This document shows, piece by piece, positions 1-64,000 of a stretch of DNA of 64,000 nt. The position numbers and the translations under genes were made by a program. Source of the DNA: Geothrix fuzhouensis (lineage in GTDB: Bacteria > Acidobacteriota > Holophagae > Holophagales > Holophagaceae). The stretch covers positions 744,001-808,000 of the forward strand of contig NZ_JANHMQ010000001.1 of the NCBI RefSeq assembly GCF_024609325.1. The letters run 5' to 3'. The notes under the pieces were generated by a model. That model was not told where the DNA came from, searched no databases, and saw only the letters and a list, made by a program, of their open reading frames with translations. Position 1 is the stretch's first letter; every line of letters starts with the position of its first letter.

Positions 1-157
1 CCACGGCCGCCCCTTCGCGGCTGTCGAAGCCCGGGGAAAGGTCATGGGCTTCCAGCCCCATCCCGAGAAGTCGGGACCCACGGGCCTGCTGCTGCTGCAG
101 TCCGCCTTGGCCTGGATGGGTGCCACAGCTTCCGTACCGGAGGCACCATGCAACTGA
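1..157 (+). CDS. hisH: Imidazole glycerol phosphate synthase glutaminase subunit HisH, C-terminal end (partial)
   Basis: The frame enters from the left edge and encodes about 51 residues up to a TGA at 155-157. It contains GFQPHPEKSG, the class I glutaminase motif whose His and Glu complete the Cys-His-Glu triad that supplies ammonia to HisF. The catalytic Cys lies outside the window. The end overlaps the hisA start by 10 bases, so translation is probably coupled. The identity rests on this short motif plus the surrounding his genes; with so little visible, details of the enzyme cannot be judged. Confidence 0.8.
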   Translation, partial: HGRPFAAVEARGKVMGFQPHPEKSGPTGLLLLQSALAWMGATASVPEAPCN

Positions 158-861
158 TTCCCAGCATGGACCTGCTCCAAGGCCGCCTGGTCCGCCTTCG
201 CCACGGCGACCGGCACCAGGCCACCTTCTACGACTTCACTCCGGAGGGTTGGGTCGAGCGCTTGATCGCGGCCGGGGCCCGGCGCATCCACCTGGTGGAT
301 CTGGACGGTGCCTTCGGCGGGCCCCGCCAGGGGACCTTCACCACCTTTCCTGTCCGCTTCCCCCAGGTGCGCTTCCAGCTGGGCGGCGGCCTGCGGGATC
401 GCGCGGCCATCGAGGACGTGCTGGCCCTGGGCTTCGACGCGGTGGTGGGCACGCTGGCAGTGGAACAACCCACGGCCCTGCGGGGTCTCCCCGGCGACCG
501 TATCGTGGCCGCCCTGGACCTCAAGGGCCAGAGCATCGTCACTCGCGGCTGGCAGTCCGCCAGCGCTTGCGCCTCCACGGACGTGTTCGAGGCTCTGCTC
601 GCCCTGGGCTTCGACCGGGCGCTCGTCACCGACGTGAGCCGCGATGGCACGCTGGAAGGCCCTGGCCTGGAAGCCGCGGCCTGGGTGGCCCGGGAGGGGT
701 TCCAGGTGCAGGCCTCCGGCGGGATGAAAGATCTTGCTGATCTTGTCCCGCTGGCGACGCTGCCTGGCGTGGTGGGCGCCATCAGCGGCAAGGCCCTCAT
801 GGAGGGCTTCATCCCCCTGGACGATCCGCGCACCCGGATCGCCCTGACAGGGGGCGCCTGA
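148..861 (+). CDS. hisA: ProFAR isomerase HisA
   Basis: A 237-residue (beta/alpha)8 barrel that converts ProFAR to PRFAR, the Amadori isomerisation of histidine synthesis. It opens with MQLIPSMDLLQGRLVRL, where the Asp of MDL is the usual general base, and has the phosphate-binding turns LGGGL (about residue 76) and ASGGM (about residue 190), plus VTDVSRDGT holding the second catalytic Asp. Length is normal for the family (about 240). It overlaps hisH by 10 bases and shares one base with hisF, as expected for a tightly coupled his operon. Some relatives are PriA-type bifunctional isomerases, but the genome context here cannot test that. Confidence 0.95.
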   Translation: MQLIPSMDLLQGRLVRLRHGDRHQATFYDFTPEGWVERLIAAGARRIHLVDLDGAFGGPRQGTFTTFPVRFPQVRFQLGGGLRDRAAIEDVLALGFDAVVGTLAVEQPTALRGLPGDRIVAALDLKGQSIVTRGWQSASACASTDVFEALLALGFDRALVTDVSRDGTLEGPGLEAAAWVAREGFQVQASGGMKDLADLVPLATLPGVVGAISGKALMEGFIPLDDPRTRIALTGGA

Positions 862-1613
862 TGCCCGCCAAGCGCATCATCCCCTGTCTCGACGTGAAGA
901 ACGGTCGCGTCGTGAAAGGCGTTCAGTTCAAGGAGCTCCGCGACCTGGGCCATCCCGTGGAACTGGCCCGGCGCTATGACTTGGAAGGCGCGGACGAATT
1001 GGTCTTCCTCGACATCGCCGCCTCCCTGGAGAACCGCGGCACGCGGGAAGCCTGGGTCCGCGACGTCGCCCGGGAGCTGAGCATCCCCTTCACCGTCGGC
1101 GGCGGCGTCTCCAGCGTGGAGGACGCCCGCAGCCTGCTGCGGGCCGGCGCCGACAAGGTGGCCGTGAACACCGCCGCCGCCTTGCGGCCGGATCTGGTCT
1201 GTGAGCTGGCGGACGCCTTCGGGCGCCAGTGCGTGGTGGCCGCCGTGGATGTGAAGCGGGATCCCGACCTGGGCTGGCGCGTCTACCTGAAGGGCGGCAC
1301 CGAACCCACGGACCGGGCGGCCGTGGACTGGCTCTGGGAGCTCAACGATCTCGGCGCGGGCGAGATCCTGCTCACTTCCATGGACCGTGACGGCACTGGC
1401 GACGGCTTCGACTTGCCGCTGCTGGACCTGGCCTCGGAGCTGCCCATCCCGCTCATCGCGTCCGGCGGCGCAGGTCTCGAGGTCCACTTCCTGGAGGCTC
1501 TGGAGCATGGCGCCGACGCCGTGCTGGCCGCCACGCTCTTCCACGAGGGCATCCTGCCCATTCCCCGCCTCAAGGCCTACCTGGCCCAGAACGACCTTTC
1601 CATACGGATCTGA
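861..1613 (+). CDS. hisF: Imidazole glycerol phosphate synthase cyclase subunit HisF
   Basis: A 250-residue barrel that, with HisH, makes IGP and AICAR from PRFAR and glutamine-derived ammonia. The N-terminus AKRIIPCLDVKNGRVVKGVQF carries the catalytic Asp (LDV), and LTSMDRDGTGDGFD carries the second one. Phosphate loops VGGGVSS and ASGGAG are intact. The ATG overlaps the last base of hisA; the TGA is one base before hisIE. Nothing is unusual in length or motifs. HisF belongs to the same barrel family as HisA, and the two adjacent paralogues are easily told apart by the LDVKNGRVVKG start. Confidence 0.97.
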   Translation: MPAKRIIPCLDVKNGRVVKGVQFKELRDLGHPVELARRYDLEGADELVFLDIAASLENRGTREAWVRDVARELSIPFTVGGGVSSVEDARSLLRAGADKVAVNTAAALRPDLVCELADAFGRQCVVAAVDVKRDPDLGWRVYLKGGTEPTDRAAVDWLWELNDLGAGEILLTSMDRDGTGDGFDLPLLDLASELPIPLIASGGAGLEVHFLEALEHGADAVLAATLFHEGILPIPRLKAYLAQNDLSIRI

Positions 1614-1614
1614 C

Positions 1615-2262
1615 ATGGACCTCGCTACGTTGACATTTGATTCCGCCGGTCTCATCCCCGGCATCGTGCAGGATCGGGCCGGCGAGGTGCGCATGGTGGC
1701 CTGGCTCAACCGCGAGGCCCTTCAACGCACCCTCGACAGCGGCTTCGTCACCTTCTGGAGCCGCTCACGCGCCGCGATCTGGGTGAAGGGCGAGACCAGC
1801 GGGAACCGGCTCCGCCTCGTGCAGATCCGCCCCGATTGCGATGGGGACGCCCTGCTTATCGTGGCCGATCCCGAGGGCCCCAGCTGCCACCGCGGCACGG
1901 AGAGCTGCTTCGATTCCAGCCCGGAGGGCGGTCCCAACGCTGCCCCATGGCCCGCCACCCTGCCCTGGCTGAGTCGTCTGGAGGCCCTCCTGAGATCCCG
2001 CAAGGCCCTGGCAGACCTGAACGGCAGCTACACCCAGAAACTGTTCGCCCAGGGCGTGGACCGCATCGCCAAGAAGGTGGTGGAGGAGGCCGGAGAAGTT
2101 GTGATCGCCGCCAAGAACAACAACCGCGAGGAGTTCCTCGGCGAGGCTGCGGACCTGGTGTTCCACCTCGACATGCTCCTCCTCGAACGTGGCGCCAGCC
2201 TGCTGGACGTGGTGGAGGTGCTCCACCGCCGCCATGCGGACCGTACGGGAGGGCCCGCCTGA
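1615..2262 (+). CDS. hisIE: Bifunctional phosphoribosyl-AMP cyclohydrolase / phosphoribosyl-ATP pyrophosphatase HisIE
   Basis: 215 residues with two domains. The HisI part (about 1-115) has MVAWLNREAL, FWSRSR, QIRPDCDGDALL and GPSCHRGTESCF, the Asp/Cys-rich metal site of the cyclohydrolase. The HisE part (about 125-215) has DRIAKKVVEEAGEVVIAAKN, the Glu-rich MazG-like helix that binds Mg for PR-ATP hydrolysis. Together they catalyse steps 2 and 3 of histidine synthesis. The start ATG at 1615 was chosen because it follows the hisF stop by one base and begins the conserved HisI domain; reading further upstream in this frame runs inside hisF. The stop TGA shares its last base with the hisZ ATG. 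Confidence 0.93.
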   Translation: MDLATLTFDSAGLIPGIVQDRAGEVRMVAWLNREALQRTLDSGFVTFWSRSRAAIWVKGETSGNRLRLVQIRPDCDGDALLIVADPEGPSCHRGTESCFDSSPEGGPNAAPWPATLPWLSRLEALLRSRKALADLNGSYTQKLFAQGVDRIAKKVVEEAGEVVIAAKNNNREEFLGEAADLVFHLDMLLLERGASLLDVVEVLHRRHADRTGGPA

Positions 2263-3230
2263 TGCCCGTCCGCACACCTCATTTCCCTGATCTGCTCTTC
2301 GGCTCCGCTGCCCGGCTCCGTCGGTGGGAAGGCGCCCTCATGGGCCTGCTGGCGGACCACGGCTACCGCGAGCTGCATCCCTCGCTCGTTCTGCGGGAAA
2401 CCCCGCCCGAAGGGGCGCTGCGCTTCTTCGACGGCGACGAGCTGGTGGCCCTGCGCTGGGACTTCACGGTGGCGCTCGCAGGCCTGCTGGCCCGGAGCTT
2501 CCCGACCCCTCCGGATCGTGTGGCCTATGCAGGGGCGGTGTTCCGTCGGCCCGTGCAGCCCTGGGAGGCGGTGGAGCGCTTCGAGGTGGGGTGCGAGCGC
2601 ATCCAGCTCGAAGGCGAGCCCGCCGCGGAGGCGGATGTGGAACTGGCCCGGATGCTCATGGCCATCCCTGGCCTGCTGGGCCTGAAGAGCGCCATTCTCC
2701 ACCTGGGCAACGCGGCCCTGGTGCGCCGTCCCCTGGAGGCCGAAGGCCTGTTCGGGGAACTGGCGGACGCCGTGGTCGCGGCCCTCTCGCGCCGCGCGCC
2801 CCACCGCGTGCGGGAGGTCCTCGATGGGCATCCATCCGCAAGCCGGCTAGCGGCCCATGCTGAGGCGCTGCTTTCCGAACTCGATGGCCCCGGAACATTG
2901 GGTGCCCTGGAGTCCAGCCCCTATGCGGGCCTGCTGGAGGAGGAGACGAGCCACATGGACCGCGCCCTCCAGGCCCTGTTGCCCATCTTGCCGCCCAACC
3001 TCGAACTGCGCGTGGACCTGGCCGACGTGGCCGGCCTGGGCTTCTATACGGGCCCCACGCTCCGCCTCTGGGCCCCGGGCGCCCAGCAGGAACTGGCCGC
3101 AGGTGGCCGCTACGACCGCCTCTTCCCAGGCCTGGGCCGCCCCTGGCAGGCTGCTGGCTTCTGCGTCCGCCTCTCCCGCCTGCTCGACCTGGCCGCCACC
3201 CGGCCCGACCTCTTCGAGGAACCGCGATGA
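2262..3230 (+). CDS. hisZ: ATP phosphoribosyltransferase regulatory subunit HisZ
   Basis: A 322-residue protein related to histidyl-tRNA synthetase catalytic cores but without tRNA-binding parts. Visible class II aaRS-like pieces are LRWDFTVALAG (motif 2-like), RVAYAGAVFRRP and GGRYDRLFPGLGRPWQAAGFCVRL (motif 3-like). HisZ pairs with the short form of HisG, which is encoded directly downstream, and provides the allosteric histidine site. The ATG at 2262 overlaps the hisIE stop by one base. The amber-free open frame continues upstream inside hisIE, but the conserved domain begins here. The adjacency of hisZ to a short hisG strongly supports the call over a stand-alone HisS. Confidence 0.92.
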   Translation: MPVRTPHFPDLLFGSAARLRRWEGALMGLLADHGYRELHPSLVLRETPPEGALRFFDGDELVALRWDFTVALAGLLARSFPTPPDRVAYAGAVFRRPVQPWEAVERFEVGCERIQLEGEPAAEADVELARMLMAIPGLLGLKSAILHLGNAALVRRPLEAEGLFGELADAVVAALSRRAPHRVREVLDGHPSASRLAAHAEALLSELDGPGTLGALESSPYAGLLEEETSHMDRALQALLPILPPNLELRVDLADVAGLGFYTGPTLRLWAPGAQQELAAGGRYDRLFPGLGRPWQAAGFCVRLSRLLDLAATRPDLFEEPR

Positions 3231-3877
3231 CGCACTCGACCCTTCTCATCGCCTTCCCCAAGGGCCGGCTCGGGGATGAGCTGGTGCCCCTGTTGGCCAA
3301 TACGCCCTTGGCCCTCGACGCGGCTGCCCTGAAGTCCCGAGTCCTGCGCATTCCCACCGCCACCCCTGGCGTGGCGGCCCTGCTGCTCAAGGGCGCGGAC
3401 TTGCCCCGCTACGTGGCCGCCGGCGTGGCCTCGCTGGGCATCGTGGGCTCGGACACACTGGATGAGATGGACATGGACCTGCTGGAATTGGCGGACCTGG
3501 GCTTCGGAGCCTGCCGCCTGTCGCTCTGCGCCAAGGCGGGCGTGACCCTGGAGGACCTGCGGGCCAAGCCGCACCTGCGCCTGGCCACCAAGTTCCCCAA
3601 GGCCACCGAGGCCTGGCTGGCCCGCGAGGACCTCACCGCCGAGCTGGTGCCTCTGAGCAGCAGCGCGGAACTGGCGCCCCTGCTGGGCCTGGCGGACGCC
3701 ATCGTGGACCTGGTGCAGACCGGCGGAACTCTCAAGGCCCACGGCCTGGTGGAGACCGCGATCCTCGGCCGCTCCTCCGCCCGCCTCGTCGCCGCCCGTG
3801 GCGCCTACCTCAGCGAACCCGGACGGATCCGACCGTTGGCGGACATGCTGCTCGGGGCATTGAGAGCGAAAGCGTAG
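3227..3877 (+). CDS. hisG: ATP phosphoribosyltransferase catalytic subunit HisG, short form
   Basis: 216 residues, the length of the HisG_S subfamily that lacks the C-terminal regulatory domain and needs HisZ. It catalyses the first committed step, ATP plus PRPP to PR-ATP. IAFPKGRLGDE opens the protein and DAIVDLVQTGGTLKAHGL is the PRPP/product-binding signature. The ATG overlaps the hisZ stop in an ATGA arrangement. The first enzyme of the pathway is encoded last in the visible operon. A decayed inverted-repeat element begins right at the stop codon, so the operon terminator may have been lost or displaced. Confidence 0.95.
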   Translation: MTHSTLLIAFPKGRLGDELVPLLANTPLALDAAALKSRVLRIPTATPGVAALLLKGADLPRYVAAGVASLGIVGSDTLDEMDMDLLELADLGFGACRLSLCAKAGVTLEDLRAKPHLRLATKFPKATEAWLAREDLTAELVPLSSSAELAPLLGLADAIVDLVQTGGTLKAHGLVETAILGRSSARLVAARGAYLSEPGRIRPLADMLLGALRAKA

Positions 3878-4358
3878 ACAGGATTACCAGGATGAAAAAG
3901 ATGGATTAACAGGATCTGATTATCGGCGAATCTCAGCCAGAAAAGCAGGAACACAGAAGGCACAGAAGCGCCCGTTGGGCGCACACAGAGGGCGCAGAAG
4001 GGGCCGGGCTCACCGCGGACATCCCTCCGCGGGCGGCGACTCCGGACGGCTTCCAGGGGCCGCCATGGCCGCCGCCCACGAAGCAGGCCGCGCGAAGCGC
4101 GACCTGGGGCCGGAGGCCCGGATGTCCTGGCTGGAGCGCCAGGTGCATGTTCCTTTCCTCCGCTTTCCTCGGCTCCTCCGCAAACCTCCGCAAACCTCCG
4201 CAGATGGACGCCTTTTCTGCGCCCATCTGCGACCTCTGTGGTTTCAGACTTTCAGGCTGAGGCTCGCCAATAAGCAAGTAAAAGGATTCAAGGGAATTCC
4301 GCAGGTTCTGTCGGCCGTTAATCTTGTTCATCCTGCTTTCAATCCTGTTAATCCTGTC
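3877..4358. mobile_element. Decayed short-repeat element with imperfect terminal inverted arms (non-coding)
   Basis: This roughly 480-base stretch between hisG and the Gre-like gene has no convincing gene. Its left end carries AGGAT-type short repeats (gacaggattaccaggatg, ggattaacaggat), and its right end carries their reverse complement (tcatcctgctttcaatcc, tgttaatcctgtc). Inside are further word-like repeats, acagaaggcacagaag on the left and a triple cctccgcaaa run (about 4175-4205) on the right. This resembles the repeat collars seen around GxxExxY genes, but no GxxExxY frame survives. It is best read as an empty or degraded copy of such an element; the family link is an inference. Confidence 0.5.
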
Positions 4359-4385
4359 CCCGCTTTTCCACGGACCTGGTGCGGG

Positions 4386-4892
4386 TCATCCGGATGCGCC
4401 TGGACGGATGCTGAGGATCTCCAGGCGCATCGTCCCGGCGGGCCGTCGCCACAGGACTTCATCGCCGGGTTCGGCATTCAGCAGGGCCTCTCCCAGTGGC
4501 GAGACCCAGCTGACTTTGCCTTGGGCGGGGTCAGCTTCGTCTTCGCCGACGATGGTGTACGTCGCGATGGCGCCGGCTTCGTCGCAGACCTCCACGGCGG
4601 CCCCAAAGGAGACCCGGTCCCCCGGCTTGCCACTGGAGTCGACCAGGATGGCCCGGTTCAGCCGCTCCTGGTAGTAGCGCAAGTCGCGCTGGACCACGGC
4701 CAGCTCCTGGGGATTGGCGAGCTTGCCCTCCGCCAACAGCCGACCCTGACGGTCGGCCAACTCCGCCTGCAGGTGCTGCAGTTGCCGCAGTCCGGCGGGG
4801 GTTACGTAGTTCGTGTGGGGGCTCTGGGGCCGGTCCGGAAGGACCTCGGGACGTCCCGCATCATCCGGATCCTTGATGAACGCTCGATTCAC
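4386..4892 (-). CDS. GreA/GreB-family transcription elongation factor-like protein
   Basis: 168 residues. It begins MNRAFIKDPDD and has SPHTNYVTPAGLRQLQ, typical of a Gre-related subfamily, followed by a coiled-coil hairpin (about residues 33-85) and the globular C-terminal fold (VSFGAAVEV, YTIVGEDEADP, VSWVSPLGEALLNAEPGDEV). True GreA/GreB carry an acidic pair at the coil tip (GDLKEN) that supports RNA cleavage by RNA polymerase. The matching stretch here reads GKLANPQE, so both acidic positions appear replaced. It may therefore bind the polymerase secondary channel without stimulating cleavage. It lies 26 bases downstream of mqnC on the same strand and may be co-transcribed. Confidence 0.8.
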   Translation of the reverse strand: MNRAFIKDPDDAGRPEVLPDRPQSPHTNYVTPAGLRQLQHLQAELADRQGRLLAEGKLANPQELAVVQRDLRYYQERLNRAILVDSSGKPGDRVSFGAAVEVCDEAGAIATYTIVGEDEADPAQGKVSWVSPLGEALLNAEPGDEVLWRRPAGTMRLEILSIRPGASG

Positions 4893-4918
4893 GGAGTCCG
4901 CCCTGGGTTCGTCGAGAG

Positions 4919-6019
4919 TCAGGCGGAGACTTCGCCGTAGATGTTGTCCCGCTGCCAGGGCTCGTAGCCCGCGGCGCGGATCATGCGAGTCATCTCGTCC
5001 TTGTTCACGCTGTAGCAGGTGCCGGCGGCGCTGACGACGTTCTCTTCGAGCATGAGGCTGCCCATATCGTCGCAGCCGTAGTGCAGGGCCAGCTGGCCGG
5101 TCTTGCGGCCCATGGTGACCCAGCTGCTCTGGATGTGCGCGAAGTTGTCGAGGAAGATGCGGGCGATGGCGATGGTGCGGAGATACTCGACGTCCGTGGG
5201 CTTGGGCACCTTGCCCTCCCAGGGCGTGTGGCCGCTCTGGAAGGGCCAGGCGGCGAAGGCCGTGTAGCCGCCGCCATTGTTCCGGGTCAGGGCCCGGTCC
5301 TGCTGATCGCGCAGAGCCTCGAGATGTTCAATGCGCTCGGCCAAGGTTTCCGTGATGCCGAACATCATGGTGCCCGTGGTCTTCACGCCCTCCTCGTGGG
5401 CGGCCTCCATCACTTCCAGCCACTTCTCGCGACCACCCTTGAGGGGCGCGATCTTCTTGCGGATGCGGTCCACCAGGATCTCCGCGCCGCCGCCAGGGAT
5501 GGAGCCCAGGCCCGCGGCGCTCAGATCCGCGATGGTCTTGCGCAGGGTCTGGCCGCTGAGCTTCGCCATCATCTGGATCTCCACCGGCGAGAAGCCATGG
5601 ACCCAGATGCCCAGATCGTGGTGGAGGTAGCGCACCAGGTCCAGGTAGTAGTCCCAGGGCAGGTCCGGGTTCACGCCGCCCTGCAGGAGGAAGCCGGTGC
5701 CGCCGATGGCCTTGGTCTCCTCGGCCTTCTGCCTGAGCTGTTCCTTCGTGAGCACATAGCCTCGGGTGTCGCCGGGCTTGTGGTAGAAAGCGCAGAAGGT
5801 GCAATAGACGTTGCAGATATCCGTGTAGTTCACATTCCGGTCGATGACGTAGCTGGCGCGCCGGGGATCGTTGTGGCGATCCCGGATGGCGGTGGCGGCC
5901 ACGGCGAGGTCTGGGAGTTCTGCCTGCTCCATGAGCACCAGCGCTTCGGCAGTAGAGATCCGACGGCCCTGGAGAATGCCATCCAGGATCGCCTCGGGGG
6001 TATCGAGGGCCTTCAGCAT
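4919..6019 (-). CDS. mqnC: Cyclic dehypoxanthinyl futalosine synthase MqnC (radical SAM)
   Basis: 366 residues. A radical SAM CxxxCxxC cluster motif is formed by Cys69, Cys73 and Cys76 in CNVYCTFCAFYH. The protein also has IPGGGAEILVDR and GSLMLEENVVSAAGT, characteristic of MqnC rather than MqnE. MqnC closes the ring of dehypoxanthine futalosine in the futalosine route to menaquinone. The ATG at 6019 was preferred over an upstream in-frame start at 6121 because the extra 34 residues lie entirely over a separate small zinc-ribbon gene that ends 2 bases before this start. No other mqn genes are in the window. Menaquinone is the likely electron donor of the cytochrome b fusions further along. 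Confidence 0.92.
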   Translation of the reverse strand: MLKALDTPEAILDGILQGRRISTAEALVLMEQAELPDLAVAATAIRDRHNDPRRASYVIDRNVNYTDICNVYCTFCAFYHKPGDTRGYVLTKEQLRQKAEETKAIGGTGFLLQGGVNPDLPWDYYLDLVRYLHHDLGIWVHGFSPVEIQMMAKLSGQTLRKTIADLSAAGLGSIPGGGAEILVDRIRKKIAPLKGGREKWLEVMEAAHEEGVKTTGTMMFGITETLAERIEHLEALRDQQDRALTRNNGGGYTAFAAWPFQSGHTPWEGKVPKPTDVEYLRTIAIARIFLDNFAHIQSSWVTMGRKTGQLALHYGCDDMGSLMLEENVVSAAGTCYSVNKDEMTRMIRAAGYEPWQRDNIYGEVSA

Positions 6020-6021
6020 GC

Positions 6022-6186
6022 CTAGACCTTGTACCCCATGACCTGGAGGCAGCGACGGCAGACGCAGTCTTGGCCTTCCACACCATGCTGGAAGTGATCC
6101 AGGGTGTAGGGATTCCGGCACTTTTCGCAGATCTTGGTGGGCTCGGTGCTCGTCTTCGGGGCGTAGAGATGGGTGGGATCGGGCAT
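6022..6186 (-). CDS. 54-residue zinc-ribbon protein, unknown function
   Basis: A small frame too short for ordinary gene calling: it starts MPDPTHLYAPKTS and ends MGYKV. Cysteines at 20 and 23 (CEKC) and at 41, 43 and 46 (CVCRRC) form two CxxC-type knuckles, as in small zinc ribbons. The stop lies 2 bases before the mqnC ATG, which indicates a shared transcript. The frame explains why reading mqnC from a further upstream start gives an implausible N-terminus. No function is recognised. Possible roles are a rubredoxin-like metal protein or a nucleic acid-binding ribbon; neither is demonstrated by the sequence. Confidence 0.6.
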   Translation of the reverse strand: MPDPTHLYAPKTSTEPTKICEKCRNPYTLDHFQHGVEGQDCVCRRCLQVMGYKV

Positions 6187-6213
6187 GGCGGACTCCGGAC
6201 CTTCAAGGATATC

Positions 6214-6239
6214 AAAGGCGGCCCGAATGGGCCGCCTTT
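6214..6239 (-). terminator. Rho-independent-type hairpin between the hpf and mqnC operons
   Basis: A perfect 11-bp stem (aaaggcggccc / gggccgccttt) with a GAAT loop. It lies 28 bases upstream of the zinc-ribbon ATG and next to the left end of the MITE-like element. On the minus strand the stem ends in TTT, so it probably terminated the rpoN-hpf transcript before the element separated the two. Confidence 0.7.
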
Positions 6240-6240
6240 A

Positions 6241-6508
6241 GAGTGTGTTTTAGAATTCGCACGGGCCGCGCTGGGAGCGCCGGGCGAGCATGGCTAGGAC
6301 GGAGCCCGCAGGCATGGTGGTTCCATGTCAAGGGTTCCGGACGACGCCAGGCGACGCCCGCCGCCCCAGCCCGGAGGGACGGCGGCCAGCCGCGCGCCCA
6401 GCTGCGTCACCTCGCTTGGACGATGTCCCGCATCGCCCGGCGCGCGCTTCCTTGCTGGATCACGCGGCTGGCCGCTGTCGCGGCTCGCGGGAATTCTAAA
6501 ACACACTC
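6241..6508. mobile_element. MITE-like non-autonomous element with 18-bp terminal inverted repeats
   Basis: The left end gagtgtgttttagaattc (6241-6258) is the exact reverse complement of the right end (6491-6508). Both ends are followed outward by TTA on the + strand (6238-6240 and 6509-6511), a possible 3-base target duplication. The 232-base interior is very GC-rich and has no convincing gene or transposase. Its two sides show further weak inverted similarity (gcgccgggcga near both ends). It sits between the hpf stop and the hairpin that likely served as the hpf terminator. No partner transposase is in the window. Confidence 0.6.
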
Positions 6509-6531
6509 TTAGATCGGAAAAGACAGAATGA

Positions 6532-6855
6532 TTACTCTTCGACGGCGCCGGCCTTGGCGCTCTCGTGGGGCCGGTCGTTGCGCTTGCCCTGATGCTTGTG
6601 CGCCTGCACATCCAGCTTCTCGATGGCCTGGGTGATGCTGGCGTACATGTCATCGGTCGTGGCCGAGGCCACGAAGGCGCTGGCGCGGGTCTTCAGCGTG
6701 ATCTCCGCCGCATGGCGGTGCTTCTCCACGGCCAGGATCACGTGGACGTCGATGATGTCGTCCAGATAGGTGGCCATCTTGTCCAGTCGCTCTTTGGTGA
6801 ACTGCTTGAGGGGCTCGGTGAGCTCCACGTGGCGGCCGGTGTAGTGGACCTTCAT
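6532..6855 (-). CDS. hpf: Ribosome hibernation-promoting factor (short HPF/RaiA type)
   Basis: 107 residues with the beta-alpha-beta-beta-beta-alpha fold signature of the family: MKVHYTGRHVELTEPLKQF at the start, IDVHVILAVEKHRHAAEITL in the middle and SITQAIEKLDVQAHKHQGK in the last helix. It binds the 30S decoding region and inactivates ribosomes in stationary phase. It lacks the C-terminal dimerisation domain of long HPF. The ATG at 6855 follows a good AGGAG seven bases upstream, which rules out the longer frame starting at 6921. The order lptB-rpoN-hpf matches the arrangement well known in proteobacteria. Its normal 3' flank is disrupted by the MITE-like element. Confidence 0.92.
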   Translation of the reverse strand: MKVHYTGRHVELTEPLKQFTKERLDKMATYLDDIIDVHVILAVEKHRHAAEITLKTRASAFVASATTDDMYASITQAIEKLDVQAHKHQGKRNDRPHESAKAGAVEE

Positions 6856-6926
6856 GGGACACTCCTGAAAGGGGCCGGGCGGCCCGGGAATCATGGATCC
6901 AGCGTCTAGAAGGGGCCTCAACCCTG

Positions 6927-8492
6927 TCAGCGGCGCCGACGCTGGGAGGCTGGAGGAATCTTAAGTTCCTCGCGGTACTTGTTCACGGTGCGGCGGGCCA
7001 CCTTGATGCCGTCCCGCTCGAGCAGGCCGGCGATGGCCTCATCTGACAGCGGCTTGGCAGGGTCCTCTGCCTGCACGAAGGCCTTGATGCGGTGTTTGAC
7101 CACGGTGGCAGACACGTCCGAATCCTTGGGACGCGCCGAGAAGAAATAGTTCAGGTCGTAGAGCCCTTGGGGCGTGTGGATGGTCTTGGCCTTGACCACC
7201 CGACTGATGGTGCTCTCGTGGAAGCCCGTGGCCTCGGCCACGTCACGCAGCACCATGGGGCGCAGGCGTTCGATGCCGTGCTCCAAGAACTCCTTCTGGA
7301 GTTCCACGATCTGCGCCGATACCCGCAGGACAGTGCGATTCCGATCCTCGACGCCCCGGATGAAATCGCGGGCACTGCGGAAGCGTTCGCGGATGAAATC
7401 CTTGTCGCACTTGGCTTCGCTGGAGGCCAGGAAGCGCTGGTACTCGCCGTTCACGCGCAGGCGGGGCAGGCCCTCGTCATTGAGGTAGACCTTCCAGTTG
7501 CCATCCTCGCCCTTGAGCACGACCACATCCGGCTTCACGACGCGCTCGCCTTCGGGATCGAAAGCGCGGCCGGGCGATGGGTTCAGGTGCTTGAGCTGAT
7601 CCATGGCCACGGATAGTTCCGCATCGGTGCAGCCCAGAGCCCGGCGCAGCTTGGCGCTGTCCCGCTGCGCCACTTGAGCCGTGTAATCCTGGATGATGCG
7701 CACAGCGAGATCATCGGGCTCGGCCCCCGCATGGCGAAGCTGAAGCAGCAGGCTCTCCTGCACCGTGAAGCACCCTACGCCAGAAGGATCGAACTCCTGG
7801 AGAACGTCCAGAGCTGCGCGCAGAGCCTCTTCCGTGACGCCCAGATCCGCGGCCAGCGTGGCAGGGGTGGCCTCAACGGAGGGTTGGTCCGGGTCCAGGC
7901 GCAGGAAGCCCTTGGGGTCGAGGCGATCAATGAGCCGCTCCACCAGGGCGGCCCGGGGATCCTCGTTTTCCAAGGTCTCGTAGAGCTGGCTCACCAGGTG
8001 ATCCTGGAGGGACTCGTAGGCGCTGAGACGGTCCTCCCAGGAGAAACGGTCCTCCTCCGGCAGGTTGCTGGTGCGGGGCATATCTGAATCCCAGCTGTTC
8101 TCGGCGCCCAACTCGGTTTCCTGGACCTGGGCCACACCTTCCTCGGTGAACTTCTCCAAGTCGCTTTCGGGGTTCATCTCACCCGCTGCATCCAGGAGCG
8201 AACCCAGGTCCACGGTGTCCACCCCTTCGGGCAGTTCCATGCCTTCGCCAGACTGATCCGACGACGCCTCGGACACCTCGGACTCGCGTCCTTCTTCGAT
8301 GGCTTCGAGGGAGGGCACCTCATCGCCATCATCCGCCAGCTCCAGCAGAGGATTCTCCTCAAGCTCCCGCTCGACGGTTTGCGACAGCTCCTGCAGGTTC
8401 ATCTGCCATAGCTTGAGCTTCAGCTGCATGGCGGGAGTGAGCGCAAGGGTCTGGCTTTGGGCCAGGCGCTGGGAGAGGAAGGGGCCAGCCAC
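6927..8492 (-). CDS. rpoN: RNA polymerase sigma-54 factor RpoN
   Basis: 521 residues. Region I is Gln/Leu-rich (LSQRLAQSQTLALTPAMQLKLKLWQMNLQEL), followed by a long acidic region II (about 50-125), the core-binding and HTH region (VAEATGFHESTISRVVKAK) and the RpoN box ARRTVNKYREEL near residue 499. Sigma-54 directs transcription from -24/-12 promoters with AAA+ activators; no such activator lies in the window. The start is GTG, 2 bases after the lptB stop. The last residues, RRRR, are a short basic tail after the RpoN box. Confidence 0.96.
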   Translation of the reverse strand: MAGPFLSQRLAQSQTLALTPAMQLKLKLWQMNLQELSQTVERELEENPLLELADDGDEVPSLEAIEEGRESEVSEASSDQSGEGMELPEGVDTVDLGSLLDAAGEMNPESDLEKFTEEGVAQVQETELGAENSWDSDMPRTSNLPEEDRFSWEDRLSAYESLQDHLVSQLYETLENEDPRAALVERLIDRLDPKGFLRLDPDQPSVEATPATLAADLGVTEEALRAALDVLQEFDPSGVGCFTVQESLLLQLRHAGAEPDDLAVRIIQDYTAQVAQRDSAKLRRALGCTDAELSVAMDQLKHLNPSPGRAFDPEGERVVKPDVVVLKGEDGNWKVYLNDEGLPRLRVNGEYQRFLASSEAKCDKDFIRERFRSARDFIRGVEDRNRTVLRVSAQIVELQKEFLEHGIERLRPMVLRDVAEATGFHESTISRVVKAKTIHTPQGLYDLNYFFSARPKDSDVSATVVKHRIKAFVQAEDPAKPLSDEAIAGLLERDGIKVARRTVNKYREELKIPPASQRRRR

Positions 8493-8494
8493 GA

Positions 8495-9232
8495 TCAGTC
8501 CAACCTGAACCGGTTGCCCAGATAGACCCGGCGGATGTCCGGATCCTCTGCAATTTCGCTGGGCAGGCCGTGTTTCATGATCATCCCGTCCGCCAAGATA
8601 TAAGCCCTATCGGCGATCTGCAAGGTCTCACGAACGTTGTGATCTGTGATCAGCACGCCAATGCCTCGCGCCTTGAGGTCGCCAATGAGACCCTGGATCT
8701 CCAGCACGGACTTGGGATCCACTCCGGCGAAGGGCTCGTCCAAGAGCATGATCTTCGGCTCGGTCACGAGGGCCCGCGCCAATTCACAGCGGCGTCGCTC
8801 ACCACCGGAGAGGCTCATACCCAAAGTGTCGCGCACCTTGCCCAGGTGAAAATCGGCCAGAAGCTGCTCACAGCGGTCCTTCTGCTCCGCCTTCGGAACT
8901 GGCTGCAACTCCGCCAGGGCCATCAGATTCTCCCACACCGTCAACCCCCGGAATACGCTGGATTCCTGGGCCAGGTAGCCGATGCCCAGCCGGGCCCGCC
9001 GGTGCATGGGCAGGGCCGTGACATCGTGGCCCAGCCATCGGATGAACCCCCGGTCCGGCGCTTCCACCCCAACCACCATGTAGAAGGTCGTGGTTTTGCC
9101 TGCGCCGTTGGGCCCCAGCAATCCCACCACCTCGCCCATGCCGATGCAGAGGCTCACATCCCGCACCACAGTGCGGTCGCCGTATCGCTTCTGGAGGTTC
9201 ACGGCCTCAAGACAGGGGGGTTTTTCGGTCAT
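8495..9232 (-). CDS. lptB: LPS export ABC transporter ATP-binding protein LptB
   Basis: 245 residues. Walker [10 protein letters not shown], the Q-loop region [18 protein letters not shown], the ABC signature [15 protein letters not shown] and Walker [15 protein letters not shown] are all intact. The LAQ..S.FR.L.V.EN pattern is typical of LptB. It powers LptFG-dependent extraction of LPS from the inner membrane. The ATG at 9232 is preferred because it fits the family N-terminus; a GTG at 9250 would add six residues, and neither start has a strong ribosome-binding site. The gene is linked to rpoN and, across one inserted gene, to the LptC/LptA-like gene. Confidence 0.94.
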
Positions 9233-9283
9233 GGATATATCAGAACACACTGGCCGCCCGATTGCCCCGGAGCGGGCCAGCGC

Positions 9284-12200
9284 TCACGGCTCGGAACGCC
9301 CGGGGGTATAAGGCGCCTTGGCGGCCTCGAGCGCGTCCTCCAGGGTCTTCAGGGTGGTCAGGGCAGCCTCGAGCCGACCCTTCACTGCCTGCAGCCCCTC
9401 TTCGGCCCAGGCCAGGTTCTGGCGCTGGGTGGCGGTGGGCAACTGGGTGGTGGCCCAGACACTACCGGTGACCTCGCGGATCCGCCCAAGGATCCCGGGG
9501 GCCGTGGGCTCTTGGCGGGCAGCGACTGTGTTGTCTCCGCTGAGCCGGTCGCGCAGATCCTTGAGGTCGCCGTACAGGCTGCGGGACTTGGTCAGCAAGG
9601 CCGGGTCTGCGGCAGGGGTTTCGAGCAGAGCCTTGCGGACGTGGTCCAGCCGGTTCTGGGCCTCGTTCAGGTGTTGGGAAGCGCCCAGGGCGCGGCGCTG
9701 GGCGTCCCCCATTCGGGCCGAGAAGGCACTGAATTCAGCCCACTGGGCGGGGGTGAGGCGGTCAGCATCTAAAGGCCTCACGTCGAAGGCGACGGGACCG
9801 GCCACGGGCTTCAGCACACCGTCCACCTGGAAGGATAGCGTGGCCTGGTACCGACCCGGCGCGGCCAGGGCTCCGTGGGCGCCGTAGTCCCAGGGATCTC
9901 GCTCGGTGGGGATTTTCAACCGGATGGGAGCAGGATTCTGGAGGCGGAGATCCCACGCCAGGCGGTGGAGGCCCTTCTCCGGTTTCGCAACGATGCGGCG
10001 TACCACCTGGCCATCGCTGGCGGCGATGGTCAACACCACCGCGGGCGGCACCTCGCGATCCTCCGCCCGGAGTGAATCCCAGGTGGGGATGGCGGGATCC
10101 TGGCCCGCTTTGGCGGCCTCCTTCTCCTTCGCCTGGCGCTGCTGCTTCAGTGTCTTCGGTTCCACCTTCACGTGGTAGGTGAACACGGCGCCAAAGGGCG
10201 GGTTGGGCGACAGGAAGAGGGAATCACCCTGGAAGGACTTCCCTGGCCCACCGAAGGGGACGGCCGGGATGTAGGCCTGGGCAGGCCGCAGACCAAAGAG
10301 ATGAGCCTCGGGCTCGAAGTCCTCCGCCTTCGCCTCGCGCAAGGGGGTCAAGTCATCGAGGATGTAGAAGCCCCGGCCGAAGGTGGCCACCACCAGGTCG
10401 CCTTCGCGGGCCTGGATGGTCAGGTCCTTCACGGCGATGGTGGGCAGCTGGGTGAACCGGGACCAGGTCTTCCCGGCGTCGAGGCTGAAGAAGAGGCCGA
10501 ACTCCGTGCCGCAGAAGAGCAGCCCTTCCCGGGCTGGATCCTCGCGCACGGTGTACACGCTGCCCCGCTCGGGCAGCCCTGTGGAGATGGACTCCCAGGT
10601 GCGGCCACGGTCCCCGGAGAGCAGGAGGTAGGGGCGGAAGTCACCCATCTTGTGGTTGTCGAAGGCAGCGTACACCGTTCCCGCGCGGTGCGGGCTGGCG
10701 GCAAGGCAGGAGACGTACGTCAGGTCGGGCACGCCTGGGACAGGCTCGGACTTCCGCCAGACTTTGCCACCATCCTCGCTGATCTGAAGCAGGCCGTCGT
10801 CGGTGCCCACGTACAGCAGGCCTTCGGCCTTGGGGCTCTCCGCAAGGGCCACGATATTCCCAAAGAAACTGGTGGAAGTATTGCGGGCCACGGCATCCAC
10901 GCCCCACACCTTGTCCATGATCTTCAGGCGGCTGCGGTCGATCTTGCGGGTCAAGTCCGGGCTCACGGCGGTCCAGCTGTCGCCGCGATCATCACTGCGG
11001 AACAGCTTCTGGGCGGCGAAATACAGCCGCTTGCCGTTGTGGGGGCTGAGCATCAGCGGCGCATCCCAGTTCCAACGGAAGGGCTCTTCTCCTGGCGCGG
11101 TCTGGGGCTGGATCTCCACCCGCTCGCCCGTTCGGCGGTCGAAGCGGGCCAGGCCGCCGTACTGGCTTTCCGAGTACACGGTGTCTGAATCGTCGGGATC
11201 CACCTGGCTGTAGAAGCCGTCCCCGCCCTGGGTCACGAACCAATCGAGGTTGGTGGAACCATGCAGGTTCCGGGTGCGGCTGGGACCGCCCATGGAGAAG
11301 TTGTCCTGAGTGCCGCCGTACACGTTGTAGAAGGGACGCGCATTGTCCGTGGCCACGCGGTAGTACTGGATGATCGGCAGGTTGGCCGTGAAGGCCCAGG
11401 TGGCCCCGCGGTCGCGGCTTTCGTACAAGCCGCCGTCACACCCGGCGATCAGATGGTCAGAGTTCGCTGGATCGATCCACAGCGCGTGGTTGTCCACATG
11501 CTTGGACGTCTCGCCCACGCGCCGCCAGGTCTTACCGCCATCCTCGGTCACCTGCATCCAGGTATCCATGGAATAGACGCGCTTGGGATCCTTCGGATCG
11601 CAGAAGAGTTCCTGGTAGTACTGCGCGCTCCCGGAGACCTGCTCGTTGCGACGCTCCCAGGTGCGGCCTCCGTCCAGGCTGCGGAAGAAGCCCCCAGCTT
11701 TGTTGGCGGCCTCGATGGTGGCGTAGACCGTGTCCGGCTCGCCAGCGGGAAGAGCCAAGCCAATGCGCCCCATGTCCTCCTTGGGCAGCCCTTCGGTGAG
11801 CTTCTTCCATGTCTGGCCGCCGTCCAGACTCTTGTGGATGCCGCTTCCGGGACCACCATCCAGCATGCCCCATACGTGGCGGCGTCGCTGATAGGTGGCG
11901 GCGTACAGCACGTCGGGATTGCGTGGGTCCAAGAGGACGTCCGCCACACCCGTGTGGGCATCCACCGTGAGCGCGGCCTTCCACGTCTTGCCACCATCCG
12001 TGGTCTTGTAGAGCCCTCGCTCCCCACCCTCTTTCCAGAGCGGGCCCTGGGCGGCCACGAAGACCACCTGGCTGTTCCGCGGGTCCACCAGGATCTTCCC
12101 GATGTGCTCGCTGGCCTTCAGGCCCATGTTCTCCCAATGCTTGCCGCCGTCCAGGCTGCGGTACACGCCGTCTCCGTAGGCCACCGATCGCTGGGAGTTG

Positions 12201-12553
12201 TTTTCGCCCGTCCCCACCCAGACGGTGTTCGAGTCGTGGGGATCCACGGTCACGCAGCCGATGGAGAACGAGCCCTCCTTGTCGAAGAGCGGTGTCCAGG
12301 TGGTGCCGCCGTTGACGGTCTTCCACACCCCGCCAGAAGCCGCTGCCACGTACCAGGTGTCCGGCTTGCGCGGATCCACAGCGATATCCCCGACCCGGCC
12401 CGAGGTCACCGCCGGTCCCAGGTTCCGGAAGGGAATCCCCGCCAGAGGCGAATCCACCCGCTCGGCAGCCTTGGCCTTCGCGGACGGGGCCGCCAGAATC
12501 GGGGTCGCGGCAAGCATCAGCGCCAGGGGCGCGAGGGTACGGAACCGGGGCAT
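9284..12553 (-). CDS. Large secreted Asp-box (BNR/sortilin-type) beta-propeller protein
   Basis: 1089 residues with a signal peptide (LAPLALMLAATPILAAPSA). Residues about 35-760 contain at least eleven Asp-box motifs of the form SxDxGxTW, such as SLDGGQTWKKL, TEDGGKTWRRV and SGDRGRTWESI, so two stacked beta-propellers are likely, as in VPS10/sortilin-like and glycosidase-like exported proteins. The C-terminal 300 residues include a beta-rich segment and a helical tail. No sialidase catalytic residues could be assigned. Substrate and activity are unknown. Its position between the LptC/LptA-like gene and lptB is unusual and suggests an insertion into an LPS-transport cluster. Confidence 0.85.
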   Translation of the reverse strand: MPRFRTLAPLALMLAATPILAAPSAKAKAAERVDSPLAGIPFRNLGPAVTSGRVGDIAVDPRKPDTWYVAAASGGVWKTVNGGTTWTPLFDKEGSFSIGCVTVDPHDSNTVWVGTGENNSQRSVAYGDGVYRSLDGGKHWENMGLKASEHIGKILVDPRNSQVVFVAAQGPLWKEGGERGLYKTTDGGKTWKAALTVDAHTGVADVLLDPRNPDVLYAATYQRRRHVWGMLDGGPGSGIHKSLDGGQTWKKLTEGLPKEDMGRIGLALPAGEPDTVYATIEAANKAGGFFRSLDGGRTWERRNEQVSGSAQYYQELFCDPKDPKRVYSMDTWMQVTEDGGKTWRRVGETSKHVDNHALWIDPANSDHLIAGCDGGLYESRDRGATWAFTANLPIIQYYRVATDNARPFYNVYGGTQDNFSMGGPSRTRNLHGSTNLDWFVTQGGDGFYSQVDPDDSDTVYSESQYGGLARFDRRTGERVEIQPQTAPGEEPFRWNWDAPLMLSPHNGKRLYFAAQKLFRSDDRGDSWTAVSPDLTRKIDRSRLKIMDKVWGVDAVARNTSTSFFGNIVALAESPKAEGLLYVGTDDGLLQISEDGGKVWRKSEPVPGVPDLTYVSCLAASPHRAGTVYAAFDNHKMGDFRPYLLLSGDRGRTWESISTGLPERGSVYTVREDPAREGLLFCGTEFGLFFSLDAGKTWSRFTQLPTIAVKDLTIQAREGDLVVATFGRGFYILDDLTPLREAKAEDFEPEAHLFGLRPAQAYIPAVPFGGPGKSFQGDSLFLSPNPPFGAVFTYHVKVEPKTLKQQRQAKEKEAAKAGQDPAIPTWDSLRAEDREVPPAVVLTIAASDGQVVRRIVAKPEKGLHRLAWDLRLQNPAPIRLKIPTERDPWDYGAHGALAAPGRYQATLSFQVDGVLKPVAGPVAFDVRPLDADRLTPAQWAEFSAFSARMGDAQRRALGASQHLNEAQNRLDHVRKALLETPAADPALLTKSRSLYGDLKDLRDRLSGDNTVAARQEPTAPGILGRIREVTGSVWATTQLPTATQRQNLAWAEEGLQAVKGRLEAALTTLKTLEDALEAAKAPYTPGRSEP

Positions 12554-12604
12554 GGTGCCTCCTAATACGAGGTTTGCTTCATCATGCCCTAGAAAGGCGC
12601 GGCA

Positions 12605-14353
12605 TCACCAACTGGGATTCGCACCCTTGCCGCGCACCCGACCTTGCCACTTGGCAGTCTGGGTTCCGGGTTCGAGTTCCAGGGCCTCGCCCTGCCCCTC
12701 GCCGAGGCGACCCCGCAGGATGACAGCCCCGGTGGCTTGGATGAGCTTCGCCGTTCGATCTGGACCCACCAGAACGGTCACGGACTCCGCCGCCAGCCGC
12801 CAGCCCTGGCCCTGACATTCCACCCCCCCGTTGAGGGTGATCTTCTGCGCCTCGCTCAGACCGTGTTCAGCGCGCAGGAACAGGTCTCCGTCCGCGGCTG
12901 CCAGAGTTCCGCTCAGGCCTTCAGGGAAACTCACCGTCTCGCCTTTCCGGATGATGCGGGAGCCTGACAACCGCTCGCGCAGGCGGCTCCATGCCGCGGG
13001 CCTGCCCGTGAGCGTCCACAAGGCATCTTCCCAAACCAGCCTGGCGCCTCGCAGGCTGCCGCCGGAGAACAGGTTCACCTGCACGGGTCCTTCGATGGCC
13101 CAGGATCGGGGATCTCCCTGCCCCGCTCCGCCACTGAACGTGCCGTCCTCGCCACGGCCCAGCACCGGGGCCTGAAGCTTCCAGCGCCGGGTGGCCCGCT
13201 CCATCAGCATGCGGGGTGACGACAAATTGCGCCGGCCCCAGGTGAGGAGCGTCTGGCCTTCCGCCACGGCGTAGCCCACGGGCAGGTTTTCGGGCAGATC
13301 CCCACCTGGCCCTTCCCGCAGGAGCACCCTTGGCGCCCGGAGCACAAGGCGTTGGCCATCCAGGGGCTGATCCCACACCACGCTGCCCTCCAGCCGCAGC
13401 CCTGCGGGCGTCCACCGGGCCCCGTCCGTGGACAATCGTTCCTCGCCCACAGGCAGGGCCCGGTGGGCCTGGAATTTCCGGAATTCCACCTGCTGGAAGG
13501 TGGCGCCGGGCACGGGCCGTGGCGCCACCCCGCCCTTCGCCTCGCCACGCCAGCCATCGGCGCGTTCAAAGGCCAGGGGGCCGGGCCAGCTAATCGTCTC
13601 CGGCGACAGGTCCGCGACGGAAGCCTGGAGGGAACCTTCCGTCAGGCGAGCCTTCACCCCCTCCAGGTGACCCGTCTGGAAGCCGGGCATAGCCCAGAGT
13701 CGCTCCGCATCCATGGCCTGGAGGGTGACCGGGGCAACCCCATCAGTCGGGGCCTGCCAGCGCACAGGTCCCTGCTCCACACGGAACCGGCCATCGGCCT
13801 CGCGCCGCCACCCGGCCGGCAGGTTCCAAGTGCCGCGAGTGGATCCTTCGAGGGCTTCCCACCGCAAGGGGGCCAGCCCCTCCCATTCCCCTTCGGTCCA
13901 GCGGATGGCAGGTCCTGCGTAATCCACCCGCCCCCTCCCCAGGAGGGCCTTGGTGCTCGGATCCGCCACCTCGAGATCCAGGGGACCTTGGAGGGTCCAG
14001 ATCCCCGCCTGGCGCCGCGCCTTGGGCGAGAGCATGCGCCAAACACCGGTCGGTTCATCCAGATGGCCCGTCACCGTCTCCAGACGCAGATCCTCCTCGG
14101 CCCCTTCGATGGTGCGGTAGGCGAGCACCATGCGGTTGGGCCCAAGCTGCTCGGTGAGAGTTCCCACGCTGCCTCTGGTACCTTCGCCAAAGAGGGGGTC
14201 ACCACCCACCGTGCGACCGGGCATGCCCGCCCCGCCCACCATCAGGAAGCGCAGGGTGAACCCTAGAGTCCCAACCACCAGGCCCCAGCCCAGAACCCGC
14301 CAGAGTGGGTGCCGGGCGGGCGGCAGATCCTGGAGCAGGGCCGGCGCTTTCAT
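12605..14353 (-). CDS. LptC/LptA-like LPS transport protein (membrane-anchored OstA-family)
   Basis: 582 residues. One N-terminal membrane segment (about 19-41, LGWGLVVGTLGFTLRFLMVGG) is followed by a long beta-rich periplasmic region. The C-terminal 110 residues (VSFPEGLSGTLAAADGDLFLR, LNGGVECQGQGWRLAAESVTV, LIQATGAVILRG) look like the OstA/LptA beta-jellyroll that forms the periplasmic LPS bridge. LptC is normally about 190 residues and LptA about 180, so this protein may join both functions or carry extra jellyroll repeats. It overlaps the recJ stop by ATGA. Linkage to lptB supports a role in LPS export. The LptC-LptA fusion reading is inferred from topology and context. Confidence 0.7.
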   Translation of the reverse strand: MKAPALLQDLPPARHPLWRVLGWGLVVGTLGFTLRFLMVGGAGMPGRTVGGDPLFGEGTRGSVGTLTEQLGPNRMVLAYRTIEGAEEDLRLETVTGHLDEPTGVWRMLSPKARRQAGIWTLQGPLDLEVADPSTKALLGRGRVDYAGPAIRWTEGEWEGLAPLRWEALEGSTRGTWNLPAGWRREADGRFRVEQGPVRWQAPTDGVAPVTLQAMDAERLWAMPGFQTGHLEGVKARLTEGSLQASVADLSPETISWPGPLAFERADGWRGEAKGGVAPRPVPGATFQQVEFRKFQAHRALPVGEERLSTDGARWTPAGLRLEGSVVWDQPLDGQRLVLRAPRVLLREGPGGDLPENLPVGYAVAEGQTLLTWGRRNLSSPRMLMERATRRWKLQAPVLGRGEDGTFSGGAGQGDPRSWAIEGPVQVNLFSGGSLRGARLVWEDALWTLTGRPAAWSRLRERLSGSRIIRKGETVSFPEGLSGTLAAADGDLFLRAEHGLSEAQKITLNGGVECQGQGWRLAAESVTVLVGPDRTAKLIQATGAVILRGRLGEGQGEALELEPGTQTAKWQGRVRGKGANPSW

Positions 14354-16017
14354 GGCGCTCCCTCCCCGAGCAGATTATCCACCAGCCAGGACCGGCCCCA
14401 GCGGCTGCTGCCCTGGGGCGTGGCAGCCACACAGAGACGGTCACCCGTGGCCGGTTGCGGTGGCCGGTCACGGCCCGCGAACCACGTGATGGGATCTGGG
14501 AATCCCGCCAAGCGCAGCTTCCAATGATCCGCCCCGAACATCGCGGAGGCGGTCACCACCCCTTCCAGCCGGGCCAGGGGTGGCGCGAAGCCTTGGCCGA
14601 AGGGTTCCAGGCCGGCGAGGTCCGCATCCTCCGGAAGGTCGTTGGGACCACCGTCCAGCAGCAGGGGCGGAATTTTGCGCCCCGCGGCCTGCTCGGCCGC
14701 GCCCCGCTGGAGGGCTTGGCGGACGAAGGCGAGGCGCGAGGCCTCGAAGCTGAGACCTGCCGCCGCACGATGGCCACCCCCGCCCAGGATGAAGGGCTGG
14801 GCCAGGACCAGCAGGCCGCCCAGATCGTAGCCTTCCGGGGCCCGCAGGCTGCAGTGGGCCACACCATCAATCACGGTGCAGACGCCCGCGGGGCGCCCAG
14901 TTAGGCGCATGCGGTGGCCGGCTACGATGCCGATGACACCCTTGTGGGCGGTGGGATCCAGCACCAGGTCGAAGGCGGCGCCATCGGGACGGGGGAGGCG
15001 CGCGGCCAAGTCCTCTTGGATGGTTCGGCGTTCCTGATTGAGCGCTTCCACCCGAGTCATGAGGGTTTCGGCCTCGCCGGGATCACGGGTCAGCAGCAGG
15101 CGCACCGCATCTTCCGCGCCGCCCATGCGGCCCACGGCATTGAGCCGAGGCGCCAGGCCGAAGCCGATGTCCTGGCCACCCAGCGCACCCTCCTTCTTCG
15201 CGGCACGCAGCAGGGCCGCCAAACCGGGGCCATTCTTCCCACCCAGGGAATCGAGGCCGCGACGCACCAGCAGGGCGTTCTCGTCACGCAGCGGCATGAC
15301 ATCAGCCACGGTGCCGATGGCCACCAGCTTGAGCATGCCGTCCAGGAAGGCCGCGTCGGCACCCACGGGATGAGGCACGGCGCCGAGCAGGGCCTGGGCC
15401 AGCTTGAAAGCCACGCCCACGCCTGCCAGGAAGGGGTTGGCGTAGCCGTCGAGGTGGGGATGCACCACGGCACAGGCCGGCGGCAGCTCGGGGCCGAGGG
15501 CGTGATGGTCCGTGATGACCCAATCGAGGCCCAGCTCGGTGCTGGCCTTCACCTCGTCCACACTCCGCACGCCGCAGTCCACGGAGATGAGCAGGCCTGG
15601 ATCGCGGGTGACCTTCAGTTCCTGGATGCAGTCCAGGTGCAGGCCGTAGCCGTCTGAGAACCGGTTGGGGATGAAGAAGGACACCTCGGCGCCCAGTTTC
15701 TCAAGGGCGCGCACCAGCAGGGCGGTGGCGGTGACGCCGTCCACGTCGTAGTCGCCGTAGACCACGATGCGCTCACGGGCTTCAATGGCCCGGCGGATGC
15801 GGACCACGGCCTGATTCACGCCCGGAAGCAGATGGGGGTCCGTGCTCCGGGCCCAGGAGGGATCGAGCCGCCAGGCCAGGTGTTCCGGGTGATCCACACC
15901 CCTGAGCCAGGCCAGCCGCGCCAGGCGGGGTTCCAGATTCCAGGCCGCGGCCAGAGCCCGCCAGGGCGCCGGACCCGCCGGAATCTCCCGGCGGAGGCGC
16001 CACACCTTGGTGTCCAT
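14350..16017 (-). CDS. recJ: Single-stranded-DNA-specific exonuclease RecJ
   Basis: 555 residues. DHH-superfamily motifs are clear: VVYGDYDVDGVTATALL (motif I), LLISVDCGVRS (motif II), VITDHHALG (motif III, DHH) and the DHHA1 GGGGHRAAAG signature near the C-terminus. RecJ is a 5'-3' ssDNA exonuclease in recombination and repair. The ATG at 16017 follows the accA stop after one base and gives MDTKVWRLRR; a further in-frame ATG at 16029 overlaps accA and is less likely. The stop overlaps the LptC/LptA-like ATG. The whole set accA-recJ-lptC/A is closely packed on one strand. Confidence 0.94.
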   Translation of the reverse strand: MDTKVWRLRREIPAGPAPWRALAAAWNLEPRLARLAWLRGVDHPEHLAWRLDPSWARSTDPHLLPGVNQAVVRIRRAIEARERIVVYGDYDVDGVTATALLVRALEKLGAEVSFFIPNRFSDGYGLHLDCIQELKVTRDPGLLISVDCGVRSVDEVKASTELGLDWVITDHHALGPELPPACAVVHPHLDGYANPFLAGVGVAFKLAQALLGAVPHPVGADAAFLDGMLKLVAIGTVADVMPLRDENALLVRRGLDSLGGKNGPGLAALLRAAKKEGALGGQDIGFGLAPRLNAVGRMGGAEDAVRLLLTRDPGEAETLMTRVEALNQERRTIQEDLAARLPRPDGAAFDLVLDPTAHKGVIGIVAGHRMRLTGRPAGVCTVIDGVAHCSLRAPEGYDLGGLLVLAQPFILGGGGHRAAAGLSFEASRLAFVRQALQRGAAEQAAGRKIPPLLLDGGPNDLPEDADLAGLEPFGQGFAPPLARLEGVVTASAMFGADHWKLRLAGFPDPITWFAGRDRPPQPATGDRLCVAATPQGSSRWGRSWLVDNLLGEGAP

Positions 16018-16018
16018 A

Positions 16019-16978
16019 TCAGCCGACACTGCCCATGCGGGCGAATTTCTGGTACCGCTCCTCCACCAGTTCCTCGGCGGACAGCTCGGACAGCTCGGAG
16101 AAGGCCTCGATGACCGCGTCCTTGAGTGCAGCGGCCGCGGCGTCGAAGTCCGAATGGGCGCCGCCCAGAGGTTCCTTCACGATGCCGTCGATGACGCCCA
16201 GCTCCAGCAGGTGGGGAGCCGTGAGTTTCAACGCCGCCGCGGCCTTGGGGGCCTGGCTGGCGTCCTTCCACAGGATGGAGGCGCACCCTTCCGGCGAGAT
16301 CACGGAATAGATGGCGTTCTCCATCATGAGCACGCGGTCGGCCACGCCCAGGGCCAGGGCCCCGCCGCTGCCGCCCTCACCGAGGACCACGGCCACCACG
16401 GGCACTTCGAGCTTGGCCATCTCCAGCAGGTTGCGGGCGATGGCCTCGGCCTGGCCGCGCTCCTCCGCATCCACCCCCGGATAGGCGCCCGGCGTGTCGA
16501 TGAGGCAGAGGACGGGGCGCTGGAACTTCTCGGCCAGCTTCATGAGGCGCAGGGCCTTGCGATAGCCCTCGGGCTTGGGCATGCCGAAGTTGCGCAGGAT
16601 CTTCTGCTTGGTGTCCCGGCCCTTCTGCTGGCCGATGATCATGACCGGATTGCCCTCGATCCAGCCCATGCCAGCCACGATGGCCGCGTCGTCGCCGAAA
16701 CGACGGTCGCCGTGCAGCTCCTCGAAGCGCTCGCAGATCCGTTCCAGGTAGTCGAGCGTGTAGGGGCGCTTGGGGTGGCGGGCCAGCTGGGCCCGCTGCC
16801 AATCCGTGAGGTTGGTGAATAAATCGGCCTTCAGCTTGTCCAGCTTCTTTTCCAGTTTTTCCCGCTCCTTGGTCTGGGAGGGGTCCATTTCCATGGCCCG
16901 GATCTGGGCCTCCAGCTCAAGCACCGGCTTTTCCAGCTGGGACAGATCCATGGCCTGTTCGGGTGTCGCGTCTTTCAT
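16019..16978 (-). CDS. accA: Acetyl-CoA carboxylase carboxyltransferase subunit alpha
   Basis: 319 residues. A helical N-terminus ([36 protein letters not shown]) precedes the carboxyltransferase crotonase-like fold with [50 protein letters not shown] and [18 protein letters not shown]. AccA with AccD transfers CO2 from biotin to acetyl-CoA for fatty acid synthesis. The ATG at 16978 begins the conserved protein; the frame is open further upstream, but that part has no family similarity and an Arg/Ser-rich composition. accD is not in the window. Confidence 0.95.
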
Positions 16979-17051
16979 GTGACCTCGGGTCAATAAACGG
17001 AAGGATCCAGTGTAGCGGATCGCGACAGGACTGGCCTCCGCCCCGAGGGCG

Positions 17052-19028
17052 CTAGAGGACGATCTTGAAGGCGAGCGCATCCTCCCGGAAGGCCTTGTAG
17101 AGGTTCCGGTCCTTCTTCCACGCCTGGACGCCGGCTTCCCTTTGGTCGAACCCAAAGTCCGCATCCTTCCACCGATGCTGGAACAGGAGGGTCAACTTCG
17201 AGCTGCTCCCCGCAGGTTCCGACACGGCCTCCACGGAGAAGGTACTGAACGCAGTCTCTACGGTCCGCTTCGGCACCACAGGCTGGGCGCGTTCGGGCAC
17301 CTTCAGCCGGGCGCGCAGGATCCGCTCCCCGAAGGTCCGCGCCTGGACTGGAAATCGCCTTGGGACACCGGATTTCTGGATCACGGTCCGAGGCCAGGGG
17401 AAGCCCCAGCCCACCAGTTCCCGCTCCGCCCCGTTGGCTCGGTACCCCTGGGGATGCTCCACCCGGACCGTCACCCGGAAGGCCTTGGCCAGCTCGAGGG
17501 GGTCGCCCAGTTCCGTCACCACCAAGGTCCCCGTGGGAGGGATGTCCAACAAATCCTGTACGAGGCGATCGTGAACCCCCTTGGCCCCCCGCGCCCTCAC
17601 CACGGCGCGGAGCCCCCAAGCGGACCCAGTCTCGTCGATCTGCAGCGTGGCCACCAGTCGTCCGTCCAGCCTCGCCTCTCCATCCAAATCCAGCTCCAGC
17701 CGGTTGGGCTGAATCGCCGCATCGGGAACCCGCACCCACTGGGCACACGTATCCAGGCAGATCATCACGTTGCGCCCGCGATGCGCCGCACCGAGGCGGC
17801 CGAGTGGAACGAGCGGATCCGTCGGATCCACGAGGAGGAATCGGCCCACAGGTGTTTCCACCTCAGCCGGGAAGCCCAGGCTCCGTTTGAGCTTGAGGGC
17901 GGTGATCACGTGGTTGAACTCAGGGAAAGGCGCATCGGAGGAATCGACCTCGGGATTGGAGATGGAAGCCAACGCCGGAAATCCCCTATAGCCCAAGGAG
18001 GAGGCTTCCGACAGCAGGAAGCAGCTCAGGTCCTTGCAGTCGCCGTACTTTTTCCGCCCCACTTCGTCGGAGGCTTCGGGGAGCCACCCGCGCTCCGGGG
18101 TGAGGTAGATCTGCTTGTAGGTGAGGGATTTTCCCATCCAGGACCAGAGAGCCTCCAACCCCGCAGCCCCAGACCAGCCCTTGGCGGCGGTCACCGCGGG
18201 CCTGCGCTTCGCCTGGTAGTTCCCGGCGGTCCAGACGGCCAGTTCGTTCCAGCTCCCCCACATGCGGGATAGCGGAAGGTCCGGATCCTGGAACCGCACC
18301 CGCACGGAGGGAAGGATTTCTCCGAGATCCGGATGACCCTCTTCATCTTTCGGTAGGGCCGGCAGGTTCGAGAGGGCCAGGCGCGCACCCGGCGTTTCCT
18401 CCACGGTGCTGATCCAGGGCGTGAAATGGCGTTTCTCTATGGAGATCGTGACGGCCTTGAGGTCCGTGAACCAGCCCTCCTTCTTGGCAACTTCCAGTTC
18501 CCAGTGTCGAATGGGGCTCGATTCCAGAATCCCCTCTCCGGCCACCGGTCCAAGGGGACTTTCGATCGTCTCCAGGGATTCGAAGGCGATGAGGCTGCCC
18601 GGAACCACCCGGTCGAGAGAGGCGCCCGTGAGGCTCTCGGTGCTGAATTCCGGACTCCCCGCATCGTTGATGGTGACGACCTCGTCCTGGTCCAGCTTGA
18701 CCATCTCCCCGTCCGGGCGGAGGTTCCATCCTTTAAGCTTCTTCACGCGGCTGGCCTTCCCCCCCAAGCCCCGGAGTGCAAAAGTCCTCTGCTCCCGCCC
18801 CCGTTCCGTGAGGACTTTCACCAGGCGGAACCTGCGTTGGCGAATCTCCCCGCCGCCGGTATAGGCGATCTCCGTACGGTCCTGAAGCACCCAGGCATCA
18901 GCCTGTTCAGGTGCCGGCTCCGCCTGGGCGGACCGGGCCACGGTGGCGGCCCAATCCGGAAGCTTCCGGTAGGGATCCTGGGCGAAGAGCGTCAAGGAAA
19001 GGAACAGGAGCAGAGCGGTGCGGACCAT
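17052..19028 (-). CDS. Secreted DUF3857/transglutaminase-like protein
   Basis: 658 residues with a signal peptide ([17 protein letters not shown]). The N-terminal half matches the DUF3857 pattern (ILRKV-like [12 protein letters not shown], then [17 protein letters not shown]). The central transglutaminase-like core has a plausible triad: Cys331 in [11 protein letters not shown], His373 in FNHVI and Asp401 or Asp404 in VDPTD. The C-terminus is beta-rich (DUF2569/3858-like, not certain). Such proteins are common exported proteins of unclear substrate in Bacteroidetes and Acidobacteria. It directly follows a longer paralogue-like gene, with no gap between that gene's stop and this start. Confidence 0.8.
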
Positions 19029-21008
19029 TCAGCCCTCCCTCGCCAGCACGACCTGGCGGGTGCAGGCATCCTGGATCCAGCTGAGGTAGTCCCTGAAGGC
19101 ACTCCAAGCGCCGTTGCCCTCGTGGAGGGTGGCGACTTCGACACTGAACCGGACCGTGACCTTCCGGGTTTGGGGATCATAAGCCGTCGACCACGACACC
19201 GAGCCGAACTGGTTGCGCTGCTTCAACTCGGTATGAGGATCGAAGCGGTACCCTTTCGGCACCACGAAGCTGCTCACCGCGGTCTGGGTGGCCAGGTAGG
19301 GGAGGATGATCGGCATCGACCTGGGAACATCCATTTTGTCGGGAACCCACAGCGGCCAGTTCATACCCGGAAAGGGCACGACTTCCCGACGCCGTCCGCT
19401 TTCCCGCTCCAGGCTCCCCTCAACCTCCCAGGACACTGGCTTGGCGGCGTTCGTGGCATCAAGCACCGTCGCCTTCGAAATGCTCAGGTTCTTCCCCAGC
19501 TTCTCGAATTTCTCCCGCAGCATCCGGGACTGGTTCGCGGCATCCTGCGGAAGGTACTGGTAGCGTTCCGCGTACTCCGGATAACCCCCGAATTGGGCCT
19601 GGACCGAGAAGACGTCGGCATCCTCGCCGAGGCGGAGGTCATAGGTGTAGGACCGGGTGTTCCTGCCGAGCTTGGTGGCCGGCAGGCTGTTTAGGGCGGG
19701 CTTCCACGTCTTTCCATTCGGTGTGGCATACACCAGCATGGGGACGCCTTCATAGTCCGGGTGGACCACCCCCGGCGCCGCATAGCGGTTTGTGGCATCG
19801 ATCCACAGATCCGCCTCACCCAGTTCCTCGATGCCGAGGATGTCGTGGTTGAACTGCCAGGCGTTGAGGTGGCCGTAGTTGAAGAGCGCCTGCTCCCGGT
19901 CCACGAGCTTGCCGATCTTCGGCTGGATGCCCGCCTTCTTCAGCAGGTGGTAATACATCAACCGCATGCCCGAGTTGCTCGCCAGCCCGGAGGCGGCAGC
20001 CTTGTCCAGACGCTTGTACTCGTAATCTCCCCAGAAGTCTTTCGGGAGGGATGCCTTCTCGGTCGCGGTCGGCGACGAGACGTTCTTAATCCGGGCCTGA
20101 AGGCGGGTGAGCAGTTCCCTGGCCCTGGCCTGCGGCTGCTCGGGAAGGCCCGTGGTCAGTTCCGCGGCCAGCCGCTTGAAGGCGCCGCCGGTGTCGACGG
20201 AAACCTCATAATCCGCCCTGTAGATCCGCTCGAAGGCCTCCGACCAATAGCCATCGTTGCCCTCGTGGGTGGCCCGGATCAGGTCATCGGGCTGCCAGTA
20301 AGCCACCAGCCGGGGAAACCCGTTGGTCGGGGCCAGGGCGTAGGGAGTGGACTCCATGGCCGGCAGGTTGTGATAGGTCAGGACGCGGAATCCGTTGCGC
20401 TCGGAATCTTCAGCCCGGCCCATCCGCCCGGTCAGGAAGAAAGCGAACGGGAAATTCTTGGCCACTTCGACTGACGAGATGCGCGTGGGGTAGGGGTTTC
20501 CGAGGGTCCAGACCCCATACAGGCCGTTCGTGAAGCGTTTGGGCAGAGCCCTCCGATACCCGTCACACACCTCCCTCCACTGGATCTCCACCACACAATC
20601 CGAAGTGACGCCAGGAGCCACCAGGTGGACTTTGGCAAAATTTCGTCCTCCCGTCTCCGCTTGCCGTTCCGCGAAATCCTTCCGGCCATCGAAAACGACC
20701 TCCCGACCGTCGGGGTACACCGTGCGTCCCTTGATCCCGAGCGTGTTCTTCGGCAAGTCCGAGATGGCAGCGGCGGCCCTTCCCTCCTCGGAGAAGATGC
20801 GAACCCGGTACACCGTCTGGATTTCCCCCATCTGGAACCGGAGGCGCTCCTCCAGGACCACGGCGCCTTTGGCACCCTCCTTGATCGCCCAGACCTCCGC
20901 CGGGATGGGCGGCCAATCAGATCCTGCCCAGGCCTGGAAGGCAAGGCATACCCCGACACAAAAATGAAGCCATCTCAAATTTGATCTCCGTAGTGACAAT
21001 TTCGGCAT
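19029..21008 (-). CDS. Secreted DUF3857/transglutaminase-fold protein lacking the catalytic Cys
   Basis: 659 residues with a signal peptide (about 1-28, LRWLHFCVGVCLAFQAWAG). It has the same layout as the neighbour at 17052-19028: a DUF3857-like N-terminal half and a transglutaminase-like core. His388 (FNHDI) and Asp404 (WIDATN) are kept, but where the neighbour has GDCKD this protein has GLASNSG (341-347), so no nucleophilic Cys is present. It may be a binding or scaffolding pseudoenzyme. Stop and start of the two genes abut (19029/19028), so they form one transcript. The start is divergent from the coaE-tldD gene, leaving an 88-base shared promoter region. Confidence 0.75.
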   Translation of the reverse strand: MPKLSLRRSNLRWLHFCVGVCLAFQAWAGSDWPPIPAEVWAIKEGAKGAVVLEERLRFQMGEIQTVYRVRIFSEEGRAAAAISDLPKNTLGIKGRTVYPDGREVVFDGRKDFAERQAETGGRNFAKVHLVAPGVTSDCVVEIQWREVCDGYRRALPKRFTNGLYGVWTLGNPYPTRISSVEVAKNFPFAFFLTGRMGRAEDSERNGFRVLTYHNLPAMESTPYALAPTNGFPRLVAYWQPDDLIRATHEGNDGYWSEAFERIYRADYEVSVDTGGAFKRLAAELTTGLPEQPQARARELLTRLQARIKNVSSPTATEKASLPKDFWGDYEYKRLDKAAASGLASNSGMRLMYYHLLKKAGIQPKIGKLVDREQALFNYGHLNAWQFNHDILGIEELGEADLWIDATNRYAAPGVVHPDYEGVPMLVYATPNGKTWKPALNSLPATKLGRNTRSYTYDLRLGEDADVFSVQAQFGGYPEYAERYQYLPQDAANQSRMLREKFEKLGKNLSISKATVLDATNAAKPVSWEVEGSLERESGRRREVVPFPGMNWPLWVPDKMDVPRSMPIILPYLATQTAVSSFVVPKGYRFDPHTELKQRNQFGSVSWSTAYDPQTRKVTVRFSVEVATLHEGNGAWSAFRDYLSWIQDACTRQVVLAREG

Positions 21009-21096
21009 GCTGACAGAGGGAGTCGGACGCCATCAAGAGACTCTGGTCACGGTTCTCTGGTTTTCTCATCATCAACGGACTTTGGATCATCCGCCC

Positions 21097-23190
21097 ATGC
21101 CCCCCCTTCCGCCCACAACCTTCCCCATCCTCGGTCTCACCGGCGGCATCGCCGCGGGGAAGAGTTTCGTGGCGAAGCGGATGGTGGAGCGAGGCTGGGC
21201 CTTGATCGATGCCGATGCCCTGGCTCGGGAGGCCGTGCAGCCCGGCGGCGAAGGCCTGGCGGCCCTGGTCGCCGCCTTTGGTCCCAGCTGCCTCCAGCCG
21301 GATGGCACCCTGGACCGGGCCTGGATGGCCACCCATGTGTTCGCGGATGATGGAGCGCGGGCCTGCCTGAACGCCATTCTCCATCCCCTCATCGAAGCCC
21401 TCCTGGTGGGACGCCTCGAAGCGCTCCCTCTTGGCACCCGCGGCGCCGTGCTGGATGCGGCGCTGTGGGTGGAGCGGGGCCGGGCCCACCACTTCGACGC
21501 CTTCTGGACGGTGGACGCGCCGGAGGACTTGCGCTTGGCGCGCCTCATGGCCCGGGACGCCCTGTCCCGGGAGGCCGCCCTGACCCGGCTGCGGGCCCAG
21601 GCCTCCGCTCCCGAGCGCGCCCTCCATGCGGACCTGGTGATCCCCAACGACGGCAGGGATCTGACGGCGATCCTCGCGGGAGCCGAGGCCTCGCTTCTGT
21701 CAAACTGGAAGGTCCGCCGCGCGCGGACCTGGAGAGCGCCGATGCCCGCACCTTTCACCGCTGATCAGCTCCGCGAGATCCTGACCGCCCTCCTCAACCG
21801 GGGTGGCGACTACGGGGAGATCTTCGTGGAACGCCGGCGGGCCCATGCCCTGGGCATGGACGATGGCCGCATGGAGGACGTGCTCGCCTCCGAAACCTTC
21901 GGGGCCAGCCTCCGGCTCATGGATGGCGAGACCACCCGCTTCGCGGATCTCATCGCCCCTGGCTTCGACGAGTTGCTCGAGGCTGCCCACACCCTGGCTG
22001 CGCCGGGTACCGGCGGACAGGCCGACATCCCCGCCCTGTCACTGATGGTCCACCCCACCCCCAGCCCCGTGGAGCGCGATCCCGGTCACGTGCCCCTGGA
22101 TGAGAAGGTGGCTCTGGTGCGTCGTGCCGAGGCCCTGGCGCGGTCGCATGCGGAAACCCTTCGCCCCGGCGCGCTCAAGCAAGTTTCAGCGGGCTACGGC
22201 GACAACACCCAGCGAGTCTGGATCGCCGCTGCCGAGTGCATGGATGGCACCTGGTCCGGCCGCCTCACCGAAGATCACCGCACCCAGGTCGTGCTTCGCG
22301 TGAATGCCACGGCCGGGGACGGCCAGCAGCTCCAGTCTGGCTATCAGGCCCTGGGCGAGACCCGCGGTTTCGAGCTGTTCACGGACGAGGCGGTGACCCA
22401 CACCGTGCATGAGGCCGTCCGGCTGGCCATGCAGGCCCTGGATGCCCAACCTGCCCCGGCCGGCACCTTCCCCGTGGTGCTCAGCAGCAGTGCCGGCGGC
22501 ACCATGATCCATGAGGCCTGCGGGCACGGATTGGAAGCGGATTTGGCCTTGGCTGGCATGAGCGCCTTCGCGGGCAAGCTGGGCCAGAAGGTGGCCGCCG
22601 AAGGGGTGACGATCATCGACGATGGCACCCTGCCCCACAAGCGCGGCAGCCAGGCCATCGACGACGAAGGCAACCCGGTCAGCCGCGTGGTCCTCATCGA
22701 GAACGGCGTGCTGAAGGCTTACCTGCAGTCCCGCAAGACGTCGCGGAAGATGGCCACGGAGCCCACGGGCAACGGCCGCCGGGAGAGCTACCGCCACCTG
22801 CCCATCCCCCGCATGCGCAACACCTTCCTGGCCGCCGGGAGCGAGGCGCCCGAGGCCATCCTCCGGGATCTGGACCGCGGCCTGCTGGTGAAGCACATGG
22901 GCGGCGGCCAGGTGGACACGGTCACAGGGAACTTCGTGTTCCAGGTGACCGAAGGCTACTGGGTGGAGAACGGCGAGGCCAAGTATCCCGTGAAGAACGC
23001 CACCCTCAGCGGCTGTGGCCCCGACGTCCTGAAAGGCCTCACCCGCATCGGCTCCGACCTGCACCACTTCGACATCGGCACCTGCGGCAAGGACGGCCAG
23101 GGCGTGCCCGTCAGCGATGCCTTGCCCACCATTCTCTGCCCCGCCCTCGTCGTGGGCGGAACCGCCGAACCCTTGCCGAGCGTGATTTGA
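21097..23190 (+). CDS. Dephospho-CoA kinase / TldD metallopeptidase fusion
   Basis: One uninterrupted frame of 697 residues. Residues 1-200 are a complete CoaE: P-loop [11 protein letters not shown], the [12 protein letters not shown] motif and [10 protein letters not shown] near the end. Residues 216-697 are a complete TldD: the zinc motif HEACGH (HExxxH), [10 protein letters not shown] and a final [19 protein letters not shown]. CoaE makes coenzyme A; TldD, with TldE, is a periplasm-free metalloprotease that processes modified peptides. No stop separates the two parts. An internal ATG at 21742 with a well-placed GGAG could also yield stand-alone TldD. The start at 21097 was chosen because an upstream in-frame ATG overlaps the divergent gene. 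Confidence 0.85.
21731..21744 (+). promoter_or_regulatory. Internal ribosome-binding site and start for TldD
   Basis: GGAG at 21731-21734 stands seven bases before an in-frame ATG (21742) exactly where the TldD homology begins ([10 protein letters not shown]). This would allow a 482-residue TldD to be made separately from the CoaE-TldD fusion. It may be the residue of two genes whose separating stop was lost, or a working dual-start arrangement. Confidence 0.45.
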
Positions 23191-23705
23191 CCTCCGTGCG
23201 CCTGCAGGTGGTGCAGGCCGACATCACCACCCTCGCCGTAGATGCCATCGTCAACGCGGCGAACAGTAGCCTCTTGGGCGGCGGCGGCGTGGATGGCGCC
23301 ATCCACCGCGCAGCCGGGCCCGGCCTGCTGGAGGAATGCAAAGGCCTGGGCGGCTGCCCCACCGGGCAGGCGAAGGTGACCGGTGGCCACCGTCTGCCGG
23401 CCCGCTTCGTGATCCATGCCGTGGGCCCGGTCTGGCGCGGTGGGCAGCAGGGTGAAGACGAACTCCTGACCTCCTGCTACCGGGAGAGCCTGCGCCTGGC
23501 CGAGGCCCACCATTGCCAGAGCGTCGCTTTCCCGGCCATCAGTACCGGCATCTATGGCTTCCCCCAGGACCGCGCCGCAGGCATCGCCTTCGCAGCCTGC
23601 CGAGGCTGGCTGGCGACCCACGACCTCCCCCGGACGATCACCCTTGTGGCATTCGATGCCCGCGCCCTGTTGATCCTGCAGTCCGCCCTAGAGAAAGATT
23701 CCTGA
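23187..23705 (+). CDS. Macrodomain ADP-ribose hydrolase (YmdB/MacroD-like)
   Basis: About 170 residues. The macrodomain signatures are [51 protein letters not shown] and [12 protein letters not shown]; the Asn, Asp and Gly-rich loops bind ADP-ribose. It closely follows the plan of E. coli YmdB and of O-acetyl-ADP-ribose deacetylases. Start: a TTG at 23187 overlaps the tldD stop (TTGA), while a GTG at 23196 would give MRLQVVQAD, closer to the family N-terminus; either is possible. It lies between tldD and tldE on the same strand, with one base to the tldE ATG, so the three are co-transcribed. Confidence 0.9.
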
Positions 23706-23706
23706 C

Positions 23707-25095
23707 ATGACCGAAGCCTTCCGCATCTTCCTGCCTGAATCCCTCGAAGCCCGCCTCCAGGACGGCATCCAGCACGCCTTGAAGCTGGGTGCGGAAGGCG
23801 CCGAGGCCTTCGTTTCCGTGTCCCGTAGCCGCAAGGCCAAAGTACAGAATGGCGCGCTGGAGGACCTCACCACCAGCAAGCGCGGTGGCCTGGGCGTGCG
23901 CGTGATCCGCGCCGGCGGCAAGGGGTTCCGTACGGGCCTGGCCACCACCACCGATCTCGCCGCGGCGGATTTCCAGGGCCTCTTTGCCCAGGCCTGGGAA
24001 CTGAGCGCCCTCGGCGATGAGGATCCCTGGCTCCGACAGGCGAACCCCGCTGGTGCCGATGATCTGCCCAGCCGCTTCGATCCCTCCGTGGATGCCATCA
24101 CGCCGGAACAGCGCATCGCCTGGGCCCAGGAACTGGAGGCTGAGGCCCGGAAGGCCTCTTCGAAAGTGGCCGCCGTGCGGGAATCCGCCTGGAGCGACAG
24201 CACCGGCGCCAGCCTGCTGCTCACCCAAAAGGGCGTGCGCGCGCCGGATGCCTGGTCCAGTTGCTCCGCCGCCATCGAACTGGCGGTGGCCGACGGCGAG
24301 GAGCGACAGGCCGCCTGGCACTGGGATGTCTCCCGGCGACCTGGCCTGAACCTCGCCGCCATCGGCGCGGAAGCGGCCCTCAAGGGTGAGCGAAAGCTGA
24401 ATCCCCAGCGCCTGCCCGCGGGCAAGTATTCGGTGGTGCTCCATCCGGAAGTGGCGGTGGATCTGCTCGGCATCGTGGCCAGCATGCTGGACGCCGAATC
24501 GGTGCTCAAGCAGCGCAGCCTCTTCGCCGGCAAGCTGGGCCAGGCCGTCGCCTCACCTCTGCTCACCCTCGTGGATGACGGCCGCCTGCCCGAAGCACCG
24601 GGCCGCCCCGCCCTCGGCACAGAGCCCTGGGATGCCGAGGGCCTGCCCACGCGGCGCAACGTGCTGCTGGAAGGCGGTGTGCTGAAGACCTATCTCCATA
24701 CCCTCAAGACTGCGGCCGAGATGGGCATGGCCCCCACTGCGAGCGCCGGGCGGGGTTTCGGCAGCCAGCCCGGTGCCACGACCTTCAACCTGTTCCCCCT
24801 GCCCGGAGACACGGCGCCCGACGCCCTCTACCGCATGGCGGGGAATGGCGTGCTCATCACGGAAATCATGGGCCTCCACACGGTGGATCCGGTAAGTGGC
24901 GACCTCAGCGTGGGCGCCAGCGGCATCCGCATCCGTGACGGCGTCCTGGCCGAACCCGTCGACAAGCTCACCTTCGCCGGCAACCTCCGCGACTTCCTCA
25001 CCCGCATCGCCGCTCTGGGCAGCGATCTCCGCTGGTATGGCAGCAGTGCCGGCCTGAGCATCCTGCTGGAGGACATCGCGCTGGGAGGCGCCTGA
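23707..25095 (+). CDS. TldE/PmbA-family peptidase subunit
   Basis: 462 residues. The PmbA/TldE fold is seen in KVQNGALEDLTTSKRGGLGVRVI, SVVLHPEVAVDLLGIVASML, LVDDGRLPEAPGRPALGTEPWDAEG and GVLITEIMGLHTVDPVSGDLSVGASGIRI. It lacks an HExxxH motif, as expected for the non-catalytic partner of TldD. TldD/TldE heterodimers degrade or mature peptides such as microcin B17 precursor and CcdA in E. coli. Here the pair is encoded together, separated only by the macrodomain gene. The stop overlaps the methyltransferase ATG by one base. Confidence 0.9.
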   Translation: MTEAFRIFLPESLEARLQDGIQHALKLGAEGAEAFVSVSRSRKAKVQNGALEDLTTSKRGGLGVRVIRAGGKGFRTGLATTTDLAAADFQGLFAQAWELSALGDEDPWLRQANPAGADDLPSRFDPSVDAITPEQRIAWAQELEAEARKASSKVAAVRESAWSDSTGASLLLTQKGVRAPDAWSSCSAAIELAVADGEERQAAWHWDVSRRPGLNLAAIGAEAALKGERKLNPQRLPAGKYSVVLHPEVAVDLLGIVASMLDAESVLKQRSLFAGKLGQAVASPLLTLVDDGRLPEAPGRPALGTEPWDAEGLPTRRNVLLEGGVLKTYLHTLKTAAEMGMAPTASAGRGFGSQPGATTFNLFPLPGDTAPDALYRMAGNGVLITEIMGLHTVDPVSGDLSVGASGIRIRDGVLAEPVDKLTFAGNLRDFLTRIAALGSDLRWYGSSAGLSILLEDIALGGA

Positions 25096-25715
25096 TGGGA
25101 CGCGAATTTTGGGATGAGCGCTATGGCGAAGCCGAGCTGACCTACGGTTCCGAACCCAACGATTTCCTGCGGGCCATGGCGCCGCGGATCCCCCCAGGCC
25201 CCGTCTTGGGACTGGGCGAGGGCCAGGGGCGGAATGCCGTCCATCTCGCCACCCTGGGCCACGCGGTCACGGCCGTCGACCTGTCCCCGGTGGGCCTTGC
25301 GCGGGCCCAGGAACTGGCCGCCAGCCGCGGCGTGACCCTCACCACCGTCGTCGCCGATCTCGCGGAGTTCGATCTCGCAGCCACAGCCTGGAGCGGCATC
25401 ATCTCCATCTTCTGCCACCTGCCTTCGGCCCTCCGCCGGGCCCTCTATCCACGCTGCGCCTCGGCCCTGGCTCCCGGGGGTGTCCTGATCCTGGAAGCCT
25501 ACACCCCCAGCCAGCTGGAGTACGGCACCGGGGGCCCGAAGGAGATGGACCTGCTGAGCACTCTGGCGGAACTCAAGGACCTCCTGCCCGGACTGAAGCT
25601 GGAGATCGGCCGTGAGGTGGTGCGCGAGATCCGCGAAGGCGCCCATCATCATGGCCTCGGCGCCGTGGTCCAGGTGGTGGCCCGCAAGCCCTCTGGGTCG
25701 ACCTCGCTTCCTTGA
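25095..25715 (+). CDS. Class I SAM-dependent methyltransferase (TehB-like)
   Basis: 206 residues. It starts GREFWDERYGEAELTYGSEPNDFL, followed by the SAM-binding glycine-rich motif VLGLGEGQGRNAVHLATLGH and the acidic loop AVDLSPVGLARAQELA, as in tellurite-resistance-type methyltransferases. The substrate is not evident. It overlaps tldE by one base (TGATG) and so belongs to the same transcript. The C-terminal REIREGAHHHGLGAVVQVVARK matches the usual last beta-hairpin of this group. Specific function remains open; thiopurine- or tellurite-type activity would be guesswork. Confidence 0.85.
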   Translation: MGREFWDERYGEAELTYGSEPNDFLRAMAPRIPPGPVLGLGEGQGRNAVHLATLGHAVTAVDLSPVGLARAQELAASRGVTLTTVVADLAEFDLAATAWSGIISIFCHLPSALRRALYPRCASALAPGGVLILEAYTPSQLEYGTGGPKEMDLLSTLAELKDLLPGLKLEIGREVVREIREGAHHHGLGAVVQVVARKPSGSTSLP

Positions 25716-25748
25716 TCTGCAATCCTGGAATGTTCCCTAGGACCTTCC

Positions 25749-27449
25749 ATGAGCCTTGAATCCGCCCACGCTTACCTCGCCTTCCCCCATTTGGAGCCCG
25801 AGCTCCGGGCGGAGCTGGAACCTCTGCTGAAGGCCGCCGAGGCCGGCGATGCCAGGGCCTCAGCCGAACTGGAGGACCGGTTCTCCGAGCCTCTGGCCTT
25901 CGGCACCGGCGGTTTGCGTGGCTTCATGGCCGCGGGCCTGCGCCGGATGAACCTTCCCAACATCCGCCGGGTGTCCCTGGCCCTGGCCGCCGTCGCCAGT
26001 CAGAGGGCTCCCGGGAAGATGGTCGCCGTCGTGGGCTTTGACACCCGCCTCAACTCCCAGGCCTTCGGGAAGGCCTGCGCCGAGGTGTTGGCCGCTGCGG
26101 GTTACCAGGTGTTCCTCGGCGAGCGCCCCCTGCCCACCCCTTTCCTCTGCTTCGCCATGAAGCGTCTGGGCGCCGGCTGCGGTGCCATCGTCACCGCCAG
26201 CCACAACCCGAAGGAATACAACGGCTTCAAGGCTTACAACGATCTTGGCGGCCAAGTGGTCGAGCCCTGGGACGCGGAAGTGGAGTCCCACATGGCGGGC
26301 CTGCCCCTGGTGCCCGAACCACCCATCGTGCCAGCGGGCCGCATCCAGCCCATTCCCGCGGAAGTGGAAGAGGCCTACCTCGCCATGGGCCTGGGCTTGC
26401 TCCAACGACCCAAGGCCTTCGAGGCCGCCCGCATCCTCTACACCCCGTTCCATGGCACCGGCGTGGCCCTCATTCCCACACTTTTCGAACGAGCGGGTAT
26501 CCCCATCACCGTCAGCCCCAGCCAGGGGATCCAGGACGGCACCTTCCCCACGGCCCCGCGCCCCAACCCCGAGGAACTGGAGGCCTACGCCGCGCCCCTG
26601 AGGGAGGCCGAGGCCATGGGCGCCGAGGTCATCCTTGCCAATGATCCGGACGCCGATCGCATCGGTGTGGTGGCCCGACGCAACGCCACCTGGGAACTCA
26701 TGTCCGGCAATGACCTGGCCGGCCTGACCCTGGACTACCTCTGTACCCAGAAGGGCCGCAAGGGCGCGGTGGTCAGCACGGTGGTCACCTCCGATTTCAT
26801 GGCTGAGGTGGCTCGGCACCACGGCCTGCCTGTCGTATGGACCCTTACGGGCTTCAAGAACATCGCGGTGTGCATGGACCGTCTCGAAGCCCTGGGTGAG
26901 CCCTATGCCTTCGGCGCCGAGGAGAGCTACGGCATGCTGCTGCCACCCGATCTGCGGGACAAGGACGGCGTCACCGCCGCTCTGGTCGTCGCCGAGATGG
27001 CGGGGCACTACAAGGCCATGGGGCAGGACCTTTTCGAAGCAGTGGACTCCCTCATGGCCAAGGTCGGCACCTTCCGCAATCGCCTGGTGAACCTGGAGGA
27101 TCCGAAGCCCGGTGGCGCCAAGCGTTTCGCCGAGGCCATGGGCCGCATCCGCGATGCGGGGCTCGCCACCCTGGGCGGCGAGAGGGTGGTCAGCTGGGAG
27201 GACTTCCAGACCGGCCTCTGGCATGGCGGCGATCGAAGTGAACCCATCCTCGATCGGCCCGACAACCGCCCGATCGCCCTGCCCATCTCCCGCAGCAACG
27301 TCCTGAAGTTCCGCCTGGAGAGTGGTGCTTTCGCCGCCTTCCGCCCCAGCGGCACCGAGCCCAAGCTGAAGGTCTACCTCCAGGGCCGCGGCGAGGAAGC
27401 CCAGCTGGATCTCATGGAGGCCGAAGCCCGTTCACTTCTTGGCCTGTAG
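25749..27449 (+). CDS. Alpha-phosphoglucomutase / phosphomannomutase family enzyme
   Basis: 566 residues, the length of the PgcA-type alpha-D-phosphohexomutases. All four family sites are visible: TASHNPKEYNGFKAYND with the phosphoserine near residue 151, the metal loop NDPDADRIG, the sugar-binding GAEESYGM and the phosphate-binding RPSGTEPKLKVYL at the C-terminus. It interconverts glucose-1-phosphate and glucose-6-phosphate, linking glycolysis and polysaccharide synthesis. It is separated by only 33 bases from the methyltransferase gene. Transcription ends at the strong hairpin just downstream. Confidence 0.93.
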   Translation: MSLESAHAYLAFPHLEPELRAELEPLLKAAEAGDARASAELEDRFSEPLAFGTGGLRGFMAAGLRRMNLPNIRRVSLALAAVASQRAPGKMVAVVGFDTRLNSQAFGKACAEVLAAAGYQVFLGERPLPTPFLCFAMKRLGAGCGAIVTASHNPKEYNGFKAYNDLGGQVVEPWDAEVESHMAGLPLVPEPPIVPAGRIQPIPAEVEEAYLAMGLGLLQRPKAFEAARILYTPFHGTGVALIPTLFERAGIPITVSPSQGIQDGTFPTAPRPNPEELEAYAAPLREAEAMGAEVILANDPDADRIGVVARRNATWELMSGNDLAGLTLDYLCTQKGRKGAVVSTVVTSDFMAEVARHHGLPVVWTLTGFKNIAVCMDRLEALGEPYAFGAEESYGMLLPPDLRDKDGVTAALVVAEMAGHYKAMGQDLFEAVDSLMAKVGTFRNRLVNLEDPKPGGAKRFAEAMGRIRDAGLATLGGERVVSWEDFQTGLWHGGDRSEPILDRPDNRPIALPISRSNVLKFRLESGAFAAFRPSGTEPKLKVYLQGRGEEAQLDLMEAEARSLLGL

Positions 27450-27452
27450 GCA

Positions 27453-27500
27453 ACTCCACAAAAAAGCGGCGCCGTTTTCGGCGCCGCTTTTTTGTGGAGT
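27453..27500. terminator. Bidirectional terminator between the phosphoglucomutase and the diheme cytochrome
   Basis: A perfect 22-bp stem with a TTTT loop (gcggcgccg core flanked by A6 and T6 tracts). The A/T tracts on the two sides let it act on both strands, ending the + strand phosphoglucomutase transcript and the - strand cytochrome transcript that converge here. Confidence 0.92.
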
Positions 27501-27507
27501 GGAAAAG

Positions 27508-27741
27508 CTACTTCTTCTTGATGTTGGTCAGCTTGCCCTCGGCGAACCCGTGGCAGTCCTTGCACTGGGCTTCCTTGTACTTCGCGACCATCTTGGTCGC
27601 TTCAGCGTTGAACTTCTTGTCCTTGGGAGCGCCCACGTGGCAGGCGGTGCACTTGGCACCCTTGACGGTGGTCGGCTTGGCGGAGGCAATCGGGGCCACG
27701 GCCAGGATCAGGGCGGCGGTGAGGAGGGTGAGGCGGCGCAT
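27508..27741 (-). CDS. Small periplasmic diheme c-type cytochrome
   Basis: 77 residues: a signal peptide (MRRLTLLTAALILAVAPIASA) and a mature part with two CxxCH haem sites, CTACH and CKDCH, in a Lys-rich sequence. It is probably a soluble electron carrier. AGGAG stands just upstream of the ATG at 27741, which excludes a longer reading from 27843. It is the last gene of the cytochrome region, 223 bases from the 11-haem gene, with its own terminator and an upstream palindrome, so it is likely expressed independently. It resembles the monohaem protein at 32272-32523 (shared C-x-ACHVGAPK). Confidence 0.9.
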   Translation of the reverse strand: MRRLTLLTAALILAVAPIASAKPTTVKGAKCTACHVGAPKDKKFNAEATKMVAKYKEAQCKDCHGFAEGKLTNIKKK

Positions 27742-27763
27742 GTTTGCTCCTGGGAGATGAGGT

Positions 27764-27780
27764 CTCGAATCCGATTCGAG
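27764..27780. promoter_or_regulatory. Palindromic operator-like site upstream of the diheme cytochrome
   Basis: CTCGAATC-C-GATTCGAG, two perfect 8-base arms around one base, placed 22 bases upstream of the cytochrome ATG and near its ribosome-binding site. The position would suit a repressor site or a small RNA hairpin. No known regulator motif was recognised. Confidence 0.4.
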
Positions 27781-27916
27781 CCTGACCGAATCGTTGGTTT
27801 GAGTTTCCGACAGTGGGCTGGAATCGTCAGTGATGGCAGTCACAGGTATGTCACGGTTCCTAATACATTGTTATCAACAAGTTAAAGTCCGTCTGGAAAA
27901 AGGTCCTCTTAACGAG

Positions 27917-27949
27917 AAGAGGGGCGCCGATTCCCACGGCACCCCTCTT
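27917..27949 (-). terminator. Terminator after the 27965-30139 cytochrome gene
   Basis: A 13-bp stem (aagaggggcgccg / cggcacccctctt) with one mismatch, 16 bases after the stop. A T-rich stretch follows on the minus strand (acctttttcc). It separates the large cytochrome gene from the small diheme gene. Confidence 0.7.
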
Positions 27950-27964
27950 TCGTTCAAGGGTTCC

Positions 27965-30139
27965 TCAATGCGCGAGACGTGAAGTCATCGCATAGATGAT
28001 GAGGAAGAGCAGCACAAGACCGAGGCCGAAGAAGATGTAGCCGGCACTGCGGGCAATGCCCTTCCAGGCTTCCCACTCATCCTTGACGCGGAAGCTGTCC
28101 AGGCGGCCTTCGGCCACCAGGCGGTCATACCAGCGCTTCCGTTCATGAAGCATCTCAGACTTGGAAATGCGACCCGAGAAGATCACGGTGTCCATGGGGA
28201 ACTTCTCCAACCGGAAGTGCGTGTTGAAGAAGTGGACCGTGAAGATGAAGCCGGCGGCCAGCAGAGCTTCGTCCGAATGGATGATGAGCGACACATTGAT
28301 CATCCAGCCCGGCATGAACTTGCTGAAGAACTCCGGGAACCACATGATCAGGCCCGAGAGGCCGATGGCGAACACGCCCCAGAATACGGCGAGGTAATCG
28401 AACTTCTCGAAGTAGGTCCAGCGGTCGAACTCGGGGCGCGGCCCCTTGCCGAAGAACCACCGGTTGTGGGCCACGAAGTCCTGCACGTCCTGCTTGGTCG
28501 GGATCATGGAATCCGGATGGGCCATGGCCTTGAAGATCCGGTTCAGGCGGATGGCGCCAGTCTCGGGATCTTTCAGGAAGCCACGGTTCCGCCAGAAGTG
28601 GCCCAAGGTGGAGCCCACGTGCAACGCGAAGTAGGTGAAGGTGATCACCGCCCCGAAATGATGGAGGGTGCGGGCGACATCAGCCCCGCCGAAGAATCGG
28701 AAGATCGCCTTCGCCCAGTCGGTGTAGTAGAACTTCAGCGGCATGCCGGTGATGGTCAGCAGCAGGAAGCTGGTCACCACCAGGATGTGGAGGAACCGCT
28801 CGAAGGGCTGGAACCGGGTGAACTGTTCATCGTCCTCCTGGCTCTTGATCTTCGCCTCGCGGAACTGTTTGGAGTCATGGCGGTAGAGCCAGATGGACCG
28901 GAAGAGCCAAAGGAGCGTGTGGGCACCGAACAGAGTGAAGGTGCCCACGAGCAGCGTCGTCATGATCAGGAAGACGTAGTGCAGCACCGGATAGTTCTTG
29001 CGATCCATCGGGTTCGCATGGGGTGCGTACTTCGTAAAGCTGACGGTGGCGTTGGCATGGCACTGCTTGCAGGTGTTGACGATATTTGCAGGGGAGAGCC
29101 GGGAATTCGGATCCGCGGCCCGCAGGACGTCGTGGTGCCCGTGGCAGTCATAGCAGGCGGCCACGGCACTGGCGGTGTTGGCCTTGCCTAGGGCCATGGC
29201 CTTGCCGTGGTAGGTATCGCGGTAGTGCTCCAGGCGGTCGGCGTGGCACTTGCCGCAGACCATGTCGCTGCCGGCCTTGAAGTGGCCGCTCACCGGTGTC
29301 TCGATCTGGTGGGCGGAGTGGCACTGGATGCATACCGGACCGCGGGGATCGCCCTTGGCCAGGAGTTGGCCGTGAACGCTCTTGTTGTAGATCTCCTCCA
29401 CCGTCACATGGCATCTGCCACAGGTCTTGGCCACGTTGGCATGGTTGATGGGTGAGCTGCGATCCACGCTCCGCTTGATGTCATGGATGCCGTGGCAGTC
29501 GTTGCAACCAGGGGCCACGATGAGCCCTTTCACGAGCAGCGCTTTCCCGTGGATGCTCTCCTGGTACTGGGAAGCCACCTGGGGGTACTTCATCTTGTAT
29601 TCGTCGGTGAGGTTCTTGTTTGAGTGGCACTTCGCGCAGGTCTGAGGAAGGTTCATCTTGTAGACTGGCGAATCCGTCTGCCCCACAGGAACGATGTAGT
29701 GGTTCCCATGGCAATCGGTGCAGTTCGCCGCGGCTGAGGCACCCATGGCCTTGCTCATGCCGTGGATGCTGCCCTGATAGACCTTCTCCTCGTCGGTGTG
29801 GCAGGTTCCGCACTTCACCTTCGGTACCGGGTTGCCGTCTCCCGGATGGTCCTTGTGAATCTCGGCATGGCAGGTCTTGCAGGAGAGCGAGGCATGCACC
29901 GAACCGCCAAACCGGGCGGCATCCACGAAGAGCGGCACGGTGGTGCCGTTCGACCCTTCCTTGGTGAGATCCTTGTCGCTGTGGCAATCGAGGCAGCTCT
30001 CCTTTGCTGCCGCCTTGGCGGGGGCTGCATGCAAGGGCGCAGTGGCGAGAAGGATGCCGGCGATCAGGGCCAGTAGCAGGCTTCCGCTGCGGCGCTTGCC
30101 GACGTCCGGAGCCTGAGTGTCAGAGGGCGTTCGGGTCAT
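27965..30139 (-). CDS. 11-haem cytochrome c fused to membrane cytochrome b (CbcL-like quinol oxidoreductase)
   Basis: 724 residues. A signal segment (SLLLALIAGILLATAPLHA) is followed by eleven CxxCH motifs over about residues 48-365 (CLDCH, CKTCH, CGTCH, CTDCH, CAKCH, CNDCH, CGRCH, CIQCH, CGKCH, CYDCH, CKQCH). The C-terminal half has several membrane helices with His residues fit to hold b haems (LHILVVTSFLLLTITGMPL, LHHFGAVITFTYFALHVG, FIFTVHFFNTHF). The layout is that of CbcL, which takes electrons from menaquinol to periplasmic cytochromes during metal reduction in Geobacter; that protein has nine c haems. Function here is inferred from this match. Confidence 0.85.
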   Translation of the reverse strand: MTRTPSDTQAPDVGKRRSGSLLLALIAGILLATAPLHAAPAKAAAKESCLDCHSDKDLTKEGSNGTTVPLFVDAARFGGSVHASLSCKTCHAEIHKDHPGDGNPVPKVKCGTCHTDEEKVYQGSIHGMSKAMGASAAANCTDCHGNHYIVPVGQTDSPVYKMNLPQTCAKCHSNKNLTDEYKMKYPQVASQYQESIHGKALLVKGLIVAPGCNDCHGIHDIKRSVDRSSPINHANVAKTCGRCHVTVEEIYNKSVHGQLLAKGDPRGPVCIQCHSAHQIETPVSGHFKAGSDMVCGKCHADRLEHYRDTYHGKAMALGKANTASAVAACYDCHGHHDVLRAADPNSRLSPANIVNTCKQCHANATVSFTKYAPHANPMDRKNYPVLHYVFLIMTTLLVGTFTLFGAHTLLWLFRSIWLYRHDSKQFREAKIKSQEDDEQFTRFQPFERFLHILVVTSFLLLTITGMPLKFYYTDWAKAIFRFFGGADVARTLHHFGAVITFTYFALHVGSTLGHFWRNRGFLKDPETGAIRLNRIFKAMAHPDSMIPTKQDVQDFVAHNRWFFGKGPRPEFDRWTYFEKFDYLAVFWGVFAIGLSGLIMWFPEFFSKFMPGWMINVSLIIHSDEALLAAGFIFTVHFFNTHFRLEKFPMDTVIFSGRISKSEMLHERKRWYDRLVAEGRLDSFRVKDEWEAWKGIARSAGYIFFGLGLVLLFLIIYAMTSRLAH

Positions 30140-30190
30140 AGGTCGTTCCTGTGGGGTGGGGAGGGGGCGGGGTAAGGGGTGGGCAATATC

Positions 30191-32053
30191 TCAGGGGTTG
30201 TCTGAACCGGTCTCGTGCTTCTCGATGACCTTCCGGTAGTACTCGGGCCGGGTTTCCCGGATGTGGTCCGCGGAGGCCTTGCCGTTCAGCCAGGCCAGGT
30301 CCATGGGGTAGACATCGGGGTCGAAGATCACCAGGTACCAGTGCCAGACCAGGATGGAGAGCGTGGCCAGGATGGCTTCATACCAGTGCGCCGCCGTGGC
30401 CGCGTCCAGCACCCATTTCGGGAAGTGCCGCAGGCTCCAGTTCTCGGCCCACAGGAGAATGCCTGTCACGGCCATCACCACGGTGCCCCACATGAAGGCC
30501 CAGTACTCCATCTTCTCGGCGTAGCCGAACATGCCGAAGGTGGGCCGGTTCGGGATCAAACCCAGATTGAACCGGAACATGTTGAAGATGTCCTTGGCGT
30601 CCTGCCAGGAGGGCAGCAGTTCCACCAGAATCACCCGGTCCTTCTTCGAGATGGCCAGGTGGATGAAATGGAACACGGTGCCCGCCATCATCACCACCGC
30701 CGCGATGCGATGCACCACGCCGCGCAGGCTCGAAGTGGGATCGAACGACTGGAAGAGCTTCACCCAGCTCGCTTCGGGGAACTTCAACGCGAACCCCGTG
30801 ATCACGAGGGAGACGAAGCTCACGATCACCAGGGCATGGGTGATACGGAAGGTCAGGTTCATGCGCGGGAACCCTTCGTGGGTGCCGCCATGATGGGGGC
30901 CGCGCCGTAGCTTGGCCAGCCAATCAAGGAAGTTGTGCAGCAGCATGAACCCGATGGTCAGGGGGATGAGCACCAGGTAGGCCAGGCGAATCCAGCGCAC
31001 GGAAATGTGCTCTGTGATGGTGGCCGTGCGCACGTGGATGGGCGTGGCCGCGAGCTTGGCACTTGCGCCCGGATGGCATTTCCCACAGGTCTGGGCCAGG
31101 TTGGCCGGGTTCACCGTGGACCGACTATCGGCTGTAGGCAGGATGTTGTGCACACCGTGGCAGGAGGCGCAGTTGGCGGCCGACTTGCCACCACCCCGGA
31201 CGGAGAGGCCATGGAAGCTGTCCTGGTAGGCGGGGACCTTATCGCCAAATCCATAGCGGGTGTTCAGGCGCTCGTCCCCGTGGCAGCGGCCGCAAGTGCT
31301 GGTGGATACCCGGGTGGCATTCACCAGGGAGCCGGTTTCCGAAGGGGCCAGGATGTCATGTTCACCGTGGCAGGTCGTGCAGGTGGGGGAGTCCTTGGAG
31401 CCTCGCTTGACGGCCAGCCCGTGGACACTATCGGCGTAGATGGCCTGGATGTCGCTATGGCAGACACCGCAGGTCTCCGCCACGTTGGCCCGGTTCACCT
31501 TGGCCTTGGGATCCCGCGAGGCCAGGATGTCGTGGCTGCCGTGGCAGTCGGAGCAGGAGGCCGCACTGGCATTCCCCTTGGCCACTTCGCGGCCATGGAC
31601 GCTCAGACGGTAGGCCTCCACCGGTTTCACAAAGGGGATCTGATGCTTGGCGAGGAAGTCGGGATTGGAGTGGCAACTGCCGCAGGTATCCGCCAAATTC
31701 TTTTTGGCCACCTTCGAGGCCGGATCGCTGGCGCCGAGGATCCCGTGGGCGGGGCCGTGACAGGAGGCGCAGGTAGCAGCGTCGGTCATCCCGTTCTGCT
31801 TGGCGACTCCGTGGACGCTCTTCCCATATGCCTTGACCTGATCTTCATGGCAGGCCGCGCACTTCACCGGCGCTGGCTTGTCCGCGTGGGGCAGGCTCGT
31901 GATGCTGCTGTGGCAATCCGTACAGGCCATGCTGCCGTGTTTCGTGGTGGCAAACTTGGCCAGATCGATGTCGTGGCAGGAGACGCAGTCCTTGGCCGAG
32001 GGAGGACCCGCCGCAAGGAATACGGAGAGCAGTCCGGCTAGCAGCAGGCGCAT
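30191..32053 (-). CDS. Second 11-haem cytochrome c / cytochrome b fusion (CbcL-like)
   Basis: 620 residues. A short signal peptide (LLLAGLLSVFLAAG) precedes eleven CxxCH motifs within about residues 23-330 (CVSCH, CTDCH, CAACH, CASCH, CGSCH, CSDCH, CGVCH, CTTCH, CGRCH, CASCH, CGKCH), many in SVHG-x-CHG-type repeats. Membrane helices follow (IRLAYLVLIPLTIGFMLLHNF, THALVIVSFVSLVITGFAL, VHRIAAVVMMAGTVFHFIHL, AFMWGTVVMAVTGILLW). It is a shorter paralogue of the next gene, 51 bases away on the same strand, so both probably come from one transcript. A CRP-like palindrome lies about 60 bases upstream of its start. Confidence 0.85.
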   Translation of the reverse strand: MRLLLAGLLSVFLAAGPPSAKDCVSCHDIDLAKFATTKHGSMACTDCHSSITSLPHADKPAPVKCAACHEDQVKAYGKSVHGVAKQNGMTDAATCASCHGPAHGILGASDPASKVAKKNLADTCGSCHSNPDFLAKHQIPFVKPVEAYRLSVHGREVAKGNASAASCSDCHGSHDILASRDPKAKVNRANVAETCGVCHSDIQAIYADSVHGLAVKRGSKDSPTCTTCHGEHDILAPSETGSLVNATRVSTSTCGRCHGDERLNTRYGFGDKVPAYQDSFHGLSVRGGGKSAANCASCHGVHNILPTADSRSTVNPANLAQTCGKCHPGASAKLAATPIHVRTATITEHISVRWIRLAYLVLIPLTIGFMLLHNFLDWLAKLRRGPHHGGTHEGFPRMNLTFRITHALVIVSFVSLVITGFALKFPEASWVKLFQSFDPTSSLRGVVHRIAAVVMMAGTVFHFIHLAISKKDRVILVELLPSWQDAKDIFNMFRFNLGLIPNRPTFGMFGYAEKMEYWAFMWGTVVMAVTGILLWAENWSLRHFPKWVLDAATAAHWYEAILATLSILVWHWYLVIFDPDVYPMDLAWLNGKASADHIRETRPEYYRKVIEKHETGSDNP

Positions 32054-32113
32054 AGCTACCTCACATGTCAGCTATCAGCCTAGCGCGTTTACCTCCCATT
32101 AAGATACCTGTTG

Positions 32114-32127
32114 GTGATCTAGATCAC
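32114..32127. promoter_or_regulatory. CRP/FNR-type palindrome upstream of the cytochrome operon
   Basis: GTGATCTAGATCAC is a perfect 14-base palindrome with the GTGA-N6-TCAC core of CRP-family sites. It lies 61-74 bases upstream of the 11-haem cytochrome start (32053). That distance is plausible for an activator site in front of a promoter. A ribosome-binding site (GAGG) precedes the ATG. The cognate regulator is not in the window. Confidence 0.5.
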
Positions 32128-32217
32128 GGCAAGAAGCAACATCGGAAGTGCTTGTATAAATGAATATATGTCGCTACATTTGTCGGAATTCATTGTGGAC
32201 AGTTTCGATGGGTACAG

Positions 32218-32243
32218 AAAAAACCGGGCGGAAAACCCGCCCG
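32218..32243 (-). terminator. Terminator after the monohaem cytochrome
   Basis: An 8-bp GC stem (ccgggcgg / ccgcccgg) with loop aaaac, followed on the minus strand by five T residues. It lies about 28 bases after the stop of the cytochrome at 32272. Confidence 0.85.
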
Positions 32244-32271
32244 GCGGTGATCACGAACCAACTGCTGCGGT

Positions 32272-32523
32272 TCACTTGCCCTTGTAGTCCTTCAGCCAGT
32301 TGAGATCGACGTCAGCAGCCTTGTGCTTGGCTTTGGCTTCCAGGAGGAACTTGCCGCGGGCGTTCATCTCGCCACCCTTCTTGGGGGCGCCGACATGGCA
32401 GGCCTTGCAGTCCTTGACCTCAGTGAAACCCAGTTCCTGGGCCTTCTTCACGAAGGGCATCTTGGCCTGAGCGGGAATGGCGAAAATCAGCGCCGCAGCG
32501 GCGATGAGGGTGGCAATGCGCAT
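32272..32523 (-). CDS. Small periplasmic monohaem c-type cytochrome-like protein
   Basis: 83 residues: a signal peptide (MRIATLIAAAALIFAIPAQA) and one haem motif, CKACH, in VKDCKACHVGAPKKGGEMNARG. A strong GGAGG precedes the ATG at 32523. It shares the CHVGAPK segment, size and charge with the diheme protein at 27508-27741, but where that protein has its second CxxCH this one has DVDLNWLKDYKGK, so a haem site seems to have been lost or never gained. It has its own terminator and stands at the start of the cytochrome region. A role as electron shuttle is likely but not shown. Confidence 0.85.
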   Translation of the reverse strand: MRIATLIAAAALIFAIPAQAKMPFVKKAQELGFTEVKDCKACHVGAPKKGGEMNARGKFLLEAKAKHKAADVDLNWLKDYKGK

Positions 32524-32632
32524 GGTGCCTCCGGAATGGGGTCCCGCACAGGGCGGGACGGGTTGGTCACAGCATTGCAATAAGGGTACCTGGATTAGGC
32601 AATCTCACAAGACCACGTTGGGGTTTGATTCA

Positions 32633-34288
<1,656 letters not shown>

Positions 34289-34866
34289 GAGGCCTCCGTG
34301 GAATCCACGATAGCACCGGGAACGCGGGCCCCGACGGGCTCCGGCCAAGTCACCATGTCGATCTCAGGTACCGCGTTCTCTGCGGTCACGATGGAGACCT
34401 GGACACCCATGACCATGGGACACCAGGTCGAGCGAGCCGACGTTCAACGACTCCGTCGCCAAGGAGTCGCCGCCCCGGTGGCAACGGTGAGGTGGGCTCC
34501 GCCAGCATGGGACCAGGGGAGCACGACTCCGCTTCCATCCAGGGGCACTCAAAAACACCCCCGAATCAGCCTTCAGCCATTCTGCGGGGTTGGTCTGAGG
34601 TGCCCCCTGATTCCCATAAACACCTCCAGGTCAATTCCCTACGACCAACACCAGATTCCCCAAGAGGGGAGTCGCACAAGTTCATGTAATACAAATTTTA
34701 ATATTCAAATAACTGCGTTTTTATCCAATCAAATAACCCGAGCCACTGCTCTTTCGATGCCCTTCTTCCGGACCTCCATGAGGGCCAGCCTCTGGGACGG
34801 GTTCGCGCACGTCTGGGCCGGCGGTTCGGGAAGCTATCCTTCCAGGAAACCCCAAGGAACTTGCTC
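34289..34866. other. 578-base divergent intergenic region
   Basis: This lies between the mutase (-) and the amidohydrolase (+). No supported gene was found. It contains an inverted pair aggggcac / gtgccccct (34541-34605 region) and a strikingly AT-rich patch (about 34680-34740) in an otherwise GC-rich window. The patch could hold promoters or be a remnant of foreign DNA. No riboswitch consensus was recognised. Confidence 0.5.
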
Positions 34867-36480
34867 ATGCCGATGCCACCCGCCGCCCCCCCCGTTTCCT
34901 ATCGCCTGATCCAGGGCGCCGATCTGTGGACCGCCCAGGGGCTGCAGCATGGGCAGGCCTTGGTCATCCGGAAGGGGCGGATCCTCGCGGTCGGGCCTGT
35001 CGACACCCTGGTCAAGGCCCACCCCAAGGCCCAGCGCATCGACCTTCCCGGGGGCACCCTGCTGCCGGGCCTCATCGAGGGCCATGCGCATGTGGGCGGG
35101 CTGGGGGCCCTTAGCCGGAAAGTGGATCTCACCGGGCAGGCGGACCTCCGCGGAACCCTGGAGCGCATCCGCGTCTGGGCCGCGGCCCACCCCCAGGGCT
35201 GGCTGCTGGGCCGGGGCTGGGACCAGAACCGCTGGTCGGGCAAGACCTTCCCGAAGGCCGTGGACCTCGACGCACTCACCGGTACCCGGCCTGCCTTCCT
35301 CCAGCGTGTGGATGGTCATGCCGCCTGGGTGAACAGCGCAGCCCTGGCTATGGCCGGCATCGGCCCCAAGACACCGGATCCCGAGGGGGGTCGCATCCTC
35401 AAGGATGCCGCCGGCCGGCCCACGGGCATCCTGCTGGATGCTGCGGTTCAGCTCGTGGAAAAGCTCATTCCTGAACCCAGCTCCGCCGAGCTGGAAGCGC
35501 GTCTGAAGGCCGGCCTTCTTTCACTGCGCGCCGACGGGTTCACGGCCGTGGCGGACATGGGCGTGGGGGCCCGCGAGCTGGCCGCCTACCGGCACATGGC
35601 TGCCACCGGGGCCCTACCCATCCGGGTCTTCGCCTACCTGAACCACGACCACGCCCTCATGCTCCGGGAACTGAAGCAGGGCCGGGCGAAGAACCTGTCC
35701 TTCTTCCAGGTCCAAGGGGTGAAGTTCTACCTGGATGGTGCCCTGGGCAGCCGCGGCGCGCGGCTCCTGGCGCCCTATGCTGATGAGCCCACCACCCGAG
35801 GCCTGTGGGTCACGGATCCCGCCAAGGTCGCGCTGGACGTCTCGATCACCATGCGGGCCGGGTTCCAGCCGGCTATTCACGCCATCGGCGATGCCGCGAA
35901 CCGGGCCGCCCTGGACCTGATCGCCGCCGCAGAGCGCAAGGCCGGCCGGCCGGGCAACCTGCCTCCGCGCATTGAGCATGCCCAGATCGTCACCTCCGAG
36001 GACGTGGCCCGCTTCGGAAAGCTCGGCGTGGTGGCCAGCATCCAGCCCGTCCATTGCACCTCGGACCATGGTTGGACCCCCGCGCGCCTCGGCCCGGAAC
36101 GGGTGGGCGATGCCTTCCCCTGGCGGAGCCTGGTGAATGGCGGCGCCTTGTTGGCCTTCGGCAGTGACGCCCCGGTGGAAGCCGCCAATCCTTTTATCGC
36201 CCTGGCCGCCGCCGAGACCCGCCAGGATCCCAATGGCAACCCGCCTGGGGGCTTCCTGCCCGCCCAGCGCCTCACCCGCGCCGAGGCCGTTCGCGCCTAT
36301 ACCGCGGGCAACGCCGCTGCCGTCGGTCGCGCCAAAGAGCTGGGCGTACTGCAGAAGGACGCCGTAGCCGACCTGCTGTGGGTGCAAGCACCCCTGGGCA
36401 GCCTCAGCCCCGAGGCCCTGCGGAAGGTTAAGCCGGGGCGCTTGTGGGTGAACGGAGTGGAAGTTCCGCTGGCACACTGA
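34867..36480 (+). CDS. Amidohydrolase, YtcJ-like (Amidohydro_3)
   Basis: 537 residues. Family marks are LIQGADLWTAQGL with GRILAVGPVDTL, the metal motif LLPGLIEGHAHVGG, FLQRVDGHAAWVNSAAL, GVKFYLDGALGSRGA, the metal-binding IHAIGDAANR, IEHAQIV and LAFGSDAPVEAANPF. It is probably a cytoplasmic metal-dependent hydrolase; no signal peptide is seen, and the substrate is unknown. The ATG at 34867 has AAGGAA seven bases upstream; a TTG at 34861 is a weaker alternative. It is followed by rpe after 5 bases, so both may share a transcript. Confidence 0.88.
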   Translation: MPMPPAAPPVSYRLIQGADLWTAQGLQHGQALVIRKGRILAVGPVDTLVKAHPKAQRIDLPGGTLLPGLIEGHAHVGGLGALSRKVDLTGQADLRGTLERIRVWAAAHPQGWLLGRGWDQNRWSGKTFPKAVDLDALTGTRPAFLQRVDGHAAWVNSAALAMAGIGPKTPDPEGGRILKDAAGRPTGILLDAAVQLVEKLIPEPSSAELEARLKAGLLSLRADGFTAVADMGVGARELAAYRHMAATGALPIRVFAYLNHDHALMLRELKQGRAKNLSFFQVQGVKFYLDGALGSRGARLLAPYADEPTTRGLWVTDPAKVALDVSITMRAGFQPAIHAIGDAANRAALDLIAAAERKAGRPGNLPPRIEHAQIVTSEDVARFGKLGVVASIQPVHCTSDHGWTPARLGPERVGDAFPWRSLVNGGALLAFGSDAPVEAANPFIALAAAETRQDPNGNPPGGFLPAQRLTRAEAVRAYTAGNAAAVGRAKELGVLQKDAVADLLWVQAPLGSLSPEALRKVKPGRLWVNGVEVPLAH

Positions 36481-36485
36481 TTCGC

Positions 36486-37169
36486 ATGAGCCTCCGCCCC
36501 GCGACCCCTCTGCTGGCCCCTTCCCTGCTCTCCGCGGACTTCACGCGGCTGGGCGAGGAACTCCGGATGATTGAATCCGCCGGAGCCCAGGTGGTCCATG
36601 TGGATGTCATGGACGGTCGCTTCGTGCCGAACATCACCATCGGCTTGCCGGTGGTGGAGGGGCTCCGCAAGGCCACCACCCTGCCCCTGGACTGCCACCT
36701 CATGATCGTGGAGCCCCTGCGCTATGCCGCTGATTTCGTGAAGGCGGGCGCGAACTGGGTGAGCATCCATCAGGAGGCGGATCCCCACCTGCACCGCACC
36801 CTCGCCGCCATCCGCCAGGCGGGAGGCAAAGCCGGCGTAGTGCTGAATCCGGGCACGCCCGTAGAAACGCTGGTGGATCTCGTCGGCGACTTCGACTTCG
36901 TGCTGCTCATGAGCGTGAACCCCGGCTTCGGCGGCCAGAGCTTCATTCCCCGCGTGTTGGACAAAGTGAAACGCCTGGATGCTCTGCGCGCTGAGCGCGG
37001 CGTGCCCTTCTTCATCCAGGTGGATGGCGGGGTGGGTCTGAAGAACGCCGCTGACCTCATCCGCGCCGGCGCCGACTGCCTTGTGGCCGGCAATGCTGTC
37101 TTCAAGGCCGAGGATCCGACGCAGGCCGTGGCGGACCTACTCCAGGAGATGGCGAAGGGGCGTTCATGA
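36486..37169 (+). CDS. rpe: Ribulose-phosphate 3-epimerase
   Basis: 227 residues. The barrel signature is complete: LLAPSLLSADFTRLGEEL, VVHVDVMDGRFVPNITIG, LDCHLMIVEP, LMSVNPGFGGQSFI and IQVDGGVGLKNAADLIRAGADCLVAGNAVF. The Asp and His metal ligands and catalytic Asp pair are present. It interconverts ribulose-5-phosphate and xylulose-5-phosphate in the pentose phosphate pathway. The ATG at 36486 begins the conserved part; an in-frame start at 36444 would lie inside the amidohydrolase gene. Its stop overlaps the next gene (ATGA). Confidence 0.96.
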   Translation: MSLRPATPLLAPSLLSADFTRLGEELRMIESAGAQVVHVDVMDGRFVPNITIGLPVVEGLRKATTLPLDCHLMIVEPLRYAADFVKAGANWVSIHQEADPHLHRTLAAIRQAGGKAGVVLNPGTPVETLVDLVGDFDFVLLMSVNPGFGGQSFIPRVLDKVKRLDALRAERGVPFFIQVDGGVGLKNAADLIRAGADCLVAGNAVFKAEDPTQAVADLLQEMAKGRS

Positions 37170-37921
37170 CCTTCGACCTCCAGCGCTACAACCGCCTCCT
37201 CTGGGCCGTGACCGGAACCCTCCTGCTGGTGGGCCTGCTCGCGCTCCTTGTGGGCGGTCTCACCTCCCTCTGGCCTTCCCGCGACCGGGGGCAGAGCCTT
37301 CCGGCCGGGGCCCCGGCGACCGGCGCGGACGCTCCCTCCCAGGCCGCCATCCTCCGCCTGGGCCTTCCGAAGCCCCTGAAGGGCACAGACACCTTGCTCG
37401 TTCCCGTAGAGGGGCTTCCCCAGGAATCCGAGGAACCCCACGGCATCGGCAGCTATAGCAAGGGCGCCCCGAGCGTCCCACTGTTCAACCTCCTCTTCGT
37501 GGACGCGAAGACGCAGGCCTCTCACCCTCTCCTGACCCGGAAAAGCCTCATCCTCCGCTATGACACCCTCGAGGATGGGGAAGAAGGCCGGAACACTCGC
37601 GTCGACGGCCTGCTGGTGAGCATCGTCGATTCGGACACCAACGGGAATGGCCGTCTGGACGAAGGCGACGAAGCCCGGATCTGGCTCTGTGACGCGTCCG
37701 GCCGGAATTTGCGCGCGGTCACGGCCACAGGCACCACCTGCGGCAGCTGGCACTACGACGGCCTCCGCCGGACGGTCTACCTGGTTGTGGAAACCCGGAA
37801 CGGCTCGCGAAAAGCCGACTCAGCGGAGGTGCTGATGGTCTCCATCGATGGTTCCCAGCCAGCCCGCCCGCTCGCCTCGAAGGCACAGATGGACGAGCTG
37901 CGGAACCTGCTGCAGCACTGA
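37166..37921 (+). CDS. Single-pass membrane protein with EF-hand-like loop, unknown function
   Basis: 251 residues. One membrane segment (about 13-35, AVTGTLLLVGLLALLVGGLTSLW) is followed by an extracytoplasmic domain. A calcium-binding loop of EF-hand type is seen in DSDTNGNGRLDEGDEA (about 155-170), and the following WLCDASGRNLRAVT and STWHYDGL-like segments suggest beta structure. The family was not recognised. It overlaps the rpe stop by ATGA and so is translated with it. It may be a lineage-specific protein; the loop suggests but does not prove Ca binding. Confidence 0.75.
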   Translation: MTFDLQRYNRLLWAVTGTLLLVGLLALLVGGLTSLWPSRDRGQSLPAGAPATGADAPSQAAILRLGLPKPLKGTDTLLVPVEGLPQESEEPHGIGSYSKGAPSVPLFNLLFVDAKTQASHPLLTRKSLILRYDTLEDGEEGRNTRVDGLLVSIVDSDTNGNGRLDEGDEARIWLCDASGRNLRAVTATGTTCGSWHYDGLRRTVYLVVETRNGSRKADSAEVLMVSIDGSQPARPLASKAQMDELRNLLQH

Positions 37922-38059
37922 TTCCGGGGCTTCCGAGCGCGATCACTAAAGCCTCGGGAGCCTGCCGGATCCGATTGTGGAGGGGATGGACAGGCACAGA
38001 TTCTGCTTTCAACGCATCTTATCCAGTGCCTCCATCGAGGATGTGGAAAGGAGGATTCC

Positions 38060-38854
38060 ATGACGCGCCAACGAACGTCCAGTTCCCTGGTTCTGTTGCT
38101 GCTGGCAGGTCTGGCCCTGCCCGCCTCCGCCCAGCACGAGCGGCGGGAGGAAGGCCCCCGACCTGAGCGTCCCCGGGAGGGTCGCGCCCCCGAGCGAGGC
38201 CCTGAACGAGGCCGAGAACAACCTTCGCCCATGAGGGCTACACCTCAAGCGCCTCGCCCCACGAGGGACATGGAGCGAGCCCGCCCCATCCCTGGGCCCG
38301 AACGCCAGGCGCGGCCGGAACGACAGGAGCGGCCGGGCCGATCCGAAGGGCGCATGGAACCAAGACCGCAGCGCGGAACCATGCGTTCCCCCTCGAACCG
38401 GGAACCCTCCCGCCCGCAGGGGCGAATGGCTCGCCCCTCGCCGCGTGCGGCTGAGACGGCCCGCGCCTGGCAGTCCCGGGACACCTGGCGCCGCGACGCC
38501 TGGCCGGCCCATTCCAGCTGGCGGGAACATCGCGCCCAGCACTGGGAGCGCGACCACCGGACCTGGGCCCAGCGCGGAGGCTATGGCGGCTACCGCATTC
38601 CCGAGCCGCAGTTCGTTTCCCACTTCGGCTACGCGCATCCCTTCCGGCTCGGCAGCCGTCCCGTGATCTATCAGGGCTATCCCCGGTTCAGGTGCGGAGG
38701 CTACTGGTTCCTCATGGTGGATCCCTGGCCGGAGTTTTGGGTGGATGACTGGTACCTGACCGATGAGGTGTACGTCGACTACTACGGGGATGGCTACTAC
38801 CTGGTCAACCCCCGCTATCCGGGCATCCGCGTCGCGATCACGGTCTTCCTGTAA
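38060..38854 (+). CDS. Secreted Arg/Pro/Glu-rich protein with aromatic C-terminal domain
   Basis: 264 residues. A signal peptide (LVLLLLAGLALPASAQ) is followed by about 115 low-complexity residues rich in Arg, Pro, Glu and Gly, almost certainly disordered. The last 110 residues are rich in Trp, Tyr and Asp (RGGYGGYRIPEPQF, MVDPWPEFWVDDWYL, YVDYYGDGYYLVNPRYPG), a pattern seen in small periplasmic proteins of unknown role. A strong AAAGGAGG precedes the ATG. Its 3' end overlaps by 17 bases with the convergent GIY-YIG gene. No enzymatic motif was found. Confidence 0.75.
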   Translation: MTRQRTSSSLVLLLLAGLALPASAQHERREEGPRPERPREGRAPERGPERGREQPSPMRATPQAPRPTRDMERARPIPGPERQARPERQERPGRSEGRMEPRPQRGTMRSPSNREPSRPQGRMARPSPRAAETARAWQSRDTWRRDAWPAHSSWREHRAQHWERDHRTWAQRGGYGGYRIPEPQFVSHFGYAHPFRLGSRPVIYQGYPRFRCGGYWFLMVDPWPEFWVDDWYLTDEVYVDYYGDGYYLVNPRYPGIRVAITVFL

Positions 38855-39098
38855 CGGCGGCACTGATCAATGCCTCCTTGGCCGGGCGCTTCAGTCGCTT
38901 GAGAGCACGCTCCCGCCTGAGCGCCTCGGCCTTCGAGCCGCAGACTTCGCGATAGACCAGTTCCAGGGGCCCTCGGCCCCGGGTGTACTTGGCGCCCTTG
39001 CCTGCCTGATGCAGGTTCAGCCGAGCCTCCACATCGAGGGCGATGCCGCAGTAGAGCGTGCCATCGGCGCAGCGGAGCAGGTACACCCACCACGTCAT
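38838..39098 (-). CDS. GIY-YIG nuclease-domain protein (UPF0213/YhbQ-like)
   Basis: 86 residues, a minimal GIY-YIG domain: WWVYLLRCADGTLYCGIALDVEARLNLHQAGKGAKYTRGRGPLEL with the paired Tyr and Gly motifs, the Arg of EARL and the Glu-containing REVCGSKAEALRRERALKRL helix. Such small proteins resemble E. coli YhbQ. The ATG overlaps the SpoIID-domain gene stop by ATGA, so it is the last cistron of the alpha-2-macroglobulin cluster. Its link with that envelope system is unclear and may be only transcriptional. Confidence 0.88.
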   Translation of the reverse strand: MTWWVYLLRCADGTLYCGIALDVEARLNLHQAGKGAKYTRGRGPLELVYREVCGSKAEALRRERALKRLKRPAKEALISAAVTGRP

Positions 39099-40570
39099 GG
39101 TGTCCGCCAGGACGCAGGGAATGCTTCGGCCAGAATCTGCTCCGCGGTAGCGCCCTGGGCCGCGCTGAAACGGGCCGTGGCGAGGCAGAGACCCACATTG
39201 TGGCCCCAGCCGTGTCCGCGCAGCCGCAGCGTTCCATCGGACTGGACCTCGGCTTCGCAGGCGTTGCTGGGCCAAGTGGTCCAGCCGAAGCGCCGCCCAG
39301 CGGCCAGGCGCAGATCCTCGACGGCATAGGGCCCAGAGCCCCCCAGGCGCAGGCCCCGCTGGCCCGGCTTCAGACCTGGGCGCACATCCCCCTTCAGCGC
39401 GGCAACGTCGGTGGCACTGAGCGTGCGTTCCCACATCAGCCAACGATCGCCTGGAACCTCCGCAGCCCCGCCAGGGCGTTCGGGTCCCTCACCCCAGACC
39501 TCGCGAGGACTGAGGGAGCGGCCTCCGGCTGAGCCGGTGAAGAAAGCCCAGCGGGAATCCAGATCCAGGCGGGGAGCCGCAGCCGCGGCGCGGACCGTGC
39601 CGGCCGAGGCGCTACCCCGCACCACCGCGCAGTGAGTCAGGGGACAGAGGACACCACCCGGATGCTGGTGGCGATGGCCCTCCAGCCACCGTCCGAGTAC
39701 CGCCGCCAGGGCCCGCCTCGCCTCGATGGGCGCCTCCACGCCAAGTTCTCCTTCCGTGGCGGCGGCGATCCAGGCGGCCCTGGAAGCCGTCCAGGCAAGA
39801 CGCCACCCGTGTGGCTTCGCATCGACCTGCACCCCGCCGTCCAGGCTCTGGATGGGGAAGCCCGGCCCGAACCGCACCTGCCCGCGGAATCGCCAGTGCT
39901 TTCCGGAACGATGAGACAATAATTGTCCATTCACGGTGAGCGGTCCCCGGAGCCTTTCGGCGGGCCAGACCACGGTGATGGTTTCCGCCAAATTGACTGC
40001 CTCCTTGGTCCACCCATCGGCCTCGGCGCGCCGCCCCTTCGGCGCCTCCGGCCATGGCTCGTGTCGCAGCCACGCCCTCAGCCAGCGGTAGGCCCAGGCC
40101 TGCTCGCGGGTGCCGCCGCCGGTCAGGGCTCGATCGAGGTGCGCCTGAACCCCGGCCAAGGGAGAGACAGGCCAGGCCTTCGGCGGACTGGGATGGCTCT
40201 CCGCCCACAGGCACCGGGCCTCCTCCCTCCAGCGGCGCAGCCCGGCGCTCCGCAAGCGCCGGTGCGTCAGTTCATGCCGGAGGATCGCGCCCAGCTCCCG
40301 CCGCCGCAGCTGATCCCAGGGTCGCAGATGCAGCGTATCGCCCACCCACTGGCCACTGCGCGCCATCGGAGCTCCGGTGGCCCGCTCGAAGGCCGTTGCA
40401 TCGGGATGAATGATCACGCGCCATGGGCCCGCGGGCCAGGGTCCGAAGGCCGCGGAAGCTGTGAAGGCCGAGCGCAAAGCTTCCTCGACCGCTCCCTGGG
40501 CTGCTTCATCACCTTCGATCACGGGTGGCATGAAGGGCGGCGCAGGGACTGGAGCGAGCAGGACGATCAA
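39095..40570 (-). CDS. HExxH peptidase-like domain fused to SpoIID/LytB-like domain (YfaQ-like part)
   Basis: 491 residues from a TTG start that overlaps the upstream stop (TTGA). Residues 90-125 read LGAILRHELTHRRL then RRWREEARCLWAE: an HExxH zinc helix (99-103) and a downstream EE, the pattern of MA-type metallopeptidases. The C-terminal half ends GHGWGHNVGLCLATARFSAAQGATAEQILAEAFP, the SpoIID/LytB signature, as found in amidase enhancers and peptidoglycan-acting proteins. The combination suggests work on the cell wall. The N-terminus has only a short hydrophobic stretch. The proposed correspondence to part of E. coli YfaQ (DUF2300) is by position and not proven. Confidence 0.65.
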   Translation of the reverse strand: MIVLLAPVPAPPFMPPVIEGDEAAQGAVEEALRSAFTASAAFGPWPAGPWRVIIHPDATAFERATGAPMARSGQWVGDTLHLRPWDQLRRRELGAILRHELTHRRLRSAGLRRWREEARCLWAESHPSPPKAWPVSPLAGVQAHLDRALTGGGTREQAWAYRWLRAWLRHEPWPEAPKGRRAEADGWTKEAVNLAETITVVWPAERLRGPLTVNGQLLSHRSGKHWRFRGQVRFGPGFPIQSLDGGVQVDAKPHGWRLAWTASRAAWIAAATEGELGVEAPIEARRALAAVLGRWLEGHRHQHPGGVLCPLTHCAVVRGSASAGTVRAAAAAPRLDLDSRWAFFTGSAGGRSLSPREVWGEGPERPGGAAEVPGDRWLMWERTLSATDVAALKGDVRPGLKPGQRGLRLGGSGPYAVEDLRLAAGRRFGWTTWPSNACEAEVQSDGTLRLRGHGWGHNVGLCLATARFSAAQGATAEQILAEAFPASWRTP

Positions 40571-41397
40571 GGCTTCAGTCCCAGAATCTCCCGGACGCGT
40601 GCCATGCCTTCCTGCTTGCCACGGCCTCGCGGAAGGTGGAGCACCACCAGGACGGATCCGCGCCCGCCCGCCACCCAGGCGCTGGTGGCGGCGGGATCCC
40701 CTGGCACCGGGCCGGTGCCCGTCTTGAACCACCAGCCCTCCTTGCCGAACAGGTCCATGAATTCCACCCAATAGCCCGCCAGGTAGCGCTTCCCGAAAGT
40801 GACCACCTCCGCCTGGTCCGGTTGCATGAGCCACCGGAGAAAGGCCTCGGGGCTAGTCCGTAGCAGGTCCCCATCACCCACCCAGGCCGGTGTCAGGGGC
40901 GGCAGCCCTTCCCCCGGGGGGAGGCGCCGGCCCAGGAAGGGCCCGAAGACCTCCTCGAGGCGGGCCCGGGCCGCATCGGGTCCGTAGTCCTGCAGCCACT
41001 GTTCTCGGGATCCTGCGATCCAGGCCAGGAAGGCCAGGTTGCAGCTCTCCTGGAGGGCCCGGCCCAGATCCACCCGGCCGTGGCCTTCACGGTTCCAACA
41101 GACGAAGGCCCCGTCGGACCCTTTGCAGCGGTACTGGACTCCGGAGCTGGACCACGCCGCTCCTTCCAGCCGCATCCAGACCAGCTTGGCGAGGCTGCCC
41201 ATGGGGGCCTCCTTCCGGGCCTCACCGTAGGCCCGCACCTCGCCGTCCCCCAGGGTGATGGCGAAGCCTTCACCAGGCTGGAGGATCGGCGCCCGCGAAG
41301 CCGCCACCACGGCAGGGCTGGGCGCGGCTTCCGGTGTCGGTTGGGCCGTCAGCAGCCGGAAGGCCAGGAGGACTACGGCCAATCTAAGGTTCCACAT
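40567..41397 (-). CDS. Penicillin-binding/class D beta-lactamase-like serine transpeptidase domain protein
   Basis: 276 residues with an N-terminal signal (LRLAVVLLAFRLLTAQ). The serine acyltransferase triads are all present: SLAK (68-71), SCN (118-120, ALQESCNLAFL) and KTGTG (225-229, WWFKTGTG), with the C-W...HGRVDLGRAL context of transpeptidases. It is therefore a small periplasmic PBP-like or beta-lactamase-like enzyme. No glycosyltransferase or dimerisation part is seen. It overlaps the YfaP-like gene by 14 bases and the SpoIID gene by 4. A role in sensing or remodelling peptidoglycan alongside alpha-2-macroglobulin is inferred from context. Confidence 0.75.
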   Translation of the reverse strand: MWNLRLAVVLLAFRLLTAQPTPEAAPSPAVVAASRAPILQPGEGFAITLGDGEVRAYGEARKEAPMGSLAKLVWMRLEGAAWSSSGVQYRCKGSDGAFVCWNREGHGRVDLGRALQESCNLAFLAWIAGSREQWLQDYGPDAARARLEEVFGPFLGRRLPPGEGLPPLTPAWVGDGDLLRTSPEAFLRWLMQPDQAEVVTFGKRYLAGYWVEFMDLFGKEGWWFKTGTGPVPGDPAATSAWVAGGRGSVLVVLHLPRGRGKQEGMARVREILGLKP

Positions 41398-42244
41398 CGA
41401 AGGTCCCCAGAGTGACAGGTCCGGCGCCCGGCAGGATCAGGCGTTCCCAGGTCCAGCGGCGCTCCTGGTCGGTGCCCCCATCCAGCAGGGCCTCGACCCG
41501 GATGCGGCCCGGCTTGCCGCCCCGCCAGCCGCTGGTCCATTTCAGGGTGTAGGTGCCGGGAGGCGGGGTCTCATGGGTGTATTCGCCGGACCAGCGCAAC
41601 ATGCCACCGGAGGGCGTCCGGCGGCCCCCTTCGGCCAGGGCCCCATCGGGTTCCTGTACCTGGAGACTCCCGCCGGTGTACTCGTCATTGGCCTGGATGG
41701 TAACCACCCGCAGCCGGGTTCGTGCCGTCGACACCCACCAGCTCCGGACCACCCGCAGACCCGAATCCGGCTCCAGGATCTCCAGGCGGTTCTCGCCGTT
41801 CTGGGCTGTGAGTTCCGTGTGGAGCGTGGCGCCCACATTGGCGTGCCAGCGCAACGTCGCGCCGTTGAACCACACCTGCAGAGTACGGGACCGCCAGGCG
41901 TTGCGGGCCGCCTCCGCTTCCCGCGCCTGCCGTTCCTGCCGCAGCTGGTCGGCCGTGCGAGTGTCTTCGGGGGGCGGTGCGTCATCGCCCTCGTCCTCGT
42001 CATTGAAGAACCGCGGTTGCGCCTCGTCCTTGGGCGGGTTGGGATCTTTCGGATCCACAAGCTTGATCCGCAGGCTCACCGTGCGATCACTGGACCAACC
42101 GCCCAGGGCCGGCGCTACCTCCAGACGCCACTGCTTCAGGTCAGGGACATAGGCAGCCAGGACGGGGACCTTCGGCGCCCGTGCCTTCTGGGCGCCCAGG
42201 ACGGAGGCCACCAGTAGGAGACCCAGAACCAGCCGCCGCTTCAT
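41384..42244 (-). CDS. Secreted YfaP-like protein (DUF2135-type)
   Basis: 286 residues. A signal peptide (MKRRLVLGLLLVASVLGAQ) precedes a beta-rich protein with an acidic Asp/Glu/Pro insertion (about 80-112). The C-terminus, GTYTLKWTSGWRGGKPGRIRVEALLDGG, resembles DUF2135 of E. coli YfaP, which is encoded in the same kind of neighbourhood. The ATG overlaps the alpha-2-macroglobulin stop by ATGA. Likely an exported beta-sandwich accessory; its action is unknown. Confidence 0.7.
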   Translation of the reverse strand: MKRRLVLGLLLVASVLGAQKARAPKVPVLAAYVPDLKQWRLEVAPALGGWSSDRTVSLRIKLVDPKDPNPPKDEAQPRFFNDEDEGDDAPPPEDTRTADQLRQERQAREAEAARNAWRSRTLQVWFNGATLRWHANVGATLHTELTAQNGENRLEILEPDSGLRVVRSWWVSTARTRLRVVTIQANDEYTGGSLQVQEPDGALAEGGRRTPSGGMLRWSGEYTHETPPPGTYTLKWTSGWRGGKPGRIRVEALLDGGTDQERRWTWERLILPGAGPVTLGTFDVEP

Positions 42245-45200
42245 CGCGCACCTCCGTCCAGCACCTTCAGGTCCGCCCCATCGCAGGTGGCCCACTGCCC
42301 TTCATTCGACATGAGGCTAACCTTGGCGGGGCGGAGCCGGTAGCTGCCCCCCATGCCCGCCCGCAGGAGGATCCGGACTGTGTGAGTGTTCCAGCTCCAG
42401 GCGTGCTGAAAGAGGAAGGTCACCTTGTCTCCGTGGACTTCCACGCGGGGCTTCATCCAGGTGTCTGACGCTCCTTCCTCCGTATAAGGCTTTCCTTCGA
42501 GGACGAAGCCCTCCAGCTTCACCGTGGGGTTGAGACCACCGGGAATGGGCACCTCCAGCATCACGTAGTCCGCATCGCGATCTGTCCGGAAGGTCACCTG
42601 CATCCAGGCTTCCTCGCCGGCCTTCATCGTCCCAGTCCATGGTTGGCGGATCCAGCCCTGGCGGGCATTCCCGGTTTCCTGAGGGGTCTTCAGGCGCCAG
42701 AGGTTCCGCGTCACCGACAAGCGCAGGGCGGACGAGACATCCCCTTTCGGCGTGCCGGCGGCGCTGCCCGGGACCTGGTAGGCGTAGGTCCACACCAGCA
42801 GGCCTTTGCCGTTGGCCGTGATGGTGACGGGTTTCGGTTCCGCCATGGCGAAGCTGCCGGCACGGGGCTCGCGGGCGTTCCAGCGACGGGCCTGGGGCCG
42901 CTCCTTGAACTCCCAAGAGGGGCCGCCCTGCACCGCCGCCTGGATGGCCAGCGGCCCCCAGTCCAGCTTCCGGGCCTTCATGAGGTAGGGCAGCAGGTCC
43001 ACGATCTGGCCCGTGCTCCAGGTGGAGTACCACCCGTAGCCACGGTACTCGGAAGCCAGGAAGGTCTCACCCTGCCGGATCAGTGGCGACTGGGGGCGCG
43101 CCAGACACAGCGCCTTCAGCGCCATCACCGTGGGCACCACATCGCCCGAGGCATAGCTCCACCAGACTTCCCGGCGGCCTTCCCAGCGGGCCAGACCGCC
43201 CTTCACCACGACCCGCTGCTCCAGTCGCTCGATCAGGGCAGTGGTCTTGGGATGCTTGGCCTGGGCCGCGGCCAGGGCCACCATGGCCAGCACGTGATCG
43301 CCGGACCACTGGCCCCGCAGCACCTTGTCCGCCGCGCTATCCAGCAAGCCCGCCAGGGGTTCGCCGGTCTGGGCCAGGGACATCAGCAGGAAGGCTGCGT
43401 CTGCCTGGGGGTCCGCCGATTGTCCATGGCTGGCCCGCTGGCGCTGGGCCGGGGTCGCCTGGTCCGCCTGTCGGGCCACCTGCTGGAAGAGGCTCATGGC
43501 GGCCATGCGGCCCCGGCGGTAGACGCCCTCATCCACGGCATAACCCAGACGCTTCATGGTGGCGAAGCTCTGGATGGCGTAGCCGGTGGTGTGCGGATTC
43601 GCATCCAGGCCGAAGTCGTTGGGCGCGTACCAGCCCCAGCCGCCGTTGGGCTGCTGGTAGCCGTAGACCTTGAACACTCCGTCGCGGATGTTGCGGTCCA
43701 GGTTGGTGAGCTGCTTCCAGTCGAGGTCCGGCATGGCGCCCTGTTTCACCAGGTCCGCCACCAGCAGGTTCGGCACGAAGCTCGACAGCGTCTGCTCCAC
43801 ACAACCGTAGGGGTACCCGATCAGGTAGGGCAGCGAGGGCGCGGCCAGATGCTCCAGGTTGCCCACGGGCGTGAGTACCAGCGTGGCGTCGCCCTTGGCG
43901 GCCGGAGGCGCCGGGATGGTGAGGGTCTGGGACCCGCCATCCAGCACCAGGGAACCCGACAACGAGGCAGGCACCAGCTGATCCAGCACGGTGACTTTCT
44001 GCCGTTCGGCATCCTTCAGGCTGCCACCTTCCACCCGGGCCGTGACAGTAAGCGGGCCCGTCTTATCGGAGAACAGCGGCAAGGCGAAGCGGTACTCACC
44101 TTGGTCCTGGAGATTGAAGCTGGCCTCGGGCGCGCCCGAGAACCGGCCGTTCTGAACGTCCAGACGGATCTTCCCCTGAATGGGCTGACCCGAGAGGTTG
44201 CGCACCAGGGCGATGGCCCGGGCCTCCTCTCCCACACTTAGCGTGCGTGGCAGGGTGAGGGCCACCTGCAGCGGCTTGGAGGCTGGCCTCGAACTGCGAC
44301 CCACCCCCACCTTGGTATCGCCGGTGATGGCCGTGGCCGTGGCCCGCCAGGCCGTGAGGTTGTCCGGCAGCACCAGGTCCACACTGGCCTTCCCGTCACG
44401 GCCAGCGGCCACGAAGGGCACCCAGTGGGCCGTGTCCTTGAAGTTCTGGCGCACCTTGTCGTCGTCATCAGCCTTGAAGTCGCCGCGCTTGGTCTGCTTG
44501 AGGCTCCAGACGGGGCGCTGACGGCGCAGCAGATCGTGGAAGCTCCAGTCCGTGGAGCCCGACCGCAGCACGCCGTGGCGGCGCGTGGGGTGGAAGAAGC
44601 GCACGGGATCCGGATGCAGTTCCTGGCTCAAGGCGTAGATGGCCTCATCCACCACGCCCACACTGAGGTCCGCGGCGGAGGGCCGACCGGAGGCATCCTT
44701 CACCTCCACGGAGACCTTCATGGGCTGGCCAGGCTGGTAGCGCTCCTTGTCCGTGGTCACAGCCACCGACAAGCGCCGGTCCCTCTTCGGCACGCGGATG
44801 GGAACTTCCACCATCTGGCGGCGGCCTTCGGCCACGATCTCGAAGACGGCCCAGACATTGGGCTGCATGGCGGCCGTGATGGGGACCTCCACCAGGGCGG
44901 TAGTGCCCGCTACAGTGCGGCTCTGGTGTTGGCCAAGGCTTTCATGCTCGATGGCCCAGTGAAGGGTCAGCTTCGGCCGGGGCAGCTGGACCAGGACGCG
45001 CGCCGTGTCACCGGGCTGGTACTCGGGTTTGTCTGCGGCGGCACGGAGGTCCGGTACCGCCGGCAGGGGCGTGCCTTCGGCGGCCACGGTGATCTGGCGC
45101 TGGGCCGTGACAGAGCGCCCCTTCGAATCCCTGGCCTCGGCCACCAGCAGGAAGGCGCCACCTTCGGGAATGGTCAGCATGGCCTGCGGCCCTTGGGCCG

Positions 45201-46998
45201 AGGCCACGGTCTCGCCGGGCTTCAGGGCATTGGGACGGGACCACCAGTACGCGTTGTCCTTCTGCGCCACAATGCGGGCAGCCCGCAGCGCGATGGCCAC
45301 GCCCGGAACTTCCTTGCCGTCCAGGTCGAGCGCGCGGGCCGTCACCTGGAAGGGCTTGCCGGGGAGGGCCACCTGGCGGTCCGCGGCGATCATCAGCACC
45401 AGGTCGCCCGCGGCGGCGCGCACCTGGGCCTGGCCGCTGTTGCGCTGGCCCGACGCATCGGCCACCTTCACCACCATGCGCCAGAGGCCGTCGCTCTCGG
45501 CCTTGAAGGTGGGCAGATCTGCCTGGCCTTCATCGTCCAGTTCGAGCTGGCCGCTTTCCATTAATTCGGGCGCGGGACCGGCATCTTCGTCATCCCAGAT
45601 CCAGCGGGACTTGGGCGGGACGACCTTGTAGAGGAACCAGTCCGCCTTGGCGCCGCGCACGGCCGCGCCGTAGAAATAGCGGGCGTTCGCGTGGAAGACC
45701 AGCGCATCGCCCAGACCCACCTTGGTCTTCTCTGTGGTGACCTTCACTTCGAAGGCGGGCTTCACGAACTGCTCGACCTTGAATTCGGCCTGGCCAGGGC
45801 CCTGGGGCCCCTGGAACACCAGGCGATAGAGGCCCAGGCGGCCCGCGCCGGGCAGGGTGAACTGGGCCGCATAGGTGCCGGTCTCGGCGTTCAGCAGTTT
45901 GGCCTGGCCCTCGGTCACCTTCGTATCCTCGGGGTCCAGGACCGTGAAAGGCAGGCTTGCCGACCCACTGTCCACGCGGTTCTCGCCGTCCTCCACCCGC
46001 CGCAGGATGCCCTTGGCGAAGACCTCCTGGCCGGGGCGATAGAGCGGCCGTTCCGTGAAGGCGTAGAGGCGCTGGCGCACGGCGGCCGCGCTCTGCCCTT
46101 CGCTGGCGAGGAGGGCGAAGCTCGCGCCGCTGCGCGCCATGACCACGCGGCGAACGCCAGGGGTCACAGCGGCTTCAACTTTGCCGACGCCGTCGAAGAC
46201 CAGGGGCTGGCGCTTGCCCCCTTCGATGATCTGACCGGAGACGCCGGCTTTCGGCGCACCATCGCGCCCATCCACGGCCTGCACGCGGAGCTTCGCCCCG
46301 TCCTGCTCTGAAAGCAGGGCCAGGTCCGTGACCATCCAGGGAACGTAGGCGGCGGTACTGCCCCGCAACACCTCCACCAGGTAGAGACCCGCCGCCTGGG
46401 CGGGCAGCTGCACGCGGCTGGTGAAGCCGTCGTCACCCGATTCATCGTCCTCGTGCCCCTTCTTCCCGGCGATGTCCTCGCTGACCTTGGGCACGACCTC
46501 GGTCACGAAGGTGATGCCGGGCTGGCCTTCCAGGGGAAGGGCGGAGCCCTCCCGCACCGGTGCCGACGGGGTCTTCGCGGATGTCAGGCGGTCCGCCTGC
46601 TTGGCGGCATCCCGCAGGCCCTGGGTAGCCGTGCGATGCACTGTCACAAAGGCCCGGCGGCCACCCCAGAGCACCGCCTCCCGCAGGACATCCAGGGGAT
46701 CCTGGGCGGCGCGTCCGCCCTCGGCGGCGGCCGCGCCACGGTCCAACAGCACCTTCTTCAAGAAGGCTTCCGGTTCCTCCACACGGTAGAGGCGGATGCG
46801 CGCTTCGGTGGGAATGGGGCCCGCCGCCTCCAGCAGGCCCGGCTTCCCGGGCAGGGTGGGGCGCAGGGTGGCGAAGGCGCCGGTCCAGCCGCCCTCCCGC
46901 CAGGGGGCTTCGGCGGCCCGTTTCTGAGCCGAACCCGTGGTGGGCAAGAGCAGAACGGTGGGCAGGAGCAGTGTGAGGAACGGGCGAAGCCAGCGCAT
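42241..46998 (-). CDS. Bacterial alpha-2-macroglobulin with thioester motif (YfaS-like)
   Basis: 1585 residues. A signal peptide (MRWLRPFLTLLLPTVLLLPTTGSAQ) without a lipobox points to a soluble or loosely bound periplasmic protein. MG-type beta-sandwich segments include YAFTERPLYRPGQEVFAKGILRR, YQPGDTARVLVQLP and VSVEVKDASGRPSAADLSVGVVDEAIYAL. Cys1066 in GYPYGCVEQTLSSF begins the CxEQ thioester motif, followed by alpha/alpha-toroid repeats (FKVYGYQQPNGGWGWYAPNDFGLDANPHTTGYA). Alpha-2-macroglobulins trap proteases after bait cleavage. The neighbours (YfaP-, YfaT-, YfaA-like) are those of E. coli yfaS, but E. coli YfaS is thought to lack the thioester. The start at 46998 was set by the signal peptide and 1-base spacing to the upstream stop. 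Confidence 0.9.
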   Translation of the reverse strand: MRWLRPFLTLLLPTVLLLPTTGSAQKRAAEAPWREGGWTGAFATLRPTLPGKPGLLEAAGPIPTEARIRLYRVEEPEAFLKKVLLDRGAAAAEGGRAAQDPLDVLREAVLWGGRRAFVTVHRTATQGLRDAAKQADRLTSAKTPSAPVREGSALPLEGQPGITFVTEVVPKVSEDIAGKKGHEDDESGDDGFTSRVQLPAQAAGLYLVEVLRGSTAAYVPWMVTDLALLSEQDGAKLRVQAVDGRDGAPKAGVSGQIIEGGKRQPLVFDGVGKVEAAVTPGVRRVVMARSGASFALLASEGQSAAAVRQRLYAFTERPLYRPGQEVFAKGILRRVEDGENRVDSGSASLPFTVLDPEDTKVTEGQAKLLNAETGTYAAQFTLPGAGRLGLYRLVFQGPQGPGQAEFKVEQFVKPAFEVKVTTEKTKVGLGDALVFHANARYFYGAAVRGAKADWFLYKVVPPKSRWIWDDEDAGPAPELMESGQLELDDEGQADLPTFKAESDGLWRMVVKVADASGQRNSGQAQVRAAAGDLVLMIAADRQVALPGKPFQVTARALDLDGKEVPGVAIALRAARIVAQKDNAYWWSRPNALKPGETVASAQGPQAMLTIPEGGAFLLVAEARDSKGRSVTAQRQITVAAEGTPLPAVPDLRAAADKPEYQPGDTARVLVQLPRPKLTLHWAIEHESLGQHQSRTVAGTTALVEVPITAAMQPNVWAVFEIVAEGRRQMVEVPIRVPKRDRRLSVAVTTDKERYQPGQPMKVSVEVKDASGRPSAADLSVGVVDEAIYALSQELHPDPVRFFHPTRRHGVLRSGSTDWSFHDLLRRQRPVWSLKQTKRGDFKADDDDKVRQNFKDTAHWVPFVAAGRDGKASVDLVLPDNLTAWRATATAITGDTKVGVGRSSRPASKPLQVALTLPRTLSVGEEARAIALVRNLSGQPIQGKIRLDVQNGRFSGAPEASFNLQDQGEYRFALPLFSDKTGPLTVTARVEGGSLKDAERQKVTVLDQLVPASLSGSLVLDGGSQTLTIPAPPAAKGDATLVLTPVGNLEHLAAPSLPYLIGYPYGCVEQTLSSFVPNLLVADLVKQGAMPDLDWKQLTNLDRNIRDGVFKVYGYQQPNGGWGWYAPNDFGLDANPHTTGYAIQSFATMKRLGYAVDEGVYRRGRMAAMSLFQQVARQADQATPAQRQRASHGQSADPQADAAFLLMSLAQTGEPLAGLLDSAADKVLRGQWSGDHVLAMVALAAAQAKHPKTTALIERLEQRVVVKGGLARWEGRREVWWSYASGDVVPTVMALKALCLARPQSPLIRQGETFLASEYRGYGWYSTWSTGQIVDLLPYLMKARKLDWGPLAIQAAVQGGPSWEFKERPQARRWNAREPRAGSFAMAEPKPVTITANGKGLLVWTYAYQVPGSAAGTPKGDVSSALRLSVTRNLWRLKTPQETGNARQGWIRQPWTGTMKAGEEAWMQVTFRTDRDADYVMLEVPIPGGLNPTVKLEGFVLEGKPYTEEGASDTWMKPRVEVHGDKVTFLFQHAWSWNTHTVRILLRAGMGGSYRLRPAKVSLMSNEGQWATCDGADLKVLDGGAR

Positions 46999-46999
46999 G

Positions 47000-47947
47000 T
47001 CAGGACCTGGGAAGGGAAGCGGATTCGGAAGGCTCGTCCGCCAGCAGGCGCCAGCGGTAGAGCCCCAGGAAGGCCGGATTTTCAGGGAGGGGGCGGAAGT
47101 CGGGCTCAGGGTGGTGCAGCAGGTCGTCGAGGCGGACGCGGCGGATCTCGCCGGGCTGACGAGAGGCGCCACTGCCTTCGGGCCCCGTGTGGTAGAGCAG
47201 CATAGGCGTGCCGTCCACGTCGGGACGCACGAAAGCCATGGCGTGGTCGGGTTGGGCTCGGGCACCCCCCCGGGCGAAGAAGATCAGGTCGCCAGGGTGG
47301 GCAAGGGCCAGGTCCCGACCCAAGGACACGCAAGCCAGGCGGCGGAGGAAGGCGCCCTTGGCGAAGGGCCGAGGCCCCTCAGGAGTGGGAAAGCCGCTTC
47401 GCCAATCCGCCACAAAAGCCGACGAGGGATCCTGCCCCGGGGATCCCGCAGTGAAGGCCACCCGCTCCCGCCAGGCCACCGTGTGCGGAGCCAGGGCCTC
47501 GCGGAAGGCGAAGCGGAGCAGGCCCGCGCAGTCCCTCTGGGCCGGCTCCCAGGCGGGACTGGGGCCTTCGAGCTGCTGCTCAAGGATGGCCACGAACCAG
47601 GTCTGGAAGGCTTCGCGGTCGCCCACATCCGAAAGGGCGTTCGCAGATCGCGCTGCATGAAATGGAATGGACAAAGACTGTCGGAAATTGGGCCAGGCCG
47701 TGACCAACGCCACGGCCGGCCCCTCAGAGGACAGGAAGAAGCCCCCCGCCCCCCGCCAAGCCGGAACCCCTTCCACCTTCACGCCCCAGCCGGGCCGCCG
47801 AAGACCCAACAGCGAGCGGCTGTCCACCCGGATGTGCACCACGGGGTTGGCCGGATCCGCCTCCAGGACCGCCCGGTGCCGGATCGGCACCAGGAGGGCC
47901 GCGGCGGCCAGGACGGCGCCTCCGGCCAGAAGGTGACGGAGGTTCAT
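47000..47947 (-). CDS. YfaT-like protein (DUF1175, NlpC/P60-type cysteine peptidase fold)
   Basis: 315 residues. An N-terminal hydrophobic segment ([18 protein letters not shown]) directs it to the envelope. Cys140 in [28 protein letters not shown] and His235 in PDHAMAFV mark a papain/NlpC-like fold, the layout of DUF1175 (E. coli YfaT). It might cut peptides in peptidoglycan, or bind them. The ATG at 47947 overlaps the YfaA-like stop (ATGA). It is directly followed by the alpha-2-macroglobulin after one base, in the same order as in E. coli. Confidence 0.8.
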
Positions 47948-50115
47948 CGGGGCCGCCCCTCCAGGCCACCCGCGGTCCAGTTCCATTCAATCCGGACAGA
48001 TCCCAGTCCCTTCAGGGCGCCCAGGAAGGGGCCCAGGCTGGAGGCCAGCTCTGTGGCAGCCTCGTCCTCGCTGGCGGTCTCGGTCTCGCCAATCCACCAG
48101 CCGCTGCCGGTGCGGCTGCGGAGGAAGGCCAGCAGCAGGTTCTCCAGTTCCTTCGAGGCACGGGTTCCGTCGATTTCCATGCGGGCCCAGGCCCGGGAAT
48201 CGCGGTCCGCCAGCGTCGGGGCCTGGCCCAGGAGCCCCGCGGCCACAGCCTTCACCGCCGCATCGTCGGTACCCAGCACCAAGGTGTCGGCCACCAGGGT
48301 CCAGGCAGGGCGGAACGCCTGGGCCGTCATCACCCGGTGCAGTTCCGTGGTGCCCAAGGCCTGTTTCTGGTTCTGCCCCTTGAAGAGGCGCGGCAGCACC
48401 TTCTTCATCAGGTTCTCCACTTGAGCCCGCTTGGCGCCCTGGATGGGCAACGCCAAGGCCAGGCTGGGTGTCATGCCCGGCTCGCCGAAGCCCCCGAAGG
48501 CTGTCACTTTGCCGTCCCGCTGGGCCTGCATGGCCCGCCAGGGGTCCTCCCGCCGGAGTTTGGCGAGTTCCATCAGTGACGCTTTTTCGACGGACCCCAG
48601 CGGCGGTGCGGTCACCCAGCCGTTCCAGAACAGGGCCGCCCCCCGCAGGTCCAAACAGGCCTGCAAAGCCGCCGCATCCTGGCGCAGGCCGGTCCGCTGG
48701 CGCTGGCGTTCCTGGGCCGCTGCCAGGGCATCCTGGTAACCCTTCATCTGAGACGGGGTCAGCGCCTGGCCACCATTGGCGAAGTCAGGCATGCGGGGCA
48801 GCTCCAGGTCGCTACCGTCATCCACCCGAAGCATGGCCTCCACCAGCTTCTCCGTGGGCCCAGCCCCCAGGGAGACTGCCAAGGCACCGGTGAGGGGTGC
48901 GGCTTTCGCCACGAAGGGGTTGGACCAGGCGCCCTGCTGGACGTTGGCCAGGCGGCGACGGAGGGCCTGGGTCTCGAAGGCCGCTCCCGCGCCAATGCGG
49001 GGGGCCAGCCAGAAGGACAGGTCCGTATCCGGCGCCATGGCCGACAAGGCGACGCGGGCCCACTCCTGGCGTTCGTCCAGGGACGGCAGCGGACCCGGGA
49101 ACAGCAAGGCCCGCAGGGGAGCTTCCCGGTCGCTGATCCAGGTACCTTCCGCTCTCTGGATCAGGTGGAAGACACCCCCGGACCCCCTCAGCTGCTGGAC
49201 TTCCGTAGATGCGCCAGGGCCTGTCCATTTGACGATCCGGGCCCGCGCGCCCGCGCTCAAAGGATTCAGCTTGAGCAAAGCCATCACGAGCTGCGTGCGG
49301 GCGGGCAGATCACCGGGGATGAACACCAGGGTGCCCCGGAGGGCCTCTGCGCTCGCGCGGTCCACCCCGTAGTGCAGCAGCCAGGCCTCGCGGTTGGCGA
49401 GCGGCTCCAGGGCCGGGGAGACCTGCTTCAGCCAAGGCTCCAGATGCCTCACGGCGAAGCCGGCCCGGCTGCCCTGGGCCAGGGCGGGAAGGATGCCGCT
49501 GGCAGGGGCACCGGAGGCGGAGTCGGTGCCCCCGCTGAGGGCCGCCAGTTTTTCGAGCCCTGGCCGCAGCTGCTTCAGGTGGATGAGCACGCCAGGCTGG
49601 GCGGCCTGGCCCAGGCCTCTCGGGAGGGCGGCGGTGCCAGTCTGCGTGAACAATGCCGGGCTGGGGATCCACTGGAAGCGCCAGCCTCCCTTATCCAGGT
49701 GCAGGCCCAGCCCATGGGTCCAGGGACGATCCACCCGGTCGGGGGCGCCCAGGTAGGCGTAGGGATCGGCACCGGACTGGCGGTAGCCGAGCCGATAGAG
49801 AAAGAGGGCCACCTCCGGATCGCGGGTCTTCAGGGCCTCCTCGGCCCACTCGGACAGGGTGCGCTGGCCGAGGAAGGCCAGGGCCACCCGCCGCGACTCG
49901 CCGTTTTGCTTCAGATGCTCCATCAGCTCGCCCGCCTGCTCATTCGGGGTCATCTCATCGAAAGGGATCGCCTTCCAGACGCGCTGGCCCTGCAGGTTCG
50001 TGCGGTAGATCGACCAGTGTTGGGCGCGCTCCTGCGCCCAGACCGGCACCTGTGCCGGGGCCGCTCCCGCGACCAGGATCGCCAGTACGCACAGACCCTG
50101 CGCGAGTCGCCTCAT
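47944..50115 (-). CDS. YfaA-like secreted protein (DUF2138-type)
   Basis: 723 residues with a signal peptide ([22 protein letters not shown]). Stretches such as [56 protein letters not shown] and [19 protein letters not shown], together with its position first in the cluster, point to DUF2138 (E. coli YfaA, about 560 residues). It is longer than that protein. No catalytic motif is recognised. It is the promoter-proximal gene of the cluster, with a sigma-70-like promoter upstream and a divergent hutI beyond it. The start at 50115 follows a G-rich ribosome-binding stretch and begins the signal peptide. Confidence 0.65.
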
Positions 50116-50157
50116 GCCACGCCCCCTGCCCCGCACTGGAACCTCCGGTGTCGAGCG

Positions 50158-50185
50158 ATGCTATCAAGCCGTCCCCCAGGCGCAA
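50158..50185 (-). promoter_or_regulatory. Sigma-70-type promoter for the alpha-2-macroglobulin cluster
   Basis: On the minus strand TTGCGC (50185-50180), a 16-base spacer and TAGCAT (50163-50158) form a moderate -35/-10 pair about 43 bases upstream of the YfaA-like ATG. It is the only plausible promoter seen for the seven overlapping genes. Confidence 0.45.
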
Positions 50186-50236
50186 GGGACCCCGGTGTGT
50201 TTTTTTTGAATCACCGTTCCCTGGCAGACTGGATCC

Positions 50237-51445
50237 ATGTCGGACCGCCGTGTACTCGTGAACCTCCGGGGCCTCCTGACCCCCGATCCCACCCAGGTCT
50301 GGGCGGTGGACCGCATTCCCGACGCGGCCCTGGCCATGGAAGATGGGCGCGTGGCCTGGATGGGCCGGGCTGTGGACTTGCCAGCGGGCTGGAGGGACGC
50401 ACCAACGGTGGACGGCGGTGGTGCCTGGGCCACACCGGGTTTCGTCGATCCGCACACGCACTTGCTTTTTGGCGGCAACCGCTCGGGCGAATTCAACCGG
50501 CGTCTGCACGGCGTCAGCTACCAGCAAATCGCCTCGGAAGGCGGCGGCATCCGCGAGACCGTGCGGGCCACCCGCAGTGCCACGGTGGAAGACCTGGTGG
50601 CCTCGGGCGAAGCCCGCTTGAAGGCCTTTCGAGATCGCGGGGTGGTCCACCTCGAATGCAAGACCGGCTATGGGCTCGAACTCGAAGCGGAGTCCCGCCT
50701 CACGGCCGCCTATGCGGAGCTGAAGCAGAGAGGTTGGAGCCTCGACGTCACCCTGCTTCCGGCCCATGACCTGGCCCCGGAATTCGCCGGGGATGCCGAG
50801 GCCAATGCCCGGGCCGTGGCCGAAGACTGGCTGCCGGAGCTGGTGCGCCGCCATCCCGGCGTCGCGCGGTTCTGTGATGTGTTCGTGGAGACGGGTGTGT
50901 ATACCGCCGACCAGGGCCGGCGCATCTTCGCGGCCGGGAAGCGCCTGGGGCTGATCCCACGAGTGCATGCCGACGAACTCACCTGGACCGGCGGCGCCGA
51001 GTTGGCCGCCGAGGTGGGTGCCGCCAGCGCGGACCACCTCATGTTTTGCAGCGACGCCGGCATGAAGGCCATGGCCGCTGCGGACGTGATCCCCGTGCTG
51101 CTTCCGGGGACCACGCTCTTCCTCGGCATGCGCGACTGGGCCCCGGCCCGGAAGATGATCGAAGCTGGCTGCCGCGTGGCGCTGGCCACAGACTTCAACC
51201 CCGGCTCTTGCCCCTGCGCCGATCCGCTCACGATCCTCCGCCTGGGCTGCCTTCAGCTCCGCATGACCTTCGAGGAAGCCTTCACGGCCATGACCCTCCA
51301 CGCCGCCCACAGCCTGCGTCGCGACGACCTGGGCCACCTCCACCCCGGAGCCAAAGCCGATGTGCTGCTGTGGGACGTGGGTGACCTGCTGGAGCTCATC
51401 TACTGGGTGGGCGAGCCCTACCGGTCGAGGCTCCTGCGGGCCTGA
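50237..51445 (+). CDS. hutI: Imidazolonepropionase HutI
   Basis: 402 residues. The amidohydrolase metal motif FVDPHTHLLFGGNRSGEF is followed by GGIRETVRATRSAT, ECKTGYGLELEAE, VHADELTWTGGAELAAEVGAASADHLMF and ATDFNPGSCPC, all typical of HutI. It opens the imidazolone ring in histidine degradation. No other hut gene is visible, so hutH/hutU must lie elsewhere. It is divergent from the alpha-2-macroglobulin cluster across a 121-base region. A T8 tract (about 50200) stands between the two promoters. Confidence 0.94.
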   Translation: MSDRRVLVNLRGLLTPDPTQVWAVDRIPDAALAMEDGRVAWMGRAVDLPAGWRDAPTVDGGGAWATPGFVDPHTHLLFGGNRSGEFNRRLHGVSYQQIASEGGGIRETVRATRSATVEDLVASGEARLKAFRDRGVVHLECKTGYGLELEAESRLTAAYAELKQRGWSLDVTLLPAHDLAPEFAGDAEANARAVAEDWLPELVRRHPGVARFCDVFVETGVYTADQGRRIFAAGKRLGLIPRVHADELTWTGGAELAAEVGAASADHLMFCSDAGMKAMAAADVIPVLLPGTTLFLGMRDWAPARKMIEAGCRVALATDFNPGSCPCADPLTILRLGCLQLRMTFEEAFTAMTLHAAHSLRRDDLGHLHPGAKADVLLWDVGDLLELIYWVGEPYRSRLLRA

Positions 51446-51497
51446 TCCTCCACAACCAGGTCCGGGGCCGCTTTGCCCGCCTCAAGCAGAACGGTCC

Positions 51498-51526
51498 TTG
51501 AGCCCCCCTGTCCATGCGCCTAGAAT
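51498..51526 (+). promoter_or_regulatory. Sigma-70-type promoter for the DUF4136-like lipoprotein
   Basis: TTGAGC, a 17-base spacer and TAGAAT (51521-51526), about 85 bases upstream of the lipoprotein ATG. Confidence 0.6.
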
Positions 51527-51567
51527 GGTCTCGACCCAAGCAATAAGGACCAAATCATCCACAAGCG

Positions 51568-51592
51568 GGAGGCCTCTTCTTCTGGGCCTCCC
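51568..51592 (+). promoter_or_regulatory. Leader hairpin before the lipoprotein gene
   Basis: Perfect 8-bp arms gggaggcc / ggcctccc lie just ahead of the AGGAG ribosome-binding site. No T tract follows. It could stabilise the mRNA or limit read-through from hutI. Confidence 0.4.
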
Positions 51593-51610
51593 AGCCCCAG
51601 GAGACCCCTC

Positions 51611-52297
51611 ATGAATCGATCTTCTCTTGGCAGCGTCCTGCTCGCGGGGCTGATGGCGGTCCTGACGGGTTGCGCGAATCCCAACCCCGACCCCAGGGTT
51701 TCGCGTTTCGACTTCATCTACGGTGGCAACCTGGAAATCGAAGTCGATGCCCTCCAGGACCCGGATCGGCAGTCGCCGGGTAATCGCTATGTGCTGATGC
51801 CGGGCATGCGCGATTTGAAGGCCGATGACCTCGAATTCAGGCAGGTGTGTCGCTACATGGACAATGCCCTGGCGCTGAAGGGCTTCCAGAAGGCGGGGGA
51901 GAAGGAGCGGCCCGAGCTTTTCCTCCGCCTCGCCTATGGCATCGGAACCCCCCAGACCGAGAACGTGACCACCGGCGCAGGCTATTCCTATGCCGTGGGA
52001 TGGATGTGGTTCAACGTGCCGCCCAAAACCGCCAACATCACCTCCTACCAGCGAAATCTGATCGTCGAGGCCTACGACGCCCCTGATCCGGCCGTCGCCA
52101 AGCAGGTCTGGAAGACCAGCATCACGAGCACGGGAACCACCAATGACCTTCGGCGGGTGATCGTCTACATGATCTCGGCGGCCCATCCCTACTTCGGAAC
52201 CCAGACCAACAGCAAGAAACGCATCTCCATCTCCGGGACGGACCAGGGGGTCCTGGACATCGCCGTGGGGCCGCGCCCGGCCCCATCCGTGCCCTAG
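51611..52297 (+). CDS. DUF4136-like outer-membrane lipoprotein
   Basis: 228 residues. The signal ends in the lipobox LTGC with the lipidated Cys at 21. The mature protein shows the DUF4136 pattern: DFIYGGNLEIEV near the start, DNALALKGFQKAGEKERPELFLRLAYGIG in the middle and ITSYQRNLIVEAYDAPDPAVAKQVWKTSITSTG late. These proteins are of unknown function. It is transcribed alone, with its own promoter and a hairpin on either side. AGGAG precedes the ATG. Confidence 0.85.
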   Translation: MNRSSLGSVLLAGLMAVLTGCANPNPDPRVSRFDFIYGGNLEIEVDALQDPDRQSPGNRYVLMPGMRDLKADDLEFRQVCRYMDNALALKGFQKAGEKERPELFLRLAYGIGTPQTENVTTGAGYSYAVGWMWFNVPPKTANITSYQRNLIVEAYDAPDPAVAKQVWKTSITSTGTTNDLRRVIVYMISAAHPYFGTQTNSKKRISISGTDQGVLDIAVGPRPAPSVP

Positions 52298-52313
52298 GGA
52301 ATCCAGGCAAAAC

Positions 52314-52341
52314 GAAGCCCCGGGCCGATTCCCGGGGCTTC
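52314..52341. terminator. Bidirectional hairpin between the lipoprotein and the DUF465 protein
   Basis: An 11-bp stem (gaagccccggg / cccggggcttc). On the minus strand TTTT follows one base after the stem, so it should end the DUF465 transcript; on the plus strand it may end the lipoprotein transcript. Confidence 0.75.
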
Positions 52342-52360
52342 TCCTACGAGTGCGGAGGGT

Positions 52361-52594
52361 CTACTGTTCGGCGTGCCTTGAGACCTCCTGCACGATGTGA
52401 TAGATGCGTTCCTTGGCGCGGAGTTTGGTCTTCTTAAGTTCCACCTCTTCCAGGGATTCCTTGGCAGAGAGAGAGGGTTTCTTCTGGAGGTCGCCCAGGC
52501 GCGAATCAGCCGCCTTGTGTTCCTCCATGAGCTTGCGAAATTCGAAGTGTTCCTTCATCAGGCGCTCCTGAAGATCTGGGCGCAAGAAATCCAT
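52361..52594 (-). CDS. DUF465/YdcH-family small helical protein
   Basis: 77 residues that are almost all helical and highly charged: LQERLMKEHFEFRKLMEEHKAADSRLGDLQKKPSLSAKESLEEVELKKTKLRAKERIYHIVQE. This is the YdcH/DUF465 coiled-coil hairpin. Function is unknown; relatives are short cytoplasmic proteins. AGGAGG stands directly before the ATG at 52594; an in-frame upstream start at 52687 gives a non-conserved Pro-rich extension. It is monocistronic, divergent from the peptide-type ABC ATPase. Confidence 0.85.
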   Translation of the reverse strand: MDFLRPDLQERLMKEHFEFRKLMEEHKAADSRLGDLQKKPSLSAKESLEEVELKKTKLRAKERIYHIVQEVSRHAEQ

Positions 52595-52742
52595 GAATCC
52601 TCCTTGCCTAGGCGGGGCCGGTACGGACTCCGCAGGGTGATAGGGTGGCCCAAGGTTAGGACCACCCCGCAGGGCGTCAAGGGGCAATCCGAGACTCTAT
52701 GGAACCCTTTGATTTCCATTACTTCCGTGTAATTCTTGGCCC

Positions 52743-53663
52743 ATGTCCCTGACCATCGACGCGCTGCTCCTGGAACGGGTGGACGGGGTCCGCCTGCTGG
52801 GCCCTCTAAGCCTCCGACTGGCCCCCGGCGAGCGCGTGGGGCTGGTGGGCGAGAGCGGATCCGGGAAGAGCCTGCTGGTGCAGACCTTGTTTGGCGTCCT
52901 GCCCCCAGGGGTGCGCCAGACGGAAGGAAGGTTCACGGCTTTCGGCGTCCCCATGGACGGTCCCGGGCGGGATCGGGAGCGAGTCCTGGGCACCCGGCTG
53001 GCCTGGGTCCCTCAGGATCCCCGCCAAGCCCTGAACCCCCTCCTGACTCTGACCCAACACCTGGGCCTGCTGCCGGGCCTCCACCGCAAGGAATCTACTT
53101 CGGCGACCCAGCGACGGCTCACGCCGATGTTGGAGCGACTGGGGTTGCCCACGAACGAAGGCTTCCTCCGGCGCTTCCCTCATCAAATCAGTGGTGGCCA
53201 GCGGCAGCGCCTCTGCCTCGCCATCGCTCTCTCCTGTGATCCCGAGCTGCTGGTGCTGGACGAGCCCACCACCGCCCTGGATCCCCTGGCCCAGAAGGCC
53301 TTCCTGGACCTGGTGCTGGAGCTCCAACAGGAGCGGGGCCTGGGCTTCCTGTGGATCACCCATGACCTGGGCCTGGCTGCCCGGGCCTGCGATCGGCTGT
53401 TGGTCCTCTATGGCGGCGAAGCCGTGGAGGCAGGGCCCACCGTTCGCCTGCTGTCCACGCCGGGGCACCCCTACACCGCCCGTTTGCTGGCCGCGGCCCA
53501 GCGCCAGCCCTCAGCAGAATCAGGGTTCCTCTCCGCCCCCCAGGATCGCCCCCCGGGCTGTCCCTTCAGGTCCCGCTGCCCCACGCCTCAGACCACCTGC
53601 ATCACCTGGGCCGCTTGGCGTGGAACACCAGAAGCCGGCCTTCGTTGCGAACGGCCTCTTTAG
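52743..53663 (+). CDS. Peptide-type ABC transporter ATP-binding protein (OppD/DppD-like), orphan
   Basis: 306 residues. Walker A GESGSGKS, Q-loop WVPQDPRQALNPLLTL, signature ISGGQRQRLCLAIAL, Walker B LLVLDEPTTALDP and a switch His (ITHDLG) are intact. The C-terminal GHPYTARLLAA and GCPFRSRCP form the oligo_HPY tail found in dipeptide/oligopeptide importers. No permease or binding protein lies nearby, so its membrane partners must be elsewhere or absent. It is followed by a TonB-like gene after 20 bases. Confidence 0.88.
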   Translation: MSLTIDALLLERVDGVRLLGPLSLRLAPGERVGLVGESGSGKSLLVQTLFGVLPPGVRQTEGRFTAFGVPMDGPGRDRERVLGTRLAWVPQDPRQALNPLLTLTQHLGLLPGLHRKESTSATQRRLTPMLERLGLPTNEGFLRRFPHQISGGQRQRLCLAIALSCDPELLVLDEPTTALDPLAQKAFLDLVLELQQERGLGFLWITHDLGLAARACDRLLVLYGGEAVEAGPTVRLLSTPGHPYTARLLAAAQRQPSAESGFLSAPQDRPPGCPFRSRCPTPQTTCITWAAWRGTPEAGLRCERPL

Positions 53664-53683
53664 AACCCAGACTGTCCCCCAAC

Positions 53684-54484
53684 ATGCATCCCCTGCTCCG
53701 CATCCTCGATTCAACGGCCGTCGCCGGGGCCGATCCGTCCGTCTTTGATCTGCACCCTATCCAGGACGCTGCACCCGGAAGGTCCCGCCGAATCCCCAGC
53801 CTGCTCAGCCTGGGGCTGACGCCCCTCTTGATTTACGGCCTGTCCCTGAGCCTTGCCAACCCCTCCGCAATCCAGAGAGCCCGGAGGACAGTGGATAAGG
53901 CTGGCCGGTCGGTCACCCTCCTGCTGCATGAGCCGATCCTGCGGCCCGATGTCACCGAGCCAGTCCGGAATCTCCTGGGCCCCGATGGACCTGGCGGAAA
54001 GGGACACGAGGCTGGCACCTCCACCCTCGATCCAAGGCTGGCCGGCATCCAAACCACCACCCAGATCGCGCCCAGCGAGGTCATCGATCCCGATGAACTG
54101 GGCACCTCTCCCAATGCAGAACGGGTCTACCTCTCATTGAATTCCGCCTTGCCACCCCAAGCCGGGGGGAATGGACTGACCCGTGGCACCGGCCGGGACG
54201 CGGCCCTGGGGTCCGGCCCGGATCTCCTGCTCATTGCCATCCACCAAGTTGACTTGACCTATCAGATGGCCCCTGGAGATGGCCACCTCCTGACCGATCC
54301 TCCGCAGGTGCGGATCCTCATCGACGCCGACGGCGTGCCCTTCCGGGCCACCCTGGTCTCCGGTCCAGAGAAGCTCAAGGACATGGCCATCAAGGCTGCG
54401 CTGGGGTGGCGTTTCGAACCCCTGGGTCCCCATGGCCTCAAGGCACCCCTGGCCCTGACGATCACCTTCCGCCGCCCGCACTGA
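53684..54484 (+). CDS. TonB-like envelope protein
   Basis: 266 residues. A membrane segment (about 38-58, IPSLLSLGLTPLLIYGLSLSL) is followed by a loose Pro/Gly-rich region. The last 60 residues, VRILIDADGVPFRATLVSGPEKLKDMAIKAALGWRFEPLGPHG, match the TonB C-terminal pattern of an energy transducer. ExbB/ExbD genes are not nearby. The start at 53684 follows the ABC gene stop by 20 bases. Whether it energises an outer-membrane receptor or is a TonB-domain protein of another role cannot be told. Confidence 0.7.
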   Translation: MHPLLRILDSTAVAGADPSVFDLHPIQDAAPGRSRRIPSLLSLGLTPLLIYGLSLSLANPSAIQRARRTVDKAGRSVTLLLHEPILRPDVTEPVRNLLGPDGPGGKGHEAGTSTLDPRLAGIQTTTQIAPSEVIDPDELGTSPNAERVYLSLNSALPPQAGGNGLTRGTGRDAALGSGPDLLLIAIHQVDLTYQMAPGDGHLLTDPPQVRILIDADGVPFRATLVSGPEKLKDMAIKAALGWRFEPLGPHGLKAPLALTITFRRPH

Positions 54485-54494
54485 GCCGTTCGCT

Positions 54495-54552
54495 GGAACC
54501 CGCTCCCCAGCCGTGAGACCATGGGATGCAAGGTCCCGCAGGCAGCGGGTCC
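54495..54552 (+). promoter_or_regulatory. Structured 5' leader of guaB
   Basis: A long-range stem ggaacccgct / agcgggtcc (one bulge) encloses a smaller gacc/ggtc stem, 16 bases before the guaB ATG. No known riboswitch consensus was recognised. It might regulate guaB translation or be fortuitous. Confidence 0.3.
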
Positions 54553-54567
54553 GGAAAAAGGCTCCCC

Positions 54568-56028
54568 ATGCTGACCTTGCCCCTGATGCGCGCCCTCACC
54601 TTCGACGACGTCCTGCTCGTCCCCGGCTACTCGGAGATCCACCCGAACCAGGTGGACCTGGGCACCCGGCTTACGAAGGATATCGACCTGCGCATCCCCC
54701 TCATGTCCGCCGCCATGGATACGGTGACCGAAAGCCGCATGGCCATTGCCCTGGCACAGCTGGGCGGCATCGGCATCATCCACAAGAACCTCAGTCCTGA
54801 GCGCCAGGCGGAGGAAGTAGACAAGGTGAAACGGTCCGAATCCGGCATGATCACGGATCCCATCACCATCGGCCCCGACGCCCCCATCCGCGACGCCGAG
54901 GCCCTCATGGCCAAGTTCCGCATCAGCGGCGTGCCCGTGGTGGAGGGCCACCGGCTGGTGGGCATCCTCACCAACCGCGACCTGCGCTTTGAGACGCGTT
55001 GGGATATTCCCGTGCGCGAGGCCATGACCAAGGACAACCTCATCACCGTGCCCGTGGGCACCACCCTCCAGGAAGCCAAGGGCATCCTGCAGAAGCACCG
55101 CATTGAGAAGCTGCTGGTGGTGGACGGCCAAGGCCAGCTCAAGGGCCTCATCACCGTGAAGGACATTGAGAAGTCCATCGAGTACCCCAGCGCCTGCAAG
55201 GATGCCCATGGGCGCCTGCGGGTGGGCGCGGCGGTGGGCGTGGGCAAGGAACTGCTGGACCGCGCCGCCGCCCTGGTGGAGGCCCAGGTGGATGTGCTCT
55301 GCCTGGACAGCTCCCACGGTCACAGCAAAGGCGTGCTGGAGGCCGTGAGGGCCCTCAAGCAGGCCTTCCCCGCCATCTCCGTCATCGCGGGCAACGTGGC
55401 CACCTACCAGGGTGCGAAGGATCTTGCGAAAGCCGGAGCAGATGCCGTGAAGGTGGGCATTGGGCCGGGTTCCATCTGTACCACGCGTATCGTGACCGGC
55501 GCGGGCATGCCCCAGATCACCGCCGTGGCCGAAGCCAGCCGCGCATGCCGCGAGGCCGGCGTCACCTGCATCGCCGATGGCGGCATCAAGTTCAGCGGGG
55601 ATGTGGCCAAGGCCATCGCCGCCGGGGCTGACGCAGTGATGATCGGCAGCCTCTTTGCCGGCACCGATGAGGCGCCGGGCGAGACCATCTTCTACGCGGG
55701 CCGGACCTTCAAGGCCTACCGCGGCATGGGCAGCCTGGGTGCCATGAAGCAGGGCAGCAAGGACCGCTACTTCCAGGAAGGCAAGGAGGACACCAAGCTC
55801 GTGCCCGAGGGCATCGAGGGCCAGGTGCCCTACAAGGGCAAGATGGGCGACCTGGTCACCCAGCTCATGGGCGGTCTGCGCGCCGGCATGGGGCTAAGCG
55901 GTGGCGCCTCCATCGCCGACTTCCAGGCGAAGGCCACCCTCGTCGAGATCAGCGGCTCCGGCCTCCGCGAAAGCCACGCCCATGACGTCATGATCACCAA
56001 GGAAGCCCCGAACTACCGGATGGAGTAG
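54568..56028 (+). CDS. guaB: Inosine-5'-monophosphate dehydrogenase GuaB
   Basis: 486 residues. [15 protein letters not shown] opens the barrel; two CBS domains occupy about 95-200 ([27 protein letters not shown] and [22 protein letters not shown]). The active-site loop [15 protein letters not shown] has Cys at about 304, and [14 protein letters not shown] is the mobile flap region. It makes XMP, the first step to GMP. The ATG at 54568 is the start of the conserved protein; an upstream in-frame ATG (54526) would add a Gly/Ser-rich 14-residue lead. It is followed by the GxxExxY repeat element. Confidence 0.96.
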
Positions 56029-56042
56029 GGCGGAAAAAGGCG

Positions 56043-56518
56043 GAACACCGATGAACACCGATAACTGCTGATGAACACCGATCAGGAAAAGGGACTGCGG
56101 CCGGATCATGATCCGTTGACCGAGATCGTGATCGGGTTGGTGTTCAAGGTGGCCAACGGGCTGGGTTCGGGATTCCTGGAGAAGGTCTATGAGAATGCAC
56201 TGGCGATTGAACTCCAGAGAGCCGGGCTGACTTTCCAGCAGCAGGTCCCCATCACCGTGTCTTATGCCGGTCAAGTGGTCGGCACCTACATCGCCGATCT
56301 GGTGGTGGAGGGCCGCCTCCTCCTCGAATTGAAAGCCTGCCGGGCGCTGGAAGATGCCCACACGGCACAGAGCCTGAACTATCTCAAAGCCACCGATCTG
56401 CCCACCTGTCTCCTCGTCAACTTCGGAATCCCCAAGCCGCAGATCAAACGCCTTTCCCGCTAGGCTTCCCACTTTTTCGGTGTTCATCAGCTTTTATCAG
56501 TGTTCATCGGTGTTCTTC
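56043..56518. mobile_element. Inverted short-repeat element carrying a GxxExxY gene
   Basis: The left collar repeats GAACACCGAT (gaacaccgatgaacaccgat, then ctgatgaacaccgat), and the right collar is its reverse complement (tcggtgttcatcag, atcagtgttcatcggtgttc). The GxxExxY gene fills the space between, and its ATG and first codons (MNTDQ) are made from a left repeat unit. The unit sits between guaB and pyrC. This gene-in-repeats form is known for the family in several phyla; the way it moves is not established. Confidence 0.65.
56071..56463 (+). CDS. GxxExxY protein (PDDEXK_3-type)
   Basis: 130 residues. The family motif is GSGFLEKVYENALAIEL (G-x-x-E-x-x-Y), followed by LTFQQQVPITVSYAGQVVGTYIADLVVEGRLLLELKACRAL and AQSLNYLKATDLPTCLLVNFG. 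The D-x-x-V and E-x-K residues are those of a PD-(D/E)xK-like nuclease fold. The biological role is unknown. Its start codon is inside the repeat collar, so the element and the gene's N-terminus are tied together. Flanking genes are unrelated housekeeping genes. Confidence 0.92.
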   Translation: MNTDQEKGLRPDHDPLTEIVIGLVFKVANGLGSGFLEKVYENALAIELQRAGLTFQQQVPITVSYAGQVVGTYIADLVVEGRLLLELKACRALEDAHTAQSLNYLKATDLPTCLLVNFGIPKPQIKRLSR

Positions 56519-56570
56519 TTTAATCTTGAAATATCAGTGGCCGGTTAGAGTCCTGGTCCCCGGAGCCCCC

Positions 56571-57863
56571 ATGTCCCTCCTCGTGAAGAACGTCCGCCTT
56601 GTGGATCCTGCGCAGAACCTGGATGGGCCGGGAGAGCTGCTGGTGGTGGAGGGGGCGGTGGCGGCCATCGGGACAGATCTGGAGCGCGATCCGCTGGCGG
56701 TGGGGGCCGAAGTCCTGGATGGCGGAGGCGCGGTCCTGGCGCCGGGCTTCGTGGATCTGCACGTGCACTTCCGCGAGCCGGGGCAGACCCGCAAGGAGAG
56801 CATTGAGACTGGCAGCCGGGCGGCGGTGGCCGGGGGCTTCAGCTCGGTCTGCGCCATGGCCAACACCAAGCCCGTGAACGACAGCGTGGCCATCACCGAG
56901 ATGATGCTCGCCCGCGCCGCCAAGGCGAACCTCTGCCGCTACTTCCCCATCGGCACCGTCAGCCGCGAAATGAAGGGCGAGGAACTGGCGGACATGGGCA
57001 CCCTGAAGGCTGCGGGCTGTGTGGCTTTTTCGGATGACGGCCTGCCCATCGGCAACGCCTCCCTCATGCGCCGAGCCCTCGAATACACACGGTGGCTCGA
57101 GGTGCCCGTGGTGGCCCACGAGGAAGACAAGGAACTGGCGGGCAAGGGCTACATGCACGAGGGCGCGGTGAGCGCCTCGCTCGGCTGCCTGGGCATCCCC
57201 GCGGCGGCGGAGGAGGCCATGGTGGCCCGTGACATCGTCTTGGTCGAACATACAGGCGGCCATCTGCACTTGGCCCACCTCAGCACCAAGGGTTCCCTGC
57301 GCATGGTGCGCGAGGCCAAAGCCCGCGGTCTTGCCGTCACTTGCGAAGTGACGCCGCACCACTTCGCCTTGTCGGACAAGGAGCTGATGAAGTTCGACAG
57401 CGACTACAAAATGAACCCCCCGCTGCGCACCGAGGCCGATATCCAGGCCGTGCTGGAGGCCATCGCCGACGGCACCGTGGACGCCATCGCTACGGACCAC
57501 GCCCCCCACGGCTGGGACGACAAGGAAGTGGAACTGCCCATCGCCGCCTTTGGCGTCATCGGTCTGGAAACTGCCCTGCCCCTCACGCTTGAGTTGCTGG
57601 TGAACCGGAAGGTCATCAGTCTGGCCAAGGCCATCAGCCTCCTCTCCTGGGAGCCTGCCAAGGTCTTCCACCTGGACCGCCGTGGCCTCGGCAGCCTGAA
57701 GTCCGGCGCCCCTGCCGACTTCGTGCTCTTCGATCCCGACGCCAAGGTCCAGGTGGATCGGGCCTTCATCCAATCCAAGTCCTACAACACCCCGTTCAAG
57801 GGCTGGGCTTTGCCAGGGAAGATTCTCGGTACCTGGGTGGGCGGCGAGAGGATGTGGGGTTGA
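56571..57863 (+). CDS. pyrC: Dihydroorotase PyrC
   Basis: 430 residues, the long (type I) form. LVDLHVHFREPG-type metal motif (FVDLHVHFREPGQTRKES), ANTKPVNDS, CVAFSDDGLP, LHLAHLSTKGSL, CEVTPHHFALSD, KMNPPLRTEAD and ATDHAPHG are all in place. It closes carbamoyl aspartate to dihydroorotate in pyrimidine synthesis. GGAG stands six bases before the ATG at 56571; the frame is open to 56526, but that part has no family similarity. A GxxExxY element ends about 50 bases upstream, so the promoter may lie in or next to it. Confidence 0.95.
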   Translation: MSLLVKNVRLVDPAQNLDGPGELLVVEGAVAAIGTDLERDPLAVGAEVLDGGGAVLAPGFVDLHVHFREPGQTRKESIETGSRAAVAGGFSSVCAMANTKPVNDSVAITEMMLARAAKANLCRYFPIGTVSREMKGEELADMGTLKAAGCVAFSDDGLPIGNASLMRRALEYTRWLEVPVVAHEEDKELAGKGYMHEGAVSASLGCLGIPAAAEEAMVARDIVLVEHTGGHLHLAHLSTKGSLRMVREAKARGLAVTCEVTPHHFALSDKELMKFDSDYKMNPPLRTEADIQAVLEAIADGTVDAIATDHAPHGWDDKEVELPIAAFGVIGLETALPLTLELLVNRKVISLAKAISLLSWEPAKVFHLDRRGLGSLKSGAPADFVLFDPDAKVQVDRAFIQSKSYNTPFKGWALPGKILGTWVGGERMWG

Positions 57864-57981
57864 TGAACGGCCGCATCAATCCCATTCACCTGTTCAGGTA
57901 ATCCCGCTGTCAGGTCAGAGGACTTACCTCATCCATCGTCAAGCCTCACCTCAGATCACTCGGACTTCAGCGGGGGCTGTT

Positions 57982-58398
57982 TTGAAACATTCGCCAGAAA
58001 TGAACCATCCGAAGCCTTCCTCCAAAAGCTTTTCTCCCGCAGGCCTTGGTGTCCAATGCCTGCGATGTGAGGGCGCGGGCCACCTCTCCATGGATTGCGA
58101 TCTCTGCAGTGGCAGAGGCGTGGTGGTGCTGAGTTGCCGAAAATGTTCCGGGTCAGGCACCTATTCCCAAGAGTCGGGTCCATGCTCTCGGTGCAACGCG
58201 AAAGGCCTGCTCCCTGATGGTGCTAAATGCCCGCGCTGCAAGGGGAGCAAGACACAGAAGGCGTTCTCTTCTACCTGCGCGAAGTGTTCAGGCAGTGGTT
58301 CCGTCAATCTTCCCTGCAAGAAATGCCATGGAAGTCTAAAAATCGTAGCTATTTGCAAAACATGCAATGGCACAGGTATTTATCGACGGGAACCGTGA
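57982..58398 (+). CDS. Cysteine-rich protein with eight CxxCxGxG-type zinc motifs
   Basis: 138 residues from a TTG start; an ATG at 58000 is an alternative. About 115 residues consist of DnaJ-type zinc knuckles: CLRCEGAG, CDLCSGRG, CRKCSGSG, CSRCNAKG, CPRCKGSK, CAKCSGSG, CKKCHGSL and CKTCNGTG. No J-domain or substrate-binding domain is present. Pairs of such motifs usually bind one zinc, so up to four zinc ions are expected. It could act in protein or thiol binding; its role is unknown. An attC-like site begins three bases after its stop, which raises the possibility of a gene cassette. Confidence 0.8.
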   Translation: MKHSPEMNHPKPSSKSFSPAGLGVQCLRCEGAGHLSMDCDLCSGRGVVVLSCRKCSGSGTYSQESGPCSRCNAKGLLPDGAKCPRCKGSKTQKAFSSTCAKCSGSGSVNLPCKKCHGSLKIVAICKTCNGTGIYRREP

Positions 58399-58401
58399 GC
58401 A

Positions 58402-58446
58402 GCCTAACCCTCCGCTCGACTTAGACCCAGCCTTTAGCGGTTAGGC
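58402..58446 (+). other. attC-like recombination site (45 bases)
   Basis: GCCTAAC (fits RYYYAAC) at 58402-58408 and GTTAGGC (fits GTTRRRY) at 58440-58446 are exact reverse complements. CGCT/AGCG inside them adds a second arm pair. The site begins three bases after a stop codon, as integron attC sites do. It is shorter than most attC sites, its central region is not a good palindrome, and no integrase or second site is seen. Confidence 0.4.
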
Positions 58447-58617
58447 CCTTTCTTCCCGGGAATCCCTGCAATCGTTTCGGCCGCGGCGGGCTTGATCAGC
58501 TTCTTTCGTCAGGCCTTGCAAGGTTCTTCCTCGGGCAAAGGTTTCCCATCTTTATTGGTCGAACCGCTCGAAAAGCCTATGTTCTGGAACGGCGATCACC
58601 AAACGAAGGAGGGAGAT

Positions 58618-58842
58618 ATGAAAAATTATCACCTCGCCAAGGAAGGAAACGCCTGGAGCCTCAAGCCCGAAGGAGGCAGCCGGTCCGTTGTCCATGCCGC
58701 GACCAAGACCGACGCGATCGGGCAGACGAGGGCGTACATGCAGCATCACCCGGGCTCGGTGAAGATCCATAAAGAGAACGGCCAGATCCAGGAAGAGCGG
58801 ACGTACCCAAGGTCCGCTGACCCCAAACACACCAAGGGCTGA
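58618..58842 (+). CDS. DUF2188-family small protein
   Basis: 74 residues: NYHLAKEGNAWSLKPEGGSRSVVHAATKTDAIGQTRAYMQHHPGSVKIHKENGQIQEERTYPRSADP. This is the DUF2188 pattern of a small beta-alpha protein ending in an R-x-YP motif. Function is unknown; the family is scattered and often found in accessory DNA. A strong AAGGAGGGA precedes the ATG. It lies downstream of the attC-like site. Confidence 0.85.
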   Translation: MKNYHLAKEGNAWSLKPEGGSRSVVHAATKTDAIGQTRAYMQHHPGSVKIHKENGQIQEERTYPRSADPKHTKG

Positions 58843-58950
58843 GGCCTGACCACACCCACAGCGCCGACCCGGCATGAACAGCAGGTTTGTCTGGTGTAAT
58901 CCAGGTTCCCTGTTTGCAGCCAGAATCTGGACCTCCGCTACCCTGGAGTC

Positions 58951-59427
58951 ATGTCTCTGCTGCTTCGCCCGGCCCGCCCCTCGGACTTCCTGGTGCTGGC
59001 CGCCTGGGTCCCAGACGCCGCCGCCTGCAGACGCTGGGCGGGCCCCCTAGTGCCTTTCCCTTTCGCGCCGGAGCACCTGGAAGGCCTGCTGGAGGCTCAG
59101 GAACGGCCCAGTTACGGGCTCTGGGAAGACGGGTCGGCCCTCGTTGCCTTCGGCCAGTACTGGGTTCAGGCGCCGGGCCACGCGCACCTGGGGCGTATCC
59201 TCGTGGCGCCTGCGGCCCGGGGCCGGGGACTGGGCCGCGAACTCTGCCACCACCTCATGGGCGAGGCCTTTCGCGCCAGTGGCGCCAGGGTCCTCACCCT
59301 CCGCGTCTACCGGGACAACACCGTGGCCCAGGCCCTCTACACGAGCCTCGGGTTCCGGCCGGTGGCCTCCGAGTGCACGAACGAATCTCTCTTCCTAGAG
59401 GCCCCGGTTTACCCTTCCGCCGGATAA
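58951..59427 (+). CDS. GNAT-family N-acetyltransferase
   Basis: 158 residues. It begins LLLRPARPSDFLVLAAWVPD, and the acetyl-CoA-binding motif is seen in LGRILVAPAARGRGLGRELCHHLM (the RGRGLG pyrophosphate loop). LTLRVYRDNTVAQALYTSLGFRPV is the usual last helix. The substrate is unknown. It has its own ATG with only a weak ribosome-binding site close by. It belongs to a run of small monocistronic accessory genes. Confidence 0.88.
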   Translation: MSLLLRPARPSDFLVLAAWVPDAAACRRWAGPLVPFPFAPEHLEGLLEAQERPSYGLWEDGSALVAFGQYWVQAPGHAHLGRILVAPAARGRGLGRELCHHLMGEAFRASGARVLTLRVYRDNTVAQALYTSLGFRPVASECTNESLFLEAPVYPSAG

Positions 59428-59474
59428 CCAGGCCGCGCCAAGCTGACATAGGCCGGAACGCTGGAGGTAACCGC

Positions 59475-59840
59475 ATGCGCCCCACCCCGAAACAGCTCGT
59501 GGCAGTCTGGGTCGAGGCCTTCAACCGCGGCGATGCGGCGGCCTTGGCGGCCATGTACCACGTGGAAGCGGTGAATCATCAGGTGACGGAGACACCGGTG
59601 GTGGGCCGGCCTGCCATCCAGGCCATGTTCCAGCGGGAGTTCGCGGCAGCGAAAATGGTCTGCCTCGTCGAAAACCTCTTCGAGGATGGCGAGTGGGCCA
59701 TTCTCGAATGGCAGGATCCTCTGGGCCTGCGCGGCTGTGGCTTCTTCCGGGTGGTCGACGGGCTGATCGTCTTCCAGCGTGGCTACTGGGACAAGCTCAC
59801 CTTCCTGCGCCAGCATGGTCTGCCCATCCCGAGGGATTGA
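59475..59840 (+). CDS. SnoaL/NTF2-like protein
   Basis: 121 residues. The alpha+beta cone pattern is seen in LVAVWVEAFNRGDAAALAAMYHVEAVNHQV, PVVGRPAIQAMFQREFAAAKMVCLVENLFEDGEWAILEWQDP and CGFFRVVDGLIVFQRGYWDKLTFL. Such proteins are small polyketide-cyclase- or steroid-isomerase-like enzymes or binding proteins; the role here is not known. GGAGG stands before the ATG at 59475, which lies 48 bases after the GNAT gene. Confidence 0.82.
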   Translation: MRPTPKQLVAVWVEAFNRGDAAALAAMYHVEAVNHQVTETPVVGRPAIQAMFQREFAAAKMVCLVENLFEDGEWAILEWQDPLGLRGCGFFRVVDGLIVFQRGYWDKLTFLRQHGLPIPRD

Positions 59841-59905
59841 AGGCGGTCGGGAAGTGGGACACAATCGCCCCGGCCCAGCGGACCGATCTTTGACGCCAGG
59901 GACCT

Positions 59906-60061
59906 TTATCGGGGTTTCTCCGCGCTCAACGCTGGGTTGCCGACTGTTCGCGGAGTTGGCGCCACCGCGGCAGAGGCCGCGAGGACAGCCTTCTTCAAGT
60001 TCGGACGGATAGCCACATGCGCGGCTTCGGCCCGGTCCTGGTCGGCTCTGGCCTCAGCCTA
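59906..60061 (-). other. In-frame continuation of the TPR gene beyond a TAG stop
   Basis: Reading past the TAG (60061-60059) in the same frame gives 50 more residues (AEARADQDRAEAAHVAIRPN, then LKKAVLAASAAVAPTPRT) up to a TAA at 59908-59906. The text completes the last TPR: the TAG stands where consensus has Tyr in G-x-Y-x-E-A. A single Tyr-codon change would explain it. Confidence 0.6.
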
Positions 60062-60739
60062 AGCCCCCATCTCCCACTGGAGGCTGATGAGGTTGTTCCA
60101 GGCGTTCGCATGGGCCCGATCCTGCCGCACAGCCAAGCGGTATCGGGCCATGGCCTCGCCCTTGCGACCCAGGCGGTAGAGGCAATTGCCGTGCAGGAAG
60201 TGGTAATCCGCAGGAATCTCAAAGGGGTTTTCAGATTTATAAATATTTCCCTTTTTGGCCTCGAGGAAGGCCAGGTGGCTTTGCTTGACCTGGAAAAGGT
60301 TCGCCGAGCAGCCCGAAGGATCCACCCCTCGGGCATACAGGTTGTCGAGACTGGATTGGGTGGCCACCTCCTCGGCTTCCGCCTGGGCCGCCAGTGCCGC
60401 TATTTCGTCGCGGTACTTTCGATCCAGCTCCGCCAGGCTGCGCTCGGAACGGTCGAGATGGCTCAGTGCCCCCTCGAAATCACGATCCTCGTAGGCCATC
60501 CGGGCCAGGAGGTAGTGGGCCTCGAAATGATCCGGCACCTGGCTCAGACAGGGTTCCAGAAGGCGCCGGGCCTCCTTGAAATGGTGGACGGCCACTTCGT
60601 GAGTGGTGCGCTCCACTTGGCCGTTCAGGGCGTTGTATCGAAGGAATATCGTGGTGTCACCAGCTGGCTCAGACCCCGTACCCAAGGTCGTGGCCAGAAA
60701 ACCCAGAAGGAGGGTGAGCGCACGGGAGCCAAAGGGCAT
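60059..60739 (-). CDS. Secreted TPR protein, probably C-terminally truncated
   Basis: 226 residues. A signal peptide (LTLLLGFLATTLGTGS) precedes TPR repeats: EARRLLEPCLSQVPDHFEAHYLLARMAYEDRDFEGALSHLDRSERSL (about 50-95) and YHFLHGNCLYRLGRKGEAMARYRLAVRQDRAHANAWNNLISLQWEMGA at the end. The protein stops inside a TPR (QWEMGA, then TAG), and the same frame continues sensibly for 50 codons. It is likely periplasmic and works in protein binding. The start at 60739 has AGAGG upstream and gives the signal peptide. It follows the membrane regulator gene by 55 bases on the same strand. Confidence 0.75.
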   Translation of the reverse strand: MPFGSRALTLLLGFLATTLGTGSEPAGDTTIFLRYNALNGQVERTTHEVAVHHFKEARRLLEPCLSQVPDHFEAHYLLARMAYEDRDFEGALSHLDRSERSLAELDRKYRDEIAALAAQAEAEEVATQSSLDNLYARGVDPSGCSANLFQVKQSHLAFLEAKKGNIYKSENPFEIPADYHFLHGNCLYRLGRKGEAMARYRLAVRQDRAHANAWNNLISLQWEMGA

Positions 60740-60794
60740 GAAGACCTCTTGGGTGAGTTTCCGCCAGTCTACAGCTTGCGATCCGGTTGCAGAG

Positions 60795-61673
60795 TCAAGG
60801 CGCGGCCATGGACCGAGGGCCCTCGGTGACCCGAGAGGTAAGGTAGGCGGCGATGGAGCGATGGGCATCATGCAGATCCTCGGCAGCCACAAGAAACACC
60901 TGGTCGCCGCGGCTGCCACCCTGGGCATCCCTCAGGCTCACGGTGACGCGATAGCCCTGGGTTTCCCGGGCCAGGGTCCAGGTGAGAATTTGTGTCTCCG
61001 CAGGTGATGGTTCAGTCCCTGTGGCTATGTTTTCGACAGCCTGAACCTTCAACTTGGGTACGGCGGCCAAATCCTGGGTTACCTGCCGGGACAGGGCAGA
61101 GGCGAAGTAGTCCACGGCGGGATCGCCCGTTACATTCACCAGGGGTGAGACCAGGAGAGGAATCGGCTTGGGCCTCATGACCCCCCACAACATGACACCT
61201 GCGCCCAGCAGGCCCAGTCCCAGGGCGGCCCCGAGCCAAAGTTTCCGCGGGATCCGAAGCCAGCCACCCTGGACCACCGGATACACACTGGAACCCGAAG
61301 GCGGCCGGAAGACCGGCATCGGGAAGGATCCGGAAAGGGGAGGTGCCTTCCCCGGCAGGGGGAGCACCTTCCCCAGGAAGCGGTAGCCTTTGCGCGGCAC
61401 CGTCTCGATGAAGAGGGGCCGCTCGGCGGAGTCCCCCAGCACCTGTCGCAGGCGCCAGGCCGCCGCGTTGAGGCCATCCTCGAAGCCCACATGGACATCT
61501 CCGCCCCAGACCCGTTTCTGGAGTTCCTCGCGCGCTACCAACTGCCCGGGCCGCTCCAGCAGACAGAGCAGCAACTTGAGCGGCTGCTCCTGGATGCGCA
61601 CGCACTCCTCACCCTTCCAGAGTTCACCGGTGACGGGGTCCAGCTCGAATCCGCCAAACGCCAATCGCGTCAT
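60795..61673 (-). CDS. ToxR/CadC-like membrane transcriptional regulator
   Basis: 292 residues. The N-terminal 100 residues form an OmpR-type winged helix: FGGFELDPVTGELWKGEE, LKLLLCLLERPGQLVAREELQKRVWGGDVHVGFEDGLNAAAWRLRQVLGD and FIETVPRKGYRFLGKV. A membrane segment (about 145-166, LWLGAALGLGLLGAGVMLWGVM) follows. The periplasmic part, PLLVSPLVNVTGDPAVDYFASALSRQVTQDLA, looks like the sensor or TolB/FlgO-type domain seen in Acidobacteria regulators. The start at 61673 begins the winged helix; longer frames upstream look unrelated. It likely controls nearby genes, e.g. the TPR gene or the divergent gene at 61943; this is inferred. Confidence 0.82.
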   Translation of the reverse strand: MTRLAFGGFELDPVTGELWKGEECVRIQEQPLKLLLCLLERPGQLVAREELQKRVWGGDVHVGFEDGLNAAAWRLRQVLGDSAERPLFIETVPRKGYRFLGKVLPLPGKAPPLSGSFPMPVFRPPSGSSVYPVVQGGWLRIPRKLWLGAALGLGLLGAGVMLWGVMRPKPIPLLVSPLVNVTGDPAVDYFASALSRQVTQDLAAVPKLKVQAVENIATGTEPSPAETQILTWTLARETQGYRVTVSLRDAQGGSRGDQVFLVAAEDLHDAHRSIAAYLTSRVTEGPRSMAAP

Positions 61674-61942
61674 GCAGCACCCCAGGGCGCCCCGAAAGTA
61701 TGGGGCCACTGAAACCAGGTTCAAGAATCGGACCTCACGGGGCTCTAACCGCCGGCTCTCCGGGGGACCTTCCTCCTCATTCAAACCGAGCAGGCCCTTT
61801 GCAAGCCGCCAGAGATCACCGGTTACACCGTCAGCCACCGGTCATGGCGCGGTGAGGCGACTTGGCCAAGGTTTTCACTCGCCGCAGCCTCCGGCTCGGC
61901 ACCACCTGGGCCCGGCTGGGTCCCCTTCCACGGAGGTGTTTC

Positions 61943-62503
61943 ATGTTCCGCCCCACCACCCTACTTGCCCTGGCAGCCCTCTCCACCTCCCTCGTCGCCG
62001 AGGACTTCGGCCCGGTGGTGAAGGCGGCGGGCCTCATCTTCCAGGGGAAAACCCACTTCGGGGTCGTTTGCGATATGGGTCGTAGCCAGGATCTGTTGGC
62101 AGATCTCCAGCGAGCCATTCCTGAAGGCTCCACCCTCACCGTGGTCGATGCGCGCCATCCCATGCAGGTAGGTGCTGCCGGCGCTGTGATCAGGCAACGG
62201 GGAGTCCAGTTGCTGGCCTTGCTGCCCCGTGACCCCCTGGTTCGTGACGGTTCTGCCTACGCCACCGGTCTCGTGAAACAGCTCACCGGTGCCGTCCCCG
62301 CCTTTGGTACCACCCCAGCGGCCCTCAAGAACGGCTGCGTCATGGCCATGGGCCAGGCCACCAACTGGGAGCTGCTGTTCAACCCCAAGCTGCTGGATCT
62401 TGACCTGCAGCGGGGCGTCATCGAAGACATCACCATCACCCCCTGGCAGAACGGCACCAAGGGTGGGCCCGCCACCCTGGACCTGGTGTTCCAGTACAAA
62501 TAA
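61943..62503 (+). CDS. Exported protein of unknown function
   Basis: 186 residues. A signal peptide (TTLLALAALSTSLVA) is followed by a compact alpha/beta sequence (FGVVCDMGRSQDLLADLQRAIPEGSTLTVVDARH, QRGVQLLALLPRDPLVRDG, LKNGCVMAMGQATNWELLFNPKLLDLDLQRG). No family is recognised. GGAGG stands before the ATG at 61943, which rules out the longer frame from 61862. It is divergent from the ToxR-like regulator over 269 bases and ends at a strong hairpin. Its substrate or partner cannot be named from sequence. Confidence 0.7.
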   Translation: MFRPTTLLALAALSTSLVAEDFGPVVKAAGLIFQGKTHFGVVCDMGRSQDLLADLQRAIPEGSTLTVVDARHPMQVGAAGAVIRQRGVQLLALLPRDPLVRDGSAYATGLVKQLTGAVPAFGTTPAALKNGCVMAMGQATNWELLFNPKLLDLDLQRGVIEDITITPWQNGTKGGPATLDLVFQYK

Positions 62504-62519
62504 GCGATGGTCCTGCCCT

Positions 62520-62547
62520 GAAGCGCCCCGCCCCGTCGGGGCGCTTC
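62520..62547. terminator. Hairpin between the exported protein and the TPR signalling gene
   Basis: A perfect 11-bp stem (gaagcgccccg / cggggcgcttc) with loop ccccgt. It directly abuts the stop of the minus-strand gene and lies 17 bases after the plus-strand stop, so it can serve both. Confidence 0.75.
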
Positions 62548-64000
62548 TCATGGAACCAACCGCGAGGCCTCTGCGATGCGCCCGTGCAGGTCGTCCAGGG
62601 GGCCAGACAGATAATCCGGGAGGTCCCCCCGGATCCGGGCCTGATCGAGCTGCCTGGCCACCATGGCCGCGCCGTTCCGGGAGGCCAGGAGAATCCTCGC
62701 GAAGCGGGGATCACGGCGAAGATGCTGCATCTCTGGATTGGTCAGGAGCCAATCCAGGCAGGGAGGGTTACCCATGTCCACGCTCCGCAAGAGGAGCCGC
62801 AAGGCGTCGTCAGTCAGGCCCGCCTTGACGAGGTAGGGAGCGTTGAACAGCACTTCGTTCCCGATGTCGATGGCCCGCATCTTGGGGCCCAGCCAGCGGG
62901 CCCGCATGGACTTCGCGAGAATCCGGGCCTCCGCCTCCTTCCCGCGGTCCACCGCGCACCAGAACCGGATCGTCCTATCGACCGGCATCTCCAGGCGCGC
63001 GATGTGCGCCTCCACCTCGGCCGGCCGGCCCAATCGTGCCAGGGCGTAAGGCCGGACTGTGTGGTTGAGCAGCACGTGCCCCGGTTCCCTCAGGAGGGCC
63101 CGATCCGCGATGGCGAGGGCCTCCTCCGCGCGTCCCATCCAGGCCAAGCCAAGCGCCACGAAGGCGGGTCCCGTGAGATCCATGGGATCCAGTTCCATGG
63201 ACCGTCGCCCACCCGCGATGAAGAGCCCCACCGACCCCGGCCCGGACAGGATGGTGGCCATGGTGATATGGACCTGGGCCTGGTTCGGGGCCAGGCACAC
63301 GCCCTTCACCGCGTATTCGACGGCCAGATCCGGATTCTCCCGCCGCCCCTGCACCTCCACAGCCCCCAGGAGGCTCCAGGCCAGCCCACTGCGGGAATCG
63401 ATGGCCAGGGCCCGCCGCGCCCACGTCGCTTCGAGCTGCCGCTCGGCTTCGCCCGCCTGGGCCGTGCCCGCCTCGTAGGAGCGCCATCCGTGCAGGCAGG
63501 CCAATTGCACCGCGGCCTCGCTGTTGCGCGGATCCAGGCGAAAGGCCTTCTCGAAGGCGGCTACGGCCTGATCGAAGTCCTGGCTCCGTCTCAGCGCCCG
63601 GTACCGATACAGGAAGTGCCGCCCTTCACCGAAAGCGAGCTCTCCCTCGGAGCCGGTGGTCGGCCGGGCGATGACCGGGCCGAGCCCTTCCTCCCGGGTC
63701 AGGGTCCGGGCCACGGCCTCGGCTGCATCGCGGACCAGGGTGTTGTAGTCCGCCTGGGTTCCTTCGTACTGATGCCCCCAGCGCACTTTCCAGGTCCGCG
63801 TATCCACCAGCTGCACGTTGAGGATCAGATGCTTGGCCTTCTTGGTGATGGTGGTCACGACCAAGTGGTCCGCGTGATAGGCCTCCGTGACCCGCGCCAA
63901 ATCCCCCTCCCACTTCTCCATCTGGAAACTGGAGGGCGGTGCCTTCGTGTCCAGGCCTTCCACTTTAGAGAGCAGCGTGGACAAGGTGTTGGGCACGGCA
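62548..64000 (-). CDS. TPR signalling protein, C-terminal part (partial)
   Basis: About 483 residues to the window edge, where the frame is still open; the GTG at 63996 is not a credible start. The first visible part, VTEAYHADHLVVTTITKKAKHLILNVQLVDTRTWKVRW, is a TolB/FlgO-like segment usual in CadC-like regulators, adenylate cyclases or Ser/Thr kinases of Acidobacteria. It is followed by TPR-like repeats (FDQAVAAFEKAFRLDPRNSEAAVQLACLHG, RRALAIDSRSGLAWSLLGAVEVQG, LGLAWMGRAEEALAIADRALLREPG). The N-terminal effector lies outside the window, so the enzyme class is open. Confidence 0.75.
   Translation of the reverse strand, partial: AVPNTLSTLLSKVEGLDTKAPPSSFQMEKWEGDLARVTEAYHADHLVVTTITKKAKHLILNVQLVDTRTWKVRWGHQYEGTQADYNTLVRDAAEAVARTLTREEGLGPVIARPTTGSEGELAFGEGRHFLYRYRALRRSQDFDQAVAAFEKAFRLDPRNSEAAVQLACLHGWRSYEAGTAQAGEAERQLEATWARRALAIDSRSGLAWSLLGAVEVQGRRENPDLAVEYAVKGVCLAPNQAQVHITMATILSGPGSVGLFIAGGRRSMELDPMDLTGPAFVALGLAWMGRAEEALAIADRALLREPGHVLLNHTVRPYALARLGRPAEVEAHIARLEMPVDRTIRFWCAVDRGKEAEARILAKSMRARWLGPKMRAIDIGNEVLFNAPYLVKAGLTDDALRLLLRSVDMGNPPCLDWLLTNPEMQHLRRDPRFARILLASRNGAAMVARQLDQARIRGDLPDYLSGPLDDLHGRIAEASRLVP

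Follow-up and report, generated by a model that had tools for sequence, protein, structure and literature searches.

A thioester-bearing macroglobulin operon of the mag/yfa kind in Geothrix fuzhouensis, probably encoding an envelope-defence complex

The window analysed here, a 64,000-nt stretch of the Geothrix fuzhouensis genome, carries seven tandem open reading frames on the minus strand (g1 to g7, positions 50115 to 38838), one of which encodes an alpha-2-macroglobulin (A2M). This raises the question of whether these genes form a single system and what a bacterial macroglobulin would do in the company of putative wall enzymes. The preliminary description of the locus had the seven genes overlapping or nearly abutting, which the coordinates bear out (Table 1), the successive junctions being -4, +1, -4, -14, -4 and -4 nt. 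Comparison of the neighbourhood in relatives, proposed there as a check, revealed that the order from g1 to g6 is kept in congeners, and these six genes constitute one system. The GIY-YIG gene g7, which had been counted as part of the cluster, lies outside it; since such a gene occurs in congeners without the operon and is unlinked in G097, g7 is best regarded as an adjacent passenger. The TTG start codon of g6 overlaps the stop codon of g5 (TTGA, or TGATG in L024), an arrangement seen in 6/6 aligned congeners. A programmed frameshift from g5 into g6, prompted by the fusion found in G097, was ruled out, as no more than this stop/start overlap is needed to account for the junction in every congener aligned.

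Table 1. Genes and motif of the macroglobulin locus, in window coordinates
Feature	Positions	Strand	Basis
g1, 723 aa, predicted secreted protein in yfaA position	47944..50115	-	profile searches, locus order
g2, YfaT/MagC-like DUF1175, NlpC/P60-like	47000..47947	-	Pfam 5e-41
g3, YfaS/MagD-type A2M, intact CxEQ thioester	42241..46998	-	Pfam, thioester alignment, tree
Thioester motif YPYGCVEQTL inside g3	43786..43815	-	coordinates computed from residue index
g4, divergent YfaP/MagF-like DUF2135 protein	41384..42244	-	profile seeded from Myxococcota DUF2135
g5, PBP/serine-transpeptidase-fold protein, 276 aa	40567..41397	-	PBP profile, motif census
g6, HExxH metallopeptidase domain then SpoIID domain	39095..40570	-	profiles, motif census
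g7, single-domain GIY-YIG protein, 86 aa	38838..39098	-	Pfam 9.1e-19

The macroglobulin itself matches the Pfam families MG2, A2M_BRD, A2M, TED and bMG10. By eye, it begins with a Sec-type signal, and no lipobox cysteine was seen in its N-terminus (MRWLRPFLTLLLPTVLLLPTTGSAQKR), which appears to lack the lipoprotein anchor expected of a Type I protein. In our tree, which was built by a quick method and contains some long branches, mag-type and Type I A2Ms fall on opposite sides of one branch (support 100), and g3 groups with YfaS, not with YfhM. Mag-type macroglobulins correspond to the Type II A2Ms, which are described in the literature as devoid of the CxEQ thioester (PMC5764988 for MagD). 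In the alignment, g3 has the motif in the context YPYGCVEQTLS, and of the 97 mag-type A2Ms compared, which span several phyla, 93 have CxEQ. Those without it include the proteins of E. coli and Citrobacter, which, supplemented by the literature, were the only Gammaproteobacteria in the comparison. As judged from this alignment, the published definition of Type II as thioester-less holds for the enterobacterial branch but does not extend to the mag-type group at large. Because GCVEQT is present, the g3 operon should be viewed as a variant of the mag/yfa kind rather than as one encoding a Type II A2M as published. The thioester was absent from the preliminary description.

The proposed reading of the locus as a yfa/mag-like A2M operon is supported by the profiles of g2 and g4 and by the PBP-like g5 and the HExxH/SpoIID protein g6. 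The YfaT-like assignment of g2 is confirmed by Pfam (DUF1175); the profile of its family matches P. aeruginosa MagC (7bk8) at 2e-66, the Cys-His-His residues are kept in every sequence aligned over those columns, and the gene directly adjoins g3. The YfaP-like nature of g4 holds as well, through the Myxococcota-seeded profile and an hhalign value of 100% against the DUF2135/YfaP profile, a direct Pfam search giving no match to DUF2135. The suggested kinship of g1 with YfaA fared less well: there was no Pfam match to DUF2138, hhalign returned 0.7% and 0.5%, and any similarity is undetectable at the reach of these tools. By profile matching (L073, L084 and L165-L167; E 1e-39 to 1e-55), g1 is assigned to a family common to Myxococcota mag-type operons and distinct from DUF2138. 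Its AlphaFold model, based on 3 sequences, had a mean pLDDT of 39.7, too low for use. As to export, which had been claimed for six products, inspection by eye makes it likely overall: the N-termini of g1 to g5 resemble signal peptides or membrane anchors, and that of g6 offers only a short hydrophobic start (MIVLLAPVPAPPF). In L025, however, the g6 homologue follows an exported transpeptidase domain within one fused protein.

The remaining two genes, previously described as a PBP-like serine gene and an HExxH/SpoIID fusion between which a YfaQ-like part is split, proved to be just that. The g5 protein contains in order SxxK (SLAK), SxN (SCN) and KTG (KTGT); its own match to PBP2 is weak (5.6e-6), and homologues match Pfam Transpeptidase at up to 7.8e-45. 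It carries transpeptidase motifs only, and the A2M gene has no PBP1c with a glycosyltransferase domain as its neighbour. The g6 protein has gluzincin-type motifs, HELTH and a downstream Glu in REEA, which from the motif would form a zinc site, followed by the conserved Glu, THC and GHG (GHGWGH) of SpoIID. NCBIfam SpoIID_LytB matches g6 at 0.0018, short of the curated cut-off, and a homologue at 9.1e-55; Pfam SpoIID is matched by homologues at up to 6.6e-23. For the HExxH domain, Pfam matches are weak and confined to homologues, and only the HExxH columns of the g6 alignment were used. A structure model of a fused homologue matched SpoIID (5i1t) and PBPs, and none of the fold matches listed covered the HExxH domain. 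YfaQ aligns with fused PBP-SpoIID-HExxH proteins of other bacteria (hhalign 97.9%, E 3.6e-13), collinearly over the PBP and SpoIID parts; its HExxH correspondence with g6 comes from motif and position. The link of g5 and g6 to the YfaQ-like family DUF2300 thus runs through this profile comparison, not through Pfam DUF2300. On these profiles and motifs, g5 is the counterpart of the YfaQ N-terminal region, and the 'YfaQ' part as a whole is predicted to combine a PBP-type transpeptidase, a SpoIID lytic-transglycosylase domain and an HExxH metallopeptidase.

The core of this arrangement extends well beyond the genus. DUF1175 and A2M genes are adjacent on the same strand in 110/118 loci, and all three enzyme domains are found in the stretch examined in 60 of the 97 loci with a near-complete A2M. 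These domains occur as separate genes and also fused, in the orders PBP-SPO-HEX, HEX-PBP-SPO and PBP-HEX-SPO. Outside the enterobacterial type the motifs of the three domains are near-invariant, whereas E. coli YfaQ has SCG for SxN, KTW for KTG and no THC, and keeps HEYLH. This suggests that the well-studied E. coli/Pseudomonas version is a stripped-down one. There is an even chance that the ancestral mag-type system was a thioester-armed, catalytically complete immune complex of the periplasm that brought along an activating metallopeptidase as well as a transpeptidase and a lytic transglycosylase, and from which the E. coli and, by published description, Pseudomonas forms were reduced, losing the thioester. 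In that case the division into Type I and Type II by the thioester would not be a natural one, and YfaQ, probably together with MagE, would be what is left of a wall enzyme after decay, its metallopeptidase motif having survived. In the openly accessible papers that we searched, there was no report of thioester-bearing mag-type A2Ms or of the PBP/SpoIID nature of YfaQ. The partners of Type II bacterial macroglobulins are mostly unexplained; since the present form has both a thioester and intact, recognizable enzymes, it opens a direct experimental route to what MagE/YfaQ and the complex as a whole do.

Within the genus, the A2M is patchily distributed (21/41 genomes). Transpeptidase motifs are intact in all 23 A2M-positive genomes (KSG in one of them), and in 22/22 readable A2M-negative genomes the gene is kept with broken motifs. 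Motif integrity thus tracks the presence of the A2M, a covariation that is suggestive: the best tree implies about 5 events, of which well-supported branches require 2, and a sign test cannot reach significance with so few. The orphan transpeptidase genes are still open, with dN/dS of about 0.1-0.2, and the protein therefore has a use without the A2M too.

By analogy with the Mag data, the most likely function would be that of a periplasmic complex trapping incoming hydrolases and maintaining peptidoglycan, a protease trap tied to wall repair being the best inference for the operon. We put at roughly 0.6 the probability that the products of g1-g6 make up an envelope-defence complex of the mag/yfa type, one that has the thioester and its full catalytic equipment. 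In its favour are the widespread thioester, the DUF1175-A2M adjacency, the domain fusions, the near-invariant motifs, the covariation within the genus and the published Mag data. In such a complex, g3 would be exported to the periplasm and present its bait region, cleavage of which would expose the CVEQ thioester and allow covalent capture of the attacking enzyme. The g2 protein would anchor the complex on peptidoglycan, while g5 and the SpoIID part of g6 would reshape the wall at that site or seal it again. Processing or priming of the macroglobulin would be the most likely task of the HExxH enzyme, which is a concrete prediction, although its substrate could instead be the captured enzyme or proteins of the wall. 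Counting against a defence complex are, besides the small number of events behind the covariation and the upkeep of orphan transpeptidase genes, the description of DUF1175 as inactive (PMC10318531) and the situation in many Acidobacteriota, where g1- and g4-like genes are missing and the enzyme genes are convergent.

A possible, if somewhat unlikely, proposal compatible with defence is that the HExxH enzyme is a dedicated activator which cleaves the A2M, loosely as a convertase does complement C3, the trap being fired by an internal signal. Deinococcota loci of the type DUF1175-A2M-HExxH, in which HExxH is the sole one of the three enzyme domains, would fit this, as would the HEYLH that YfaQ retains despite its degraded transpeptidase and SpoIID motifs. 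However, the persistence of a larger MagD form upon magE deletion (PMC5764988) has been read as an effect on signal-peptide processing or chaperoning. It is more doubtful that the operon encodes a housekeeping machine for peptidoglycan maturation, with the A2M as scaffold or wall-stress sensor and the thioester binding cell-wall or membrane components. Three of the six products are indeed wall enzymes or similar (the NlpC/P60-like protein, the transpeptidase and the SpoIID part), but the patchiness within the genus, the trapping of a protease by MagD (PMC5764988) and the attack-related phenotypes of P. aeruginosa magD mutants (PMC12663445) speak against housekeeping. A chance neighbourhood of unrelated secreted genes, of which the GIY-YIG gene is indeed an example, can be dismissed because the order is conserved in congeners, the more so given the core shared across phyla, the domain fusions and the motif-A2M covariation, which refute it for g2, g3, g5 and g6 and less strongly for g1 and g4, found in certain lineages only.

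Among known systems, Type I A2Ms such as E. coli YfhM/ECAM resemble g3 in being CxEQ proteins encoded beside a transpeptidase-fold protein, but they occupy the separate branch of the tree, their neighbour is PBP1c and DUF1175 is missing; a YfhM query gave no match in the G. fuzhouensis genome at E 0.001. SpoIID/LytB lytic transglycosylases share with g6 the conserved Glu, THC and GHG, and differ in the setting of the domain, which in g6 shares a protein with HExxH and has an A2M as genomic neighbour. The E. coli yfaA-yfaT-yfaS-yfaQ-yfaP operon, likewise on one strand, provides homologues of T, S and P and, by profile, of YfaQ. In YfaS, however, GGVIN stands where g3 has GCxEQ, and the K-12 copy is a pseudogene; YfaQ is a single gene with degraded motifs, and the order is S-Q-P as against S-P-PBP-HEX/SPO here. 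The mag operon of P. aeruginosa (magABCDEF) also places a DUF1175 gene (magC) beside a periplasmic A2M in a multi-gene operon of mostly exported products, MagD, MagE and MagF being matched to the present genes by position and literature, not by sequence. It differs in its macroglobulin, which lacks the CxEQ of g3, and in its DUF2138 protein, to which g1 has no detected relation. MagD forms complexes with MagA, MagB and MagF (PMC5764988); the title of a 2021 FEBS Lett article to which PMC10318531 refers describes MagC as NlpC/P60-like and as interacting with peptidoglycan; and magD protects against the wall-attacking T6SS effectors VgrG3 and Tae1 (PMC12663445).

The preliminary description had placed seven overlapping or nearly abutting genes (g1–g7, in transcription order) on one strand, and this arrangement is borne out: successive junctions, from gene coordinates, are −4, +1, −4, −14, −4 and −4 nt, and the order is kept among the congeners read. 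The window is part of a 3.3-Mb assembly (G000), with relatives that appear to be Acidobacteriota of Holophagaceae type. No sigma-70-like promoter was found by the scanner in the cluster region, a scan that says little for this phylum. The 3′ end of the GIY-YIG gene (g7) overlaps that of a convergent gene by 17 nt.

Coordinates of the cluster and of features in the loci read for comparison
Feature	Sequence	Position	Strand
g1–g7, seven genes (from ORF coordinates)	window	50115-38838	minus
Gene convergent to g7	window	38060-38854	plus
Overlap of 3′ ends	window	38838-38854	
Polytopic membrane protein	L017	13728-14564	
Polytopic membrane protein	L020	8038-8748	
Polytopic membrane protein	L053	7939-8745	
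Ser/Thr-kinase-like gene	L073	16801-18309	
Ser/Thr-kinase-like gene	L084	12761-14410	
Operon in E. coli order	L183	854-11507	

The proposed yfa-type interpretation holds for DUF1175, alpha-2-macroglobulin (A2M), DUF2135 and a split YfaQ, but not for g1, whose supposed relation to YfaA/DUF2138 was recovered by none of the tests used; profiles place the g1 family also in Myxococcota operons of mag type. The YfaT-like g2 is a DUF1175 protein (Pfam, 5e-41), and the family profile matches P. aeruginosa MagC (7bk8; 2e-66). In g3, Pfam recognizes MG2, bait, A2M, TED and bMG10 domains. The YfaP-like g4, without a Pfam match, was collected together with E. coli YfaP by a profile seeded from Myxococcota DUF2135 (profile comparison 100%). 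The PBP-like g5 carries SLAK, SCN and KTGT, its homologues matching Pfam Transpeptidase (up to 7.8e-45). HExxH followed by SpoIID makes up g6, whose homologues match Pfam SpoIID (up to 6.6e-23). Structural matches to both SpoIID and PBPs were obtained with the model of a fused homologue from locus L090 (mean pLDDT 83.9).

A profile of three YfaQ-type proteins matches the fused PBP–SpoIID–HExxH proteins over the PBP and SpoIID parts (97.9%, E 3.6e-13), and one E. coli YfaQ is matched by Pfam SpoIID above the cut-off of that family. YfaQ keeps the first Ser/Lys pair, SxN has become SCG and KTG has become KTW, and the SpoIID THC is gone; its C-terminal HEYLH is common to the fused proteins by motif and position only. 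Profile match and motif comparison together therefore justify the term 'split YfaQ' and give YfaQ a domain reading. Locus L183 holds DUF2138, DUF1175, A2M, YfaQ-like and two DUF2135 genes; its A2M retains the thioester YPWGCVEQTAS, its YfaQ motifs are already degraded, and it appears to be an intermediate. The window operon is a variant of the known mag/yfa type, different from those so far described.

Across phyla, the enzyme domains are fused as PBP-SPO-HEX (24), HEX-PBP-SPO (7) or PBP-HEX-SPO (1), and smaller pieces also occur; the Deinococcota loci read hold DUF1175, A2M and HExxH only. Where aligned, SxN is present in 71/71, the SpoIID Glu in 70/70 and HExxH in 76/78 sequences, and the DUF1175 Cys-His-His in all. 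In many other Acidobacteriota a polytopic membrane protein (~240-290 aa) occupies the YfaP position after A2M, and convergent orientation of the enzyme genes is common; not all operons of this kind therefore take the six-gene form. In Myxococcota (L169-L175), DUF2135 and DUF1175 lie upstream of a gap of ~1-1.6 kb, followed by A2M and a HEX-PBP-SPO fusion. At two loci the Ser/Thr-kinase-like gene, possibly a regulator, stands between the YfaP and transpeptidase genes.

Within the genus, A2M was found in 23 of 47 genomes tested and g5 in 46, some A2M-negative genomes being fragmented; the arrangement hutI–g5–GIY-YIG–rpe, lacking g1–g4 and g6, was seen in all four of the A2M-less genomes inspected directly. 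SxxK, SxN and K(T/S)G are retained in 23/23 A2M-positive genomes, and at least one motif is broken, in several different ways, in all 22 readable A2M-negative ones (plain Fisher p 6e-12, ignoring descent; the lone KSG genome scored as broken). The gene tree implies only five changes, all in the same direction and two forced by well-supported branches, hence too few for a significant test. Pairwise dN/dS of orphan g5 genes is ~0.1-0.2, so their products resemble pseudoenzymes under maintenance more than gene remnants; in L212, L213, L214 and L215, from congeners without A2M, the motif-broken g5 lies beside GIY-YIG under apparent purifying selection. The presence of DUF1175 in several genera of the family favours loss over gain.

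MagD traps a protease and forms complexes with MagA, MagB and MagF, and deletion of magB, magC or magE changes how it is processed (PMC5764988). Protection by magD extends to two effectors that attack the wall, VgrG3 and Tae1 (PMC12663445). An interaction of MagC with peptidoglycan is reported in a FEBS Lett 2021 paper cited in PMC10318531. By analogy with this work and from the families present, we favour a periplasmic trap that would capture incoming hydrolases, covalently through the thioester in the g3 form, and would be coupled to enzymes remodelling the wall. More specifically, HExxH might process A2M, either as a rival to the trap or in addition to it.

Besides the domain reading of YfaQ/MagE, the other point of interest is the thioester, YPYGCVEQTLS in g3. 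In the alignment, CxEQ occurs in 93 of 97 near-complete mag-type A2Ms (94/98 with YfhM) from a DUF1175-seeded scan and genome samples, one known duplicate (L020/L090) omitted; the exceptions are two E. coli records, the Citrobacter protein and a single sequence from Myxococcota. In a quick maximum-likelihood tree, which has several long branches, is uneven in composition and includes no Pseudomonas sequence, one branch (support 100) separates mag-type from Type I (YfhM-like) A2Ms, and the E. coli and Citrobacter proteins group with that of L183. The simplest reading of these sequences is that the thioester would have been lost secondarily within the enterobacterial branch. Type II A2Ms have been defined by absence of CxEQ together with a six-gene operon (PMC5764988); in our survey these two features are not coupled outside the enterobacterial branch.
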